Source: Acetobacteraceae bacterium (GTDB taxonomy: Bacteria > Pseudomonadota > Alphaproteobacteria > Acetobacterales > Acetobacteraceae). Taken from it: 64,000 nt of DNA. Both the position numbers and the translations under genes were made by a program. This document shows positions 1-64,000 of the stretch, in pieces. Numbering within the stretch: the stretch's first letter is position 1; every line of letters begins with the position of its first letter. Location: contig SHWL01000001.1 in the NCBI GenBank assembly GCA_009693865.1, positions 1 to 64,000 on the forward strand. The letters are read 5' to 3'. The notes under the pieces are model-generated. The model made no database searches, had not been told where the DNA came from, and saw only the letters and a list, made by a program, of their open reading frames with translations.

Positions 1-119
1 CTACACATTGATGCAGGTGTTTTCGGTGACAGTATTTGAAAAGGCCTCGATAGAATCTGTGATTTCTCAAACAGCTGACAGTTCCGAACATGTCATGGAC
101 GATAACCAATTGAATTTAT

Positions 120-713
120 TCAGCTATTGACCGGACAATAGTGATCTGGGTTATCAGCAAGAAACTTGGTGAGGCTCTCGTTAAACCAACCTTTGATCAA
201 CCGAACATTCGACGCCACCTTGGGTAATTTTCCTGAAAGATTAAAATGTCCTTTGGCAAAACTCCATCCGATCCAATCTTCCTGCAACCCATCGAACGAA
301 TCAAACCCATATATTACTTCGCTGGTCAATCCAGCTATGTAATTGGTCGACTTCGCTTTATACACACCAAACTCAACGATCATTCCATCAATGGTACGGC
401 GAGAAAACGCATAGCGCCATAAGGCATGGATATCACTAAAACATAAGGCGGATGCCATTCTTGCTTCCGCGTAATCTGCCGAGTCGGCGATCGCACGCCG
501 CACGGTTTCGGAAACGACCTGAGGTTGACTCTCCGCCATTGGCGGGGCTGGAGGGAGACGCCTACGGATATACGCGATGAGAGCAACCAATGTAGCATCT
601 ACAATCGCCTTGGCTGTTCTGTTGATCATGATTTCATCCTGAGCTCGCATCAACAATACCATTTCTGTTCTTCCCAGCGCAAGCGCATACTCAAAAATAC
701 GATTCAGTGGCAT
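120..713 (-). pseudogene. TylF/macrocin-O-methyltransferase-like class I SAM methyltransferase, truncated at C-terminus
   Basis: ORF contains IVEFGVYKAKSTNYIAG, YGFDSFDGLQEDW and NVRLIKGWFNESLTKFLADNPD typical of TylF-like proteins, then stops just before the expected FLHIDxDLYSST motif. Confidence 0.6.
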
Positions 714-821
714 CAGGATCGGCGTTCATACTAATGCCGGAACCTGATATGTGCATACCATCACAAGCTCGCCGATCCTATTTATATCTAAAACGGTATT
801 TTAACCGATTATGGCGGGTCA

Positions 822-2024
822 TCATTGCTTGATGGGCCGCCCGTCCCGGAAATACGGAACCAACTGAGCCTCGTACACTCGCAAAGCTGCGCCAATCGCC
901 TGATGCATATCGAGGTAACGATACGTGCCAAGCCGCCCCGCGAAGATCACATTTTGTTCCGCCTCGGCCATGGTCCGATAATCATCGTAGCCCGCCTTAT
1001 CGGCGGTCCGGTTGATCGGATAATACGGTTCATCATGCTGCCGCGCAAAACGTGAGTACTCCCGGAAGATCACACTTTTCTCCCGCTGATAATCGCGCTC
1101 CGGATGCAGGTGCCGGAATTCGTGGATCCGGGTGAACTCGACGTCCGGATCGGGATAGTTCACGACACTGGCCCCCTGGAAGTCGCCGACCGGCATGACC
1201 TCCCGTTCGAAATCCAGCGTTCGCCAGCCAAGTTCCCCGGCTCGAAAGTCGAAATAGCGATCGATTGGCCCGGTGTAGACCACTGGTATATTCGCCGGGA
1301 TGTTCGCACGTACATGGAAATAATCGACGCCGGTGTGGACGCTGACACCCCCGGCCGCCAGCATACGCCGGAATATCTCCCCGTACCCAGTAAGCGGCAA
1401 CCCCTGATGCCGGTCGTCGAAGTAGGAATCCTCGAACGTCAGCCGGACAGGAAGCCGCGAGATGATATCGGCGGGCAGCTCCCGCGGGTCGGTCTGCCAC
1501 TGCTTTGCTGTGTAACCCTTGATGAATGCCTCGTACATCGTCCGCCCAACCAGCGAGATCGCCTTCTCCTCCAGGTTCGCGGGGTTGACGATTCCGGACA
1601 CCGCGACTTCCTTCGCGATCAGGGCGCGAGCCTCATCGGGGCTCAGAAACCGGCCGAACAAGGTGGACAGCGTGCCCAGGTTCATCGGCATGGTGAAGAA
1701 CCGGTCGAGATGCCGGACGATCACGCGATGGCGATAATTGGAGAACGCCGAGAACCGGTTGACGTAGTCCCATACCGCCTGGCTGCTGGTATGGAACAGA
1801 TGCGAACCATAGGTGTGAACCTCGATTCCGGTGGCAGTATCCACTTCGGACCAGGCGTTTCCACCGATATGCGGCCGCCGCTCGAGCACACAAACCCGCT
1901 GCCCGAGTTCCGCGGCGCAGCGCTCGGCGATCGTCGCGCCAAAAAAGCCACTGCCCACAACAATCAGGTCGTAGGCCGAAAAGTCAGGCATCGAATCCTC
2001 CGGGCATCGATCCGAATCAACCAT
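822..2024 (-). CDS. glf: UDP-galactopyranose mutase
   Basis: N-terminal FAD motif DLIVVGSGFFGATIAERCA, NAWSEVDTATGIEVHTYGSHLFHTSSQAVWDYVNRF, C-terminal RLGTYRYLDMHQAIGAAL. Confidence 0.93.
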   Translation of the reverse strand: MVDSDRCPEDSMPDFSAYDLIVVGSGFFGATIAERCAAELGQRVCVLERRPHIGGNAWSEVDTATGIEVHTYGSHLFHTSSQAVWDYVNRFSAFSNYRHRVIVRHLDRFFTMPMNLGTLSTLFGRFLSPDEARALIAKEVAVSGIVNPANLEEKAISLVGRTMYEAFIKGYTAKQWQTDPRELPADIISRLPVRLTFEDSYFDDRHQGLPLTGYGEIFRRMLAAGGVSVHTGVDYFHVRANIPANIPVVYTGPIDRYFDFRAGELGWRTLDFEREVMPVGDFQGASVVNYPDPDVEFTRIHEFRHLHPERDYQREKSVIFREYSRFARQHDEPYYPINRTADKAGYDDYRTMAEAEQNVIFAGRLGTYRYLDMHQAIGAALRVYEAQLVPYFRDGRPIKQ

Positions 2025-2162
2025 CGCGGGGATGACAACGCGGTGTCAAACCAAACATAGCGCGCCGATCTCAGAATCGTCGCATACGTCGCCCAGTCCG
2101 ATGGGCCGTTTGACCCTGCCCCAACGCATGCACCATGTTGCACCCGGCCCGAGACACCCATA

Positions 2163-3479
2163 TTGATGACTCCAACGTCCCATCCCCCCGTTGGCCCAGG
2201 AATCAACCCCCCAGTGAACGAGCTCATCCAGACCACCCGCCTCCCCTCCGGCCTCACCGTCGTGACGGAACGCATGGACCGGGTCGAAACCGTCTCCTTC
2301 GGCGCCTATGTCGCCACCGGCTCCCGCAATGAGACCGAGGCGGAGAACGGCGTCTCGCACTTCCTCGAGCATATGGCCTTCAAAGGCACCGAAACGCGCT
2401 CCGCCGCCGCCATCGCGGAGGAGATCGAGAACGTCGGCGGCCACATCAACGCCTACACCGCCCGCGAACAGACCGCCTACTATGTCAAGGTCCTCAAGGA
2501 GGACACGGCGCTGGCCGCCGACATCATCGGCGACATCCTGACCCACTCGACGTTCGAACCGGAGGAGATGGAGCGCGAACGCGGCGTCATCCTGCAGGAA
2601 ATCGGCCAGGCCAACGACACCCCGGACGACATCATCTTCGACCATTTCCAGGAAGTCGCTTACCCCTCCCAATCCCTGGGCCGGCCCATTCTGGGGACCG
2701 AGGAAGGGATCCGGGAAATGCCCCGCGCGATCCTGACCGCATATATGAAGCGGCACTACGCGCCATCCAACGTGGTCGTCGCCGCGGCGGGGAACCTGGA
2801 ACATCAGCAGGTCCTCGACCTGGTCCAGCGCCATTTCGCCGACCTGCCAGCCCAGACGGCGCCGGGCATGGAGACCGGAACGTATCGGGGCGGCGAGTTC
2901 CGGGAAGCCCGCGACCTGGACCAGGTCCATATCGTTCTTGGCTTTCCCTCGATCGGTTTTTCCGACCCGGATTACTACCCGACGCTGCTGCTCTCTACCC
3001 TTCTGGGCGGCGGCATGTCGTCCCGGCTGTTCCAGGAAATCCGGGAAAAGCGCGGCCTGGTTTATTCGATCTACTCGTTCGCCCAGCCGTATATGGATGG
3101 CGGCCTGTTCGGCATCTACGCGGGCACAGGGGAAAGCGAGGCCGAAGAACTGATGCCCGTGACCCTGGAAGAATTACGCAAAGTGCAGACCTCCGTCACC
3201 GAGTCCGAACTGGCGCGCGCCAAGGCGCAGGTGAAGGCCAGCGTGCTGATGTCGCTGGAAAGCACCGGCAGCCGGTGCGAGCAGTTAGCCCGGCAGCTCC
3301 AGGTCTTCGGCCGGGTGCTGTCCACCGAGGAGACCGTCCGAAAAATCGTGGCGGTCACGCCCGAAGATATCCAGCGCGCCGCCGTCAGGCATTTCCGCGG
3401 GAAGCCAACCCTGGCCGCCATGGGTCCCGCCACGCGCGTACCCGGCCTGGCGCAGATCACGGAAACACTGGCCGCGTAA
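2163..3479 (+). CDS. M16 family zinc peptidase (processing-peptidase-like)
   Basis: HxxEH motif (HFLEHMAFKGT), GGHINAYTAREQTAYY, GGGMSSRLFQEIREKRGLVYSIYSF. Confidence 0.92.
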   Translation: MMTPTSHPPVGPGINPPVNELIQTTRLPSGLTVVTERMDRVETVSFGAYVATGSRNETEAENGVSHFLEHMAFKGTETRSAAAIAEEIENVGGHINAYTAREQTAYYVKVLKEDTALAADIIGDILTHSTFEPEEMERERGVILQEIGQANDTPDDIIFDHFQEVAYPSQSLGRPILGTEEGIREMPRAILTAYMKRHYAPSNVVVAAAGNLEHQQVLDLVQRHFADLPAQTAPGMETGTYRGGEFREARDLDQVHIVLGFPSIGFSDPDYYPTLLLSTLLGGGMSSRLFQEIREKRGLVYSIYSFAQPYMDGGLFGIYAGTGESEAEELMPVTLEELRKVQTSVTESELARAKAQVKASVLMSLESTGSRCEQLARQLQVFGRVLSTEETVRKIVAVTPEDIQRAAVRHFRGKPTLAAMGPATRVPGLAQITETLAA

Positions 3480-3633
3480 CGGCTTCGCAAGTCAGGCGGC
3501 GCCAGAATGCGGCGATGACGGAGCGGCCTGGCCGTTAGGTGGGGATGAGACCCGCGCGGCTGCCAGCAAATTCTGGAATCCGTCGGCCAACCTGTGCTTT
3601 ACCTCCGCCCCACCCGCGAAAAGGAATCTCCTG

Positions 3634-4944
3634 GTGCGTATCACGATGATCGGAGGTGGCTATGTCGGCCTCGTCTCCGGCGCCTGTTTCGCGGAATTCG
3701 GCACCGACGTGACCGTGGTGGAAACCGATGCGGGGAAGCTCACCGCCTTGCGGGACGGCCGCATGCCCATCTTCGAACCCGGGCTTGAAAAACTGGTGCG
3801 GGAAAATGTCGCCGCCGGCCGCCTGTCCTTCACCGGCGACCTGACCGAGGGCGTGCAGGATGCCGAGGCTGTGTTCATCGCCGTCGGCACTCCGGCCCGC
3901 CGGGGCGATGGCCACGCCGACCTCACATATGTCTATGCCGCCGTCGAACAGGTGGCGCGCGCGCTGACCACCTCCACCGTCATCGTCACAAAGTCCACGG
4001 TGCCCGTCGGCACGGGACGCCGGATCAAGGAAATCGTGGCCGCGGTCCGGCCCGATCTGGAGATTCACGTCGCCTCGAATCCCGAATTCCTGCGCGAAGG
4101 CAACGCCATCACCGATTTCATGCGCCCGGACCGCGTGGTCATCGGCTCGGAAACCGAGCGCGCGCGGGAGGTTCTGGGCCGCCTCTACCGCCCGCTCAAT
4201 CTGATCGAGACGCCGATCCTGCATACCGGAATAGAGACGGCTGAACTGACGAAATACGCCGGCAACGCGTTCTTGGCGATGAAGGTCACGTTCATCAATG
4301 AAATGGCCGATTTGTGTGAAAAGGTGGGCGCCGATGTTCACGACGTCGCGCGCGGGATCGGTCTCGATGGCCGGATCGGCCGGAAATTCCTCCACCCCGG
4401 GCCGGGCTATGGCGGATCGTGCTTCCCGAAGGACACTCTGGCGCTGGTGCGCACGGCGCAAGACCACGGGGCGCCGTCCCGGCTGGTCGAGGCAACGGTC
4501 CTCGTCAACGAAGCCCGCAAATCCAGCATGGCGATGCGTGTCATCAACGCCTGCGGCGGGTCCGTCCGCGGCAAGACCATCGGTGTACTGGGCCTGACCT
4601 TCAAGCCGGAGACCGACGACATGCGCGACTCGCCGTCGTTGCCGATCGTCTCCCGGCTGGCGGGCGACGGTGCCGCGATCCGCGCCTTCGACCCCGAGGG
4701 AATGGAACAGGCAAAACCCTTGCTGCCGGAGTCGGTCACGTATTGCCGTGATGCGATGGATGCAGCGACCGGGGCGGATGCGGTGATCCTGATCACGGAA
4801 TGGAACGAGTTCCGGGCGCTTTCCCCGACCCGGCTGCGCGATACCATGCGCGGCCGGGTGTTGGTCGACCTGCGCAACGCATGGGACCCCGTGGCGATGC
4901 GGCAGGCTGGGTTCGATTACCATGGAATTGGCCGGCCCGGTTGA
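3634..4944 (+). CDS. UDP-glucose 6-dehydrogenase
   Basis: MITMIGGGYVGLVSGACFAEFG, GPGYGGSCFPKDTLAL active-site Cys motif, GLTFKPETDDMRDSPS. Confidence 0.95.
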   Translation: MRITMIGGGYVGLVSGACFAEFGTDVTVVETDAGKLTALRDGRMPIFEPGLEKLVRENVAAGRLSFTGDLTEGVQDAEAVFIAVGTPARRGDGHADLTYVYAAVEQVARALTTSTVIVTKSTVPVGTGRRIKEIVAAVRPDLEIHVASNPEFLREGNAITDFMRPDRVVIGSETERAREVLGRLYRPLNLIETPILHTGIETAELTKYAGNAFLAMKVTFINEMADLCEKVGADVHDVARGIGLDGRIGRKFLHPGPGYGGSCFPKDTLALVRTAQDHGAPSRLVEATVLVNEARKSSMAMRVINACGGSVRGKTIGVLGLTFKPETDDMRDSPSLPIVSRLAGDGAAIRAFDPEGMEQAKPLLPESVTYCRDAMDAATGADAVILITEWNEFRALSPTRLRDTMRGRVLVDLRNAWDPVAMRQAGFDYHGIGRPG

Positions 4945-5118
4945 GCCCGCGAGCCACTTCCGGCCACGCCATTATTCGCTCCCGTGCCCGACCGGCGATT
5001 GTCCCGGCCAATCGCCGGGGCACCGCGCCCGGCCGAATGTCAGGTTTCAACCGGCCGATCATCGAATTTTGCGCTCCGCATTAAGGTTTCATCAACCGTG
5101 AGGCGCTATGCCGCGGTC

Positions 5119-6105
5119 ATGAAGCTGACCGTCTGTGTCTGTACGCATAACCGGCCACGGTACGTGCGCGACTGCCTCGAGGGCTTACGCCGCCAGAGCG
5201 TACCGCAAGAGTGTTTCGCCCTCGTGATCGTCGACAGCGGCTCGTCCGAGCCAGCGCGCTCCGATCTCGTTGTCCTTGCGCGGGATTATCCAGGCGCCCG
5301 GCTGCTCCGGGTCGACGAACCCGGGGTCAGCACCGCCCGCAACGCCGGAGCCGCCGCGGCAGCGACAGGCTTCATCGCCTACATCGACGATGACGCCATT
5401 CCCGCGGCGAACTGGATCGAGGCAATTCTTGCCGCGCTCAGCGGTGACACTCGACCCCCGGTCGTGCTCGGAGGCCGCATCCTGCCAAAATGGGAGGCGC
5501 CGCTGCCCGCGTGGTGGCCGCCCGGTTTACGCGGCGTTCTGTCGATCATCGAGCACGAGGGCGTAGGTGAGTATCGCTCGGCGGCACTACCGGCTGGATT
5601 GGAACCCTACGCGGCCAACATGGTTGTGCACGCGCCCACCTTATTATGCGTAGGCGGTTTCGGATGCGGAATAGGCAGGATCGGGACCGCCTTGTTATCG
5701 GATGAAGAGGTCCAACTCGCCTGGCGGTTGCAGGACATGGGGCTGTCCGCGCGATACGACTCACGAATCGTGGTGTTCCATCAGATTCAGGCTCGCCGCC
5801 TGAACCCGGACTGGCTGTTATCGCGTTTATATTGGCAGGGAGCCTCGACGGTGCTGACCCGGCGGCTGTTACACTATCGCGGCGCGCTCTGGCGCGAGTT
5901 CCCACGCCGCCTCCTTGTGGCGATCTTGTATGCCCCTGTCGCGCTCTGGCCCCGTGATTCCACCCGATTTCTGGCGGTTCGCTGGCGTTGGGCGTACGCC
6001 GCCGGCTTCCTTCGGGCCGCGCTTGGCTGGCGCGCGGCAAATGCCGCCCGCCGCATTGCCGGCACCGCGCACCACGCGGCCTCCCGCGCCCCAGCCATTT
6101 CATGA
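5119..6105 (+). CDS. Glycosyltransferase family 2
   Basis: MKLTVCVCTHNRPRYVRDCLEGL, IDDDAIPAANWIEA; start chosen inside longer ORF 4984-6105. Confidence 0.88.
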   Translation: MKLTVCVCTHNRPRYVRDCLEGLRRQSVPQECFALVIVDSGSSEPARSDLVVLARDYPGARLLRVDEPGVSTARNAGAAAAATGFIAYIDDDAIPAANWIEAILAALSGDTRPPVVLGGRILPKWEAPLPAWWPPGLRGVLSIIEHEGVGEYRSAALPAGLEPYAANMVVHAPTLLCVGGFGCGIGRIGTALLSDEEVQLAWRLQDMGLSARYDSRIVVFHQIQARRLNPDWLLSRLYWQGASTVLTRRLLHYRGALWREFPRRLLVAILYAPVALWPRDSTRFLAVRWRWAYAAGFLRAALGWRAANAARRIAGTAHHAASRAPAIS

Positions 6106-7082
6106 TCCTCTATAACTGGCGGGGCCCGGCCCAGAATTTCGGCGACGAACTGAACACCCTGCTGTGGCCAAGGCTGCTGCCGGATTTCTTCGACCACGAC
6201 GGGGCGGCACGGTTCCTTGGCATCGGTTCCATTCTCGACGGACGCCACGATCCAACAGCGCTGAAACTGGTCGCAGGCTCGGGGTATGGTGGTTATGAGG
6301 CGCCGATCGTGCTCGATGAGACATGGGTCGTGCACTGGGTCCGGGGACGCCGTACCGCGCGGATGCTCGGCCTGCCGCTTTGCCTTGGCATTGGTGACCC
6401 TGCCTCTCTGATCCCGCTCGCGGGCCTCGCGCCCCCACGCGAAAATCAGGATATCGGCTTCATGCCGCATTTCGAAAGCGCGATCCGGGGCGCCTGGCGG
6501 GAAGCAGCGGCGCTGGCGGGCATAACTCTGATCGACCCGCGCGACGATCCGCGGTCGGTCATCGCCGCGATTTCCCGGTGCCGTGTGATACTCAGCGAAG
6601 CGCTGCATGGTGTCATCGTCGCCGACGCCTTGCGAGTTCCCTGGATCGCGGTCGAACCGCTCGCCCCCATCCACCGCCCAAAATGGCTCGACTGGGCCGA
6701 GACCGTCGATCTGACGATCGCGTTCCATCGGCTCCCGCCCTCGACGTTACTGGAGCGGGCCCATCTCTCGGGCATGGCGCGCTTTCACGCGGGAAGATGC
6801 CTGTTGAACCGGCAGGCCGCGCGGCTCCGCGCCATCGCGCGAAATCAATATATTGACCGGGCGGCCCAGGCACTGCGGAAGGTCGCGCGCGCGGCGCCCC
6901 AATTGTCCGGCGCAGGGGCGCTGGATCGCGGTCAGAGCAGGATGGTGGACGCGATCGCTGCCCTGCGGCGCGACCCGATGCGCCGACCCCACCAGACAGA
7001 GCAGGTCCAGATCGACCCGCCACCCTTGCACCGCCGCGCGGTTTCCGCCTACCACGAGATGCCCGGCCGGCTCATCGCCTGA
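6102..7082 (+). CDS. Polysaccharide pyruvyltransferase family-like protein
   Basis: MILYNWRGPAQNFGDELNTLLWPRLL and C-terminal SEALHGVIVADALRVPWIAVEPL; start overlaps previous stop. Confidence 0.8.
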   Translation: MILYNWRGPAQNFGDELNTLLWPRLLPDFFDHDGAARFLGIGSILDGRHDPTALKLVAGSGYGGYEAPIVLDETWVVHWVRGRRTARMLGLPLCLGIGDPASLIPLAGLAPPRENQDIGFMPHFESAIRGAWREAAALAGITLIDPRDDPRSVIAAISRCRVILSEALHGVIVADALRVPWIAVEPLAPIHRPKWLDWAETVDLTIAFHRLPPSTLLERAHLSGMARFHAGRCLLNRQAARLRAIARNQYIDRAAQALRKVARAAPQLSGAGALDRGQSRMVDAIAALRRDPMRRPHQTEQVQIDPPPLHRRAVSAYHEMPGRLIA

Positions 7083-7121
7083 TTCCGGTGCCGTTCCACC
7101 GCGTGGGAGCTTCTGTCGCTG

Positions 7122-8834
7122 ATGCCGTCCGTGCCCGACCTGTCACGGCTCATTCCGCTCAGCGCCCGCGTCGTACTGGATGTCGGTTGCGGCCGGGGGG
7201 ACGTCGGCGCCGCGTACCGCCGATTAAACCCCAATGCGCGCCTGCTGGCCATCGACAACGATCCGGAGATGGTGATCGAAGCCCGCCGTCATTACGACGA
7301 GTGCGTCCTGGCCGGCGCGGAAGCCGAAATCCTGCCTTTCGACGTCCCAAAGGGCGTCGATTGCATCGTCTATAGCGCGATCCTGGAGCATCTGGCCTCC
7401 CCCTTCGACGTCCTCCGGCGCCACGCCCGGTTGCTGGCCCCAAACGGAACCATGCTGATTTGCGTCTCCAATGTGGAACACTGGAGCCTCGCGCGGCGCT
7501 TGCTGATGGGCGACTTCCGGTATGAGGACGCCGGCCTGATGGACCGCCGGCACCTGCGCTGGTTCAGTCTTGAAACCATGGGGACGGGCCTGCTCGAAGC
7601 CGGGCTTGTGCCGATCGATGTGCAACCCAGAATTTTCGATGAACCCGGAGGCCAGGCGTTCGTCGAGGCGATCGCGCCCGCGTTGCGCAATCTGGGCATC
7701 GACCCCGCCAACTACGTTCGGAATGCGTTGCCGCTACAGCATGTCTGGCGCGCGAGGCGTGAACCGGTTCGCCGGCTGATCGTCGCGGGCGATATGTTGC
7801 ATCCGATCGGCGGAGTATCGCATTTGCGGGTCCTCCATCCGCTGGCGGCCATGGCGTCCGATCCCGAAGTCGTCACCAACCTGGCTCCGCCGGAGAACCC
7901 GCCTGAGTTCACCGATCCCTCGGAGGCCAAACCGGACGGCGCGGACGTTCCGCGGATTTTCATCCTGCACCGGCCCGCTCTGTTCGGGGCCGGGGGCCAG
8001 GCAGTCGTCGATCGTCTTATCGACCGGGGATGGCTGGTGGTGACCGAGTTCGACGACCACCCGGATTTCATGCGCGGGCTGGACACTCCGGACCTGGTGT
8101 CCTTCCGGGGGGTACACGCCGTGCAGACCACGACCCCGATTCTGGCGGAGGTGCTACGCCAACGAAACCCTGAACTGGCGCTGTTCCCCAATGCGATCGC
8201 GTCGCTGCCGGATATCCGCAATTTCACCGACCCCGGCGTCCTGACGGTGTTTTTCGGTGCTTTGAACCGCGAGCAGGATTGGCGTCCGGTCATGGGACCG
8301 ATCAACGCGATCGCCGCCCACATGGGTGGGCGGCTTCGGTTCCGGGTCGTGCACGACGAGGGGTTTTTTCAGGCCCTGGAAACCCGTCACAAAACGTTCA
8401 CTCCACTCTGCGACTACGACACATATCTGGATCTTCTCGGGACCTCGGAAATCTCGCTCATGCCGCTGGACGACACGCCCTTCAATCGCGCGAAGTCCGA
8501 TCTGAAATTCATCGAAGCCGGTGCGTGCCGGGTCGCCTCGCTCGCCAGCACCGTCGTGTACCGGCATAGCATCGCCGAGGGCGAGACCGGACTGCTGTTC
8601 GATGGGCCTGACGCGTTTCACCGGCAATTCCTGCGCCTGGCAGCGATCCCGGACCTCGCATTGGAACTCGGGAACAATGCTCGCCGCGTGGTGATTCGCG
8701 ACCGCATGCTGGCGGATCAGGTTGCGCCGAGAATAGCGTGGTACCGGGATTTGTGGCGGCGGCGGGACGCGCTGACGCAGGCGCTTCGCGCGCGGACCGC
8801 CGATTGGCCGCAATTCCGGGAGCGTCACGATTAA
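7122..8834 (+). CDS. Fusion protein: SAM methyltransferase domain + glycosyltransferase-like domain
   Basis: N-term VVLDVGCGRGDVGAAYRRL (motif I) and YSAILEHLASPFDVLRRHARLL; C-term about 300 aa GT-like with FNRAKSDLKFIEAGACRVASLAS. Confidence 0.75.
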   Translation: MPSVPDLSRLIPLSARVVLDVGCGRGDVGAAYRRLNPNARLLAIDNDPEMVIEARRHYDECVLAGAEAEILPFDVPKGVDCIVYSAILEHLASPFDVLRRHARLLAPNGTMLICVSNVEHWSLARRLLMGDFRYEDAGLMDRRHLRWFSLETMGTGLLEAGLVPIDVQPRIFDEPGGQAFVEAIAPALRNLGIDPANYVRNALPLQHVWRARREPVRRLIVAGDMLHPIGGVSHLRVLHPLAAMASDPEVVTNLAPPENPPEFTDPSEAKPDGADVPRIFILHRPALFGAGGQAVVDRLIDRGWLVVTEFDDHPDFMRGLDTPDLVSFRGVHAVQTTTPILAEVLRQRNPELALFPNAIASLPDIRNFTDPGVLTVFFGALNREQDWRPVMGPINAIAAHMGGRLRFRVVHDEGFFQALETRHKTFTPLCDYDTYLDLLGTSEISLMPLDDTPFNRAKSDLKFIEAGACRVASLASTVVYRHSIAEGETGLLFDGPDAFHRQFLRLAAIPDLALELGNNARRVVIRDRMLADQVAPRIAWYRDLWRRRDALTQALRARTADWPQFRERHD

Positions 8835-8989
8835 GGGAGGGTCTGGGGCACGACACGCTGCCTCCCCTGCCATCCCGGCCCTTTGTGACGGTGATGACCA
8901 TGGAAGGTAGAGCCCCCCGCCCCGAAACGGGCTTAATCTGACGCCGATGGGCCGGCGGCCCTCCGATAACGTTTGGCCAGGACCCCGCC

Positions 8990-10360
8990 ATGCCCCACTT
9001 TATGATAGCTCTTGTCGTCGCGGCGGCGCCGGTCACCGCGCTTCTGGCCATGGCGTTGACCGGCCTGGCCGCGCCTTGGCCCGCCACCGTCGCGATCGCC
9101 GTCACTTTGGTACCGGCCGCCGCGTTCAGCCTGCTTTGGGCCCGCGACCTCAACCTGCTTACCGCCGCGGTCCGCCAGATGGAGGCCGGTGGTGATGGCG
9201 GTGGCGGCACCGAAAGTGTGGGTCCCACCCTCATGGAACCCCTCGGCCGGGAAATCGCGCGGCTCGCACGGCATCTCGCCGCGAGGGCAGCCCGAATTGA
9301 GCAGGAACGCCTGGCGGACACCTTGATCCTGGAACGTTTGCCCGACCCGGTCGTCGTGCTGCGCCGCGATCGAACGGTCAGCCGCCGGAACCTGGCCGCG
9401 GAGGCCATTTTCGGGGCCGACCTGGCGGCTGTCCTGCGTCACCCCGCGCTACGCGATGCCCTGGATCACGCGATCGCCCAGGGAGAGACGAAGGCCGCCG
9501 ATCTGGCGATCGCCGCGCCGGTCGCGCGCGAGTTGCGGGCAACAGTCGTGCCGATCGACCCGCCGCTACGGGACGGCGGTTGCGCCCTGGCGGTCCTGTC
9601 CGATCGCACCCGGGAGCACAGCATCGAACGATCCCACGCGGATTTCGTCGCCAATGTGAGCCACGAATTGCGCACACCGCTTGCCTCGTTGATCGGTTTC
9701 ACGGAGACACTGCTTGGTCCCGCCGAGGACGATCCTCCCGCCCGCAAGCGTTTCCTGGCCATCATGGCCGAACAGGCCGCGCGGATGAACCGGCTGATCG
9801 ACGATTTGCTGAGCCTGTCGCGTATCGAGATGGCGGAGCATCAAACCCCGTCCGACCGGGTCGATCTCGTTGCGTTGCTGCCCAGGATCGTCGCGGGGTA
9901 CGAACCGAGGCTGGCGGGCGGATCTTATATTGAGACCATGATTCCACCGGATTTGCCCGTGGTGACCGGCGACGCTGACCAGATCGCGCAGGTAATACAG
10001 AACCTGCTGGATAACGCCGTGAAATACGGCAGGGAGGGGGGTACGGTGCGGCTGAATGCCACCTTGCCCCGGCCCGGCGATTCATGGCCGTCGCGTCCCG
10101 GCGTGATAGTTGCCGTGGCCGATGAGGGCGCGGGCATTCCACAAACCCACATCCCACGGATCACCGAGCGATTCTATCGCGTCGACAAGGGCCGCTCCCG
10201 CGCCGCCGGCGGGACCGGCCTTGGGCTCGCGATCGTCAAGCACATCGTCAACCGCCACCGTGGCCAATTGTTGATCGTGAGCGAGGAAGGCCTGGGCACG
10301 ACCGTCAGCGTGTGGCTGCCTTTGACGCAGCCAGGCGTTCGGGCCGGAGACGCGGATTGA
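8990..10360 (+). CDS. PhoR-like sensor histidine kinase
   Basis: Two N-terminal hydrophobic segments, FVANVSHELRTPLASLIGFTETL H-box, VIQNLLDNAVKYG N-box, GTGLGLAIVKHIV. Confidence 0.88.
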   Translation: MPHFMIALVVAAAPVTALLAMALTGLAAPWPATVAIAVTLVPAAAFSLLWARDLNLLTAAVRQMEAGGDGGGGTESVGPTLMEPLGREIARLARHLAARAARIEQERLADTLILERLPDPVVVLRRDRTVSRRNLAAEAIFGADLAAVLRHPALRDALDHAIAQGETKAADLAIAAPVARELRATVVPIDPPLRDGGCALAVLSDRTREHSIERSHADFVANVSHELRTPLASLIGFTETLLGPAEDDPPARKRFLAIMAEQAARMNRLIDDLLSLSRIEMAEHQTPSDRVDLVALLPRIVAGYEPRLAGGSYIETMIPPDLPVVTGDADQIAQVIQNLLDNAVKYGREGGTVRLNATLPRPGDSWPSRPGVIVAVADEGAGIPQTHIPRITERFYRVDKGRSRAAGGTGLGLAIVKHIVNRHRGQLLIVSEEGLGTTVSVWLPLTQPGVRAGDAD

Positions 10361-10424
10361 GAGGGCGACCGGCGGGGCCCATGAAAGCGGGATGCAAATG
10401 CGCGAGCGGCGCGCCCGGAAACGG

Positions 10425-11513
10425 TTACTCCCCGCTCAACCATTCGAACGTGGGCGAAACGATCAGTGGCCGGTCGCTATCCACGCTGACCCCGCATAGG
10501 GTCCGGCGCATTCCCGGGACGCGGCGTTTCTGAAACGCCGCGCGCGCCGCCTCATCCGCGCCATGCAGGATGCCCTGCGGCACGTGCGACAACGTGGCGG
10601 GTTTGCGAGAGCTGCCTTCGTCGTGATGGACGAACACGCTTTCGTCGTTATCGACGTTACGGTGATAGGACGGCAGTTCTTCCGCGTTCGGGTCGGCCAC
10701 CGCGATCTGCGGCACGAAGGAAATGACGACGAACCCGGAGGCCTGGAACGTGCACCACGCGGAAGGCGCCACATGAATGCGATCCGAACTGATCGGAATG
10801 ATGTCGCGAATGTTCAGTTTGAAGGGGAACAGATCGCCTTTCCAGCCGACCGACACCAGAGGATTATTCCGATAGTAGATCGAACTGTGAATCCCGCGAT
10901 GCCTCACACGCAATTCATGTTCTTCACGCTGCGGAAATCCGTAATCGCACAGTTCCGGCAACACCAAAATCGTTGGATCGACAGGCATATGGCGCCCGGT
11001 CTGGTGGTGCTCGGTCAGCGACAGCGGCGCGGGAGACTCAACCACCAGCATGTGACTCTCGCCCTTCTCGGGCATCAGGCTGAATGTGATGCCCTTCGGG
11101 ATCAGCACATAATCGCCAGGCTCGTAGTCCAGCCGCCCAAACTCGGTGGCGAACATCCCTGTGCCCTTATGCACGAAATACAGAAGGTCCCCGTCGAGAT
11201 TTCGAAACGCATAGGGCATCGCCGCCGCGCGCCGGCTGATGGCGACGCTGACATCGGCGTTGGACAGCATCGGCTCCGGTTCGCCGCGCGGATCGAACTG
11301 GTCGGACGGTTCGACCCGCGTGGTATCCGCGACCCGGCGCGGGACCAAGGGGCCATCGACACGGACGATCTCATTGGGACCGTGTTCGCGGTAGATCATC
11401 GCCACCGGGCCAAAAAAGCCCTGACGGCTGATATGTTCCTCACGGAGGTCGCCCAGACCGACGCGGGCCTGACGGACATGGCGGCCGCGGGCGTGATGGA
11501 TCCAGGATCGCAT
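10425..11513 (-). CDS. Homogentisate 1,2-dioxygenase family protein
   Basis: YREHGPNEIVRVDGPLVPRRV, DGDLLYFVHKGTGMFATEFGRLDYEPGDYVLIPKGITF. Confidence 0.75.
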   Translation of the reverse strand: MRSWIHHARGRHVRQARVGLGDLREEHISRQGFFGPVAMIYREHGPNEIVRVDGPLVPRRVADTTRVEPSDQFDPRGEPEPMLSNADVSVAISRRAAAMPYAFRNLDGDLLYFVHKGTGMFATEFGRLDYEPGDYVLIPKGITFSLMPEKGESHMLVVESPAPLSLTEHHQTGRHMPVDPTILVLPELCDYGFPQREEHELRVRHRGIHSSIYYRNNPLVSVGWKGDLFPFKLNIRDIIPISSDRIHVAPSAWCTFQASGFVVISFVPQIAVADPNAEELPSYHRNVDNDESVFVHHDEGSSRKPATLSHVPQGILHGADEAARAAFQKRRVPGMRRTLCGVSVDSDRPLIVSPTFEWLSGE

Positions 11514-11597
11514 GGCGTGGCACTCCCTTCAGCGGTTCTCGTTATCGCGTGACAACGCCACTTGTGCCGGGTCAGGTCAAGGACAGCGGCGTCCGGT

Positions 11598-11784
11598 CAG
11601 CAATTCTCATCATGGCTGCTGACCTCTCCCAAATCGTCATCCTCCGGCGCGACCGGAGGATCCGGAGCGGCACCACGCCTTGCTTTCCGGCGCTATTATA
11701 CGCGGATATGTGCCGCTACCGATCCTCCGGTCACGCCGGAGGATGACGAAAAAGCAAGCGGCATCGCCATAATGAGAATTGCTG
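11598..11784. repeat. MITE-like palindromic element, 187 bp
   Basis: Terminal inverted repeats CAGCAATTCTCATCATGGC (11598-11616) / GCCATAATGAGAATTGCTG (11766-11784), about 40 bp inner inverted repeat 11634-11673 / 11710-11749; flanking near-direct repeat GCGTCCGGT / GCGTCCGAT. Confidence 0.75.
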
Positions 11785-11792
11785 GCGTCCGA

Positions 11793-13190
11793 TCAGCCGC
11801 CTACCCGTTCATCGGAACTGACCCCAAGCTGCTTCAACTTCCGGTGCAGAGCGCTGCGCTCCATTCCGACGAACTGCGCGGTCCGCGAAATATTGCCGCC
11901 AAATCGCAACAACTGCGACTGAAGATATTGCGTTTCGAACAAATCCCGCGCCTCCCGCAATGGAAGCGACATGATGTCGGCACCGGGATCGATGGTCAGG
12001 ACGCGCGGCGCGCTCGAGCCTATTTCGGGCGGAAGCATGTCGGCGCGGATCGCCTCGGTTGCCCCACCCGGCGCCATGATCAGCAGCCAGTCCATCAGAT
12101 TTCGCAACTGCCGCACGTTGCCTGGCCAGTCGTAGGCCTGTAGCGCCGCCAGCGCATCGGCCGACAATTCCCGCGCCGCCATCCCGGAAGTCTCGGCCGA
12201 GCGTCCAATGAAATGCCGGGCGAGGTCCGGCACATCCTCCCGCCGTTCCTTCAACGCAGGCAGTTTCACCGGCACGACGGCCAGCCGGTAAAACAGGTCT
12301 TCGCGGAACCGGCCGGTGCCGATCTCGGCCTGCAAATCGCGATTGGTGGTCGCGATCACCCGGACGTCGACCCTGACCCGGTTGGAGCCTCCGACGCGTT
12401 CGAAACTCTGGTCCTGCAACGCGCGGACGATCTTGCCCTGAGTTTCCAACGGCATATCCGCCACTTCGTCCAGAAGCAGTGTCCCGCCGTGAGCACGTTC
12501 CAATACACCGGCGCGGCGGGGTTGCGCCGACGCGTCGGGGCCGGGCTCGACCCCGAACAGTTCCTCCTCAAAACGGGCGGGCGCCATGGTCGCGCAATTC
12601 ATGACGACAAATGGCCCGTCGGCCCGCCGGGATCGGCCATGGATCATTCGCGCCACGACCTCCTTGCCCGATCCGGCCGGCCCGGCGATGAGCACGCGGG
12701 AACCGGTGGGTGCGACCTTATCCACCTGACCGCGCACCTGTGCCATGGCAGCGGACTCGCCGATGAGCCCGGCTTCGGGGCCGGCGCGAAGGCGGAGTTC
12801 GGCGTTTTCCCGATGCAGGGCCGCGGCTTCCAGAGCGCGACGAACCACCAGCAGCAAGCGGTCTGACTGGAACGGTTTCTCAATGAAGTCGTAGGCCCCG
12901 TGTTGAATGGCGCCTACCGCCATCTCGATCGTGCCATGGCCGGAGATCATGATGACCGGCACTGCTGGCTCCTCGGCGTGGAATGATTCCAGCAATCCAA
13001 TTCCATCGAGCGTTGAGCCCTGTAGCCAGACATCCAAAACGACCAGAGACGGACGGCGCGCATGGAACGCGGCCAAAGCGGTATCTGAGTCGCCAGCGGC
13101 CCGGGTTTCGTAGCCCTCGTCGGCCAGGATGCCGTCGATCAGCATCCGGATATCGGGCTCGTCGTCGACGATCAGAATGTCAAACGCCAT
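11793..13190 (-). CDS. ntrX: NtrX-type sigma-54 response regulator
   Basis: Receiver MAFDILIVDDEPDIRMLIDGILADEGYETR, AAA+ domain, directly downstream of ntrY-like kinase. Confidence 0.92.
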   Translation of the reverse strand: MAFDILIVDDEPDIRMLIDGILADEGYETRAAGDSDTALAAFHARRPSLVVLDVWLQGSTLDGIGLLESFHAEEPAVPVIMISGHGTIEMAVGAIQHGAYDFIEKPFQSDRLLLVVRRALEAAALHRENAELRLRAGPEAGLIGESAAMAQVRGQVDKVAPTGSRVLIAGPAGSGKEVVARMIHGRSRRADGPFVVMNCATMAPARFEEELFGVEPGPDASAQPRRAGVLERAHGGTLLLDEVADMPLETQGKIVRALQDQSFERVGGSNRVRVDVRVIATTNRDLQAEIGTGRFREDLFYRLAVVPVKLPALKERREDVPDLARHFIGRSAETSGMAARELSADALAALQAYDWPGNVRQLRNLMDWLLIMAPGGATEAIRADMLPPEIGSSAPRVLTIDPGADIMSLPLREARDLFETQYLQSQLLRFGGNISRTAQFVGMERSALHRKLKQLGVSSDERVGG

Positions 13191-15468
13191 GAGAGGTTCC
13201 GGCGTGCGACGGCATATACGATGCCCCTGGGACGGAGGTGGACGGCCAAACCAAGGCCGCTACCGTGCCAGGCCCGTCCGGCCGATCCTCCAGAGTTACA
13301 TGACCGCCGTGATCCTCCATGATCTTCTTCACGATCGCGAGTCCCAATCCGGTTCCTTTCGGTTTGTGGGTCACATACGGCTCCATGAGCCGGCCTCTGT
13401 CTTCGCGCGGCAGTCCGATTCCATCATCGGTGACGCGCAGTGATACCAGACCGTTCGAGTCTGTCACGGACACGGTGATCGCCCCGGCGCCGTCCCGCAT
13501 CGCCACCGCGTCAGCCGCGTTGCGCAACAAATTGGTGATCGCCTGCCTCATCATGCGCCGATCGCATGGTACGACCGGCCCACGTGCCGGGATGTCGCTG
13601 GACCAGGCGATCCCCGGGAGCGCCGTCTTCTGCAACACAAGCGTCTCACGGGCGATCAGGCCGACATCCTCCGGTTTGATCACCGGCTGCGGCATCCTCG
13701 CGAAGGCCGAGAACTCGTCGACCATCCGGCCGATATCGCCGACATGACGGATGATCGTGTCGGCACATATCCCGAACGTTTCCGGATCGGAGGTGATTTC
13801 CTTGGTGAACCGGCGCTTCAGCCGTTCGGCCGCCAATTGGATTGGGGTCAGCGGGTTCTTGATCTCATGCGCGATACGCCGCGCGACATCGGCCCAGGCC
13901 GCCTTGCGTTGAGCAAGTTGAAGTTCAGTGATGTCGTCGAAGGTTACAATGAAGCCGTTCACTCTTCCAGCCGTCATCTCCGCCCCGATCCGGACCAGCA
14001 GCGTGCGAGGTTTGCTCGGCGGCCCGATCCGGACTTCTTCGGTGCGCGGGCGCTCTGGCGCGGCGCGCGCGGCTTCGATCAGGCCGGCGAATTCTGGCAC
14101 CACGACCTCCAGGTCGCGGCCGATCGCGGCGAGAAGATCGACCGCCAGCAGTTCGGTGGCGGTGCGGTTTGGCAGTTCGATCCGGCCGCGCGCATCCAGG
14201 CCGATCACGCCGGCCGACACGCCCGCCAGCACGGTCTCGGTAAACCGGCGGCGGCCGTCGATCTGGCTGTAGGCCTCCATCAGTTCGGCCCGTTGCGCGG
14301 CGAGCTGACCGGTCATCCGATTGAACGCGCGCGAAAGGCCCGCGAGTTCGTCACGCGTCTGACCCTCCGTGACGCGCACGCCCAGATCGCCGCCGCGAAC
14401 CCGCTCGGCGGCGTTGATCAGCGTGCCAATGGGACGGGCGATCTGGTTGGCCATGACCAGACCGATCAGCGCGGCGGCAAGCAGCACCAGCAGCGCCACG
14501 ACCGCGAAAATCCATGCGAAGGCGATTTGCAGCCAGGACCGGCTTTCATCCAGACGCTGATATTCCGACACCGCCTGTTCGGTGCGGGTCATGTAGCCGA
14601 GGATCTTCGGATCGACCGGACGGCCAATCATCAGCAGCAACGGCGGCGTCGCATTCAGCCGCGCCACCGCGCGAACGCGCGTGCCATCGCCGCCATTGAG
14701 CACCTGGACATCGCCGTCGAGCGCCTGGCGCGACACAGCCGGCGGCGGTGGATCGACGCCAAACCCCACGAACAGCCCGGCCGCCGCAAGAATCTGGCCG
14801 GTATTGGGCTCGTAAATCACTGCTTCGGTCAGGCCGCGCAGCGTCGTTTGATTGTCCAGCACACTGACGAACACGGACGGGTCGGCGGCGAGATATTGGC
14901 CGGCCCGCGCGAGGTCATTGGCCATTTCCAGCGCATCTGAGCGGATCGTATTGCGGTGTTCCTCCAGGTAGCCGTGGGACACCTGGAGTGATTCCGCCAA
15001 CGCCGCGCGCACCGGATCGTTGAACCAGGCCTGGATGCCGAAATGGAAGAAGGCGACGGCGAAACAGGCGACCAGGATGGTCGGTGCCGCGGCGACACCA
15101 CTGAACAACAGCACAAGGCGGACATGCAGTTGCGAGCCGGCCGAGCCGCGCCGCCGCTCCACCCAGACCCGCGTCAGCCGACCCGCGACCACCGCCCCCA
15201 ACAGCAACAGTACCGATACGTTGGCCAGCACCAGTGTCGTGCCAACCCCGGGCCTGAGGCCGAATGGCGAACCGCGCGCGATAATGATGAACGTCGACAG
15301 ACCGACACACAACGCGATGGCCGCGAGGATGAAAGTCATCGTCTTGCTGACCAGGACCCGGCTGAGGCCGGACAGTAGCGTGGCACCCAGGCCCGGCGCG
15401 GCGGGCACGGGCGGGCCGGACGTCATTTCGTCTGGGGCCAATGCGCTTCTGGGGGAGAAGATGTTCAT
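13180..15468 (-). CDS. ntrY: NtrY-type sensor histidine kinase
   Basis: Multiple N-terminal TM segments, HAMP (MANQIARPIGTLINAAERV), RRIAHEIKNPLTPIQLAAERLKRRF; start MNIFSPRSALAP chosen within longer ORF. Confidence 0.92.
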   Translation of the reverse strand: MNIFSPRSALAPDEMTSGPPVPAAPGLGATLLSGLSRVLVSKTMTFILAAIALCVGLSTFIIIARGSPFGLRPGVGTTLVLANVSVLLLLGAVVAGRLTRVWVERRRGSAGSQLHVRLVLLFSGVAAAPTILVACFAVAFFHFGIQAWFNDPVRAALAESLQVSHGYLEEHRNTIRSDALEMANDLARAGQYLAADPSVFVSVLDNQTTLRGLTEAVIYEPNTGQILAAAGLFVGFGVDPPPPAVSRQALDGDVQVLNGGDGTRVRAVARLNATPPLLLMIGRPVDPKILGYMTRTEQAVSEYQRLDESRSWLQIAFAWIFAVVALLVLLAAALIGLVMANQIARPIGTLINAAERVRGGDLGVRVTEGQTRDELAGLSRAFNRMTGQLAAQRAELMEAYSQIDGRRRFTETVLAGVSAGVIGLDARGRIELPNRTATELLAVDLLAAIGRDLEVVVPEFAGLIEAARAAPERPRTEEVRIGPPSKPRTLLVRIGAEMTAGRVNGFIVTFDDITELQLAQRKAAWADVARRIAHEIKNPLTPIQLAAERLKRRFTKEITSDPETFGICADTIIRHVGDIGRMVDEFSAFARMPQPVIKPEDVGLIARETLVLQKTALPGIAWSSDIPARGPVVPCDRRMMRQAITNLLRNAADAVAMRDGAGAITVSVTDSNGLVSLRVTDDGIGLPREDRGRLMEPYVTHKPKGTGLGLAIVKKIMEDHGGHVTLEDRPDGPGTVAALVWPSTSVPGASYMPSHAGTSHGV

Positions 15469-15517
15469 CCCGTCCGGCCACCGGAAGGGGCTTGCGCCGG
15501 GGAAGCGTCCGGGCTCC

Positions 15518-15746
15518 GACCCGAAACCCGCCAGGAGGTTCTGCTCCCTGGACCTCCGGCAAAGGCAGTGGCCTTCGCAATCCGTCCATTTCTGGTTGGG
15601 AGTGAGAGGGGGCCTGCTCGGATGTTGAAAGGTCTCTGATGCCCCCCTCTCACTCCCAACCAAATTGAGGGGTTCCAAGGGCCACTGCCCTTGGCGGGAG
15701 TCCAGAGGGCGGCGCCCTCTGGTCGGGGTCCGGGGTGAAACCCCGG
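15518..15746. repeat. Multi-hairpin composite inverted repeat between ntrC and ntrY
   Basis: Core inverted repeat GGTTGGGAGTGAGAGGGGG (15594-15612) / CCCCCTCTCACTCCCAACC, flanked by hairpins CCAAGGGCcactGCCCTTGG (15675-15694), CCAGAGGGCggcGCCCTCTGG (15702-15722), CCGGGGTgaaACCCCGG (15730-15746) and a diverged inverted copy at about 15518-15575. Confidence 0.85.
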
Positions 15747-15766
15747 CGCCCTCCCGGCGCGGGCTG

Positions 15767-17224
15767 TCACATCACGCCCCGGATCACGGGGATTTCCAGG
15801 TCGCGGATTTTCTTGCGCAACGTATTGCGATTGAGGCCCAGCATGGCGGCGGCCTTGATCTGGTTGCCACGTGTCGCGGCCAGGGTCAGGCGGATCAGCG
15901 GCCGCTCCACTTCCGCGATGATCCGGTCGTACACCCCAGTGATCGCCATGCCGTCGTCATGGGCCGCGAGGAATTCCTTGATGTGACGTTCCACCGCGCG
16001 AGATAGCGTGTCCGGACCGGTCCGGGCCGGCTGATCCGGCGTTTGGATCGGAGTGGGCGCGGCTTCGGCCAGATCCGCGTTGACGATATCGCCCGTGATG
16101 GTTTCCTCGGGGCACAGCGCGGCGAGCCGCCGCATCAGGTTTTCCAGCTCCCGCACATTACCGGGCCAGGGATGTTGTTTCAGCCTGTCCACGGCGGTCT
16201 GATCCAGGTTCTTCGGGGGCAGGCCGTCTTCCCGCGCGCGATCCATGAAGTGGCGAGCCAGCAATGGAATGTCCTCCGCCCGTTCGCGCAGCGGCGGCAG
16301 ACGAATTGGGACAACGTTCAGGCGGTAGAACAAGTCTTCGCGAAATTGCCCGAGCCTTATGGCGTTGCGCAGGTCGCGGTGGGTGGCGGCGATGATGCGG
16401 ACATTGGCCTTGATCGGCTGGCGGCCACCCACCGAGGTGAATTCGCCCTCTTGCAGCACGCGCAACAAGCGGGTTTGCGCTTCGGGCGGCATGTCGCCGA
16501 TCTCATCCAGGAACAGTGTGCCACCGTTGGCCTGTTCGAAGCGGCCCTGGGTACGGTTGGTGGCGCCGGTAAAGGCGCCGCGCTCATGGCCGAACAATTC
16601 GCTTTCGATCAGTTCGCGCGGGATCGCAGCCATGTTGACAGCGACAAAAGGTCCGGCCCGGCGCTTGCCGTAATCGTGCAGCGCGCGCGCCACCAATTCC
16701 TTCCCGGTGCCGGACTCGCCGTTGATCATCACCGTCAGATCGGCGGTCGTGAGCCGCGCGATGGTCCGGTAAATCTCCTGCATCGACGGGCTACGGCCGA
16801 TCAGCGGCAGACGCTCCTCCGAGTCGCGCGCCTCAGGAGCCCAGATTGTGTGTTCGGCGGGCACCTGCAGCGCGCGGCCGACAACGGAGATCAATTCGGC
16901 CAGGTCGAACGGCTTCGGCAAATACTCGAAGGCGCCGCGCTGGGCCGCCTTGACCGCCGTCATCAGCGTCGATTGCGCGCTCATGACGATCACCCGCAAA
17001 TCAGGGCGGATGCGCTTGATGCGCGGGATCAGATCGAGACCGTTTTCATCGGGCATCACCACGTCGGTGATGACAAGATCGCCCTCCCCCTCCTCCACCC
17101 AACGCCAGAGCGTCGCCGCATTCCCGGTACTGCGAACCTGATAACCGCTGCGCCCAAGGGCCTGGGTCAGGACGGTTCGGATCGATCGGTCGTCGTCGGC
17201 GACGAGAACGGTCGGCGGCGTCAT
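15767..17224 (-). CDS. ntrC: Nitrogen regulation response regulator NtrC
   Basis: [34 protein letters not shown]+ ([20 protein letters not shown]), Fis-type [20 protein letters not shown]. Confidence 0.95.
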
Positions 17225-18357
17225 CAAGCAGGATCCTTTTCCGAAACGACCGGCAAATGCAGGCGAAATTCTGTACGCCCAGGCCGGGAGTCGACCTCGA
17301 TCAGCCCCCCATGGTCGCCAACGATCTTGGCGACCAGCGACAGGCCCAATCCGCTGCCCGATGCCTTGGAGGTCACGAAGGGTTCGAACAAATGCGGTCT
17401 GATGTCCTCGGGGATGCCCGGCCCATTGTCCCGGACCCCGACATAAAGCGGCAGATCGACCCGCTCTGACGTGCCGGGCACGGCGATCCGCATGCCGTGT
17501 TGAAACCCGGTGGTGAGCACGATTTCTGGATGCGCGACACCGGCCGTGAGAATCGCTTCGGCGGCGTTCTTCACGAGGTTCAGGATGACCTGCACCAACT
17601 GGTCCCGGTTGCCCCATACCGGCGGCAGCGAAGGATCGTAATTCTCCTGAAACCGCACGGTTTCCGCGAAGCCCGATTGCGCCAGTCGCCGCACGTGCTC
17701 CAACACGCGATGGACATTCACGGCGGTGCGCGCAATCGGCTTTTCCGAGAACGCCTCCATCCGGTCGACCAGCGCGCGAATGCGGTCGGCTTCGTCGCGG
17801 ATCAGCACCGTAAGCTCGCGGTCCGCCTCATCGACGCTCGCCTCCAGCAACTGGGCCGCGCCGCGAATGCCGGACAGTGGATTCTTCACCTCATGCGCCA
17901 GGATCGCCGCCATGCCACTGACACTGCGTGCCGCGCCCCGGAACGCGAGTTGGCGATCCAGCGAGCGTGCAGCCGAAGCATCCTGCAAAACCAGAACGAC
18001 CGCGCCCGGTTCCTCCGCCATGGCTGAGCCCAGTACCGTGATGCCCGTTTTGACGAGGCGTGGGCTTTCCAGCGACAGATCGTGGTTGGACACCGTGCCT
18101 TCGGTCTGGCGCACCTGTTCAATCAGCAAATACAGCGGACTGTCGGCAGGAACCAGGTCGTTCAACCGCATTTGCGCGAGGCCGGAGGCGGAGATGCCGA
18201 GAAATTGCTCGGCGGCGTGATTGACCTGGCGAAACCGGTTGTCCGCGTCCAGCACGACGACCGGAACCGGCAGCGCGCTGAGGATCGCCGCGCTATCGAT
18301 TGCGCGCGGGCCTCGGCCAGGGAGCAAGCCAACCGCGCGGGAGAGGACGGAACTCAT
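17224..18357 (-). CDS. ntrB: Nitrogen regulation sensor kinase NtrB
   Basis: PAS domain, [41 protein letters not shown]; overlaps ntrC start. Confidence 0.95.
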
Positions 18358-19439
18358 GCCGCTTCCAGAACCTCTTCATCCAAATGGAGGCCTCCTTGTC
18401 CCACCGCGCGGGTCACGCCGCGCGCAATCAGCGGGTCATAGAAGGCATCCAAGGCCGCGATGACCGGCTCGGCGTCCGGCAGCCTGTTCATCAGGGCGCG
18501 GAATTCGGCCGAGCCCGGGAGGCCCTTCGAGTACCAGGACAAATGCTTGCGCGCGAGCCGCACGCCGGCCGAGCGGCCAAACTGGTCCAGCAAGGCGCGA
18601 TAGTGGTTCAGAACGATCGCTTTTTGCCGCGCCAGTCCGGGGTCGGGCAACCTTACCCCAGTTGCCAGAAAATGCGCCACCTGCGCCAGGAACCAGGGAC
18701 GTCCGTAACAACCGCGGCCGATCATGACGCCGTCGGCGCCCGACAGGCGCAACGCGGTGGCGGCGTCGTCCTCGGTCAGGATATCGCCGTTGACGATCAC
18801 CGGCAGGGTGACGGCCTGTTTGACGCGGGCGACAAAAGCCCAGTCGGCGGTGCCGTTATAAAGCTGCTGCCGCGTGCGCCCATGCACGGTCACCATCTTG
18901 ATCCCCGACTCCTGGGCGATTCGCGCCAGGTTGGGGGCGTTGAGGTTGTCGCGATCCCAGCCCATGCGCATTTTCAGCGTGACCGGGACTCGGACGGCGT
19001 TGACCGTGGCCTCCAAAATCGCGGCGGCTGCGCGTTCGTCGCGCATCAGGGCTGAGCCGGCCATCTGGCCAATTGCGACCTTCTTCACGGGACAGCCAAA
19101 ATTGATATCGATGAGGTCGGCGCCTTTGCCAGTGGCGATGCGCGCGGCCTCGGCCATCGCGGTCGGATCGCAGCCCGCCAGTTGCACCGCGGATATGCCA
19201 CCGTCACCATCGACCTGAGCCATGGTCAGGGTCTTTTGATTTTCGCGGATCATCGCCCAGGAGGCGATCATTTCGGAAACGACCATACCGGCGCCGAGGG
19301 ATTTGGCGGTGCGGCGGAACGGTAGATCGGTAACACCGGACATCGGCGCCAGAATGACCGGCGTGTCGATTCGGACGCCACCCCCCAGATCGATTGGTCT
19401 GAGGGCAGGAAGGTTGTTTTCTGACCGGTAGTTGCCCAT
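18354..19439 (-). CDS. dusB: tRNA-dihydrouridine synthase (DusB/NifR3)
   Basis: [61 protein letters not shown]. Confidence 0.95.
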
Positions 19440-19648
19440 GATTTGGGCAAATTAGCGCGTGAGCACGCGGCATGCAACGGGGCTGCGGGGGCGGTGTCAC
19501 GCCGCGTTTATCTTTTGCCGACATTGCGTGCCGGGTCAATCTCCACGCAAGCGGTATCCTGGCCGGTTTTCCACGACCAGTGTCTTCAACAAGACCCATT
19601 GCAACGCGAGATCGTCGGGGGACAACAGTATGGGGACGTCCATGGAGC

Positions 19649-19690
19649 GGTTCCTTTTCCATTAAAACCGCAATCCAATTAGAAGGAACC
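19649..19690. promoter_or_regulatory. Inverted repeat GGTTCCTT...AAGGAACC upstream of STAND gene
   Basis: Perfect 8-bp arms at 19649-19656 and 19683-19690; ends 67 bp before the likely ATG. Confidence 0.35.
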
Positions 19691-19721
19691 CAGCCGCCGG
19701 TCGTCCCGATCCTTCGTGACA

Positions 19722-19741
19722 TTGGCGACCTTTGGCGACCT
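19722..19741. repeat. Perfect tandem 10-bp duplication (TTGGCGACCT)x2
   Basis: Read directly; lies 16 bp before ATG at 19758. Confidence 0.7.
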
Positions 19742-19757
19742 ATCGCGGAGTATTGTC

Positions 19758-22700
19758 ATGGCACCTCGATCGCGACCCGAATTGCTTAAGCACAAGCGGT
19801 TTCTCGCGCGCCTGATCGCCACGGCCTGGGAGAATGGACAGCGTGCCGAGCCCATGAAGCAGAACCAGGAAATCCGGCGGTGGACAGCCGATACCCTTGC
19901 TGATGCGGTCGGGTCGAATATCCGAGCGGTGCAAGGATGGCGTGACGAGAAGCGGCCTCAAAGGCCACTGGGGATCATGCCATTGTTACGCGTCTTCTAT
20001 GGTGATCGGCCGGAACACCTGGCAGCGCGGCAGACAATGCTGGAGGCATGGCGCCGCGCCGGTGGTATTCCGGATATCGACCTGACGCCGGTCGACAGCT
20101 CGGGTAACTGCCAGGCCGAGGCTGCGGCCTCGCTTCAAGGATTCACCGGTGGTCCCAAACCCATCCACCCGGACATCCATTCCATTGGCGATCTGTTCAC
20201 TGGCCGCGACGACTTTCTGGTTCGCCTCCGCGCCAGCCTCACGCGCCAGAGCGCTGGTGTCTCGGCCATCCGCGCCCTGAATGGAATGGCTGGCATCGGC
20301 AAGACCCAAGCGACGATGGAATACGCTCTGCGATACCAGGACGAGTACACCGCCCTGCTGTTCGTCCGAGCCTATGACGAGGCCACGCTAGACCGCGAAC
20401 TGGCCGCGCTGACCGGGGTGCTGCGGCTGCCGGAACGGGAAACAGCCGACGTCAATGTGCGCAAGGACGCGGTGCTGCGCTGGTTGAGGGCGCATTCCGG
20501 CTGGCTGCTGATCCTGGACAATGTCGATACGCCGGAGGCTTTGCGAGCGGCGACCGACCTCGGCCGGTCGTTGCGGTCCGGGCATGTGCTGCTGACCAGC
20601 AGGCTGGAGAGGGCGTTCGCCCAGGATATCGAGACGCTGGAACTCGGGTTGCTGACGCCGGGGGACGCAGTTTTGTATTTGATGAGGGCGACGGAGGGAC
20701 GGCGGCAGCCGGAGGGGGACGCGGAGGCTTGGGCGGGGGCGTTGGCGGAGGCGCTAAATCGCTTACCCTCTGTCCTGCATGGAGCCTCAGTCATCATCTC
20801 GCAAAGGCGCGTCACCTTTTCCCGCTACCTTGCGGAACTGACGCTTGAGGCGACAAGAGGCGTAGACCCGATTCTCGACGCTGCTATCTCGACCGGCATC
20901 GGCCACTTGTCGGAGCAGACCCGGACCATGATCGAGAGGCTCTCGTTTTTCACAAATGACCCGATACCGGAGTTCTTGTTTGAGGTGTATCCATTCGGAG
21001 CCACGCCACTGGAAGGCCAACTGGTGGCCTTCAACCTGCAACAGAACTCCTTTATCGGGCGACCCAGTCCGGTTCACAGCACTACCATCGTTGATCCTGC
21101 GGTCCGCGATCTGGCCTACGCACGTCTCGCTGCAGATCCCGAAAGGCACTTCACTCGCCTGAACGAGGTCTTGATCTGGCTCAACGCGGCGTTTGATGGC
21201 AACCCCCTGGATCCGGGAACCTGGCCCAACCTGGAACGATTAGCCCCTCATGCCGAGGCTGTGGCCGTGGCCGCCGATAAGGCGGGGATCGCTGAACCGA
21301 CAGGAAGGTTAATGAGCGCAGTCGGGACGCTATTCCAGTCCCGAAATCAACCACAAAGAGCAGAGCCGTTACTGGGCCGTGCGCTGGCTCTCCTCGAGGC
21401 TAGCCGTGGCCGACAACACCCGAGCGTAGCTACAGGACTTATCCAGCTTGCGCAGGTCGTCCAGAGCAACCGAGGCCCGGAAGAGGCAGTGCCGTTAATC
21501 CGCCGTGCGCTCGCGATCAACGAGGCAAGTTTCGGCCCCAACCATATGAACGTAGCGATTGTTCTGAACAATCTCGTTGAGTTGCTTCATGAAACTAGCC
21601 GCATGGATGAGGCGGAACGGCTGGCGCGGCGGCTCCTAGTGATCTGCCTCATACCCCAAGGAGTTGAGTCAGGCCCGCATCCGCTCCACGATACGGCAAT
21701 CCAAAACTACCGACTCGTGCTTGCAAGGTTGGGCCGGACCAATGCTGAGATAAGTACGGAAATCTCCCGCGCCAAACTCGAAGCCAGTCTACTTAATCCG
21801 CCCATGGACGCAGCCTACAACCAATCACTGCCATCAGATCCCATCCCGGTCCAAGTGGCAGGTCCACACTTCGCTGTAAGTGTCACTTCCAGGATTGCGC
21901 AGGCGCCACCCTCATCGATCGATGCCGATGGCAATGATACCCGTCGCATTCGGCAATTGCTCCCGCTGGTCCGAGACGCCGTGAACGACCTCGCAGCAGG
22001 TCTTAAACCCAACGATAACGCGTATCCCGAACTCGCTCGTGATGTCACGTATTACCGGGGCGCGCTTTCTAACGCCGAGCCAGAGATCGCGTGGGGTCTA
22101 GTTTGGGGTCTCGGTGTGCGCCTTGAGGAAGCCGCCGCCGCCGCTGAGCGCAAGATTGGCGACCAACTGGCACCACCACTAGAGGATTCAACTCTGGCAG
22201 CTTTGCAATCGCTGCGAAGCCTTCACGCTCCCCTTATCCTGGCCACAACCGCGGGTCGGGAGTTGCAAGAACAAAGTGATCGCCTTCGCATGACGCGTGA
22301 GGAGCAAGCGGCGTTACGTGAAGACGCGGTAGCTCTGTCAATCACGCTTCAACAGGACCAGGAAATCATCGAGTCGGAAGCCGCCGCCATCATCGTTCAG
22401 GCCGCTGCTGCTATCGGCGAGGGTCGCCACCCGGAGAGAGGTACCATCTTTGGTATCGCAACGATCAAACATACCTCAATCGTGCTAATCAGTGCAGCGA
22501 TAATCGCGGCCCCCGCCAGTCTAATTGGCGGTGTATTTGGTGTCGGCCTCACAATGGCCGCTTGGGAAGCAATCAAAAAGTCGCCGATTTTTGCGGCGGC
22601 GACCGCGGGTCTTGGTGAGGATTTCAATAAGGTGTTGGAGGTCGGCGGGGCTGCGGCGCAAAATCGTTTGGCTAAGCTTGCCCCCTTCAGAAGATTTGTT

Positions 22701-22817
22701 CGGGCTAATGAACAACAATTGCGCCGAATCGCAATGAATACGCGACAGTTACAATGGATGCTCCCATATATAGACTTTATCGTGAAAACAGACGGCTTTC
22801 AGAATGAAACTGAATAG
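19758..22817 (+). CDS. STAND/NB-ARC-like NTPase with HTH-like N-terminus, TPR region and C-terminal membrane-associated domain
   Basis: Walker A NGMAGIGKTQATMEYALRY, Walker B GWLLILDNVD, RNBS-B-like HVLLTSR, TPRs (RAEPLLGRALALLEASRGRQHPSVATGL, EEAVPLIRRALAINEASFGPNHMNVAIVLNNL), hydrophobic IVLISAAIIAAPASLIGGVFGVGLTMAAW near C-terminus. Confidence 0.8.
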   Translation: MAPRSRPELLKHKRFLARLIATAWENGQRAEPMKQNQEIRRWTADTLADAVGSNIRAVQGWRDEKRPQRPLGIMPLLRVFYGDRPEHLAARQTMLEAWRRAGGIPDIDLTPVDSSGNCQAEAAASLQGFTGGPKPIHPDIHSIGDLFTGRDDFLVRLRASLTRQSAGVSAIRALNGMAGIGKTQATMEYALRYQDEYTALLFVRAYDEATLDRELAALTGVLRLPERETADVNVRKDAVLRWLRAHSGWLLILDNVDTPEALRAATDLGRSLRSGHVLLTSRLERAFAQDIETLELGLLTPGDAVLYLMRATEGRRQPEGDAEAWAGALAEALNRLPSVLHGASVIISQRRVTFSRYLAELTLEATRGVDPILDAAISTGIGHLSEQTRTMIERLSFFTNDPIPEFLFEVYPFGATPLEGQLVAFNLQQNSFIGRPSPVHSTTIVDPAVRDLAYARLAADPERHFTRLNEVLIWLNAAFDGNPLDPGTWPNLERLAPHAEAVAVAADKAGIAEPTGRLMSAVGTLFQSRNQPQRAEPLLGRALALLEASRGRQHPSVATGLIQLAQVVQSNRGPEEAVPLIRRALAINEASFGPNHMNVAIVLNNLVELLHETSRMDEAERLARRLLVICLIPQGVESGPHPLHDTAIQNYRLVLARLGRTNAEISTEISRAKLEASLLNPPMDAAYNQSLPSDPIPVQVAGPHFAVSVTSRIAQAPPSSIDADGNDTRRIRQLLPLVRDAVNDLAAGLKPNDNAYPELARDVTYYRGALSNAEPEIAWGLVWGLGVRLEEAAAAAERKIGDQLAPPLEDSTLAALQSLRSLHAPLILATTAGRELQEQSDRLRMTREEQAALREDAVALSITLQQDQEIIESEAAAIIVQAAAAIGEGRHPERGTIFGIATIKHTSIVLISAAIIAAPASLIGGVFGVGLTMAAWEAIKKSPIFAAATAGLGEDFNKVLEVGGAAAQNRLAKLAPFRRFVRANEQQLRRIAMNTRQLQWMLPYIDFIVKTDGFQNETE

Positions 22818-22998
22818 CCCGCAGACTCTGCGTGAAGAAAACTGAAGGGTATCCTATGCGGAGTTCCGTGAGACCGCGACCGACCGCCGTAATATCAGCC
22901 GACGTGTCCCCAGCCGATCTCGGCCAACCCAAAAATGGCTCACGCTTACGCCGCCCCACGCAACGCGCCATAATCCGCATCACCGGGGGGGCAAAATC

Positions 22999-24207
22999 AT
23001 GAAATCCAGTCAGGATCACATCCTCACCAGCCATGTCGGCAGCCTGCCGCGCCCGGACAACCTGATCGCGGCGCACCGAGCCCATGAAACCGGCCAACCG
23101 ATCGACGACCAGGCGTTCCAACTCACGCTCCGCCAAGCGGTCGACGAGGTCGTGCGCCATCAACACGATCTCGGCATCGACATCCCCGGCGACGGGGAGT
23201 TCGGCAAACCGATGGCTTCGCAAGTGCAGTACGGTTCCTGGTGGCGCTATTCATGGCAACGCCTCGGCGGCCTCGCGTTCGACAAACCCGCCACGTTTGA
23301 CTCCACACCGCGACAGTCCCGACCCGGAAATGTCGTGCTGACGAGCTTTGGCGACCGGCGGGATCGAAGCCAGTTCGCCGCCGCCTACGCCGATCCCGAC
23401 TCCGGCATCACCACCGGCCCTCGCCCGCCCGGGCCAGTCTGCGTCGAGCCGATCGTCTACACCGGCCACGACGCGATCCAGGCTGACATCGCCAGGTTCA
23501 AACAGGCGATGCAGGCGACCGGCCTCGAGGAAGGTTTCATGAGCGCGGTCGCCCTGGGCAGCGCCTCACGCATCGCCAACGAATACCACAAAACCGAGGA
23601 GGAACTGCTGTTCGCCTGCGCCGACGCGATGCGCGAGGCATACAAAGCGATCGTCGACGCGGGCTTCGTCCTGTAGCTTGACGACCCGGCGCTCGCCGAG
23701 AACTGGGACATGATCAAACCCGAGCCCACCCTGGACGATTATAAGAAGTTCTCCATGCTCCGCGTCGAGGCGTTGAACCACGCGATCCGCGACCTGCCGG
23801 CGGACCGCGTCCGGTTTCATCTGTGCTGGGGCAGTTGGCACGGTCCGCACACGACCGACATCCCCATGCGCGACATCGTCGAGGTGATGCTGGCGATCAA
23901 CGCGCATGCCTATTCGTTTGAGGTCGGCAACGTCCGCCACGAGCACGAGTGGAAAGTCTGGCAAGACGTGAAACTGCCAGACGGCAAGCTGATCCTTCCA
24001 GGCGTCGTCAGTCATGCCACCAACGTGGTCGAGCATCCCGAGCGTCGCCGAACGCATCCTTCGTTTCGCCGGCGTCGTCGGGCGGGAACGCGTCATTGCC
24101 TCCACCGACTGCGGTCTCGGCGGCCGCATTCATCCGCAAATCGCCTGGGCCAAGCTCGAAGCCCTCGCCCAGGGGGGGCGCTGGCGAGCCGGCAACTCTG
24201 GCGTTGA
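22999..24207 (+). pseudogene. Cobalamin-independent methionine synthase (MetE C-terminal)-like protein, disrupted
   Basis: SHVGSLPRP start; in-frame TAG in GFVL*LDDPALAENWDM where homologs have GFVLQ; frame change after NVVEHPE (continues as VAERILRFAGVVGRERVIASTDCGLGGRIHPQIAWAKLEAL in another frame) and return to original frame at ALASRQLWR*. Confidence 0.85.
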
Positions 24208-24303
24208 GCCACAGGCGTCGCTGACCACCACCCAGTCCGCGTCTCGCGGGATGGGCGTGTCACGGTCAGCCTGTGGCCCCAGCACGCACCATCGGAATCC
24301 CTC

Positions 24304-24972
24304 ATGCAAGTCCTGATCGTCCATGCCCATCCCGAGCCGAACAGTTTCAACGGCGCCCTGACCCGCGCCGCGGTCGAGACCCTCACCAACCTGGGCCACT
24401 CCGTCACCGTCTCCGACCTGTACGCGATGAAGTTTCACGCCCCGTCGGACCGCTCCAACTTCGCCACCGTCGCCGACGCCGCCTACTTCAAACCGCAGGC
24501 GGAAGAGTCCCACGCCACGCGGCACGCGGGCTTCGCTCCGGAGCTTGAGGCCGAAATCCTGAAGCTCGAAGCCTGCGACCTACTGATTTTCCAGTTTCCC
24601 ATTTGGTGGTTCGGTCTGCCGGCGATCCTGAAAGGCTGGGTTGACCGGGCCTTCGTCATGGGCCGCACCTATGGCGGCGGGCGGGTTTACGACACCGGCG
24701 TATTCCGCGGCCGCCGCGCGATGCTGTCGCTGACAACCGGCGCGCCTCCGGAAAGCTGGCTGCCGGGCGGCACCCACGGGGACATCAACGCCATCCTCCG
24801 CCCGATCCATCGCGGCATCCTTCAGTTCGTCGGGTTCGATGTGTTGCGTCCGCAACTGTCGTGCTCGCCGGCCAGAGTTGGGGACAACGAACGAAAGGCG
24901 ATGCTGGACGACTGGCGTCGGCGCGTTTCCGGACTTGAAGAGGAAGTTCCGATGGACGTGGGGTATTACTGA
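24304..24972 (+). CDS. NAD(P)H dehydrogenase (quinone)/flavodoxin-fold oxidoreductase
   Basis: MQVLIVHAHPEPNSFNGAL, LLIFQFPIWWFGLPAILKGWVDRAF. Confidence 0.92.
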   Translation: MQVLIVHAHPEPNSFNGALTRAAVETLTNLGHSVTVSDLYAMKFHAPSDRSNFATVADAAYFKPQAEESHATRHAGFAPELEAEILKLEACDLLIFQFPIWWFGLPAILKGWVDRAFVMGRTYGGGRVYDTGVFRGRRAMLSLTTGAPPESWLPGGTHGDINAILRPIHRGILQFVGFDVLRPQLSCSPARVGDNERKAMLDDWRRRVSGLEEEVPMDVGYY

Positions 24973-25015
24973 CCGGCCAATTGACCCGCGCCCTTCCGTG
25001 GGCCACGTCTCCCCG

Positions 25016-26146
25016 ATGCACCTCGCCGCCATCCTCGTCGCCGCCGGCACCGGAAGCCGGTTCGGCGCGGACATTCCGAAACAATTTCTTACACTTCTCG
25101 GTCAGCCGGTCATCCGCCATGCCGCGCGCGCGCTGATCGAGGCCGGAGCGACACTCCAACCCGTGGGCGAGGCCACCCCGATCGCCAAGGCCCTCGAGGG
25201 ACTACCACATCTGCCCACCGTTCCGGGCGGCGCGACCCGCCAGGAAAGTGTTCGCGCCGGCCTTCTGGCATTGCGATCGTTCGCGCCGGATTTCGTGCTG
25301 GTGCATGACGCTGCCCGCCCGGTCATTCCACCAGGCACCGTCCCCGCTTTGCTCGCCGCGTTGTCTCATGCCCCCGGCGCCATCCCGGCCGCGCCGGTCG
25401 CCGATACCCTGAAACGCGCGGAAAATGGCCTCATCCTGGAAACCGTCCCGCGCGAGGGCCTGTTCCGCGCTCAGACCCCCCAGGCGTTCCGCTTTCCGGC
25501 GTTACTCGCGGCACATCACGCCGGCGTGACCGGGGCGACCGACGACGCATCGTTGCTGGAAGCCCTCGGCCAGTCGGTTGCGGTTGTCCCCGGTTCGGAA
25601 CTCAACATCAAACTCACCTACCCCGACGATCTCGCCCGATTGGAGGCCGCGATGACAATTCCGATGCTTCCCCGGGCCGGCACCGGCTTCGACGTACATG
25701 TACTGACGGACAACCGGCCGCTGGTGCTGTGCGGGGTCACGGTGCCGCATGACAAAGGGCTCTCCGGTCATTCCGACGCCGATGTCGGGATCCACGCGCT
25801 GTGCGACGCGATCTATGGCGCGCTGGCCGAGGGGGATATCGGCCGCCACTTCCCGCCCTCCGAGGCCAGTTGGAAGAATGCCGACAGCGCGCTGTTCCTG
25901 GCCCATGCCGCCGCCCGGATCGCGGCGCGAGGCGGACGGCTGGTCAATGCCGACGTCACCCTGATCTGCGAACGGCCAAAGATTGCCCCCCACGCCCAGG
26001 CGATGCGCGAGCGGCTGGCGTCGATTTTGGGGGTCGACGTGGGGTTTGTCTCGGTCAAGGCCACCACGACAGAAAGGCTTGGCTTCACCGGCCGTGGCGA
26101 GGGCATTGCCGCTCAGGCGGTGGCGATGGTCCTGCTTCCGGGGTAG
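25016..26146 (+). CDS. ispDF: Bifunctional IspD/IspF isoprenoid biosynthesis enzyme
   Basis: IspD AAILVAAGTGSRFGADIPKQFLTLLGQPV; IspF GTGFDVHVLTDNRPLVLCGVTVPHDKGLSGHSDADVGIHALCDA. Confidence 0.95.
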   Translation: MHLAAILVAAGTGSRFGADIPKQFLTLLGQPVIRHAARALIEAGATLQPVGEATPIAKALEGLPHLPTVPGGATRQESVRAGLLALRSFAPDFVLVHDAARPVIPPGTVPALLAALSHAPGAIPAAPVADTLKRAENGLILETVPREGLFRAQTPQAFRFPALLAAHHAGVTGATDDASLLEALGQSVAVVPGSELNIKLTYPDDLARLEAAMTIPMLPRAGTGFDVHVLTDNRPLVLCGVTVPHDKGLSGHSDADVGIHALCDAIYGALAEGDIGRHFPPSEASWKNADSALFLAHAAARIAARGGRLVNADVTLICERPKIAPHAQAMRERLASILGVDVGFVSVKATTTERLGFTGRGEGIAAQAVAMVLLPG

Positions 26147-26293
26147 GAAGCGCTGGATCCCCGCCGCGAACGTCGTCAGGGGCTCAATTTATCAGGAGAA
26201 AGCATGGCGCGGCGTTTCAACGTCCGAGCAGGCTCTCTTGCGGCACCCGGCCTCAGGATGTTAGTCCCGCCGCATGCGACAAGGGGTTGCCTG

Positions 26294-26575
26294 ATGCCGT
26301 CCACGTTCGAAACCGTTGCCGATATCATCGCCGATACGTGCGATATCGAGCGTGACAAGATCACGCCCGAAAGCCATGCGATCAACGATCTTGGCATCGA
26401 CAGCCTGGACTTCCTCGACATCGCCTTCGCGACCGACAAAGCATTCGGCATCAAGATGCCGCTGGAGCAGTGGACCCAGGACGTCAACGACGGCAAGGTT
26501 CCGACCGACGAGTATTTCGTCCTCGGCAATCTCTGCGCCAACATCGACAAGCTGGTGGCGGCCAAATCCGCCTGA
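26294..26575 (+). CDS. acpXL: Acyl carrier protein AcpXL (very-long-chain fatty acid ACP)
   Basis: [80 protein letters not shown] closely matches the rhizobial AcpXL pattern. Confidence 0.88.
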
Positions 26576-26613
26576 GGCCCAATTCGGTCCTCCGGTGAGG
26601 GTCAGGTAACGCG

Positions 26614-27087
26614 ATGATCCTCGAATACTTTCAAATGATCGACCGGATCGAGTCGCTCGATCCCAGCGCGGGGACAATTCGGACCCACTGTCAGGTGCCC
26701 GCCGAAAGTCCGGTTTTCGTCGGACACTTTCCTGGCTTCGCCCGTCTTCCCGGCGCCCTGATGATCGAAACGATGGCGCAAACCGGTGGCTGGCTGATTC
26801 TGGCGGCGCGGCGTTTTGCCAGCATGCCGTTCCTGACCAGGGTCGAAAGCGCCAAAATGCGCCGCTTCGTCGAGCCTGGCGAAACGCTGGAGGGCACCGC
26901 CTCGCTGACCCACGACGGCTCCGGGTACGCGGTGGTCGAGGCGGCGATCTCGACCGCCGGGAAAAAGGTCGCGTCGGCTGAAATCCGCTATGCCGTCGGC
27001 CCCTTCCCGAATGATACGATCCGCGCCGCCATGATTGCCAAGGCCCGGGAGATCGGGTTCGCCGAGGAATTCCTCCATGTCCCCTGA
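26614..27087 (+). CDS. fabZXL: FabZ-like 3-hydroxyacyl-ACP dehydratase (FabZXL type)
   Basis: GHFPGFARLPGALMIETMAQTGGWLIL hotdog dehydratase motif; position after acpXL. Confidence 0.8.
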   Translation: MILEYFQMIDRIESLDPSAGTIRTHCQVPAESPVFVGHFPGFARLPGALMIETMAQTGGWLILAARRFASMPFLTRVESAKMRRFVEPGETLEGTASLTHDGSGYAVVEAAISTAGKKVASAEIRYAVGPFPNDTIRAAMIAKAREIGFAEEFLHVP

Positions 27088-28258
27088 CCGCATGCCGTCT
27101 GACCGGGACCCGCTGATCACCGGCATCGGCCTCATCACCTGCCTGGGCGAAGGCGAGGAAGCACACCTCGCCGCGCTCGACTCGTTCGTCCCCATCGTCG
27201 ATGTAACGACATTCGCGCCTTATCCGGTACATCCGATGACGGCGCTGGCGCTGGACACGCAAATCCCGAAACGTGGCGATCAGCGGCAGATGGAGCCCTG
27301 GCAGCGGATCGGGGTTTACGCCGCGGGCCTCGCGCTGGACCAGGCGAAGGTCAAAGGCGATACGGCGTTGTTGGAGCGGATGGACATGATCGTCGCCGCC
27401 GGTGGCGGGGAGCGGGATTACGCGGTCGACGCGGCGATCCTGGCGGCCATGCCGAAAGCGGACGATCCCGACGTCTACCTGAACGAGCATTTGCTGTCAG
27501 ATCTCCGCCCCACTTTGTTTTTGGCGCAGTTATCGAACCTGTTGGCGGGCAATATCTCCATCGTGCATGGCGTGATCGGCTCGTCCCGCACATTCATGGG
27601 CGAAGAAGCCTCGGGCGCCGACGCGCTGCGCATCGCCTGCGCCCGCATCCAGGCTGGTCAGAGCGAGATTTGCCTCGCCGGCGGTTCGTTCAACGCGCAG
27701 CGGCCGGACACGTTTCTGCATCATGCGATGGGGCACGCGCTGCGCCGCGGCGGTCATGCGCCGGTCTGGGCGCGCCAGGCCGAAGGCGGCGGGGCCATCC
27801 TGGGGTCGGTGGGATGCTTTCTGGTGATCGAAAGCCGCGCCCATGCGCTCGCCCGAGGTGTCATCCCCAAGGCTTGCATCGCCGGTATCGAGACGGATCG
27901 CTGCGGCCGCGCGCCAGGAGAAGCCGCCGCCAGCGCCGCGCGTCAGGCTGCCGCGCTAGGGAATGCCAGCGCCGTGATCTCCGGGGCGAGCGGCGCCGCG
28001 CGCGCGACGGCCGAGGAACGGGAATTTCTGGATAGACTTGGTCTGCCGGTGCGCGCCGTGGCCTCTGCCATCGGCCATTCGCTGGAACCGTCGTTCCCGG
28101 CCGCGGTCGCCCTGGCGGCCATGAGCATCGCCCGCCGAAAACTGTTTCCACCGCTGGAACCCGCCGAGGCACCGTTCGAGGGACAGCTCGCTGGCCTGCT
28201 CGTCACATCCTGGGGCATGTGGCGTGGCGAGGCCACCGCCCTCGTCACCCCGGCATAG
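27077..28258 (+). CDS. fabF2XL: Beta-ketoacyl-ACP synthase-like protein lacking the nucleophilic Cys (FabF2XL / chain-length-factor-like)
   Basis: KAS-like sequence with GVIGSSRTFMGEEASGADALRIA where active KAS has STACASG; overlaps fabZ stop. Confidence 0.75.
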   Translation: MSPDRMPSDRDPLITGIGLITCLGEGEEAHLAALDSFVPIVDVTTFAPYPVHPMTALALDTQIPKRGDQRQMEPWQRIGVYAAGLALDQAKVKGDTALLERMDMIVAAGGGERDYAVDAAILAAMPKADDPDVYLNEHLLSDLRPTLFLAQLSNLLAGNISIVHGVIGSSRTFMGEEASGADALRIACARIQAGQSEICLAGGSFNAQRPDTFLHHAMGHALRRGGHAPVWARQAEGGGAILGSVGCFLVIESRAHALARGVIPKACIAGIETDRCGRAPGEAAASAARQAAALGNASAVISGASGAARATAEEREFLDRLGLPVRAVASAIGHSLEPSFPAAVALAAMSIARRKLFPPLEPAEAPFEGQLAGLLVTSWGMWRGEATALVTPA

Positions 28259-28268
28259 GAGACCGGTC

Positions 28269-29546
28269 ATGCCGGATACCGATCATCTGGGCCGCCCCAC
28301 CGTCGCCATCACCGGGACGGGGATCATTACGTCGCTCGGGCAAGGGCAACAGAAGAACTGGCGGGCGCTGACCGCCGGCGTCTCCGGCATCCACCGGATC
28401 ACGCGGTTTCCGGTCGCCGGCATGCGCACGACAATCGCCGGAACGATCGATTTCATCCCGGTCGCCGACCCCTCCGCCCCCGCCTTTGCCCAACGCCTCG
28501 CGGAACTCGTCGTCGCGGAAGCCCTGGCCGAATCGGGAGTGGATCGGCCTGGGGATTTTCCGGGCCCGCTGTTCATGGCCTTGCCGCCGGTGGAAATAGA
28601 ATGGCCACAACGCAGCGCTCTGGCGGCCGCGTCCAGTGTGAATGACGGCCTGAGCTACACCGACCTGATCCGCGCCGCCGAAAGCGGACATTTTGAACCC
28701 TGGTATGAGCGGTTCCTGTTCGGTTCTGTCGGCGAGGCCCTCGCCACGCGATTTGGTACGAAGGGGTCACCGATCGCGACTTCGACCGCCTGCGCTTCGG
28801 GCGGCACGGCCATTCAACTGGGCGTAGAGGCAATTCGCCGGGGTGAATGCGAAGCGGCTCTGGTGGTGGGAACCGATGCCTCGGTCAATCCCGAAAGTCT
28901 GATCCGGTTCAGCCTGCTGTCGGCGTTATCGACCCGCAATGATCCGCCGTCCTCCGCGGCCCGGCCATTCAGCAAGGATCGCGACGGTTTTGTGATGGCC
29001 GAGGGCGCGGGAGCTTTGGTCCTGGAAAGCCTGGCCCATGCGCGCGCCCGGGGCGCCGCCATCCTGGGCATTCTGGAAGGCTGCGGCGAGGCGGCGGACG
29101 GGTTCCACCGCACGCGGTCGTCGCCCGACGGCAAACCGATCGTCTCATGCATGCAACGGGCCCTGGCGGACGCGGGCCTGTCGCCGGATGCGATTGGTTA
29201 TGTCAACGCGCATGGCACTGGCACGCCGGAAAACGACCGGATGGAATATGTCGGGATCGCCGCCGTGTTCGGGGAGCGGGTGAGTTCGTTGCCGGTCTCG
29301 TCCAACAAATCGATGATCGGTCACACGTTGACGGCGGCGGGCGTCGTCGAGGCGATATTCACACTGTACACGATCCGGAACGGTTTGCTGCCGCCGACGA
29401 TCAATTACGACATTCCCGATCCGGCGCTGCCAGTCGACTGCGTGCCGAACTCGGCCCGAGCGGCGAAGGTGTCGCACGCGATTTCGAACTCCTTCGGATT
29501 TGGCGGACAGAATGTCTGCATCGTCGTCGGCGCGGAACCGTCGTGA
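28269..29546 (+). CDS. fabF1XL: Beta-ketoacyl-ACP synthase (FabF1XL type), intact active site
   Basis: PIATSTACASGGTAIQLG, YVNAHGTGTPENDRME, SNKSMIGHTLTAAGVVEAIFT. Confidence 0.88.
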   Translation: MPDTDHLGRPTVAITGTGIITSLGQGQQKNWRALTAGVSGIHRITRFPVAGMRTTIAGTIDFIPVADPSAPAFAQRLAELVVAEALAESGVDRPGDFPGPLFMALPPVEIEWPQRSALAAASSVNDGLSYTDLIRAAESGHFEPWYERFLFGSVGEALATRFGTKGSPIATSTACASGGTAIQLGVEAIRRGECEAALVVGTDASVNPESLIRFSLLSALSTRNDPPSSAARPFSKDRDGFVMAEGAGALVLESLAHARARGAAILGILEGCGEAADGFHRTRSSPDGKPIVSCMQRALADAGLSPDAIGYVNAHGTGTPENDRMEYVGIAAVFGERVSSLPVSSNKSMIGHTLTAAGVVEAIFTLYTIRNGLLPPTINYDIPDPALPVDCVPNSARAAKVSHAISNSFGFGGQNVCIVVGAEPS

Positions 29547-30250
29547 CTCGCGCGCTGGTCATTGGCGGGCGTCGCGGAATTGGCGCCGCCGTGGTGCGAA
29601 CGCTGACGGAGCGGGGGTTTGAGGTCACGTTCACCTATCGCACCGATGCTAACGATCTACCAGCTACAGCGCTGAAGCTGGACCTCTCCGATCGCACCGA
29701 AGTCGAGACTTTCGCGAAGACGCTTGAGGACGGCCCGGCCTGGGATGCTCTGGTGCAGGTGGGTGGTACGACTTACGACGCGCTGGCGGCGATGATGGAC
29801 CAGGACAAGGCCGAGCAGGCCATGCAGGTTAATTATTTCGCGTTCACTCGCATCGCGCGCGCGGTGGTACGGCCGATGATGCGAGCACGAAATGGACGGA
29901 TCGTCGCGGTCGGATCGGTGATCGGCCAGGTCGCGAGCCAGGGTAATACGGCTTACGGCGCCACCAAGGCCGCGTTGCTGGCCTACGTGAAGGGCCTGGC
30001 GATCGAGAGCGCGCGGCGCGGGGTCACGGTGAATTACGTCGCGCCGGGCTTCGTCGATACTGAAATGATGGCGCCGTTCGCCGCACACCGCGCGGCGACA
30101 GAGGCGCGAGTTCCGGCCGGCAGGTACGCGAGACCCGAGGAAATCGCCGCCGTGGTCGGATTTCTGGTTTCGCCCGAGGCGGGCTACGTCAATGGCGCTT
30201 TCATCCCGGTGGACGGGGGGCTGACGGCGTCGGCCGGCATTCCGCGGTAA
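29543..30250 (+). CDS. SDR-family 3-oxoacyl-ACP reductase (FabG-like)
   Basis: GTG start overlapping previous TGA; GGRRGIGAAVV, AYGATKAALLAYVKGLA, NYVAPGFVDTEM, GAFIPVDGGLTAS. Confidence 0.85.
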   Translation: MTRALVIGGRRGIGAAVVRTLTERGFEVTFTYRTDANDLPATALKLDLSDRTEVETFAKTLEDGPAWDALVQVGGTTYDALAAMMDQDKAEQAMQVNYFAFTRIARAVVRPMMRARNGRIVAVGSVIGQVASQGNTAYGATKAALLAYVKGLAIESARRGVTVNYVAPGFVDTEMMAPFAAHRAATEARVPAGRYARPEEIAAVVGFLVSPEAGYVNGAFIPVDGGLTASAGIPR

Positions 30251-30486
30251 CCGGCTTCACGCAGCGCCAACGGGTCAGGAGGCTCGCCGGGCTTGCCCGG
30301 TCCCCGCCCAGATGCCAATCAGCGGCTTGGGATCATTGGACTATCGCGATTCCAACGACACCCCCTTGCAACGCGCGCACGCTCGGTGCATTGCTCCTCG
30401 ACAAGAAAATACCCTTGAATATACCGGGCAACCCACGCGACGCCCCGCCCCGCCCCGGGTTCCCAGATGCGTAAAGGAAGGATTGG

Positions 30487-31623
30487 ATGCGCCTCGCGGT
30501 GCTGAAGGAACGCCGTGTGCCGGAATCCCGGGTTGCCGCGACACCGGACACAGTCAAACGCCTTATCGGTCTCGGCCTGACCGTCGCCATCGAAACCAAC
30601 GCCGGAGCCTCCGCCTCCATCCCCGACTCGGAATTCTCCGCGGCCGGCGCGGAAATAGCCCCCAATCCAGCAGCGACCCTGGCGGGCGCCGGGATCGTCT
30701 TCGCGGTCCAGGCACCGCTGCCCGACGAGCGCGCATTGATCCCACGCGGTGCGTTGTTGATTTGCACGGCCGGCGCTTTCGCCGAAGCGGACCTCGTGCC
30801 GTCGCTGGCAATGGCCGGAATAGACACCGCGGCGATGGAGTTGCTGCCCCGTATTACCCGGGCGCAATCGATGGACGTATTGTCGAGCCAGGCAAACCTC
30901 GCGGGCTACCGCGCGGTGATTGAGGGCGCCTTCGCCTTCCAACGCGGGTTCCCCATGATGATGACGGCCGCGGGCACCGTTCCGCCGGCTCGGGTGTTCG
31001 TCATCGGCGCGGGCGTCGCCGGCCTGCAGGCCATCGCGACGGCCCGGCGTCTGGGCGCCATCGTCTCCGCCACCGATGTCCGGCCCGCGGCGAAGGAAGA
31101 AATCAAGTCTCTGGGCGCCAGCTTTGTGGGTGTCGAGGATGACGAAACCGCCGGCCAGACCGGTGCGTATGCCCGTGAGATGAGTGAGGCCTTTCGCCAA
31201 AAGCAGGCCGATCTCATGGCCGCCGCCGTCGCCAGGAACGACATGGTGATCTGTACGGCGCTGGTGATGGGCCGCAAGGCGCCGGTCATTGTCTCCAACG
31301 CGATGGTCGCGTCGATGAAGCCGGGCAGCGTGATCGTCGATCTGGCCTCTGACGCCGGCGGCAACTGCGAAGCGACGATGCCTGGTCACCGCGTCGACGT
31401 GAACGGCGTAACCATCCTCGGCTACAATAATTGGCCCAGTAGAATCCCGGTGGCGGCGTCGTCGCTGTATGCGAAGAATCTGCTGACCTTCCTGACCACG
31501 TTCTGGGACAAGGACGCGAACGCGCCCAAACTCCCGGACACGGACGACATCGTCAAAGGCGTCATGCTCACCCGGGGCGGTGCGATCGTCCACCCGAGCT
31601 TCCTGCCCTCCCAGGCCGCCTGA
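30487..31623 (+). CDS. pntAA: NAD(P) transhydrogenase subunit alpha part 1
   Basis: MRLAVLKERRVPESRVAATPDTVKRL, RVFVIGAGVAGLQAIATARRLGAIVSATDVRP. Confidence 0.94.
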   Translation: MRLAVLKERRVPESRVAATPDTVKRLIGLGLTVAIETNAGASASIPDSEFSAAGAEIAPNPAATLAGAGIVFAVQAPLPDERALIPRGALLICTAGAFAEADLVPSLAMAGIDTAAMELLPRITRAQSMDVLSSQANLAGYRAVIEGAFAFQRGFPMMMTAAGTVPPARVFVIGAGVAGLQAIATARRLGAIVSATDVRPAAKEEIKSLGASFVGVEDDETAGQTGAYAREMSEAFRQKQADLMAAAVARNDMVICTALVMGRKAPVIVSNAMVASMKPGSVIVDLASDAGGNCEATMPGHRVDVNGVTILGYNNWPSRIPVAASSLYAKNLLTFLTTFWDKDANAPKLPDTDDIVKGVMLTRGGAIVHPSFLPSQAA

Positions 31624-31644
31624 GCATCGGAGACCCGACCCGAC

Positions 31645-32034
31645 ATGAATCCAACACAGATCGCGGAAGAAGCACGACGGCTCGCGGAGCAGGCGACCGC
31701 GCTCGCCATGCACGCGCAGTCGATCACGGCCCAGGTGAACGGGGTGGCGACGGCGGTGGAGCCGTTTGTGTTCCTGCTGGCGATTTTCCTGATGGCCTGT
31801 TTCGTTGGATACTATGTGGTGTGGAACGTGACACCTGCGCTGCATTCGCCATTGATGGCGGTGACCAATGCAATTTCGTCGGTGATCATCGTGGGCGCGA
31901 TGCTCGCGACCGGACTGGGCACGTCGAACTGGTCGATCGCTTTCGGTTTCATCGCGGTCGTGCTTGCCTCGGTTAATATCTTCGGCGGGTTCGTGGTGAC
32001 GCAGCGCATGCTGTCGATGTTCAGAAGAAAGTAA
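31645..32034 (+). CDS. pntAB: NAD(P) transhydrogenase subunit alpha part 2
   Basis: [46 protein letters not shown]. Confidence 0.94.
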
Positions 32035-32046
32035 TAGGCAGCACCG

Positions 32047-33453
32047 ATGTCCGCCAGTCTCACCTCGCTCGCGTATTTGGTTGCCGCGGTACTTTTCATT
32101 CTGGCTTTGCGCGGCCTGTCGTCCCCGGTGACATCACGCCAGGGTAACCGGTTTGGGATGGTCGGCATGGGGATCGCCGGCGCGGCGACCCTGCTCCAGC
32201 ACGGCATGGGCCTTGGCGGTTTCGGGCTGATCGCCCTGGGGCTGATCATTGGCGGCACGACCGGCACGGTGCTGGCGCTACGGATTCAGATGACGGCGCT
32301 GCCGCAGTTGGTGGCGGCGTTCCATTCGCTGGTCGGTCTGGCGGCGGTATTCGTCGCGGCCGCCGCGTTGAATGCGCCTGAAGCCTTCGGCATTGGCTCG
32401 CGCGGCGCAATCCACATGCAGAGCCTGGTGGAAATGTCCCTGGGCCTTGGCATTGGCGCGATCACCTTTTCCGGCTCGCTGATTGCCTTCGCCAAGCTAC
32501 AGGCATTGATGAAGGGCGCCCCGATCACCTTCCAGGGGCAGCATTACCTGAATTTGGGCCTGGGGATTCTGCTGGCGGTCCTGATCCTGGCCTTCGTGCT
32601 CACGGGCGGCCATCAGGTGCTTTTCTGGATGGTGGCGCTGCTGGCGCTGACGCTGGGGTTCCTGATCATCATTCCGATCGGCGGGGCGGACATGCCGGTC
32701 GTGGTATCCATGCTCAACAGCTACTCCGGTTGGGCGGCGGCGGGGATTGGGTTCACCATCCAGAACCTCGCGCTGATCATTACGGGGTCCCTGGTGGGCG
32801 CATCGGGTGCGATCCTGTCCTACATCATGTGTAAGGGCATGAACCGGTCGATCGTCAACGTGCTTCTGGGCGGGTTCGGAACCGGGAGCGGGACCGCCGC
32901 GCCCGGTGGTCCGGCGGGCGACCGGACGGTGAGGAACGGCAACGCGGACGACGCGGCGTTCATCATGAAGAACGCGTCCAAAGTGATCATCGTCCCCGGC
33001 TACGGCATGGCGGTGGCGCAGGCCCAGCACGCGTTGCGGGAGATGGCGGATACGCTGAAGAAGGAAGGCGTGGAGGTAAAATATGCCATCCATCCTGTCG
33101 CCGGCCGCATGCCCGGCCACATGAACGTGCTGCTGGCCGAGGCGAACGTGCCCTATGACGAGGTGTTCGAGCTGGAGGAGATCAACAACGAATTCGCCAC
33201 CGCCGACGTCGTATATGTCATCGGGGCGAACGACGTGACCAACCCGGCGGCGAAGACCGATCCATCGTCGGCGATTTATGGGATGCCGATTTTGGATGTG
33301 GAGAAGGCGGCGACCGTGCTGTTCGTGAAGCGGTCGATGGCATCTGGTTATGCGGGCGTGGATAACGAGCTGTTCTTCCGGCCCAACACGATGATGCTGT
33401 TTGGCGACGCGAAAAAGATGACAGAGGAAATCGTGCAGGGGATGGCACATTGA
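32047..33453 (+). CDS. pntB: NAD(P) transhydrogenase subunit beta
   Basis: MPVVVSMLNSYSGWAAAGIGF, VIIVPGYGMAVAQAQHALREM, HPVAGRMPGHMNVLLAEA. Confidence 0.95.
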   Translation: MSASLTSLAYLVAAVLFILALRGLSSPVTSRQGNRFGMVGMGIAGAATLLQHGMGLGGFGLIALGLIIGGTTGTVLALRIQMTALPQLVAAFHSLVGLAAVFVAAAALNAPEAFGIGSRGAIHMQSLVEMSLGLGIGAITFSGSLIAFAKLQALMKGAPITFQGQHYLNLGLGILLAVLILAFVLTGGHQVLFWMVALLALTLGFLIIIPIGGADMPVVVSMLNSYSGWAAAGIGFTIQNLALIITGSLVGASGAILSYIMCKGMNRSIVNVLLGGFGTGSGTAAPGGPAGDRTVRNGNADDAAFIMKNASKVIIVPGYGMAVAQAQHALREMADTLKKEGVEVKYAIHPVAGRMPGHMNVLLAEANVPYDEVFELEEINNEFATADVVYVIGANDVTNPAAKTDPSSAIYGMPILDVEKAATVLFVKRSMASGYAGVDNELFFRPNTMMLFGDAKKMTEEIVQGMAH

Positions 33454-33544
33454 GCAGCGAAGCACGAAGGTTCCCCGCCGTTACGTGTGGTTTCGGATAT
33501 CAGCTTCTGTTCACCGGCAAGCGGCTGCCTGAATTCGGATGAAA

Positions 33545-34540
33545 TTAGCCGCCTTCTGGCGCGCCCCAACGCTTGATTATCCGGCTCCTGATCAACTGCG
33601 TCACCCCCCGGAGCAAATCGATGGCGGGCGCCGGAGATTCCCGGAGGCAATCGCGAACCAGACCGCGATCAAGCGGTATGCGGTCCTTGACCATCGCCAT
33701 TGCCGTGATCACAGTACCCGCCCTCTCATTGGCGGCCTTTCGCCGGATCTTGGCCCGGTGCTCCTCAGACAACGGCACAGTACGCAGGGCGAAGTTATAA
33801 TACCGTATCAAATCCCGTGAGACCCGTAGCGCCTTGTTAGATTTCCAATCTTCGACGATCGAAATATGCTCGGCGGCGTCGGCGCCGAACACCTCGACCC
33901 GGCTACTGAATACGACGGACGGCGACAAGGATGCGATGCTCATCCAGAAGGCCAGATCGTCGCAGATTCCGCACGATGGCTCAAATCTCAGGCCGCCAAA
34001 CACGTCCGCCCGGTAGACAGCGGAAGATGTCACAAAGGGAGATCGGTCGACCAGCAAGGACAGGTAATCGCCCTGAAGAGCAAAGATATCGCTTTGACCA
34101 TCAATCGGGTGATGCTCAGCAGACCTGAAACCGGCCGTTTCGAACAAGGTCGATCCGGTTCGCGGAAGCGAACCATCGGAAAAATAGATGTTGCCGTGCT
34201 TCTCCAGATTGGTGACTGCCCGCGCGATATGATCGGGCGTCCACAAATCGTCGGAATCGAGTAATGCAATCCAGGCGCCGCCAGCCGTTACCGCCGCCAG
34301 CCCGGTATTCCGCGCGGACGCCGGACCCGCATTGGGCTGCCGGATAACGGTGATGGCGTGGCGAAACCCTGGATCGATATCCAACAATTCGACGGCGGCG
34401 GGAATTGGCGATTCGTCGTCCACCACGATGACACGTATCTCCGGGGCGTCCCGCTGGTCGAAGACACCCCGCAAGGCACTGGACAACAGGCCGCGTATCC
34501 TTTGAAAAAATGGGATGATCACGACCACGTGTCGGGACAT
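33545..34540 (-). CDS. Glycosyltransferase family 2
   Basis: VVVIIPFFQRIRGLLSSALRGVFDQ, NAGPASARNTGLAAVTAGGAWIALLDSDDLW; internal start MSRHVVV chosen. Confidence 0.88.
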   Translation of the reverse strand: MSRHVVVIIPFFQRIRGLLSSALRGVFDQRDAPEIRVIVVDDESPIPAAVELLDIDPGFRHAITVIRQPNAGPASARNTGLAAVTAGGAWIALLDSDDLWTPDHIARAVTNLEKHGNIYFSDGSLPRTGSTLFETAGFRSAEHHPIDGQSDIFALQGDYLSLLVDRSPFVTSSAVYRADVFGGLRFEPSCGICDDLAFWMSIASLSPSVVFSSRVEVFGADAAEHISIVEDWKSNKALRVSRDLIRYYNFALRTVPLSEEHRAKIRRKAANERAGTVITAMAMVKDRIPLDRGLVRDCLRESPAPAIDLLRGVTQLIRSRIIKRWGAPEGG

Positions 34541-34705
34541 CGTGTTCCTCGGCTGTGCTGCCACCTGCTACCATTACCGCGCCAATCTGGCGATTTCCAG
34601 CCGGGAGCCCAACGCTCACAGGTCTTGGGCCAGGCCGTCACATTGCGGCGAGCCTGGATAGCGGGTAGAAGCCATCGGCGATGTTGGGAATTACCGCGGC
34701 CCTTA

Positions 34706-36229
34706 ATGTCAATTGATACTCCAGCGCCCTCCCTGGCAGTTCGCATGGCGAAAGGGGCGGGGTGGATCATCGCGGGGCGGATGTGTTCGCGTGTGCTTGG
34801 CATCGTGAACACGATCATCCTGGTGCGGCTGCTGTCACCGGCGGATTTCGGACTGGTCGCGCTCGCCACCTCCCTGGCGGTATCGCTCGAAGCACTTGTA
34901 TCCGTTGGCGTCAACGACGCCCTGATACGCGAAACCGAGCCGGATCGCGCGCTGTACGACACCGGATTCACGATGAACCTGTTACGGTGTAGTTTCGTTT
35001 CCCTCGCCATCCTGGCGTGCGCGGTCCCGGCGGCACAATTTTTCGGCGACCCCAGATTAACGCCCCTGCTTCTGGTTGTCGCCGGCATGATCCTGATCAG
35101 CGGTTTCAGCAACATCGGTGTCGTTGAATTCAGGCGTAACCTGTCGTTCGACAAGGAATTCGTGATCGGAATGGTGCCTCGCATCGTGGGCATCCTGACA
35201 TCCATCGTCTGCGCTGTGATCTTCGCGAATTACTGGGCTTTGGTGGCCGGGCTCGTGAGCATGCGCGGACTTGCCCTGATCCTGACTTACTGGATGCATC
35301 CGTACCGGCCAGGGATAACATTGCGCGCGTGGCGGCGGATCATTGTGTTTTCGTTTTGGACGTGGCTGAGTTCAATCATTGGCATGATGAAAGAGCGGAT
35401 CGACGCGCTTGTGATCGGCAGAGTTCTTGGACCGGGGCCGGTCGGCATCTACGCGATTGGGCTGGAAATCGGCACCCTGGCATCGACCGAGTTGCTGGAG
35501 CCGCTCGCCACCGCGATGTTCTCCGGCTTCGCCGCCGGACGGCGGGAGGGTGCCGACAACGGCCAAGGCTTCTTCAAAGCGATCTCCGTCACGTTGATGC
35601 TGACGCTGCCAATCGGCATCGGAATCTCCCTGGTCGCCGCGCCTGTCATTAACCTTCTGTTCGGCACGCGCTGGTCGGAGGCGATTCTGTTGGTGCAGGT
35701 GTTCGCGTTACTTGGCGTGACAAGGCTCATTCCCTATTTCAGTTCGGTTTTGCTGTCGGCTCACGGCATGTTGCACACCCAATTTCGTATCTCCGCCATC
35801 GGGCTTTTCGTGCGCGTTGTCGTAATGCTGGCGCTGATCGGGCCTCTGGGCCTGATCGGGGCGCTTATCTCCGCGACCGCTTGCGCGATGGTGGAGGAAG
35901 TTCTGTACTTGGTGGTCACGTTTCATGTGTTCAAACTACGCACCATCGATCTGCTCCGGACGACATGGCGCAGCTTCCTGGCCGCCACCGTGATGGCGCT
36001 CGTGGTCTACGCCGAAGGCATAGGCTGGGCGCCCGCGTCCCATGAAACGGTGCCGCTGCTGGTCGATCAGGGGATCGCCGTGTCCTCCGGAGCCGCGACC
36101 TATTGCGGGGTCGTGCTGGCGATATGGTGGGTCTGTGGCCGTCCGGACGGAGCCGAAACGATGTTGCTTTCGATCATCAAAGATACCTGGCGCCACATGG
36201 CCAGCAATCCGCGTGGCCGGCGCGCCTGA
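34706..36229 (+). CDS. Lipopolysaccharide/oligosaccharide flippase (Wzx/PST family)
   Basis: AKGAGWIIAGRMCSRVLGIVNTIILVRLLSPADFGLVALATSL and many hydrophobic helices. Confidence 0.9.
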   Translation: MSIDTPAPSLAVRMAKGAGWIIAGRMCSRVLGIVNTIILVRLLSPADFGLVALATSLAVSLEALVSVGVNDALIRETEPDRALYDTGFTMNLLRCSFVSLAILACAVPAAQFFGDPRLTPLLLVVAGMILISGFSNIGVVEFRRNLSFDKEFVIGMVPRIVGILTSIVCAVIFANYWALVAGLVSMRGLALILTYWMHPYRPGITLRAWRRIIVFSFWTWLSSIIGMMKERIDALVIGRVLGPGPVGIYAIGLEIGTLASTELLEPLATAMFSGFAAGRREGADNGQGFFKAISVTLMLTLPIGIGISLVAAPVINLLFGTRWSEAILLVQVFALLGVTRLIPYFSSVLLSAHGMLHTQFRISAIGLFVRVVVMLALIGPLGLIGALISATACAMVEEVLYLVVTFHVFKLRTIDLLRTTWRSFLAATVMALVVYAEGIGWAPASHETVPLLVDQGIAVSSGAATYCGVVLAIWWVCGRPDGAETMLLSIIKDTWRHMASNPRGRRA

Positions 36230-36327
36230 GCCGCCTTACCCGATCGGCGCGATATGCCAGGGCGACGGCCATTAAACACTGGAACGGGCAGCACCGTCAG
36301 GCTCGAATAACGTCAACGTGACGCACG

Positions 36328-36365
36328 AAAAAGCTGGGGCCCCCTCGGGAGGCCGCCGGCTTTTT
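36328..36365 (-). terminator. Rho-independent terminator of rpoBC operon
   Basis: AAAAAGCTGG...CCGGCTTTTT palindrome with T-tract immediately 3' of rpoC. Confidence 0.7.
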
Positions 36366-36382
36366 CGGCTTCAGACCAGCCG

Positions 36383-40543
<4,161 letters not shown>

Positions 40544-40608
40544 GCGACCGATCCTTCAAAGTTGCGACAGCGGCCGCGCCGGAGTTTGCTCAGGCACGGC
40601 CACGTTCC

Positions 40609-44784
<4,176 letters not shown>

Positions 44785-44815
44785 GGATTATCCTGCCTGC
44801 CGTTGCGTTCAGCCA

Positions 44816-44927
44816 CACCCGGGGAACCGGGTGCCGTCGTCGGTCGAAAAAGCGTGACGGGGGCGGGAATCGTCTTGATTCCCACCCGTCACCGGATCGA
44901 ACCGGTCCGGGAGCCGCCTCCCGGACC
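44816..44927 (-). promoter_or_regulatory. Cluster of three hairpins in the rplL-rpoB intergenic region (possible attenuator/RNase III site)
   Basis: CACCCGGggaaCCGGGTG (44816-44833); GTGACGGG..GGGAATC gtctt GATTCCC..CCCGTCAC (44854-44892); GGTCCGGGAGccgcCTCCCGGACC (44904-44927). Confidence 0.6.
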
Positions 44928-44951
44928 AGAGCGTCATCGCCAAAAATCGCG

Positions 44952-45326
44952 TTACTTGACCTCCACGGTCGCGCCGGCGTCTTCCAGCATCTTCTTGATC
45001 TTCGCCACTTCGTCCTTGCCGATGCCTTCCTTGACGGCCTTCGGCGCGCCTTCGACCAGGTCCTTGGCTTCCTTCAGGCCGAGGCCGGTGATGGTGCGGA
45101 CTTCCTTGATGACGTTGATCTTCTTGTCACCGTGCGCGGTCAGCATGACGGTGAATTCGGTCTGTTCCTCGACCGGCGCGGCGGCCACGGCGACAGGCGC
45201 GGCCGCGGCGGCCACCGGGGCGGCAGCGGAGACGCCCCACTTTTCTTCAAGCAGCTTCGACAGCTCGGCGGCTTCCAGAACGGTCAGACCAGACAGCTCC
45301 TCAGCGAGTTTTTGTAGATCGGCCAT
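44952..45326 (-). CDS. rplL: 50S ribosomal protein L7/L12
   Basis: [50 protein letters not shown]. Confidence 0.97.
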
Positions 45327-45396
45327 TTTCTTTCGTCCTCAACAGTATCATAGAGTTATGGTTGGTTCCTCGCAAGCCGCCAGAAGCGGCCCACGA

Positions 45397-45921
45397 TTAA
45401 GCGGCGGCGGCTTCATCCTTTCTGGCGAAGGCCCCGAAGACCCTGGCGAGTTGCCCGCCCGGCGCCTGAAGGATGGCGGCGATCCGGGTCGCGGGGGTCG
45501 AAATCATCCCCAGCAGACCGGCCCGCAGCACATTCAGGCTCGGCAGATCGGCGAGCGCCTTGATCCCGTCAGCGTTCAGCATCCGGGCTCCAAGAGCTCC
45601 CCCAATCACTTCGAACTTCTCGTTGGTCCTGGCGAACTCGACGGCCGTCTTCGCCACCGATACCGGGTCGGCCGACCACGCGAGCGCGGTCGGGCCTTTC
45701 AGCATCGCGACGATACCGTCGAATCGGGTCCCTGCCAGAGCGAGATGGGCCAGCCGGTTTTTCGCGACTCTGTACGTCGATCCTGATGCCCGCATCTTGC
45801 GGCGCAAGTCCGAGGCCTCGGCGACCGTCAGTCCCCCATTTCGGGCGACCACGACCATCGTGGTGGCTTGCAACGCCAGATTGAGCTCAGCGACGAATTC
45901 GCGTTTTTCCGTACGGTCCAC
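45397..45921 (-). CDS. rplJ: 50S ribosomal protein L10
   Basis: VDRTEKREFVAELNLALQATTMVVVARNGGLTVAEASDLRRKMRASGSTYRVAKNRL; GTG start inferred. Confidence 0.93.
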   Translation of the reverse strand: MDRTEKREFVAELNLALQATTMVVVARNGGLTVAEASDLRRKMRASGSTYRVAKNRLAHLALAGTRFDGIVAMLKGPTALAWSADPVSVAKTAVEFARTNEKFEVIGGALGARMLNADGIKALADLPSLNVLRAGLLGMISTPATRIAAILQAPGGQLARVFGAFARKDEAAAA

Positions 45922-46260
45922 GCATCGTCTCCGTTTTGGTCCCCCACGGCGGATGCCGTGAGCAACCGGGTTGCCCAAGGACCGGAGCGGTGACCCGCCC
46001 GATCCGGTTCGCCTGTCCCGTGCCGTCCATCAGATCCCCCTGGCAGGTTCCCTGGAGGACGCCACCTCAAGCCGGAACCACCAAACTCATCGCCGGAGCG
46101 ATCAATCTGGCACCCCGTCTCCCACCCGCGGATCCGAAGATCCCTTAATATCCGCCTGAGGATAACGTGTGGTCTCGGACAGGTTCGGACGCCCAAGGCG
46201 ATAAGCCTTGACGTCCTGCCCACCGCCACCCGGAGCCGGTCCGGACAACGGCGTATCTTG
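45922..46260 (-). promoter_or_regulatory. Candidate L10 leader region between rplA and rplJ
   Basis: 339 bp untranslated gap upstream of rplJ with short hairpins; position matches known L10 autoregulatory leaders. Confidence 0.4.
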
Positions 46261-46953
46261 TTAAACGCCCAGTGAGCTGACTTCGACCTTGATGCCAGGT
46301 CCCATCGTGCTGCTGACGGCGGCGCCCTGCATGTAAGTCCCTTTCGCCCCTGTCGGGCGGGCCTTCTGCACCGCATCCGCCAGCGCGCGAGCATTTTCCA
46401 GCAGCTTCGCCTCGTCGAAGCTGACCTTGCCGATACCGGCATGGATGATGCCCGCCTTTTCGGCGCGGAATTCGACCTGCCCACCCTTGGCGGCCGTAAT
46501 GGCGTCCTTCACGTTCATGGTGACGGTGCCCAGACGGGGGTTCGGCATCAGGCCGCGTGGGCCAAGAATCTTTCCCAGACGGCCGACCAAACCCATCATG
46601 TCCGGTGTCGCGATGCAGCGGTCGAAGGCGATCTCGCCGGCCTGGATTTTCTCCGCCAGATCCTCGGCGCCGACGACATCCGCGCCAGCCGCCGTCGCCT
46701 CATCGGCTTTCGGCCCGCGAGCGAACACGCCCACGCGCACCGTCTTTCCGGTGCCGTTCGGGAGGTTGGTCAGCCCGCGCACCATCTGGTCGGCGTGGCG
46801 CGGATCGATGCCCAGGTTGAGCGAGAGCTCCACCGTTTCGTCGAACTTCGCCTTCGCGTTGGTCTTGATCAGGTGGATCGCCTCATCCAGCGTGTAGGAC
46901 TTGGTAGCATCGACGGCCGCATAGGCCGCCTTCAGACGTTTGCCCCGCTTCAT
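46261..46953 (-). CDS. rplA: 50S ribosomal protein L1
   Basis: [49 protein letters not shown]. Confidence 0.97.
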
Positions 46954-46956
46954 CGG

Positions 46957-47391
46957 TCAGCCCTCCACCACTGTCAGTCCCATCGACTTCGCGGAGCCGG
47001 CCAGCATGCGCATGGCGGCTTCGATGTCGTTGGCGTTCATGTCCTTCATCTTCACCTCGGCGATTTCCCGCAGTTGGGTCGTCGTGACCCGGCCAACCGT
47101 TGCACCCTTGCCGACGGTGGGGCTGCCCTTGTCGATCTTTGCCGCCCGTTTGAGAAAATACGTGTTCGGTGGGGTCTTGGTGATGAAAGTGAAGCTGCGG
47201 TCGGCGTAGGCCGTGATCACGACGGGAGTCGGTGTTCCCGGCTCCATATTTTGCGTGAAAGCGTTGAATTCCTTGACGAAATTCATGATGTTCAGGCCGC
47301 GTTGGCCCAACGCCGGTCCCACGGGCGGGGACGGGTTCGCCTTGCCGGCAGGTATCTGAAGCTTGATGTAACCGACGATTTTCTTCGCCAT
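46957..47391 (-). CDS. rplK: 50S ribosomal protein L11
   Basis: [44 protein letters not shown]; internal start in longer ORF. Confidence 0.97.
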
Positions 47392-47644
47392 GATCCCTGG
47401 TTCCTGTATCCTATGTGAACGCCGGGGACCGCGGTACCAACGACAACGGGCCGTCATAGATCGACGGCTTGGTGTCTCCCGCGTTCCAAGTGAGGGGGCG
47501 TATGTAGCGATGCCCCCCGGGCTTGTCCAGGGGCAATTTTCAGCCGCGCCATGGCCGTCCCTGGACGCTCCCCCCGGTTCAGAATATTCGGCCCCGCTCC
47601 GCGGTCCAGACAGAATACGAACCAGCCCAGGGGATGTTTCTGGG

Positions 47645-48871
47645 TCAGACGCGCGCCGCGATATGATCCGCGAGGCGGGCCGCGTCATCCCCGACACCGA
47701 ACAGGAATGAGGAACTCATCTGGGACAGGAATGGCAAACCGAGGAAATACAGGCCCGGCACATCGGTAACGCCCCCGCGGTGAACCGGCGCGCCGCGCAC
47801 GTCCAAAACGGGGACATCGATCCAACCGAAATCGAAGCCATACCCGGTCGCCCAAATAACCGTTCCAATACCGGCGGCCCGTAAATCCAGGCGCCGCATC
47901 GGTTCGGCGAGAGAAGCTGGGGCCGCCGTCATGACCCGCGCATCAGGATCCTCCAGCATGTCCAGGCCCACACGGGCGATATGCGCGTCCACGAAATCCA
48001 TGAATCCGAGAAACGCGGCATCGCCATGTGCCAGGTTTTCCAGCAGGTCCGGCGCGAACGCCATGATCCCATCCCGCGCCGCCTCCGCCCGCCCCAGAAG
48101 CACCACACCCTGGGCCGCGAAATTCCGAAAATCGATGGTATGGCCCCCATGAGCCCCCGTGTGCACCAGCGGCGACCGGTCTGGCCCGCGCTTATCAGCC
48201 GGAGTCTTGTCCATCCCCGTCTCGATCCACCACCAGACATGGTCGTGCCCGCGATACCGGCGCGGCGTCCGGCGATGCTTGCCAACTGAGAGATAGACCC
48301 GCCGACCCACTCGCATCAGTTCCTCAGCGATTTGCGCGCCAGAGGCCCCCGCGCCGACAACCAACACCGCGCCCTCCGGCAATTGGCCGGGATCGCGGTA
48401 ACTTCCGGCATGCAACTGGAGGACGCCGATCCCCTCGGGCAATAACGCGGGAACGATGGGGCGCTGGAAGGGGCCGGTGGCGACGACCACATTTCCTCCC
48501 TCAATCCGGCCACCGGACGTCTCGACCATGAAGCCAGCCGCGCCGTCGCTCCGCCGCAGCGCCGTTACCTCGACACCGCACCGCACTGGCGCGGCAATGA
48601 AGCTCGCATAGGCGGCGATGAAATCGACGATCTCGTCGCGCGAGGCGAAGCCGTCGGGGCCAGTGTGAGGCAACGGAAAATCCGGCAGCTGTACCAATGC
48701 GTTGGGAGTCTGAAACCGCAAACCGTCCCACCGCTCCGTCCGCCAGCGTTCGGCGATGCGATGCCGTTCCAAGACAAGATGCGGCCGGCCGCGCTTGCTG
48801 AGCTGGTGGCTCATGGTCAAACCCGCCTGACCGCCGCCAATGACCAGTGTCTCGACGTGCTCGACCTGCAT
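47645..48871 (-). CDS. Flavin-containing monooxygenase-like NAD(P)/FAD oxidoreductase
   Basis: [55 protein letters not shown]. Confidence 0.88.
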
Positions 48872-49025
48872 TGTCCCCTCGGATTGGTAGGTCACGCTAA
48901 CAAACCTCGCCCGGCGCTCAAATCTGAGCAGGCGACAAGGAGTATGAGCGTGCTCGATGAAGCGCCCCTTGTTCCACCACCACGCCCCCTGATACGAACA
49001 GCCTCCTCCGCCTTGAAGGCCCGCC

Positions 49026-49535
49026 ATGCCCGACTTCCCCAAACTCCGCGCCGAGCGCGCCGAACTGGAACTGACCCTCGAGGCACGGCAGCGCGACCTC
49101 GGCCCCGATCATCCGGACCTCGCCCCTGACATCCGCGCTTTGGGCAGGCTGGCCCATGAACTCGGAGACTTTCAGGACGCCCAATCGCTCCTGCACCGCG
49201 CGCTGGCACTGTACACGGAATCCCTTGGAGCAGAGCACCCGGAAACCGCCACCACGATCAACCACATCGGCCTCATCCTGCACGACCTGGGCGACCTGGA
49301 CGCGGCCGCCTCGGCGTTCGAAAGGGCGCTGGCGCTGGATGAGCAGGCTCTGGGCCGCGAGCATGTGAACGTCGCCCGCGACTGCAACAACCTGGCGGGC
49401 GTACTACGAGACATGGGCGATCGCTACGCCGCGAAGGAGGCGTTGGACTGGTCGCTGTCGGTCTACATGGTGCAACTGGGGCCGGATCATCCGACCACGA
49501 AATCGGTGAAACGCAACCGGATGTTGCTCGGGTGA
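49026..49535 (+). CDS. Small tetratricopeptide repeat protein
   Basis: Repeats FQDAQSLLHRALALYTESLGAEHPETATTINHIGLI and LDAAASAFERALALDEQALGREHVNVARDCNNLAGV. Confidence 0.8.
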   Translation: MPDFPKLRAERAELELTLEARQRDLGPDHPDLAPDIRALGRLAHELGDFQDAQSLLHRALALYTESLGAEHPETATTINHIGLILHDLGDLDAAASAFERALALDEQALGREHVNVARDCNNLAGVLRDMGDRYAAKEALDWSLSVYMVQLGPDHPTTKSVKRNRMLLG

Positions 49536-50179
49536 CACGCGCCGTTCTTCTCGATCTGGACGGGACATTGTCGGACTCGCGGCCGGGGATCGCGGCGAGC
49601 TTCCGTCATACGCTCACGCGGCTTGGGCATGATCCGGACCAGACCGGCGACCTGACCTGGGCCGTCGGTCCGCCGATCGCGGTCTCCCTGGAACAGTTGT
49701 TGGCGCCCTATGGCGACGATCGGGTGGCGGAGGCGCTGGCGATCTATCGGGAACAGTATTCGGCAGTGGGGCTATACGACTGCGCCGCCTATCCAGGGGT
49801 CGTGGCGATGCTGGACCGATTGCGGGCGGCGGGCATGACGATGTGCATCGCGACCTCCAAACGGAAAGATTTCGCCGAACGAGTGATCGATCATCTCAAC
49901 CTGCGGCCCTTCGTCCGGACCGTTTATGGGGCCCTGCCAGGAGGCGGTCTGGAGCACAAAAAGGATTTGCTGGCGCATATCCTCGACGCGGAAGGTTTCG
50001 ACGCCGCCGCCTGTGTCATGGTGGGCGACCGTCTGCACGACATCGAGGCCGCCAAAGCAAACGCTATCCGGTCCATTGGCGCCGTGTGGGGATATGGCGG
50101 GCGAGCAGAACTGGAAGCGGCCGGAGCGGACGCAATCGCCGACGCACCGGAGGACATAGCGCCGCTGACTTTGGGCTGA
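49532..50179 (+). CDS. HAD-superfamily phosphatase (phosphoglycolate phosphatase-like)
   Basis: VLLDLDGTLSDSRPGIAASFRHTL, CVMVGDRLHDIEAAKANAIRSIGAVWGYGG. Confidence 0.9.
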   Translation: MTRAVLLDLDGTLSDSRPGIAASFRHTLTRLGHDPDQTGDLTWAVGPPIAVSLEQLLAPYGDDRVAEALAIYREQYSAVGLYDCAAYPGVVAMLDRLRAAGMTMCIATSKRKDFAERVIDHLNLRPFVRTVYGALPGGGLEHKKDLLAHILDAEGFDAAACVMVGDRLHDIEAAKANAIRSIGAVWGYGGRAELEAAGADAIADAPEDIAPLTLG

Positions 50180-50283
50180 GGCGGCGGTTGGTCCAATTTT
50201 ACGCGGGATGTCAAAGCGTTCGACTACCCGACGGTATGGCCCGCGACACGGCGCCAGCGCCCGGCACGGATGAGGGAGCAAGG

Positions 50284-51642
50284 ATGACCACGACGCGACG
50301 TGCTGACCCGTTGGAAATCGCGGCTCGTGAACTGGCGGTCGCCGCTGGCCTCGACCCGGATTCGCGCGTACCGAAACCGGGCAGCGAACGCGGCCAGCCA
50401 GCATGGTGCGAGTTCCGGGATGCCGCGCGCTCCAATCAGAACGCTCGTGAGCAAGCGGAACTCGCCGCCAGCATCGTCAATCTGCGTCCACAGGAAGATC
50501 GGTTTCAGAATGCGCCCCTGACGGTCATGGGCAATCACGACCCGAACACAATCAGCCAGATGCGGAACTGCATGGCCATCGGGAACGTGATCAAGGGCGT
50601 GATTTGCGCGGACGGCCATCTTGGTTACGCACAGCCTGTTGGCGGCGTCATCGCTTACGAGAAGCAAATCAGTATCAGCGGCGTCGGTTTCGATATCGGC
50701 TGCGGCAACATGGCCATCCGCCTCGACACACCGTTTGCGGCCATCAAAGATCGCGTTGCGCCGATCCTGGCGGATGTCCGCAAGGTCATTTCGTTCGGCG
50801 TTGGGCGCACGAACGACGAGCGGGTCGAACATGATTTGTTCGATGATGGTGACGCATGGCGCGAAGCCGATATGACCGAATATCGTCAGAAGGCCGTCAA
50901 GCAACTCGGAACGGTCGGCTCAGGCAATCACTATGTGGACCTGATGGAGGATGAAAGCGGCCTTGTCTGGATCGGCGTGCATTTTGGCAGCCGGGGATTC
51001 GGTCACACGAGCGCGACCCGCTACCTGAAAATGGCCGGTGGAAAGGACGGAATGAATGTCGCGCCCGCCGTGGTGGACGAGGACACGGAACTGGGCCGCC
51101 GCTACATCGCCGCGATGCAACTCGCCGGGCGCTATTCGTATGCGGGCCGCGAATGGGTCGTTGAACGTGTTCGCCAGATCATCGGCGGTTCGGTGACGGA
51201 TATGGTCCACAATCACCACAATTACGCCTGGCGCGAAACGCATGACGGGCGCGATCTCTGGGTTGTCCGCAAAGGCGCCACACCGTGCTTCCCCGGCCAG
51301 CGCGGTTTTGTCGGCGGGTCGATGGGCGACGATGCCGTCATCACGGAAGGCGTGGACTGCCAGGAAGCAAGGGATGCGCTCTATTCGACCGTGCATGGCG
51401 CCGGCCGGCTGTTCGGCCGCAAGCAGGCAATCCGCGCATTCACCAGGCCGCAAATGGACGAATGGCTGCGAGGGCGCGGTGTCATGCTGTCTGGAGGTGG
51501 ACTGGATGAAAGCCCGATGGCCTATCGCCGGTTACCGGAAGTGCTGGGGCACCATGCGGCATCGACGAAGGTGTTGCACACATTGCGTCCGTTCGCCGTG
51601 GCAATGGCTGGAGAGGCAGAATACGATCCTTGGAAGGATTAG
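50284..51642 (+). CDS. rtcB: RtcB-family RNA-splicing ligase
   Basis: GVICADGHLGYAQPVGGVIAYE, GVGFDIGCGNMAIRL, GTVGSGNHYVDL, HNHHNYAW, GLDESPMAYR. Confidence 0.88.
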   Translation: MTTTRRADPLEIAARELAVAAGLDPDSRVPKPGSERGQPAWCEFRDAARSNQNAREQAELAASIVNLRPQEDRFQNAPLTVMGNHDPNTISQMRNCMAIGNVIKGVICADGHLGYAQPVGGVIAYEKQISISGVGFDIGCGNMAIRLDTPFAAIKDRVAPILADVRKVISFGVGRTNDERVEHDLFDDGDAWREADMTEYRQKAVKQLGTVGSGNHYVDLMEDESGLVWIGVHFGSRGFGHTSATRYLKMAGGKDGMNVAPAVVDEDTELGRRYIAAMQLAGRYSYAGREWVVERVRQIIGGSVTDMVHNHHNYAWRETHDGRDLWVVRKGATPCFPGQRGFVGGSMGDDAVITEGVDCQEARDALYSTVHGAGRLFGRKQAIRAFTRPQMDEWLRGRGVMLSGGGLDESPMAYRRLPEVLGHHAASTKVLHTLRPFAVAMAGEAEYDPWKD

Positions 51643-51648
51643 GGGCGG

Positions 51649-51719
51649 TGTGACTGTCGGGAATCGAACCCGAGTGACGGGAATCACAGTCCCGCGCCTT
51701 ACCATTGGGCTACAGTCAC
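51649..51719 (-). tRNA. tRNA-His (GTG)
   Basis: 7-bp acceptor GTGACTG/CAGTCAC, anticodon stem CGGGA/TCCCG with loop CTGTGAT, T-arm TCGGG-TTCGAAT-CCCGA, A73; CCA not encoded. Confidence 0.9.
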
Positions 51720-51736
51720 CACCATATTCGGAGGAT

Positions 51737-51813
51737 TGGTCTGGGCGGCTGGATTTGAACCAACGGCCCGCGGATTCCAGGTCCGCCACTCTACCAAACT
51801 GAGCTACGCCCAG
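51737..51813 (-). tRNA. tRNA-Pro-like (TGG) with atypical anticodon loop
   Basis: Acceptor CTGGGCG/CGCCCAG, A73, encoded CCA, D-arm GCTC-AGTTTGGTA-GAGT, anticodon stem GCGGA/TCCGC with loop CCTGGAA, T-arm GTTGG-TTCAAAT-CCAGC. Confidence 0.7.
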
Positions 51814-51895
51814 GACACACTCATCCGACTGCGTGATTACGCAGGTCGCGGTCGATGGTGTCGTAAAGTGAACATGGCGGCCTTCTATCCGGGGC

Positions 51896-51957
51896 GATCC
51901 CGAGGCGCAACCGGAAAACGCTCGAGGTTCCGGATTCGAGTCCTGCCGGGATCGCCA
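51896..51957 (+). other. tRNA-like remnant lacking an anticodon arm
   Basis: Perfect 7-bp acceptor GATCCCG/CGGGATC, G73, CCA, T-loop-like TTCGAGT followed by CCTGC; only 62 nt. Confidence 0.35.
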
Positions 51958-52056
51958 TGGCGTCCCGGCTCAATGATAGAATACCCGGCGGCTCTCATGT
52001 TTGCCGCGGCATGCCGTGTCCATATACGATGACGGCGGAAACGCAGGGAGGCCGCA

Positions 52057-52386
52057 TTGGACGACGTCATATCCGGCGCATACGTCTTTACGGGCGAACG
52101 ATCGTCGAAGAGCTACCGCCTTAACAAGATGGCCAACACTCTGAGCGTGCCCGAAAACCGCGCGCGGTTTCAGGCCGATGAGCCCGGTTACATGCGTGGA
52201 ATGGGTTGCTCGGACCTGGAAATCGACCTGGTGCGCGACCGCGACTGGAAGGGCATGATGGACCACGGTGCCAGCATTTATTTGTTGCTGAAGATCGGCG
52301 CCGCCACCGGCGTGTCGTTGCCTGAAATCGGCACCCATACCGGCGGCATGACCGTCGCGGAATTCCACGCGCGAAAGGGACACTGA
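52057..52386 (+). CDS. ligA: LigA-type aromatic-ring-opening dioxygenase alpha subunit
   Basis: SVPENRARFQADEPGYMRGMGCSDLEIDLVRDRDWKGMMDHGASIYLLLKIGAATG; TTG start, 1 nt gap to ligB. Confidence 0.85.
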   Translation: MDDVISGAYVFTGERSSKSYRLNKMANTLSVPENRARFQADEPGYMRGMGCSDLEIDLVRDRDWKGMMDHGASIYLLLKIGAATGVSLPEIGTHTGGMTVAEFHARKGH

Positions 52387-52387
52387 C

Positions 52388-53215
52388 ATGGCGAAGGTGA
52401 TTGGCGGCATCGGTACCTCCCACGCGCCCACGATTGGCGTCGCCTGGGACAAGGGGCAACAGAAGGAGCCGCTATGGGCCCCGCTGTTCGATGGATACGG
52501 CCCCGCGCGGCAGTGGCTTGAGGATGTGAAGCCGGATTTGTTCCTGGTCGTTTACAATGACCACGTGAACCGGTTTTTCTTCGATGCCTACCCGACCTTC
52601 GCGCTCGGGGTCGGCGCCGTTCACGCCCAGGCGGATGAGGGGTGGGGAAAGCGGCCGTTCGGGGATATTCCGGGCGATCCGGATTTCGCCTGGCACCTCG
52701 CGCGGTCTCTGATCGAGGATGAGTTCGATCCGACGATCTGCCAGGAAATGTCGCTGGATCACGGCGTGCTTTCGTTCCTGCCGATCCTGACCGACTCCGA
52801 CTGGAAAGTGCCGGTCGTTCCGCTCGCGGTGAATGTGATCCAGCATCCAATCCCAACCGCGCGGCGGCTGTTCCGGCTCGGCGCGGCGTTGCGGCATGCG
52901 ATCGAGACCTACCCCAAGGATAAACGCATCGTCGTGTTCGGCACCGGTGGCCTGACGCATCAGCTTCACGGACAGAATTTCGGCAAGCACAACGAGGCCT
53001 GGGACAATGAATTCATGGACCGCCTCGAGACCGACCCAACGGGGCTCTCGGAATTGTCGATCCAAGAGTACATGGAACGCGGCGGCACCGAGGGGGTCGA
53101 GATGATCATGTGGCTCGCGATGCGCGGGGCGTTGGGTGGAGCCGTGACACGGGTGCATCGCAACTACACCGCGCCGTTCACGACCGGTTACGGGCTGCTG
53201 GTGCTGGAGACCTGA
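52388..53215 (+). CDS. ligB: LigB-type extradiol dioxygenase beta subunit (protocatechuate 4,5-dioxygenase family)
   Basis: MAKVIGGIGTSHAPTIGVAWDKG, DLFLVVYNDHVNRFFFD, VFGTGGLTHQLHGQNFGKHN. Confidence 0.88.
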   Translation: MAKVIGGIGTSHAPTIGVAWDKGQQKEPLWAPLFDGYGPARQWLEDVKPDLFLVVYNDHVNRFFFDAYPTFALGVGAVHAQADEGWGKRPFGDIPGDPDFAWHLARSLIEDEFDPTICQEMSLDHGVLSFLPILTDSDWKVPVVPLAVNVIQHPIPTARRLFRLGAALRHAIETYPKDKRIVVFGTGGLTHQLHGQNFGKHNEAWDNEFMDRLETDPTGLSELSIQEYMERGGTEGVEMIMWLAMRGALGGAVTRVHRNYTAPFTTGYGLLVLET

Positions 53216-53242
53216 GCGCGGCGGCGCTTTCCGTCATGCGGC

Positions 53243-54241
53243 CTAACGGCTTTCCCCGTTGAACCCCGTCCGTAGTTCCGCCAACCGCGCCATCGCCGCC
53301 ATCGGCATCGGACCTTTCAGAACCGCTGCGAGCCCGTCCTCAAACTCTTGCACCGTCGCCATGCCGACAAGGATTGTGCCCATCGCCGGGTGGGCAATCG
53401 CGAATCGGATCGCGGCCTCCGGCAGGCTGGACGCGAAGCCTTCCGTCGCCAGCGGCATCAACCGGCGCGCGCGTGCCAGATCGCCCTCATAGGTTTCCGC
53501 TGTTCCGATCGGCGCGGGGGGCGCCGACGCGATCGGATGGCGCTGATCCGAGCCGCTAAGGGCGCCGCCGGCGATGACGCGAATGCCGACGACGCCCACT
53601 CCGGATTTCTGGGTGTGGTCGAATATCCGGCCATAGTCCTGCGCCGGGTACCCCGCCGGCAATGGCCCAGCGGGCGAGGGGTTCAGCATGTTGTAGCTGA
53701 TTTGCGCGCTATCGAATTTTTCCGAGTCGATGACCTGATGCAGAGCGGCGGTGTCGCCCACGGCGGTGATGCCAAGGAAACGGGTTTTGCCGGCTTTCCT
53801 CAGGGCGTCGAACGCCGGAACGACTTCGTTCAGCACCTGCGCCGCGGTGAGCGATGCGCCACCACCGTTCACAGTGATCGCGTTATGCAAGTGGAAGATG
53901 TCAACATGGTCCATGCCCAGACGCCCAAGGCTGCCGTCCAGCGATTCCGTGACCGTCGCGGCGATCCGGCCGAATGATTCGGGGGGTATCCGAACTTTCG
54001 TGCCGACGAAGGCATTCTTCGGTTTCAGGGATTTCCAGACGCGGCCGAGATTCGTTTCGGACGCGCCATCGCCATACTGCACCGCGGTATCGAAATAATT
54101 GATCCCAACATCCAGCGCCCGCCCGGCGGCCCGTTCCTGGTCCGCCGCGGCACCCCGGACCATCAGTCCGCCCACCGCGCCGCAGCCGAACCCCAGGATC
54201 GAGATATTCATGCCGGTGCGGCCGTAAACGCGCGTTTCCAT
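53243..54241 (-). CDS. Aldo/keto reductase
   Basis: METRVYGRTGMNISILGFGCGAVGG, GINYFDTAVQYGDGASETNLGRV, MDHVDIFHLHN. Confidence 0.9.
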   Translation of the reverse strand: METRVYGRTGMNISILGFGCGAVGGLMVRGAAADQERAAGRALDVGINYFDTAVQYGDGASETNLGRVWKSLKPKNAFVGTKVRIPPESFGRIAATVTESLDGSLGRLGMDHVDIFHLHNAITVNGGGASLTAAQVLNEVVPAFDALRKAGKTRFLGITAVGDTAALHQVIDSEKFDSAQISYNMLNPSPAGPLPAGYPAQDYGRIFDHTQKSGVGVVGIRVIAGGALSGSDQRHPIASAPPAPIGTAETYEGDLARARRLMPLATEGFASSLPEAAIRFAIAHPAMGTILVGMATVQEFEDGLAAVLKGPMPMAAMARLAELRTGFNGESR

Positions 54242-54245
54242 CTCG

Positions 54246-55226
54246 TCAGCTCCCATAAAGGCCCGAGACCCGGGCTCGTAATTTGCACAATGCCACCAGC
54301 AGATCGAGCGACGGCGTCGCCACCCCGGCGATCCGCGCCAATACCAGCGGCGCGTCGAACAGGCCATCGATCTCCATCGGCCGGCCGAGTTCCAGATCCT
54401 GCAAAATGCTTGGCTTATGATCCATGCCGGACTGGCTGTTCACCCGCGCCTCATGGTTCACTCCCGGCCGCGCTCCCAGCGCCTGGGCGATCGCGGCGGC
54501 TTCGTGCATGACGCGTAACGAGGTCTCGCGCGCGGCCGGTTCGGTGTAGACGGTCTTCGGCGCCGAACCGGACAAGACAGCCAGCGTCCCGCCGGCGAGG
54601 TTACCAATCAGCTTGTTCCAGATTTCGGTGCGGATTTCCGTCGTCGCCTCGCCGCTGATACCGCCTTTGGTGATCAGGTCAGCGAGTGCCACGACGCGCG
54701 GACTCAGTGTGCCGTTGGGCTCACCCAGTACAACACGGGATTTGGGCTGCTCGACGTCGATGACGCCGGGAGCGATGACGGCGGAGGCAGAGTAAACGAC
54801 GCCGCCAATGGCGCGCTCGGGGCCGATGGCCTTGAACAACACGTCATCGGGGTCGATTCTGGGCAGCCGTTGGCCGTCGTGCGGGCCGCCGAGATGAAAG
54901 AAAAACCACCAGGGAATGCCATTCATGACGAAGGGCACGGATGTCTCAGATTTTAACAGCGGACCAATCCCTGCCGCCACGGCGGGCAGCGCCGGGGCCT
55001 TCACGGTGACGAAGACCGCGTCTACCGGGCCGACCTCACGCGGGTCATCGGTCGCCTGAACTTTTATCCGATGCACGCCATCGACGGCGTGGACCTCCAG
55101 CCCGTTGGCCTGGATCGCCGCCAGATGGGCGCCGCGCGCGATGACGGAAACTTCGGCGCCGCCTTTCGCCAGTCGCGCCGCCAGGTGGCCGCCAATGGCT
55201 CCGGCCCCGTAAACACAGACACGCAT
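54246..55226 (-). CDS. 2-dehydropantoate 2-reductase family protein
   Basis: MRVCVYGAGAIGGHLAARLAKGGAEVSVIARGAHLAAI, NKLIGNLAGGTLAVLSG. Confidence 0.88.
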   Translation of the reverse strand: MRVCVYGAGAIGGHLAARLAKGGAEVSVIARGAHLAAIQANGLEVHAVDGVHRIKVQATDDPREVGPVDAVFVTVKAPALPAVAAGIGPLLKSETSVPFVMNGIPWWFFFHLGGPHDGQRLPRIDPDDVLFKAIGPERAIGGVVYSASAVIAPGVIDVEQPKSRVVLGEPNGTLSPRVVALADLITKGGISGEATTEIRTEIWNKLIGNLAGGTLAVLSGSAPKTVYTEPAARETSLRVMHEAAAIAQALGARPGVNHEARVNSQSGMDHKPSILQDLELGRPMEIDGLFDAPLVLARIAGVATPSLDLLVALCKLRARVSGLYGS

Positions 55227-55241
55227 CAGGATGCTACTCGT

Positions 55242-55469
55242 TCAGTTGTCGTTTGGGGCATCGGAAGCGGTTCCCGACGCCGGGTCAAGGCCGCGTCCGG
55301 GACCGAATCTCGTGCGGCGCATCCGCAGGAGTTCCATCAGGTCGGTGACGCCGATCATCACGGCGTCCACGCCGCAGAGTGGACACAGCGGGCTCTCTCC
55401 GTCGTCGACCCAGTCGATGACCTCGATAGCCTCGTACACCTGCAGACAATGGAAACAGCCGCACCACAT
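55242..55469 (-). CDS. Small zinc-ribbon-like cytoplasmic protein
   Basis: CFHCLQVYEAIEVIDWVDDGESPLCPLCGVDAVMIGV paired CxxC motifs. Confidence 0.65.
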   Translation of the reverse strand: MWCGCFHCLQVYEAIEVIDWVDDGESPLCPLCGVDAVMIGVTDLMELLRMRRTRFGPGRGLDPASGTASDAPNDN

Positions 55470-55551
55470 CGTTTTGCCCTCGCGAGGCTTCGGTTATACA
55501 GGGCACCCGGGCGCCGCGGAACGGCGGACCGTTCCACGGAAGCGAGTCCGC

Positions 55552-57003
55552 GTGCGACGCCCCCTCCTTCTCCTGATCCTCCTCACCACCGCCGGCCGGC
55601 TCGCGTTTGGATGGGCCATCGGCCTGGGTGTCGACGAATCCTACATGGTCTCGGCCGGGCGCGTTCTCAGCCTTGGCTATTTCGACCATCCCCCCGCCGC
55701 CTGGTGGCTTTCCTGGGCTTCGACCCACCTGTTCGGCTCCGAGGCGCCGGTCGTCGCCCGCCTGCCGTTCATTCTGCTGTTCGCCCTCACCACGTGGATG
55801 ATGGCCCGCATCGGAGAAATCCTTGCCGGCCCCTCCGCCGGTTTTTGGGCCGCCGCGACACTGAACCTGTCCCCGGTGTTCGGTATTACCGGCGGAGGCT
55901 GGGTGTTGCCCGACGGACCGCTGGACTGCGCCCTGACCGGCGCCGCGCTGTGCCTGATCCGCGCCCTGCCCGCCAGAGGCTTGAGCGCCGCCGGTTGGTG
56001 GTCCGGCGCCGGCATCTGCGCGGGTCTGGCAACGTTTTCGAAATACTCCGCGGTACTGACCATCGCGGGAGCATTCCTGTTCCTGCTGCTCGACCCCATG
56101 CATCGCCGGTGGTTACGCCGATGGGAACCATATCTGGCTGTCGTTCTCGCGCTGTTGGTGTTCTCCCCGGTCATCGTCTGGAATGCTTCGCACGAGTGGG
56201 CGTCCTTCGCCTTCCAGGGCACCCGCGCCGGCGGGCTCCGCTTCCGGCCCTGGCTGACCCTTACGACCCTGGGTGGCGAAGCCCTGTTCGTCCTTCCGTG
56301 GTTCTGGGTGCCGATGATGGTTCTGGGCGTGAAAGCCTTTCAGGAAGGCTGGCGCGAGAAGCTACTGGCCTGCCTCGCCGCGCCCCCGATCATCGGTTTC
56401 GCCTTGATCGCCGCCTGGTCATCCCAGCGGGTGATGTATCACTGGGCTTCGCCGGGTTACCTGATGCTGTTTCCTTTGTTGGGCCGGTTCGTCGCGGAGG
56501 CATGGGATCTGCGCGTTGTTCGCACCGTGATTGCCGCCACCGCCGCTGTCTGGGTTGTCAGCATGGCAACCGTCGGCACACATATTCGGATCGATTGGCT
56601 ACACACCATCATGCCCGCGAAGGATCCAACCGCCGAGGGCTTGGACTGGATATCCCTGCGTGACGATCTGACCGCCCGAGGCCTGTTGGCGGGCGGAACG
56701 ATCGTGGGGGTTCCGAACTGGCGCGACGCGGGCAAGATCGCCCATGCACTTGGTCCGGATGTAACCGTGATCTGCCTTAACGCGGACTCGCGCCAATTTG
56801 GCTTCGCGTCGCCCGCGCGGCGCTGGGACGGTAGCGATGTCCTGGTGCTGGTGGCCGATCGCGCGGACACGGTCATTCCCGCTCTGGGCGGAAAGTTCGA
56901 CCGGCTCGAGCCTTTGCCACCATCCAACGTCACGTTGCGAGGACGGACGTTGAAAGTCGTGACGGTCGCGCGAGGGACCGGATTCCGGCCCGGTGGTCTT
57001 TGA
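55552..57003 (+). CDS. Glycosyltransferase family 39 (ArnT/PMT-like membrane protein)
   Basis: GLGVDESYMVSAGRVLSLGYFDHPPAAWWLSWASTHLFGSEAPVVARLP and multiple TM segments; GTG start inferred. Confidence 0.85.
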   Translation: MRRPLLLLILLTTAGRLAFGWAIGLGVDESYMVSAGRVLSLGYFDHPPAAWWLSWASTHLFGSEAPVVARLPFILLFALTTWMMARIGEILAGPSAGFWAAATLNLSPVFGITGGGWVLPDGPLDCALTGAALCLIRALPARGLSAAGWWSGAGICAGLATFSKYSAVLTIAGAFLFLLLDPMHRRWLRRWEPYLAVVLALLVFSPVIVWNASHEWASFAFQGTRAGGLRFRPWLTLTTLGGEALFVLPWFWVPMMVLGVKAFQEGWREKLLACLAAPPIIGFALIAAWSSQRVMYHWASPGYLMLFPLLGRFVAEAWDLRVVRTVIAATAAVWVVSMATVGTHIRIDWLHTIMPAKDPTAEGLDWISLRDDLTARGLLAGGTIVGVPNWRDAGKIAHALGPDVTVICLNADSRQFGFASPARRWDGSDVLVLVADRADTVIPALGGKFDRLEPLPPSNVTLRGRTLKVVTVARGTGFRPGGL

Positions 57004-57007
57004 TCCC

Positions 57008-58144
57008 TCAGTCGAACAACGACAAATCGATCACGTCCCCCATCCGGTTATAGCCAATATCTCCCGGATGCAGATGATCGCCGTTGTCGTAAACCGGCAG
57101 CATCCGCGCCGGATGGTCGGGATCGCGAAGCTCCTTGTCGAAGTCGATTACCGCGTGGAACGCGCCGGACGAGCGCATCCATTCGTTCACCGCCAGCCGT
57201 TTCGCCTCGCCCTCAGGTGTCCAGGCGCCCAGCATGAACGATTCGTGCTCGAACGGGGTCAGGGTGCCGCCGAACATTTTGATGCCGCGGCCGCGGGCGC
57301 GCGTCGCTATCTGGTTCAGCCCATTGATCAGATCGTCGGCCGTCACGGCCTCTTCTTTCAGGCCGCGGCGGTTGCGGATGTCGTTGATGCCGAGAACGAC
57401 GATGGCGTGAGTGACGCCCGGTTGCGACAACACGTCGCGGTCGAAGCGCCGAACCCCGCTGTCACCGCGAATATCGTGACAAATGCGGTTACCGCCGAGC
57501 CCCTGGTTCATCACCCCGAACATTTTCCCGCGGCGCGCGATTAAACGGCGGGCGAGTTGATCCGGCCAGCGGCAGAACGCGTCATGCGTCGATATGTTGC
57601 CATCCGTGATCGAATCGCCCAGTGCGACGATGCCGCCCACGTCCGGGCTTGTAAGCACGTCGATGCCGCTGAGAAAGAACCAGTCGTCGATGACCCGGCT
57701 GGCGAACATCACCTCCATCCCGGTGAAATCGCCTGGCGGAGAGAGATAATTGAATTGCCGGGCATATCGTCCGGTCACCCCGAAACTTGCCGGGATCTCG
57801 CCGGGAACATGGATGCTGACGGCGAGATCTTCCAATGGCCGGACGGTCAGAGAAACCGGGTCGCTGATGACAAAGGCGCCCGTTGGGATTTTGACCGCGC
57901 CGGCGCCGTTGAACGTGACCTCTCGGTCCGTGCCGGGCTTGATCGCGGCTCCGGCGCCACGTAGCGCGACATGGGTCGCGCCGATGATCAAATCGCCCGT
58001 GCCCGCGGCGTTCGACAACCGGATACGGATCGTATCGCCCCCGATACTGATGCGCGGGAACATGCGAATGGTGGGACTGCTTAGCGCCACGCCATCCGCC
58101 GGCGCGGGGGTCGCGGCCCAGGTGCCAACCCAATGGGACGTCAT
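57008..58144 (-). CDS. SGNH/GDSL hydrolase
   Basis: VGGIVALGDSITDGN, GNRICHD, VVLGINDI, DGDHLHPGDIGY-like (NGDHLHPGDIGYNRMG). Confidence 0.88.
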   Translation of the reverse strand: MTSHWVGTWAATPAPADGVALSSPTIRMFPRISIGGDTIRIRLSNAAGTGDLIIGATHVALRGAGAAIKPGTDREVTFNGAGAVKIPTGAFVISDPVSLTVRPLEDLAVSIHVPGEIPASFGVTGRYARQFNYLSPPGDFTGMEVMFASRVIDDWFFLSGIDVLTSPDVGGIVALGDSITDGNISTHDAFCRWPDQLARRLIARRGKMFGVMNQGLGGNRICHDIRGDSGVRRFDRDVLSQPGVTHAIVVLGINDIRNRRGLKEEAVTADDLINGLNQIATRARGRGIKMFGGTLTPFEHESFMLGAWTPEGEAKRLAVNEWMRSSGAFHAVIDFDKELRDPDHPARMLPVYDNGDHLHPGDIGYNRMGDVIDLSLFD

Positions 58145-58317
58145 GCCGTATCCTCCTGTTTGCGGGTAACGGAGGCGAAGCTCGGCCCGCCGTCAAGGCA
58201 TACGGGTGACGCTGACACCGGATGGTGATTCCGGCATCGCTGACACGGCCGGTTTGACCGTGGCACCACGCCTGTCATACTGACCGGTAGCCGCCTCAAC
58301 CAGACAGGGTCAAAGCC

Positions 58318-59577
58318 ATGCGCCTCATGTGGTTCCACCTGATGCCCTATACCGAATTGCCAGACGATTTCCGGCAGAAACATCCGTCGGTGTGGGTGGA
58401 CATCCATTCCTCGCTGTTCGACCCGAAACGCGCGCACCTGATGTACAACGACTTCATGGATGAGTTGGAGTACGCGGCGGATTGCGGCTTCGACGCGGTG
58501 TGCGTCAACGAGCATCACTCGAACGGCTATGGACTGATGCCGTCACCCAATCTGATCGCCTCGGCCTTGTCGCGCCGCACGAAAGACACCGCGATCTGCG
58601 TCATGGGCAATTCCCTGGCGTTATATAATCCCCCGACCCGCGTGGCGGAGGAATTCGCCATGATCGACGTGATCTCCGGTGGGCGGCTGATCGCCGGCTT
58701 CCCGGTCGGCACGCCGATGGATACGACTTTTTGTTACGGTCAGAATCCGTCGATGCTGCGGGAGCGGTATCTGGAGGCACACGATCTGGTGATGCGCGCC
58801 TGGACCGAGAAAGACACGTTCGCCTTCAACGGCAGGTATAATCAGCAGCGGTATGTGAATATCTGGCCTCGCCCGGTGCAGCAGCCACATCCGCCGATCT
58901 GGATCCCTGGCGGGGGCTCGATCGAGACCTGGCAATGGTGCGCCGAGATGGATTACGTTTATGCGTATCTGTCGTATTTCGGTTACAAGGACGGCAAGGA
59001 GACCATGGACGGTTTCTGGCGGGAAATGGCGCGGCTGGGCAAGGACCGCAATCCAAACCGCGCGGCCTTCCTGCAGTTTGTCGGCGTCGCCGAAACCCGG
59101 GAAAAGGCGTTGGAACTATATCGCGAGCCGGCGGAATATTTTTATGGCCGTTGCCTGTTCACCGATCCGAAATGGGCAGGCCCGCCGGGCTACATCACCG
59201 AAGCCACGCAGCGCGCCGGTCTGACCAGCCAGGTCGGCCGCGCCGCGACGCAAAGTGCCCGCACCCAGACTCGCGCGACCGAAATGGCCGATATCGTCGA
59301 TAAGGGTTATGTCATCGTCGGCTCCCCGGACGAGGTCGTGGAACAACTGACCGAGGTCGCGGAATCGTTGAACGTCGCGCATCTGATGTTACTGTTGCAG
59401 TTCGGCAACATGAACAAGGATCTCGCGAAGTTCAACACGAAGCTGTTCGCGGAAAAATGCATCCCGAAGCTGAAGTCATTGTTCAGCGAGTGGGACGACC
59501 GCTGGTGGCCACAACCGATGGAAGCGGCCCTGCGGGCCGAGGTGCCGGCCTTTACGCCCGAGCTGGCCGCGGAATAA
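58318..59577 (+). CDS. LLM-class (luciferase-like) flavin-dependent oxidoreductase
   Basis: GFDAVCVNEHHSNGYGLMPSPNLIASAL, VAEEFAMIDVISGGRLIAGFPVG. Confidence 0.9.
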   Translation: MRLMWFHLMPYTELPDDFRQKHPSVWVDIHSSLFDPKRAHLMYNDFMDELEYAADCGFDAVCVNEHHSNGYGLMPSPNLIASALSRRTKDTAICVMGNSLALYNPPTRVAEEFAMIDVISGGRLIAGFPVGTPMDTTFCYGQNPSMLRERYLEAHDLVMRAWTEKDTFAFNGRYNQQRYVNIWPRPVQQPHPPIWIPGGGSIETWQWCAEMDYVYAYLSYFGYKDGKETMDGFWREMARLGKDRNPNRAAFLQFVGVAETREKALELYREPAEYFYGRCLFTDPKWAGPPGYITEATQRAGLTSQVGRAATQSARTQTRATEMADIVDKGYVIVGSPDEVVEQLTEVAESLNVAHLMLLLQFGNMNKDLAKFNTKLFAEKCIPKLKSLFSEWDDRWWPQPMEAALRAEVPAFTPELAAE

Positions 59578-59627
59578 GCCAGCTCGGCTCCTCGTGTTCG
59601 GGGGCCAACCCCTCGAAAAGGGAGCCG

Positions 59628-60215
59628 TTAAGCCGCGCCCAGAGCTGCCCGCACGTCGCTGACAACCTTATCGGAGCTACGCTTCCGCCAGCGGACCCGT
59701 TGTCCGATCGGGGTGTTCTCAACCTCCGGCCACACCTTCAACGCGACGAACACCGGGCCCGGCTTCGACAGGATCCCCGATAGTTCAGCGCTGAACTGGT
59801 CGAGTTCGGAATAATTGTACGCCCGCGGATAGCCCGCGCCTCGCGCGATCATCGCGTAATCAACGTGTTTCGAGTTTGGCACTGGCTGTCCGCCTGTCGT
59901 CGCGTAAACCTCGTTGTCCAGGATGAAATGATAAAAATTCGCGGGCGCCTGTTCGGCGATTGTCGCGAGTTGCCCCATGCTCATGAGGATATCGCCCTCG
60001 GAATCGAACAGCACGACCTTCTTCCCGGGTTGCGCCAGGGCCAGACCGAGTCCGAAACCGGAATGACCGCCCATGGCGGGATCGCCCAGAGGAATGTCCA
60101 TGACGGTATCTGAGATTGCCATCCAATGCTTGCCGCCTCGGCCGGATATCACGATCGAGTCGCCGCGATGCCGCTCAAAGACCTTCAATACTTCCGCTGT
60201 GTACATCATGGCCAT
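59628..60215 (-). CDS. TPP-binding decarboxylase, C-terminal (beta) subunit, sulfopyruvate/phosphonopyruvate decarboxylase-like
   Basis: GHSGFGLGLALAQPGKKVVLFDSEGDILMSMGQLATIAEQAPANFYHFILDNEVY (TPP motif GDG-like...N). Confidence 0.8.
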   Translation of the reverse strand: MAMMYTAEVLKVFERHRGDSIVISGRGGKHWMAISDTVMDIPLGDPAMGGHSGFGLGLALAQPGKKVVLFDSEGDILMSMGQLATIAEQAPANFYHFILDNEVYATTGGQPVPNSKHVDYAMIARGAGYPRAYNYSELDQFSAELSGILSKPGPVFVALKVWPEVENTPIGQRVRWRKRSSDKVVSDVRAALGAA

Positions 60216-60221
60216 TCGCTC

Positions 60222-60734
60222 CTACCGGTTGAAGCCGTGATATTCGTCGCCGACCAGGACGACGACGGGACCCTGGATTTTCTCGGCTTCCTTGAAGGCA
60301 ATGCTGATCCGGTCCGCGTCGCCGTCGTTCTCCACGAGGTAGAAGGGGATTCCGAAGGCCATCAGGAATCGCTCGGTGTAGGTCGCGGCGGTGTCGGTGT
60401 TGACGCCGTGGCGGGTGTAGCCGCGGTAACCGACCATCAGTACGATCGGCACTTTCAGACCCATCAGCCAACCGCGGATGGAGTCACCGGATTCCATCAT
60501 TCCGGTGTTCTGGATCAAAATCATCGGCTTCTTGCCGCCCGCGAACAGGCCCGCGGCGATGGAGCACGCGTGCCCCTCCCGCGTCACACCAACCAGCCGT
60601 AGGTCCGGGTCAGCCTGCATCAGCAGAAACAACCAGTTGGTCTCACTGTCCGGTAGCCAAACGATGTCGGTGACACCGTTCTGCTTCATTTGCCGCATCA
60701 CCGTCTCCGGGCTCAGCGCCGCCGCTTCCGTCAT
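60222..60734 (-). CDS. TPP enzyme N-terminal (alpha) subunit, sulfopyruvate decarboxylase-like
   Basis: MRQMKQNGVTDIVWLPDSETNWLF, VTREGHACSIAAGLFAGGKKPMILIQNTGMMESGDSIRG. Confidence 0.8.
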   Translation of the reverse strand: MTEAAALSPETVMRQMKQNGVTDIVWLPDSETNWLFLLMQADPDLRLVGVTREGHACSIAAGLFAGGKKPMILIQNTGMMESGDSIRGWLMGLKVPIVLMVGYRGYTRHGVNTDTAATYTERFLMAFGIPFYLVENDGDADRISIAFKEAEKIQGPVVVLVGDEYHGFNR

Positions 60735-60810
60735 GGTGCCCCCTCCCCTGGTCGAACCAGGCTCCGTCAGTTAACATCAGGCATTCGCAAAGGGGAAGGA
60801 GACCTGTGTC

Positions 60811-61680
60811 ATGAGCATGACGTTCAAGGCCGGCGACGCGACGATCCACCGGATCATCGAAATGGAATGCGGCATGACGCCGGCGCGGGAGTTCCTGCCG
60901 AACCTGACGCAGGAGGTGCTGGACGCCAACCGCGCCTGGATGCATCCGGCGGCGTTGGACGCAGAGGACAAACTGGTGCTGTGCTTCCAGTCTTATGTGG
61001 TTCAGACCGGGGGGAAGAATATTCTGGTCGATAGCTGCATCGGCAATGACAAGGACCGGCCAGCGCGTCCGCTGTGGCACAAGAAGAAAGACGACGCGTT
61101 CATGAAGGGCCTCGCCGCGGCGGGTCTCACGGTGAACGACATCGACTTCGTTCTGTGCACGCATCTTCACGTCGATCACATTGGCTGGAACACACGGCTG
61201 GAGAACGGCCGCTGGGTGCCGACGTTCCCGAAGGCGCGCTATATCTTCTCCAAGACCGAACTGGATTTCTGGGTCGAGGCCGCCAAGAAGGGCGACCAAC
61301 CGCAGATCGTCGACAGCGTGATCCCAATCGTCGAAGCGAAGGCCTGCGACCTCGTTACGTCAGATCATTCGCTGAGCGATCTGGTCACGCTGATCCCGAC
61401 GCCGGGTCACACGATCGACCATTACGCTGTGACAATCGGCAAAGGCGGCAAGGACGCGGTGTTCACCGGCGACCTGATCCACACTCCGCTACAAGCGCTG
61501 CATACCGAACTTGCGTTCCGGATGGATTACAATCCGGCTCAGGGCGCGGCGTCGCGGCGGAAGTTTCTGGAGACATATTGCGATACGGAGACGCTATGCT
61601 GCTTCGCGCATTTCCCGTCCCCCTCGAAGGGTTATGTGAAACGTTGGGGTAACGGGTTCAAGTGCGATTACGTCACCTGA
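60811..61680 (+). CDS. MBL-fold metallo-hydrolase
   Basis: DFVLCTHLHVDHIGWNTRLENGRWVPTFPKARY, IPTPGHTIDHYAV. Confidence 0.9.
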   Translation: MSMTFKAGDATIHRIIEMECGMTPAREFLPNLTQEVLDANRAWMHPAALDAEDKLVLCFQSYVVQTGGKNILVDSCIGNDKDRPARPLWHKKKDDAFMKGLAAAGLTVNDIDFVLCTHLHVDHIGWNTRLENGRWVPTFPKARYIFSKTELDFWVEAAKKGDQPQIVDSVIPIVEAKACDLVTSDHSLSDLVTLIPTPGHTIDHYAVTIGKGGKDAVFTGDLIHTPLQALHTELAFRMDYNPAQGAASRRKFLETYCDTETLCCFAHFPSPSKGYVKRWGNGFKCDYVT

Positions 61681-62995
61681 AGGCGGCGTCGACCGCTTCG
61701 CCGAGGCGGTCGACGATCGTATCGATTTCGGAAGCCGTGACGATGTAAGGCGGGGCGACGATGTAATGGTCGCCCCGTTTTCCGTCGATGGTACCGCCCA
61801 TGGGATACCCCGCCAGGCCTCGCTCGAACGCCTCGCGCTTGACCTTTTCATTGATCTTTAACGAGGGATCGAAGACCTGTTTGGTGCCGCGGTCGGCGAC
61901 GAACTCCAACGCCCAGAACAGACCGCGGCCGCGGATATCGCCAACGTGGCGGTGGTTGCCGAATCTCTCGACCAGGGCTGCTTCCAGTTTCACGCCCATG
62001 GCGCGGACGTTGTCCAACAATCCTTCGTCGCGGATGACCTGTTGCACCGCCAACGCAGCGGCGCAGGCGACCGGGTGCGCCTGATAGGTCTGGCCATGCA
62101 GGAACCCGCCAGTGCCGTTCGCCAGCGCCTGAACGATCCGGTCAGCGATCAATATGCCGCCGATGGGCTGGTAGCCGCCGCCCAGACCTTTGGCGATGAC
62201 CTGGATGTCGGGAACGATGCCCTCCTGTTCCCAGGCATGCATGGTCCCGGTGCGTCCCATACCGCACATGACCTCGTCCAGGATCAGCAACGCGCCATGG
62301 CGGTCGCAAATCTCCCGCACACGTTTGAAGTAGCCGGGGATCGCGACGACGCAGCCGGTGGTCGCGCCCACGACGGGCTCGGCCAGGAAGGCGATGACCG
62401 TCTCGGGGCCGAGACGTTGAAACTCAACCTCCAGTTCGTTCGACAACCGGTCGAGATAAGCGGCGTCGGTTTCACCATCCAGCTTGAAACGATAGGCGAA
62501 ACACGGCGACACCAGACTGTGGGCCTGGCTCAGGATTGGTTCGTAATATTCCCTCCGCATCATGTTCCCGCCGGCCGCCAACGCGCCCAACGTCGTGCCA
62601 TGATACGATTGCCGCCGCGCGATGGTTCTGACACGTCCGGGCTGACCGATTTCCAGGAAATACTGACGGGCCAGTTTGATCGCCGCCTCATTCCCCTCCG
62701 ACCCCGACGAACAGAACCACGCGCGCGTCAGCCCGCCCGGTTCGTCATGCAGCAGGATCTCCGCCAGATCCTCCGCCGGTTGGTTGGAGAACGTTCCAGT
62801 GTGCGCATAGGCCATGGTCGAAGCCTGACGCGCGATCGCCTCGGCCACGCGCCGGTTGCCGTGACCGAGAGCGGCGACCGCGGCACCGCCAGACGCATCG
62901 ATGATCGTGCGCCCGTCGGCTGTGCGCAGGTAAATCCCCTCGCCGCTGACCGCGACGGGGGGAATGGCACCTGTGCGATGGAGGACGCGACTCAT
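61673..62995 (-). CDS. Class-III pyridoxal-phosphate aminotransferase
   Basis: DGRTIIDASGGAAVAALGHGNRRV, ALLILDEVMCGMGRTGTMHAWEQEGIVPDIQVIAKGLGGGYQPIG; start inferred. Confidence 0.9.
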   Translation of the reverse strand: MSRVLHRTGAIPPVAVSGEGIYLRTADGRTIIDASGGAAVAALGHGNRRVAEAIARQASTMAYAHTGTFSNQPAEDLAEILLHDEPGGLTRAWFCSSGSEGNEAAIKLARQYFLEIGQPGRVRTIARRQSYHGTTLGALAAGGNMMRREYYEPILSQAHSLVSPCFAYRFKLDGETDAAYLDRLSNELEVEFQRLGPETVIAFLAEPVVGATTGCVVAIPGYFKRVREICDRHGALLILDEVMCGMGRTGTMHAWEQEGIVPDIQVIAKGLGGGYQPIGGILIADRIVQALANGTGGFLHGQTYQAHPVACAAALAVQQVIRDEGLLDNVRAMGVKLEAALVERFGNHRHVGDIRGRGLFWALEFVADRGTKQVFDPSLKINEKVKREAFERGLAGYPMGGTIDGKRGDHYIVAPPYIVTASEIDTIVDRLGEAVDAAFR

Positions 62996-64000
62996 GCGGG
63001 AGTCAGATGTTTGATCCGCGGTGCCACATCCTCCGCCAATAACCGCAACGACGTGTGCCACGCGTCCGGATTGTCCGCGTAATCGAATCCGAACACCAGA
63101 ATCCCACCGAAACCGCCAACATCGTTGTAGATCTTCTCCATTTTCCGCGCGACGGTCTCAGGCGAGCCGATCAACCAGTTGTGCTTCGCGCAATATTCCG
63201 GTGTCACATCGGAATCCGGCACCGACTCGTCATGCTTGAGGTATTTCAGATACCCGAACTGACCGAGCAGCGGCAGGAAATATTCCCGCATCATCCGGCC
63301 CATCATGCCACCGACAGACAACTCCCAGGCCTGCTCATCGGTTTCCGCCACGAACACTTCCCGGAATACGCGCCAGTCCGATCGTTTCGGTGTTTTTCCG
63401 GTGCGGCGCGCGCCCTCCTCGACAGCAGCCCAGTGGGTGACGAGATGACCGGCGTTCAGGTTCAAACTCAACGGCATGAACCCATGCTCACCAGCCATTT
63501 TCAGTGTGTCGGAGTTGGGCGACAGCCCGGCCACGCCAATTCGGGGATGCGGTTTCTGCAACGGTTTGATGTGCGGCTTCAGGAAACCGAACATCAGATC
63601 CGGTTTGTTGACGTTCCAGTATTTGCCTTTGAACTCGAAGGTCGGCTCGTCGCTCCACAGCCGTAGGATGATGTCCAGCGATTCCCTCGTCATCTCGCGG
63701 TGCTTGCCGGTCGTACCGTCGACGTCGAACATGGCCCAGTCGCTCGGGAGGCCAGAGGCGGCGACGCCGAACAGCAGGCGGCCTTCGGACAGATGGTCCA
63801 GCATCGCGACCCGGTTCGCGAGTTCCGCCGGGTGGTGATAGGGAAGCAAGAACCCGCCGGGTCCAATCTTAATTCGTTTTGTCTGCATCAGCGCCTGGGC
63901 GATCAGCAAATCGGGCGCCGGATGCGGCTCCCACGGAGCGGTGTGATGTTCGCCGATCCACGCCTCCGAGTAGCCGAGTTCATCCAGCCAGCGCAGCGTC
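62992..64000 (-). CDS. LLM-class flavin-dependent oxidoreductase (partial, runs off window)
   Basis: Upstream frame to window edge reads TLRWLDELGYSEAWIGEHHTAPWEPHPAPDLLIAQAL; LANRVAMLDHLSEGRLLFGVAASGLPSD. Confidence 0.88.
   Translation of the reverse strand, partial: TLRWLDELGYSEAWIGEHHTAPWEPHPAPDLLIAQALMQTKRIKIGPGGFLLPYHHPAELANRVAMLDHLSEGRLLFGVAASGLPSDWAMFDVDGTTGKHREMTRESLDIILRLWSDEPTFEFKGKYWNVNKPDLMFGFLKPHIKPLQKPHPRIGVAGLSPNSDTLKMAGEHGFMPLSLNLNAGHLVTHWAAVEEGARRTGKTPKRSDWRVFREVFVAETDEQAWELSVGGMMGRMMREYFLPLLGQFGYLKYLKHDESVPDSDVTPEYCAKHNWLIGSPETVARKMEKIYNDVGGFGGILVFGFDYADNPDAWHTSLRLLAEDVAPRIKHLTPA

Follow-up and report, generated by a model that had tools for sequence, protein, structure and literature searches.

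What kind of protein is encoded at 19758..22817 (+), and does it serve the immunity of the bacterium that carries it? The window, meaning the whole stretch of 64,000 nucleotides that was analyzed, comes from a draft genome (81% complete, 4.48 Mb, 209 contigs) whose gene order suggests an alphaproteobacterium. The open reading frame begins with ATG and runs for 1019 codons with no internal stop; starting instead from a GTG 42 bases upstream would lengthen the product to 1033 aa. The first-pass annotation described a protein of about 1019 aa with an HTH-like N-terminus, the motifs GMAGIGKT, LLILDNVD, LLTSR, and LNRLPSVLHGA, and a C-terminal hydrophobic stretch, and all of these lie where it placed them. 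The order of parts is HTH-like domain, NB-ARC-type STAND NTPase, TPRs, and C-terminal domain (C-domain). We favor, at a probability of about 50%, a single-protein NLR-like conflict sensor, probably antiphage, with a C-terminal effector.

The gene is bordered on one side by dusB (18354-19439, -) and on the other by a cobalamin-independent methionine-synthase-like gene with a broken frame (22999 on), a gene for a flavodoxin-fold reductase, and ispDF. Co-occurrence with a defense island, raised in the first-pass annotation, was not borne out: none is recognizable around 19758-22817, where the surroundings are ntr, dusB, ispDF, and lipid genes. None of 29 congeners has a STAND gene adjoining dusB, and no ortholog of the full protein was found among the relatives examined. 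In G032, dusB and ispDF are spaced by 138 nt, an arrangement that suggests a recent insertion of the gene between them; other congeners differ there too. Separately, the methionine-synthase-II-like gene (22999-24207, +) shows at least one apparent frameshift in this draft assembly.

The STAND-TPR core

Homology and motifs place the STAND (AP-ATPase/NB-ARC-type) NTPase region at residues 133-520 (20154..21317, +), with the P-loop (Walker A) GMAGIGKT at residues 176-183 (20283-20306, +), Walker B LLILDNVD at residues 250-257 (20505-20528, +), and LLTSR at residues 278-282 (20589-20603, +). The TPR region follows at residues 521-690 (21318..21827, +) and is made up of about three kinesin-light-chain-type units. 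Domain searches returned TPR_12 at E=6.8e-17 and NB-ARC at E=0.0079, under the NB-ARC cut-off, and the best PDB matches of the repeats were kinesin light chains, as had been guessed. Three paralogs of this genome (G000:C9, C103, and C189; L038, L039, and L040) share 43-54% identity with residues ~133-690, over ~500-590 aa, and many proteins of the genus likewise match this part. Because of this homology, we consider the STAND-TPR part real, and the sensor assignment made earlier stands.

N-terminal to the core, relatives carry DUF4062/TIR-like domains, an HTH, or little else; C9 and C189 are HTH-STAND-TPR proteins without the C-domain. Complete relatives end after the TPRs, and the paralog stop codons fall about where the TPR module of the present protein ends. 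Several STAND-TPR relatives are cut by contig ends, and on the evidence of the complete frames the C-terminal extension occurs, among the relatives examined, only in the present protein. It also has fewer TPR units than the paralogs, which carry many near-identical 42-aa units. The C103 paralog frame is split in a frameshift-like manner.

Alignment with the paralogs and congeners showed Walker A, Walker B, and LLTSR to be intact. Three features that are conserved in those relatives whose sequence extends far enough are lost, namely the GLPL region, TW motif, and MHD-like IHRxVRD, and a gap of ~10 residues precedes them. The diverged GLPL region is LNRLPSVLHGA (residues 333-343; 20754-20786, +), and the MHD-like site reads STTIVDPAVRD (21078..21110, +). 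DUF7779, present in three paralogs, was not detected in the protein by domain search. Every relative that covers the GLPL and MHD-like sites retains the motifs that are missing here, a difference out of reach of the first-pass annotation; the STAND switch may therefore be regulated differently, or it may be relaxing or decaying.

A STAND-TPR conflict protein is a known kind. The NTPase and TPR core is held in common with FxsT, the TPR protein of the FxSxx-COOH system (NCBIfam NF040586), and with the TPR-ending AP-ATPases described by Kaur et al. 2020 (PMC7159879). The protein differs from FxsT in scoring under the curated cut-off (157.4 bits against 300 bits, with 340 bits for paralog C9), in having an HTH-like N-terminus in place of TIR/DUF4062, and in its extra C-terminal domain.

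The C-terminal domain and its partners

The C-domain covers residues 691-1019 (21828..22814, +). A C-terminal part of ~330 aa with a hydrophobic stretch had been noted from the letters, and hydropathy bore this out: the stretch, a strong one, lies at residues 906-936 (22473-22565, +), and the peak of 2.29 (19-residue averaging, residues 908-926) agrees with one or two membrane segments. GC3 is 0.55 here, versus 0.78 in the flanking genes, fitting a separate origin. The C-domain had no matches in Pfam, NCBIfam, PHROG, or PADLOC, only chance-level matches in a PDB profile search, and no relatives in the phage and plasmid collections. An AF2 model built from a 2-row alignment was all-helical, at a pLDDT of 46 that gives it no confidence.

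Four architectures contain the C-domain: HTH-STAND-TPR-C in the present protein, HTH-C, Mrr_N-C, and HEPN_RES_NTD1-C. The HTH-C protein (L043, G007) has 454 aa, with no STAND region between its two domains. L135 (G765) begins with Mrr_N (E=1.1e-14), a stretch that also matches the PADLOC model of a type IV restriction enzyme, and L055 (G044) has a HEPN_RES_NTD1-like N-terminus (E=1.6e-5, just under cut-off). Partial copies occur in G032 and G515, and a scan of the genome-contig collection gave one relative, the same as that of G032. Five C-domain sequences share the order GxGxxPER, hydrophobic region, and conserved W near the end; in the present protein, alignment places the motif GxGxxPER[GS] at 22416-22442 (+). 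The hydrophobic part is shorter or weaker in L135 and L055.

Mrr_N and HEPN_RES_NTD1 usually stand before nuclease or toxin domains, and the C-domain therefore occupies an effector slot. N-terminal modules of the Mrr_N (type IV restriction) and HEPN/RES types are fused to the C-domain as well, and what sets L135 and L055 apart from the usual proteins of these types is the unnamed domain that replaces the nuclease or toxin. The C-domain recurs behind three other N-terminal contexts (HTH alone, Mrr_N, and HEPN/RES), which makes a modular effector, probably acting on membranes, the likeliest reading. This exchange of partners lends independent support to the effector role proposed earlier.

The distribution of the C-domain is rare and patchy, in support of the first-pass reading: it was found in 3/33 genomes of the genus, 3/387 of the class (one of them weak), and 3/399 of the phylum. 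A weak class-level match in G274 sits amid unrelated genes and was discarded. A housekeeping regulator was ruled out by the patchy distribution together with the fusions to defense-type modules.

With Avs, bNACHT, and other antiviral STAND (NLR-like) proteins, the protein has in common a central STAND NTPase, a repeat sensor, and a putative cell-killing effector; in contrast to Avs and bNACHT, that effector appears C-terminal, behind the repeats. A search of the protein against PADLOC models returned nothing at E≤1. Should the C-domain prove to kill cells, at least four kinds of protein would be using an effector that has had no name until now, and the present one would show that the effector of an NLR-like protein can follow the sensor repeats. 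New to the libraries searched are the effector behind repeats, the unnamed partner-swapping C-domain, and an HTH cassette common with a DGR-linked operon; this novelty refers to those libraries and an open-access paper set, and prior description elsewhere is possible.

The HTH cassette and diversified lectin genes

The HTH-like domain spans residues 1-112 (19758..20093, +), with the HTH-like sequence at residues 42-67. The HTH-like N-terminus read from the sequence earlier was upheld, and evidence for an HTH fold is weak but consistent: HTH_3 (Pfam) matched 2 of 15 family members, at best with E=0.0021, the closest PDB sequences were HipB antitoxins (E=0.09), and a single-sequence AF2 model reached a pLDDT of 53. 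The family was found in 10/33 genomes of the genus and 3/387 of the class and is thus largely restricted to the genus of the window. It heads STAND-TPR, C-domain (TM), and beta-rich-domain proteins alike.

Together with ~190 bases upstream, the HTH forms a cassette (19565..20080, +) that matches a region of G000:C183 at 84.7% identity across 516 nt, with the similarity ending at about codon 110. The C183 HTH is joined to a beta-rich domain, and its gene precedes an FGE-sulfatase gene that is a target of a diversity-generating retroelement (DGR); the first-pass annotation had not seen that the HTH is part of a cassette that recurs in a DGR-linked lectin operon. Between the window copy and the C183 copy, dN/dS is ~0.18 over the HTH domain only, which points to purifying selection on that domain. 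The gene is thus a mosaic of an HTH/promoter cassette, a complete STAND-TPR unit, and the C-domain, assembled inside a conflict-system network. The common cassette is a concrete case of assembly by module exchange, and it connects this exchange to the DGR-diversified lectin proteins of the same genome. Read by eye, 19565-19757 holds a shortened 5' end of a divergent ORF, seemingly longer at C183.

At most loci looked at, HTH-beta genes precede pentapeptide and FGE-sulfatase (C-lectin fold) genes. Five FGE genes (C183, C190, C11, C56, and C121) have 3' ends related to an AAC-codon-rich copy, the template, which sits on C190 outside any FGE gene. Differences fall at template adenines in 12/15 cases for C56 and 13/17 for C121, and over the five variable regions this bias is far above chance (hypergeometric 1e-6 to 4e-10). 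Because adenine-biased changes are the hallmark of a DGR, we assign the system to this class. On C190 (L128), the template lies at 3405-3542 (-), and next to it lies a broken reverse transcriptase (about 3560-4600, -), which the PF00078 profile missed. The variable-region gene, with the FGE-sulfatase 3' end, is at 5172-6701 (-), and an HTH-beta-like gene at 6506-7522 (-). An HRDC-like ORF was seen by eye beside the template and broken reverse transcriptase. Two reverse transcriptases that PF00078 did find in the genome lack the DGR motif and were rejected as not DGR-type. Domain search and template comparison identified a TIR fused to an FGE-sulfatase with a DGR variable region at its 3' end (G000:C56, L130, 3249-4760, -). 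Three congeners (L160 in G001, L161 in G016, and L165 in G007) carry LPIGNLTSQ, the motif of DGR reverse transcriptases, in intact form and accompanied by template-like repeats.

DGR-diversified FGE lectins have been proposed as antigen sensors tied to STAND proteins via shared small domains (PMC8195603, PMC10907252, PMC7159879), with one EAD copy on the NTPase and others on effectors, and FGS is often found with DGRs (PMC8195603, PMC10907252). Like the DGR-diversified STAND/EAD-FGS systems (Kaur 2021, PMC8195603; Dore 2024, PMC10907252), the present one has a small N-terminal domain common to the NTPase and its partners, and DGR-target FGE/C-lectin proteins and a TIR-FGE are present in the genome. 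It differs from them in that the common domain is HTH-like and no named EAD, and in that the STAND protein has TPRs instead of FGE.

The HTH-like domain could accordingly be a homotypic adaptor linking the STAND, stand-alone HTH-TM, and HTH-beta proteins, such that the lectin senses and the STAND and TM proteins execute. The sharing of one N-terminal family by all three, the position of the HTH-beta genes upstream of FGE-sulfatase/pentapeptide genes, the adenine-biased variable regions, and the published EAD principle (PMC8195603, PMC10907252) speak for this possibility; we hold it only tentatively, as the HTH-like sequence looks DNA-binding given its HipB matches, an FGE partner is absent next to the gene, and the lectin proteins themselves are without HTH. 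The fuller version is doubtful: the domain would be a new adaptor tying NLR-like STANDs, with a new C-terminal membrane effector class, to DGR-diversified lectin sensors. One genus of alphaproteobacteria would then have an anticipatory immune network, and Mrr_N and HEPN/RES-type proteins would draw on the same effector module.

Candidate mode of action and remaining alternatives

In the favored reading, as a one-gene conflict sensor, the TPRs, by themselves or together with a partner, would bind an infection cue, the NTPase would switch, and the protein would oligomerize. The clustered C-terminal helical domains could then insert into the inner membrane or perforate it, causing growth to stop (abortive infection). 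The HTH might autoregulate the gene via the common upstream cassette, or it might link the protein, as an adaptor, to others of the network that bear an HTH. Antiphage activity and membrane insertion are predictions from sequence. The one-gene sensor is suggested by the STAND-TPR homology, the four C-domain architectures, the hydropathy peak, the patchiness, and the constraint on the HTH, as well as by the lack of STAND genes beside dusB in congeners and by the TIR/DUF4062-STAND-TPR and TIR-FGE genes that exist in the same genome or genus. Against it stand the GLPL/MHD-like loss, the lack of a defense island, a PADLOC match, or an ortholog, and the shorter hydrophobic part in L135 and L055.

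The rivals rank with the adaptor first, then a decayed chimera, then a transcriptional role. That the cassette, STAND-TPR unit, and C-domain were recently joined by recombination into a non-functional, decaying protein would agree with the motif losses, the few TPRs, the frame-broken methionine-synthase-like neighbor, and composition shifts along the gene; such a chimera is unlikely, given 1019 codons with no stop, the low dN/dS of the HTH, and the intact Walker A, Walker B, and LLTSR. Least probable is a transcription-coupled sensor, in which the HTH would bind DNA, STAND oligomerization would control transcription as in AfsR or MalT, and the C-domain would be only a membrane anchor: the HTH-like N-terminus, the C9 and C189 paralogs, and the weak score of C9 on the AfsR model fit it, but support for an HTH is weak (0.002 at best in Pfam) and the C-domain partners Mrr_N and HEPN_RES_NTD1 are defense-type modules, not regulators. 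As a minor observation, an HTH-family domain also stands before a different region of ~370 aa (L138, G125, 313-1839, -) in another family of the class.
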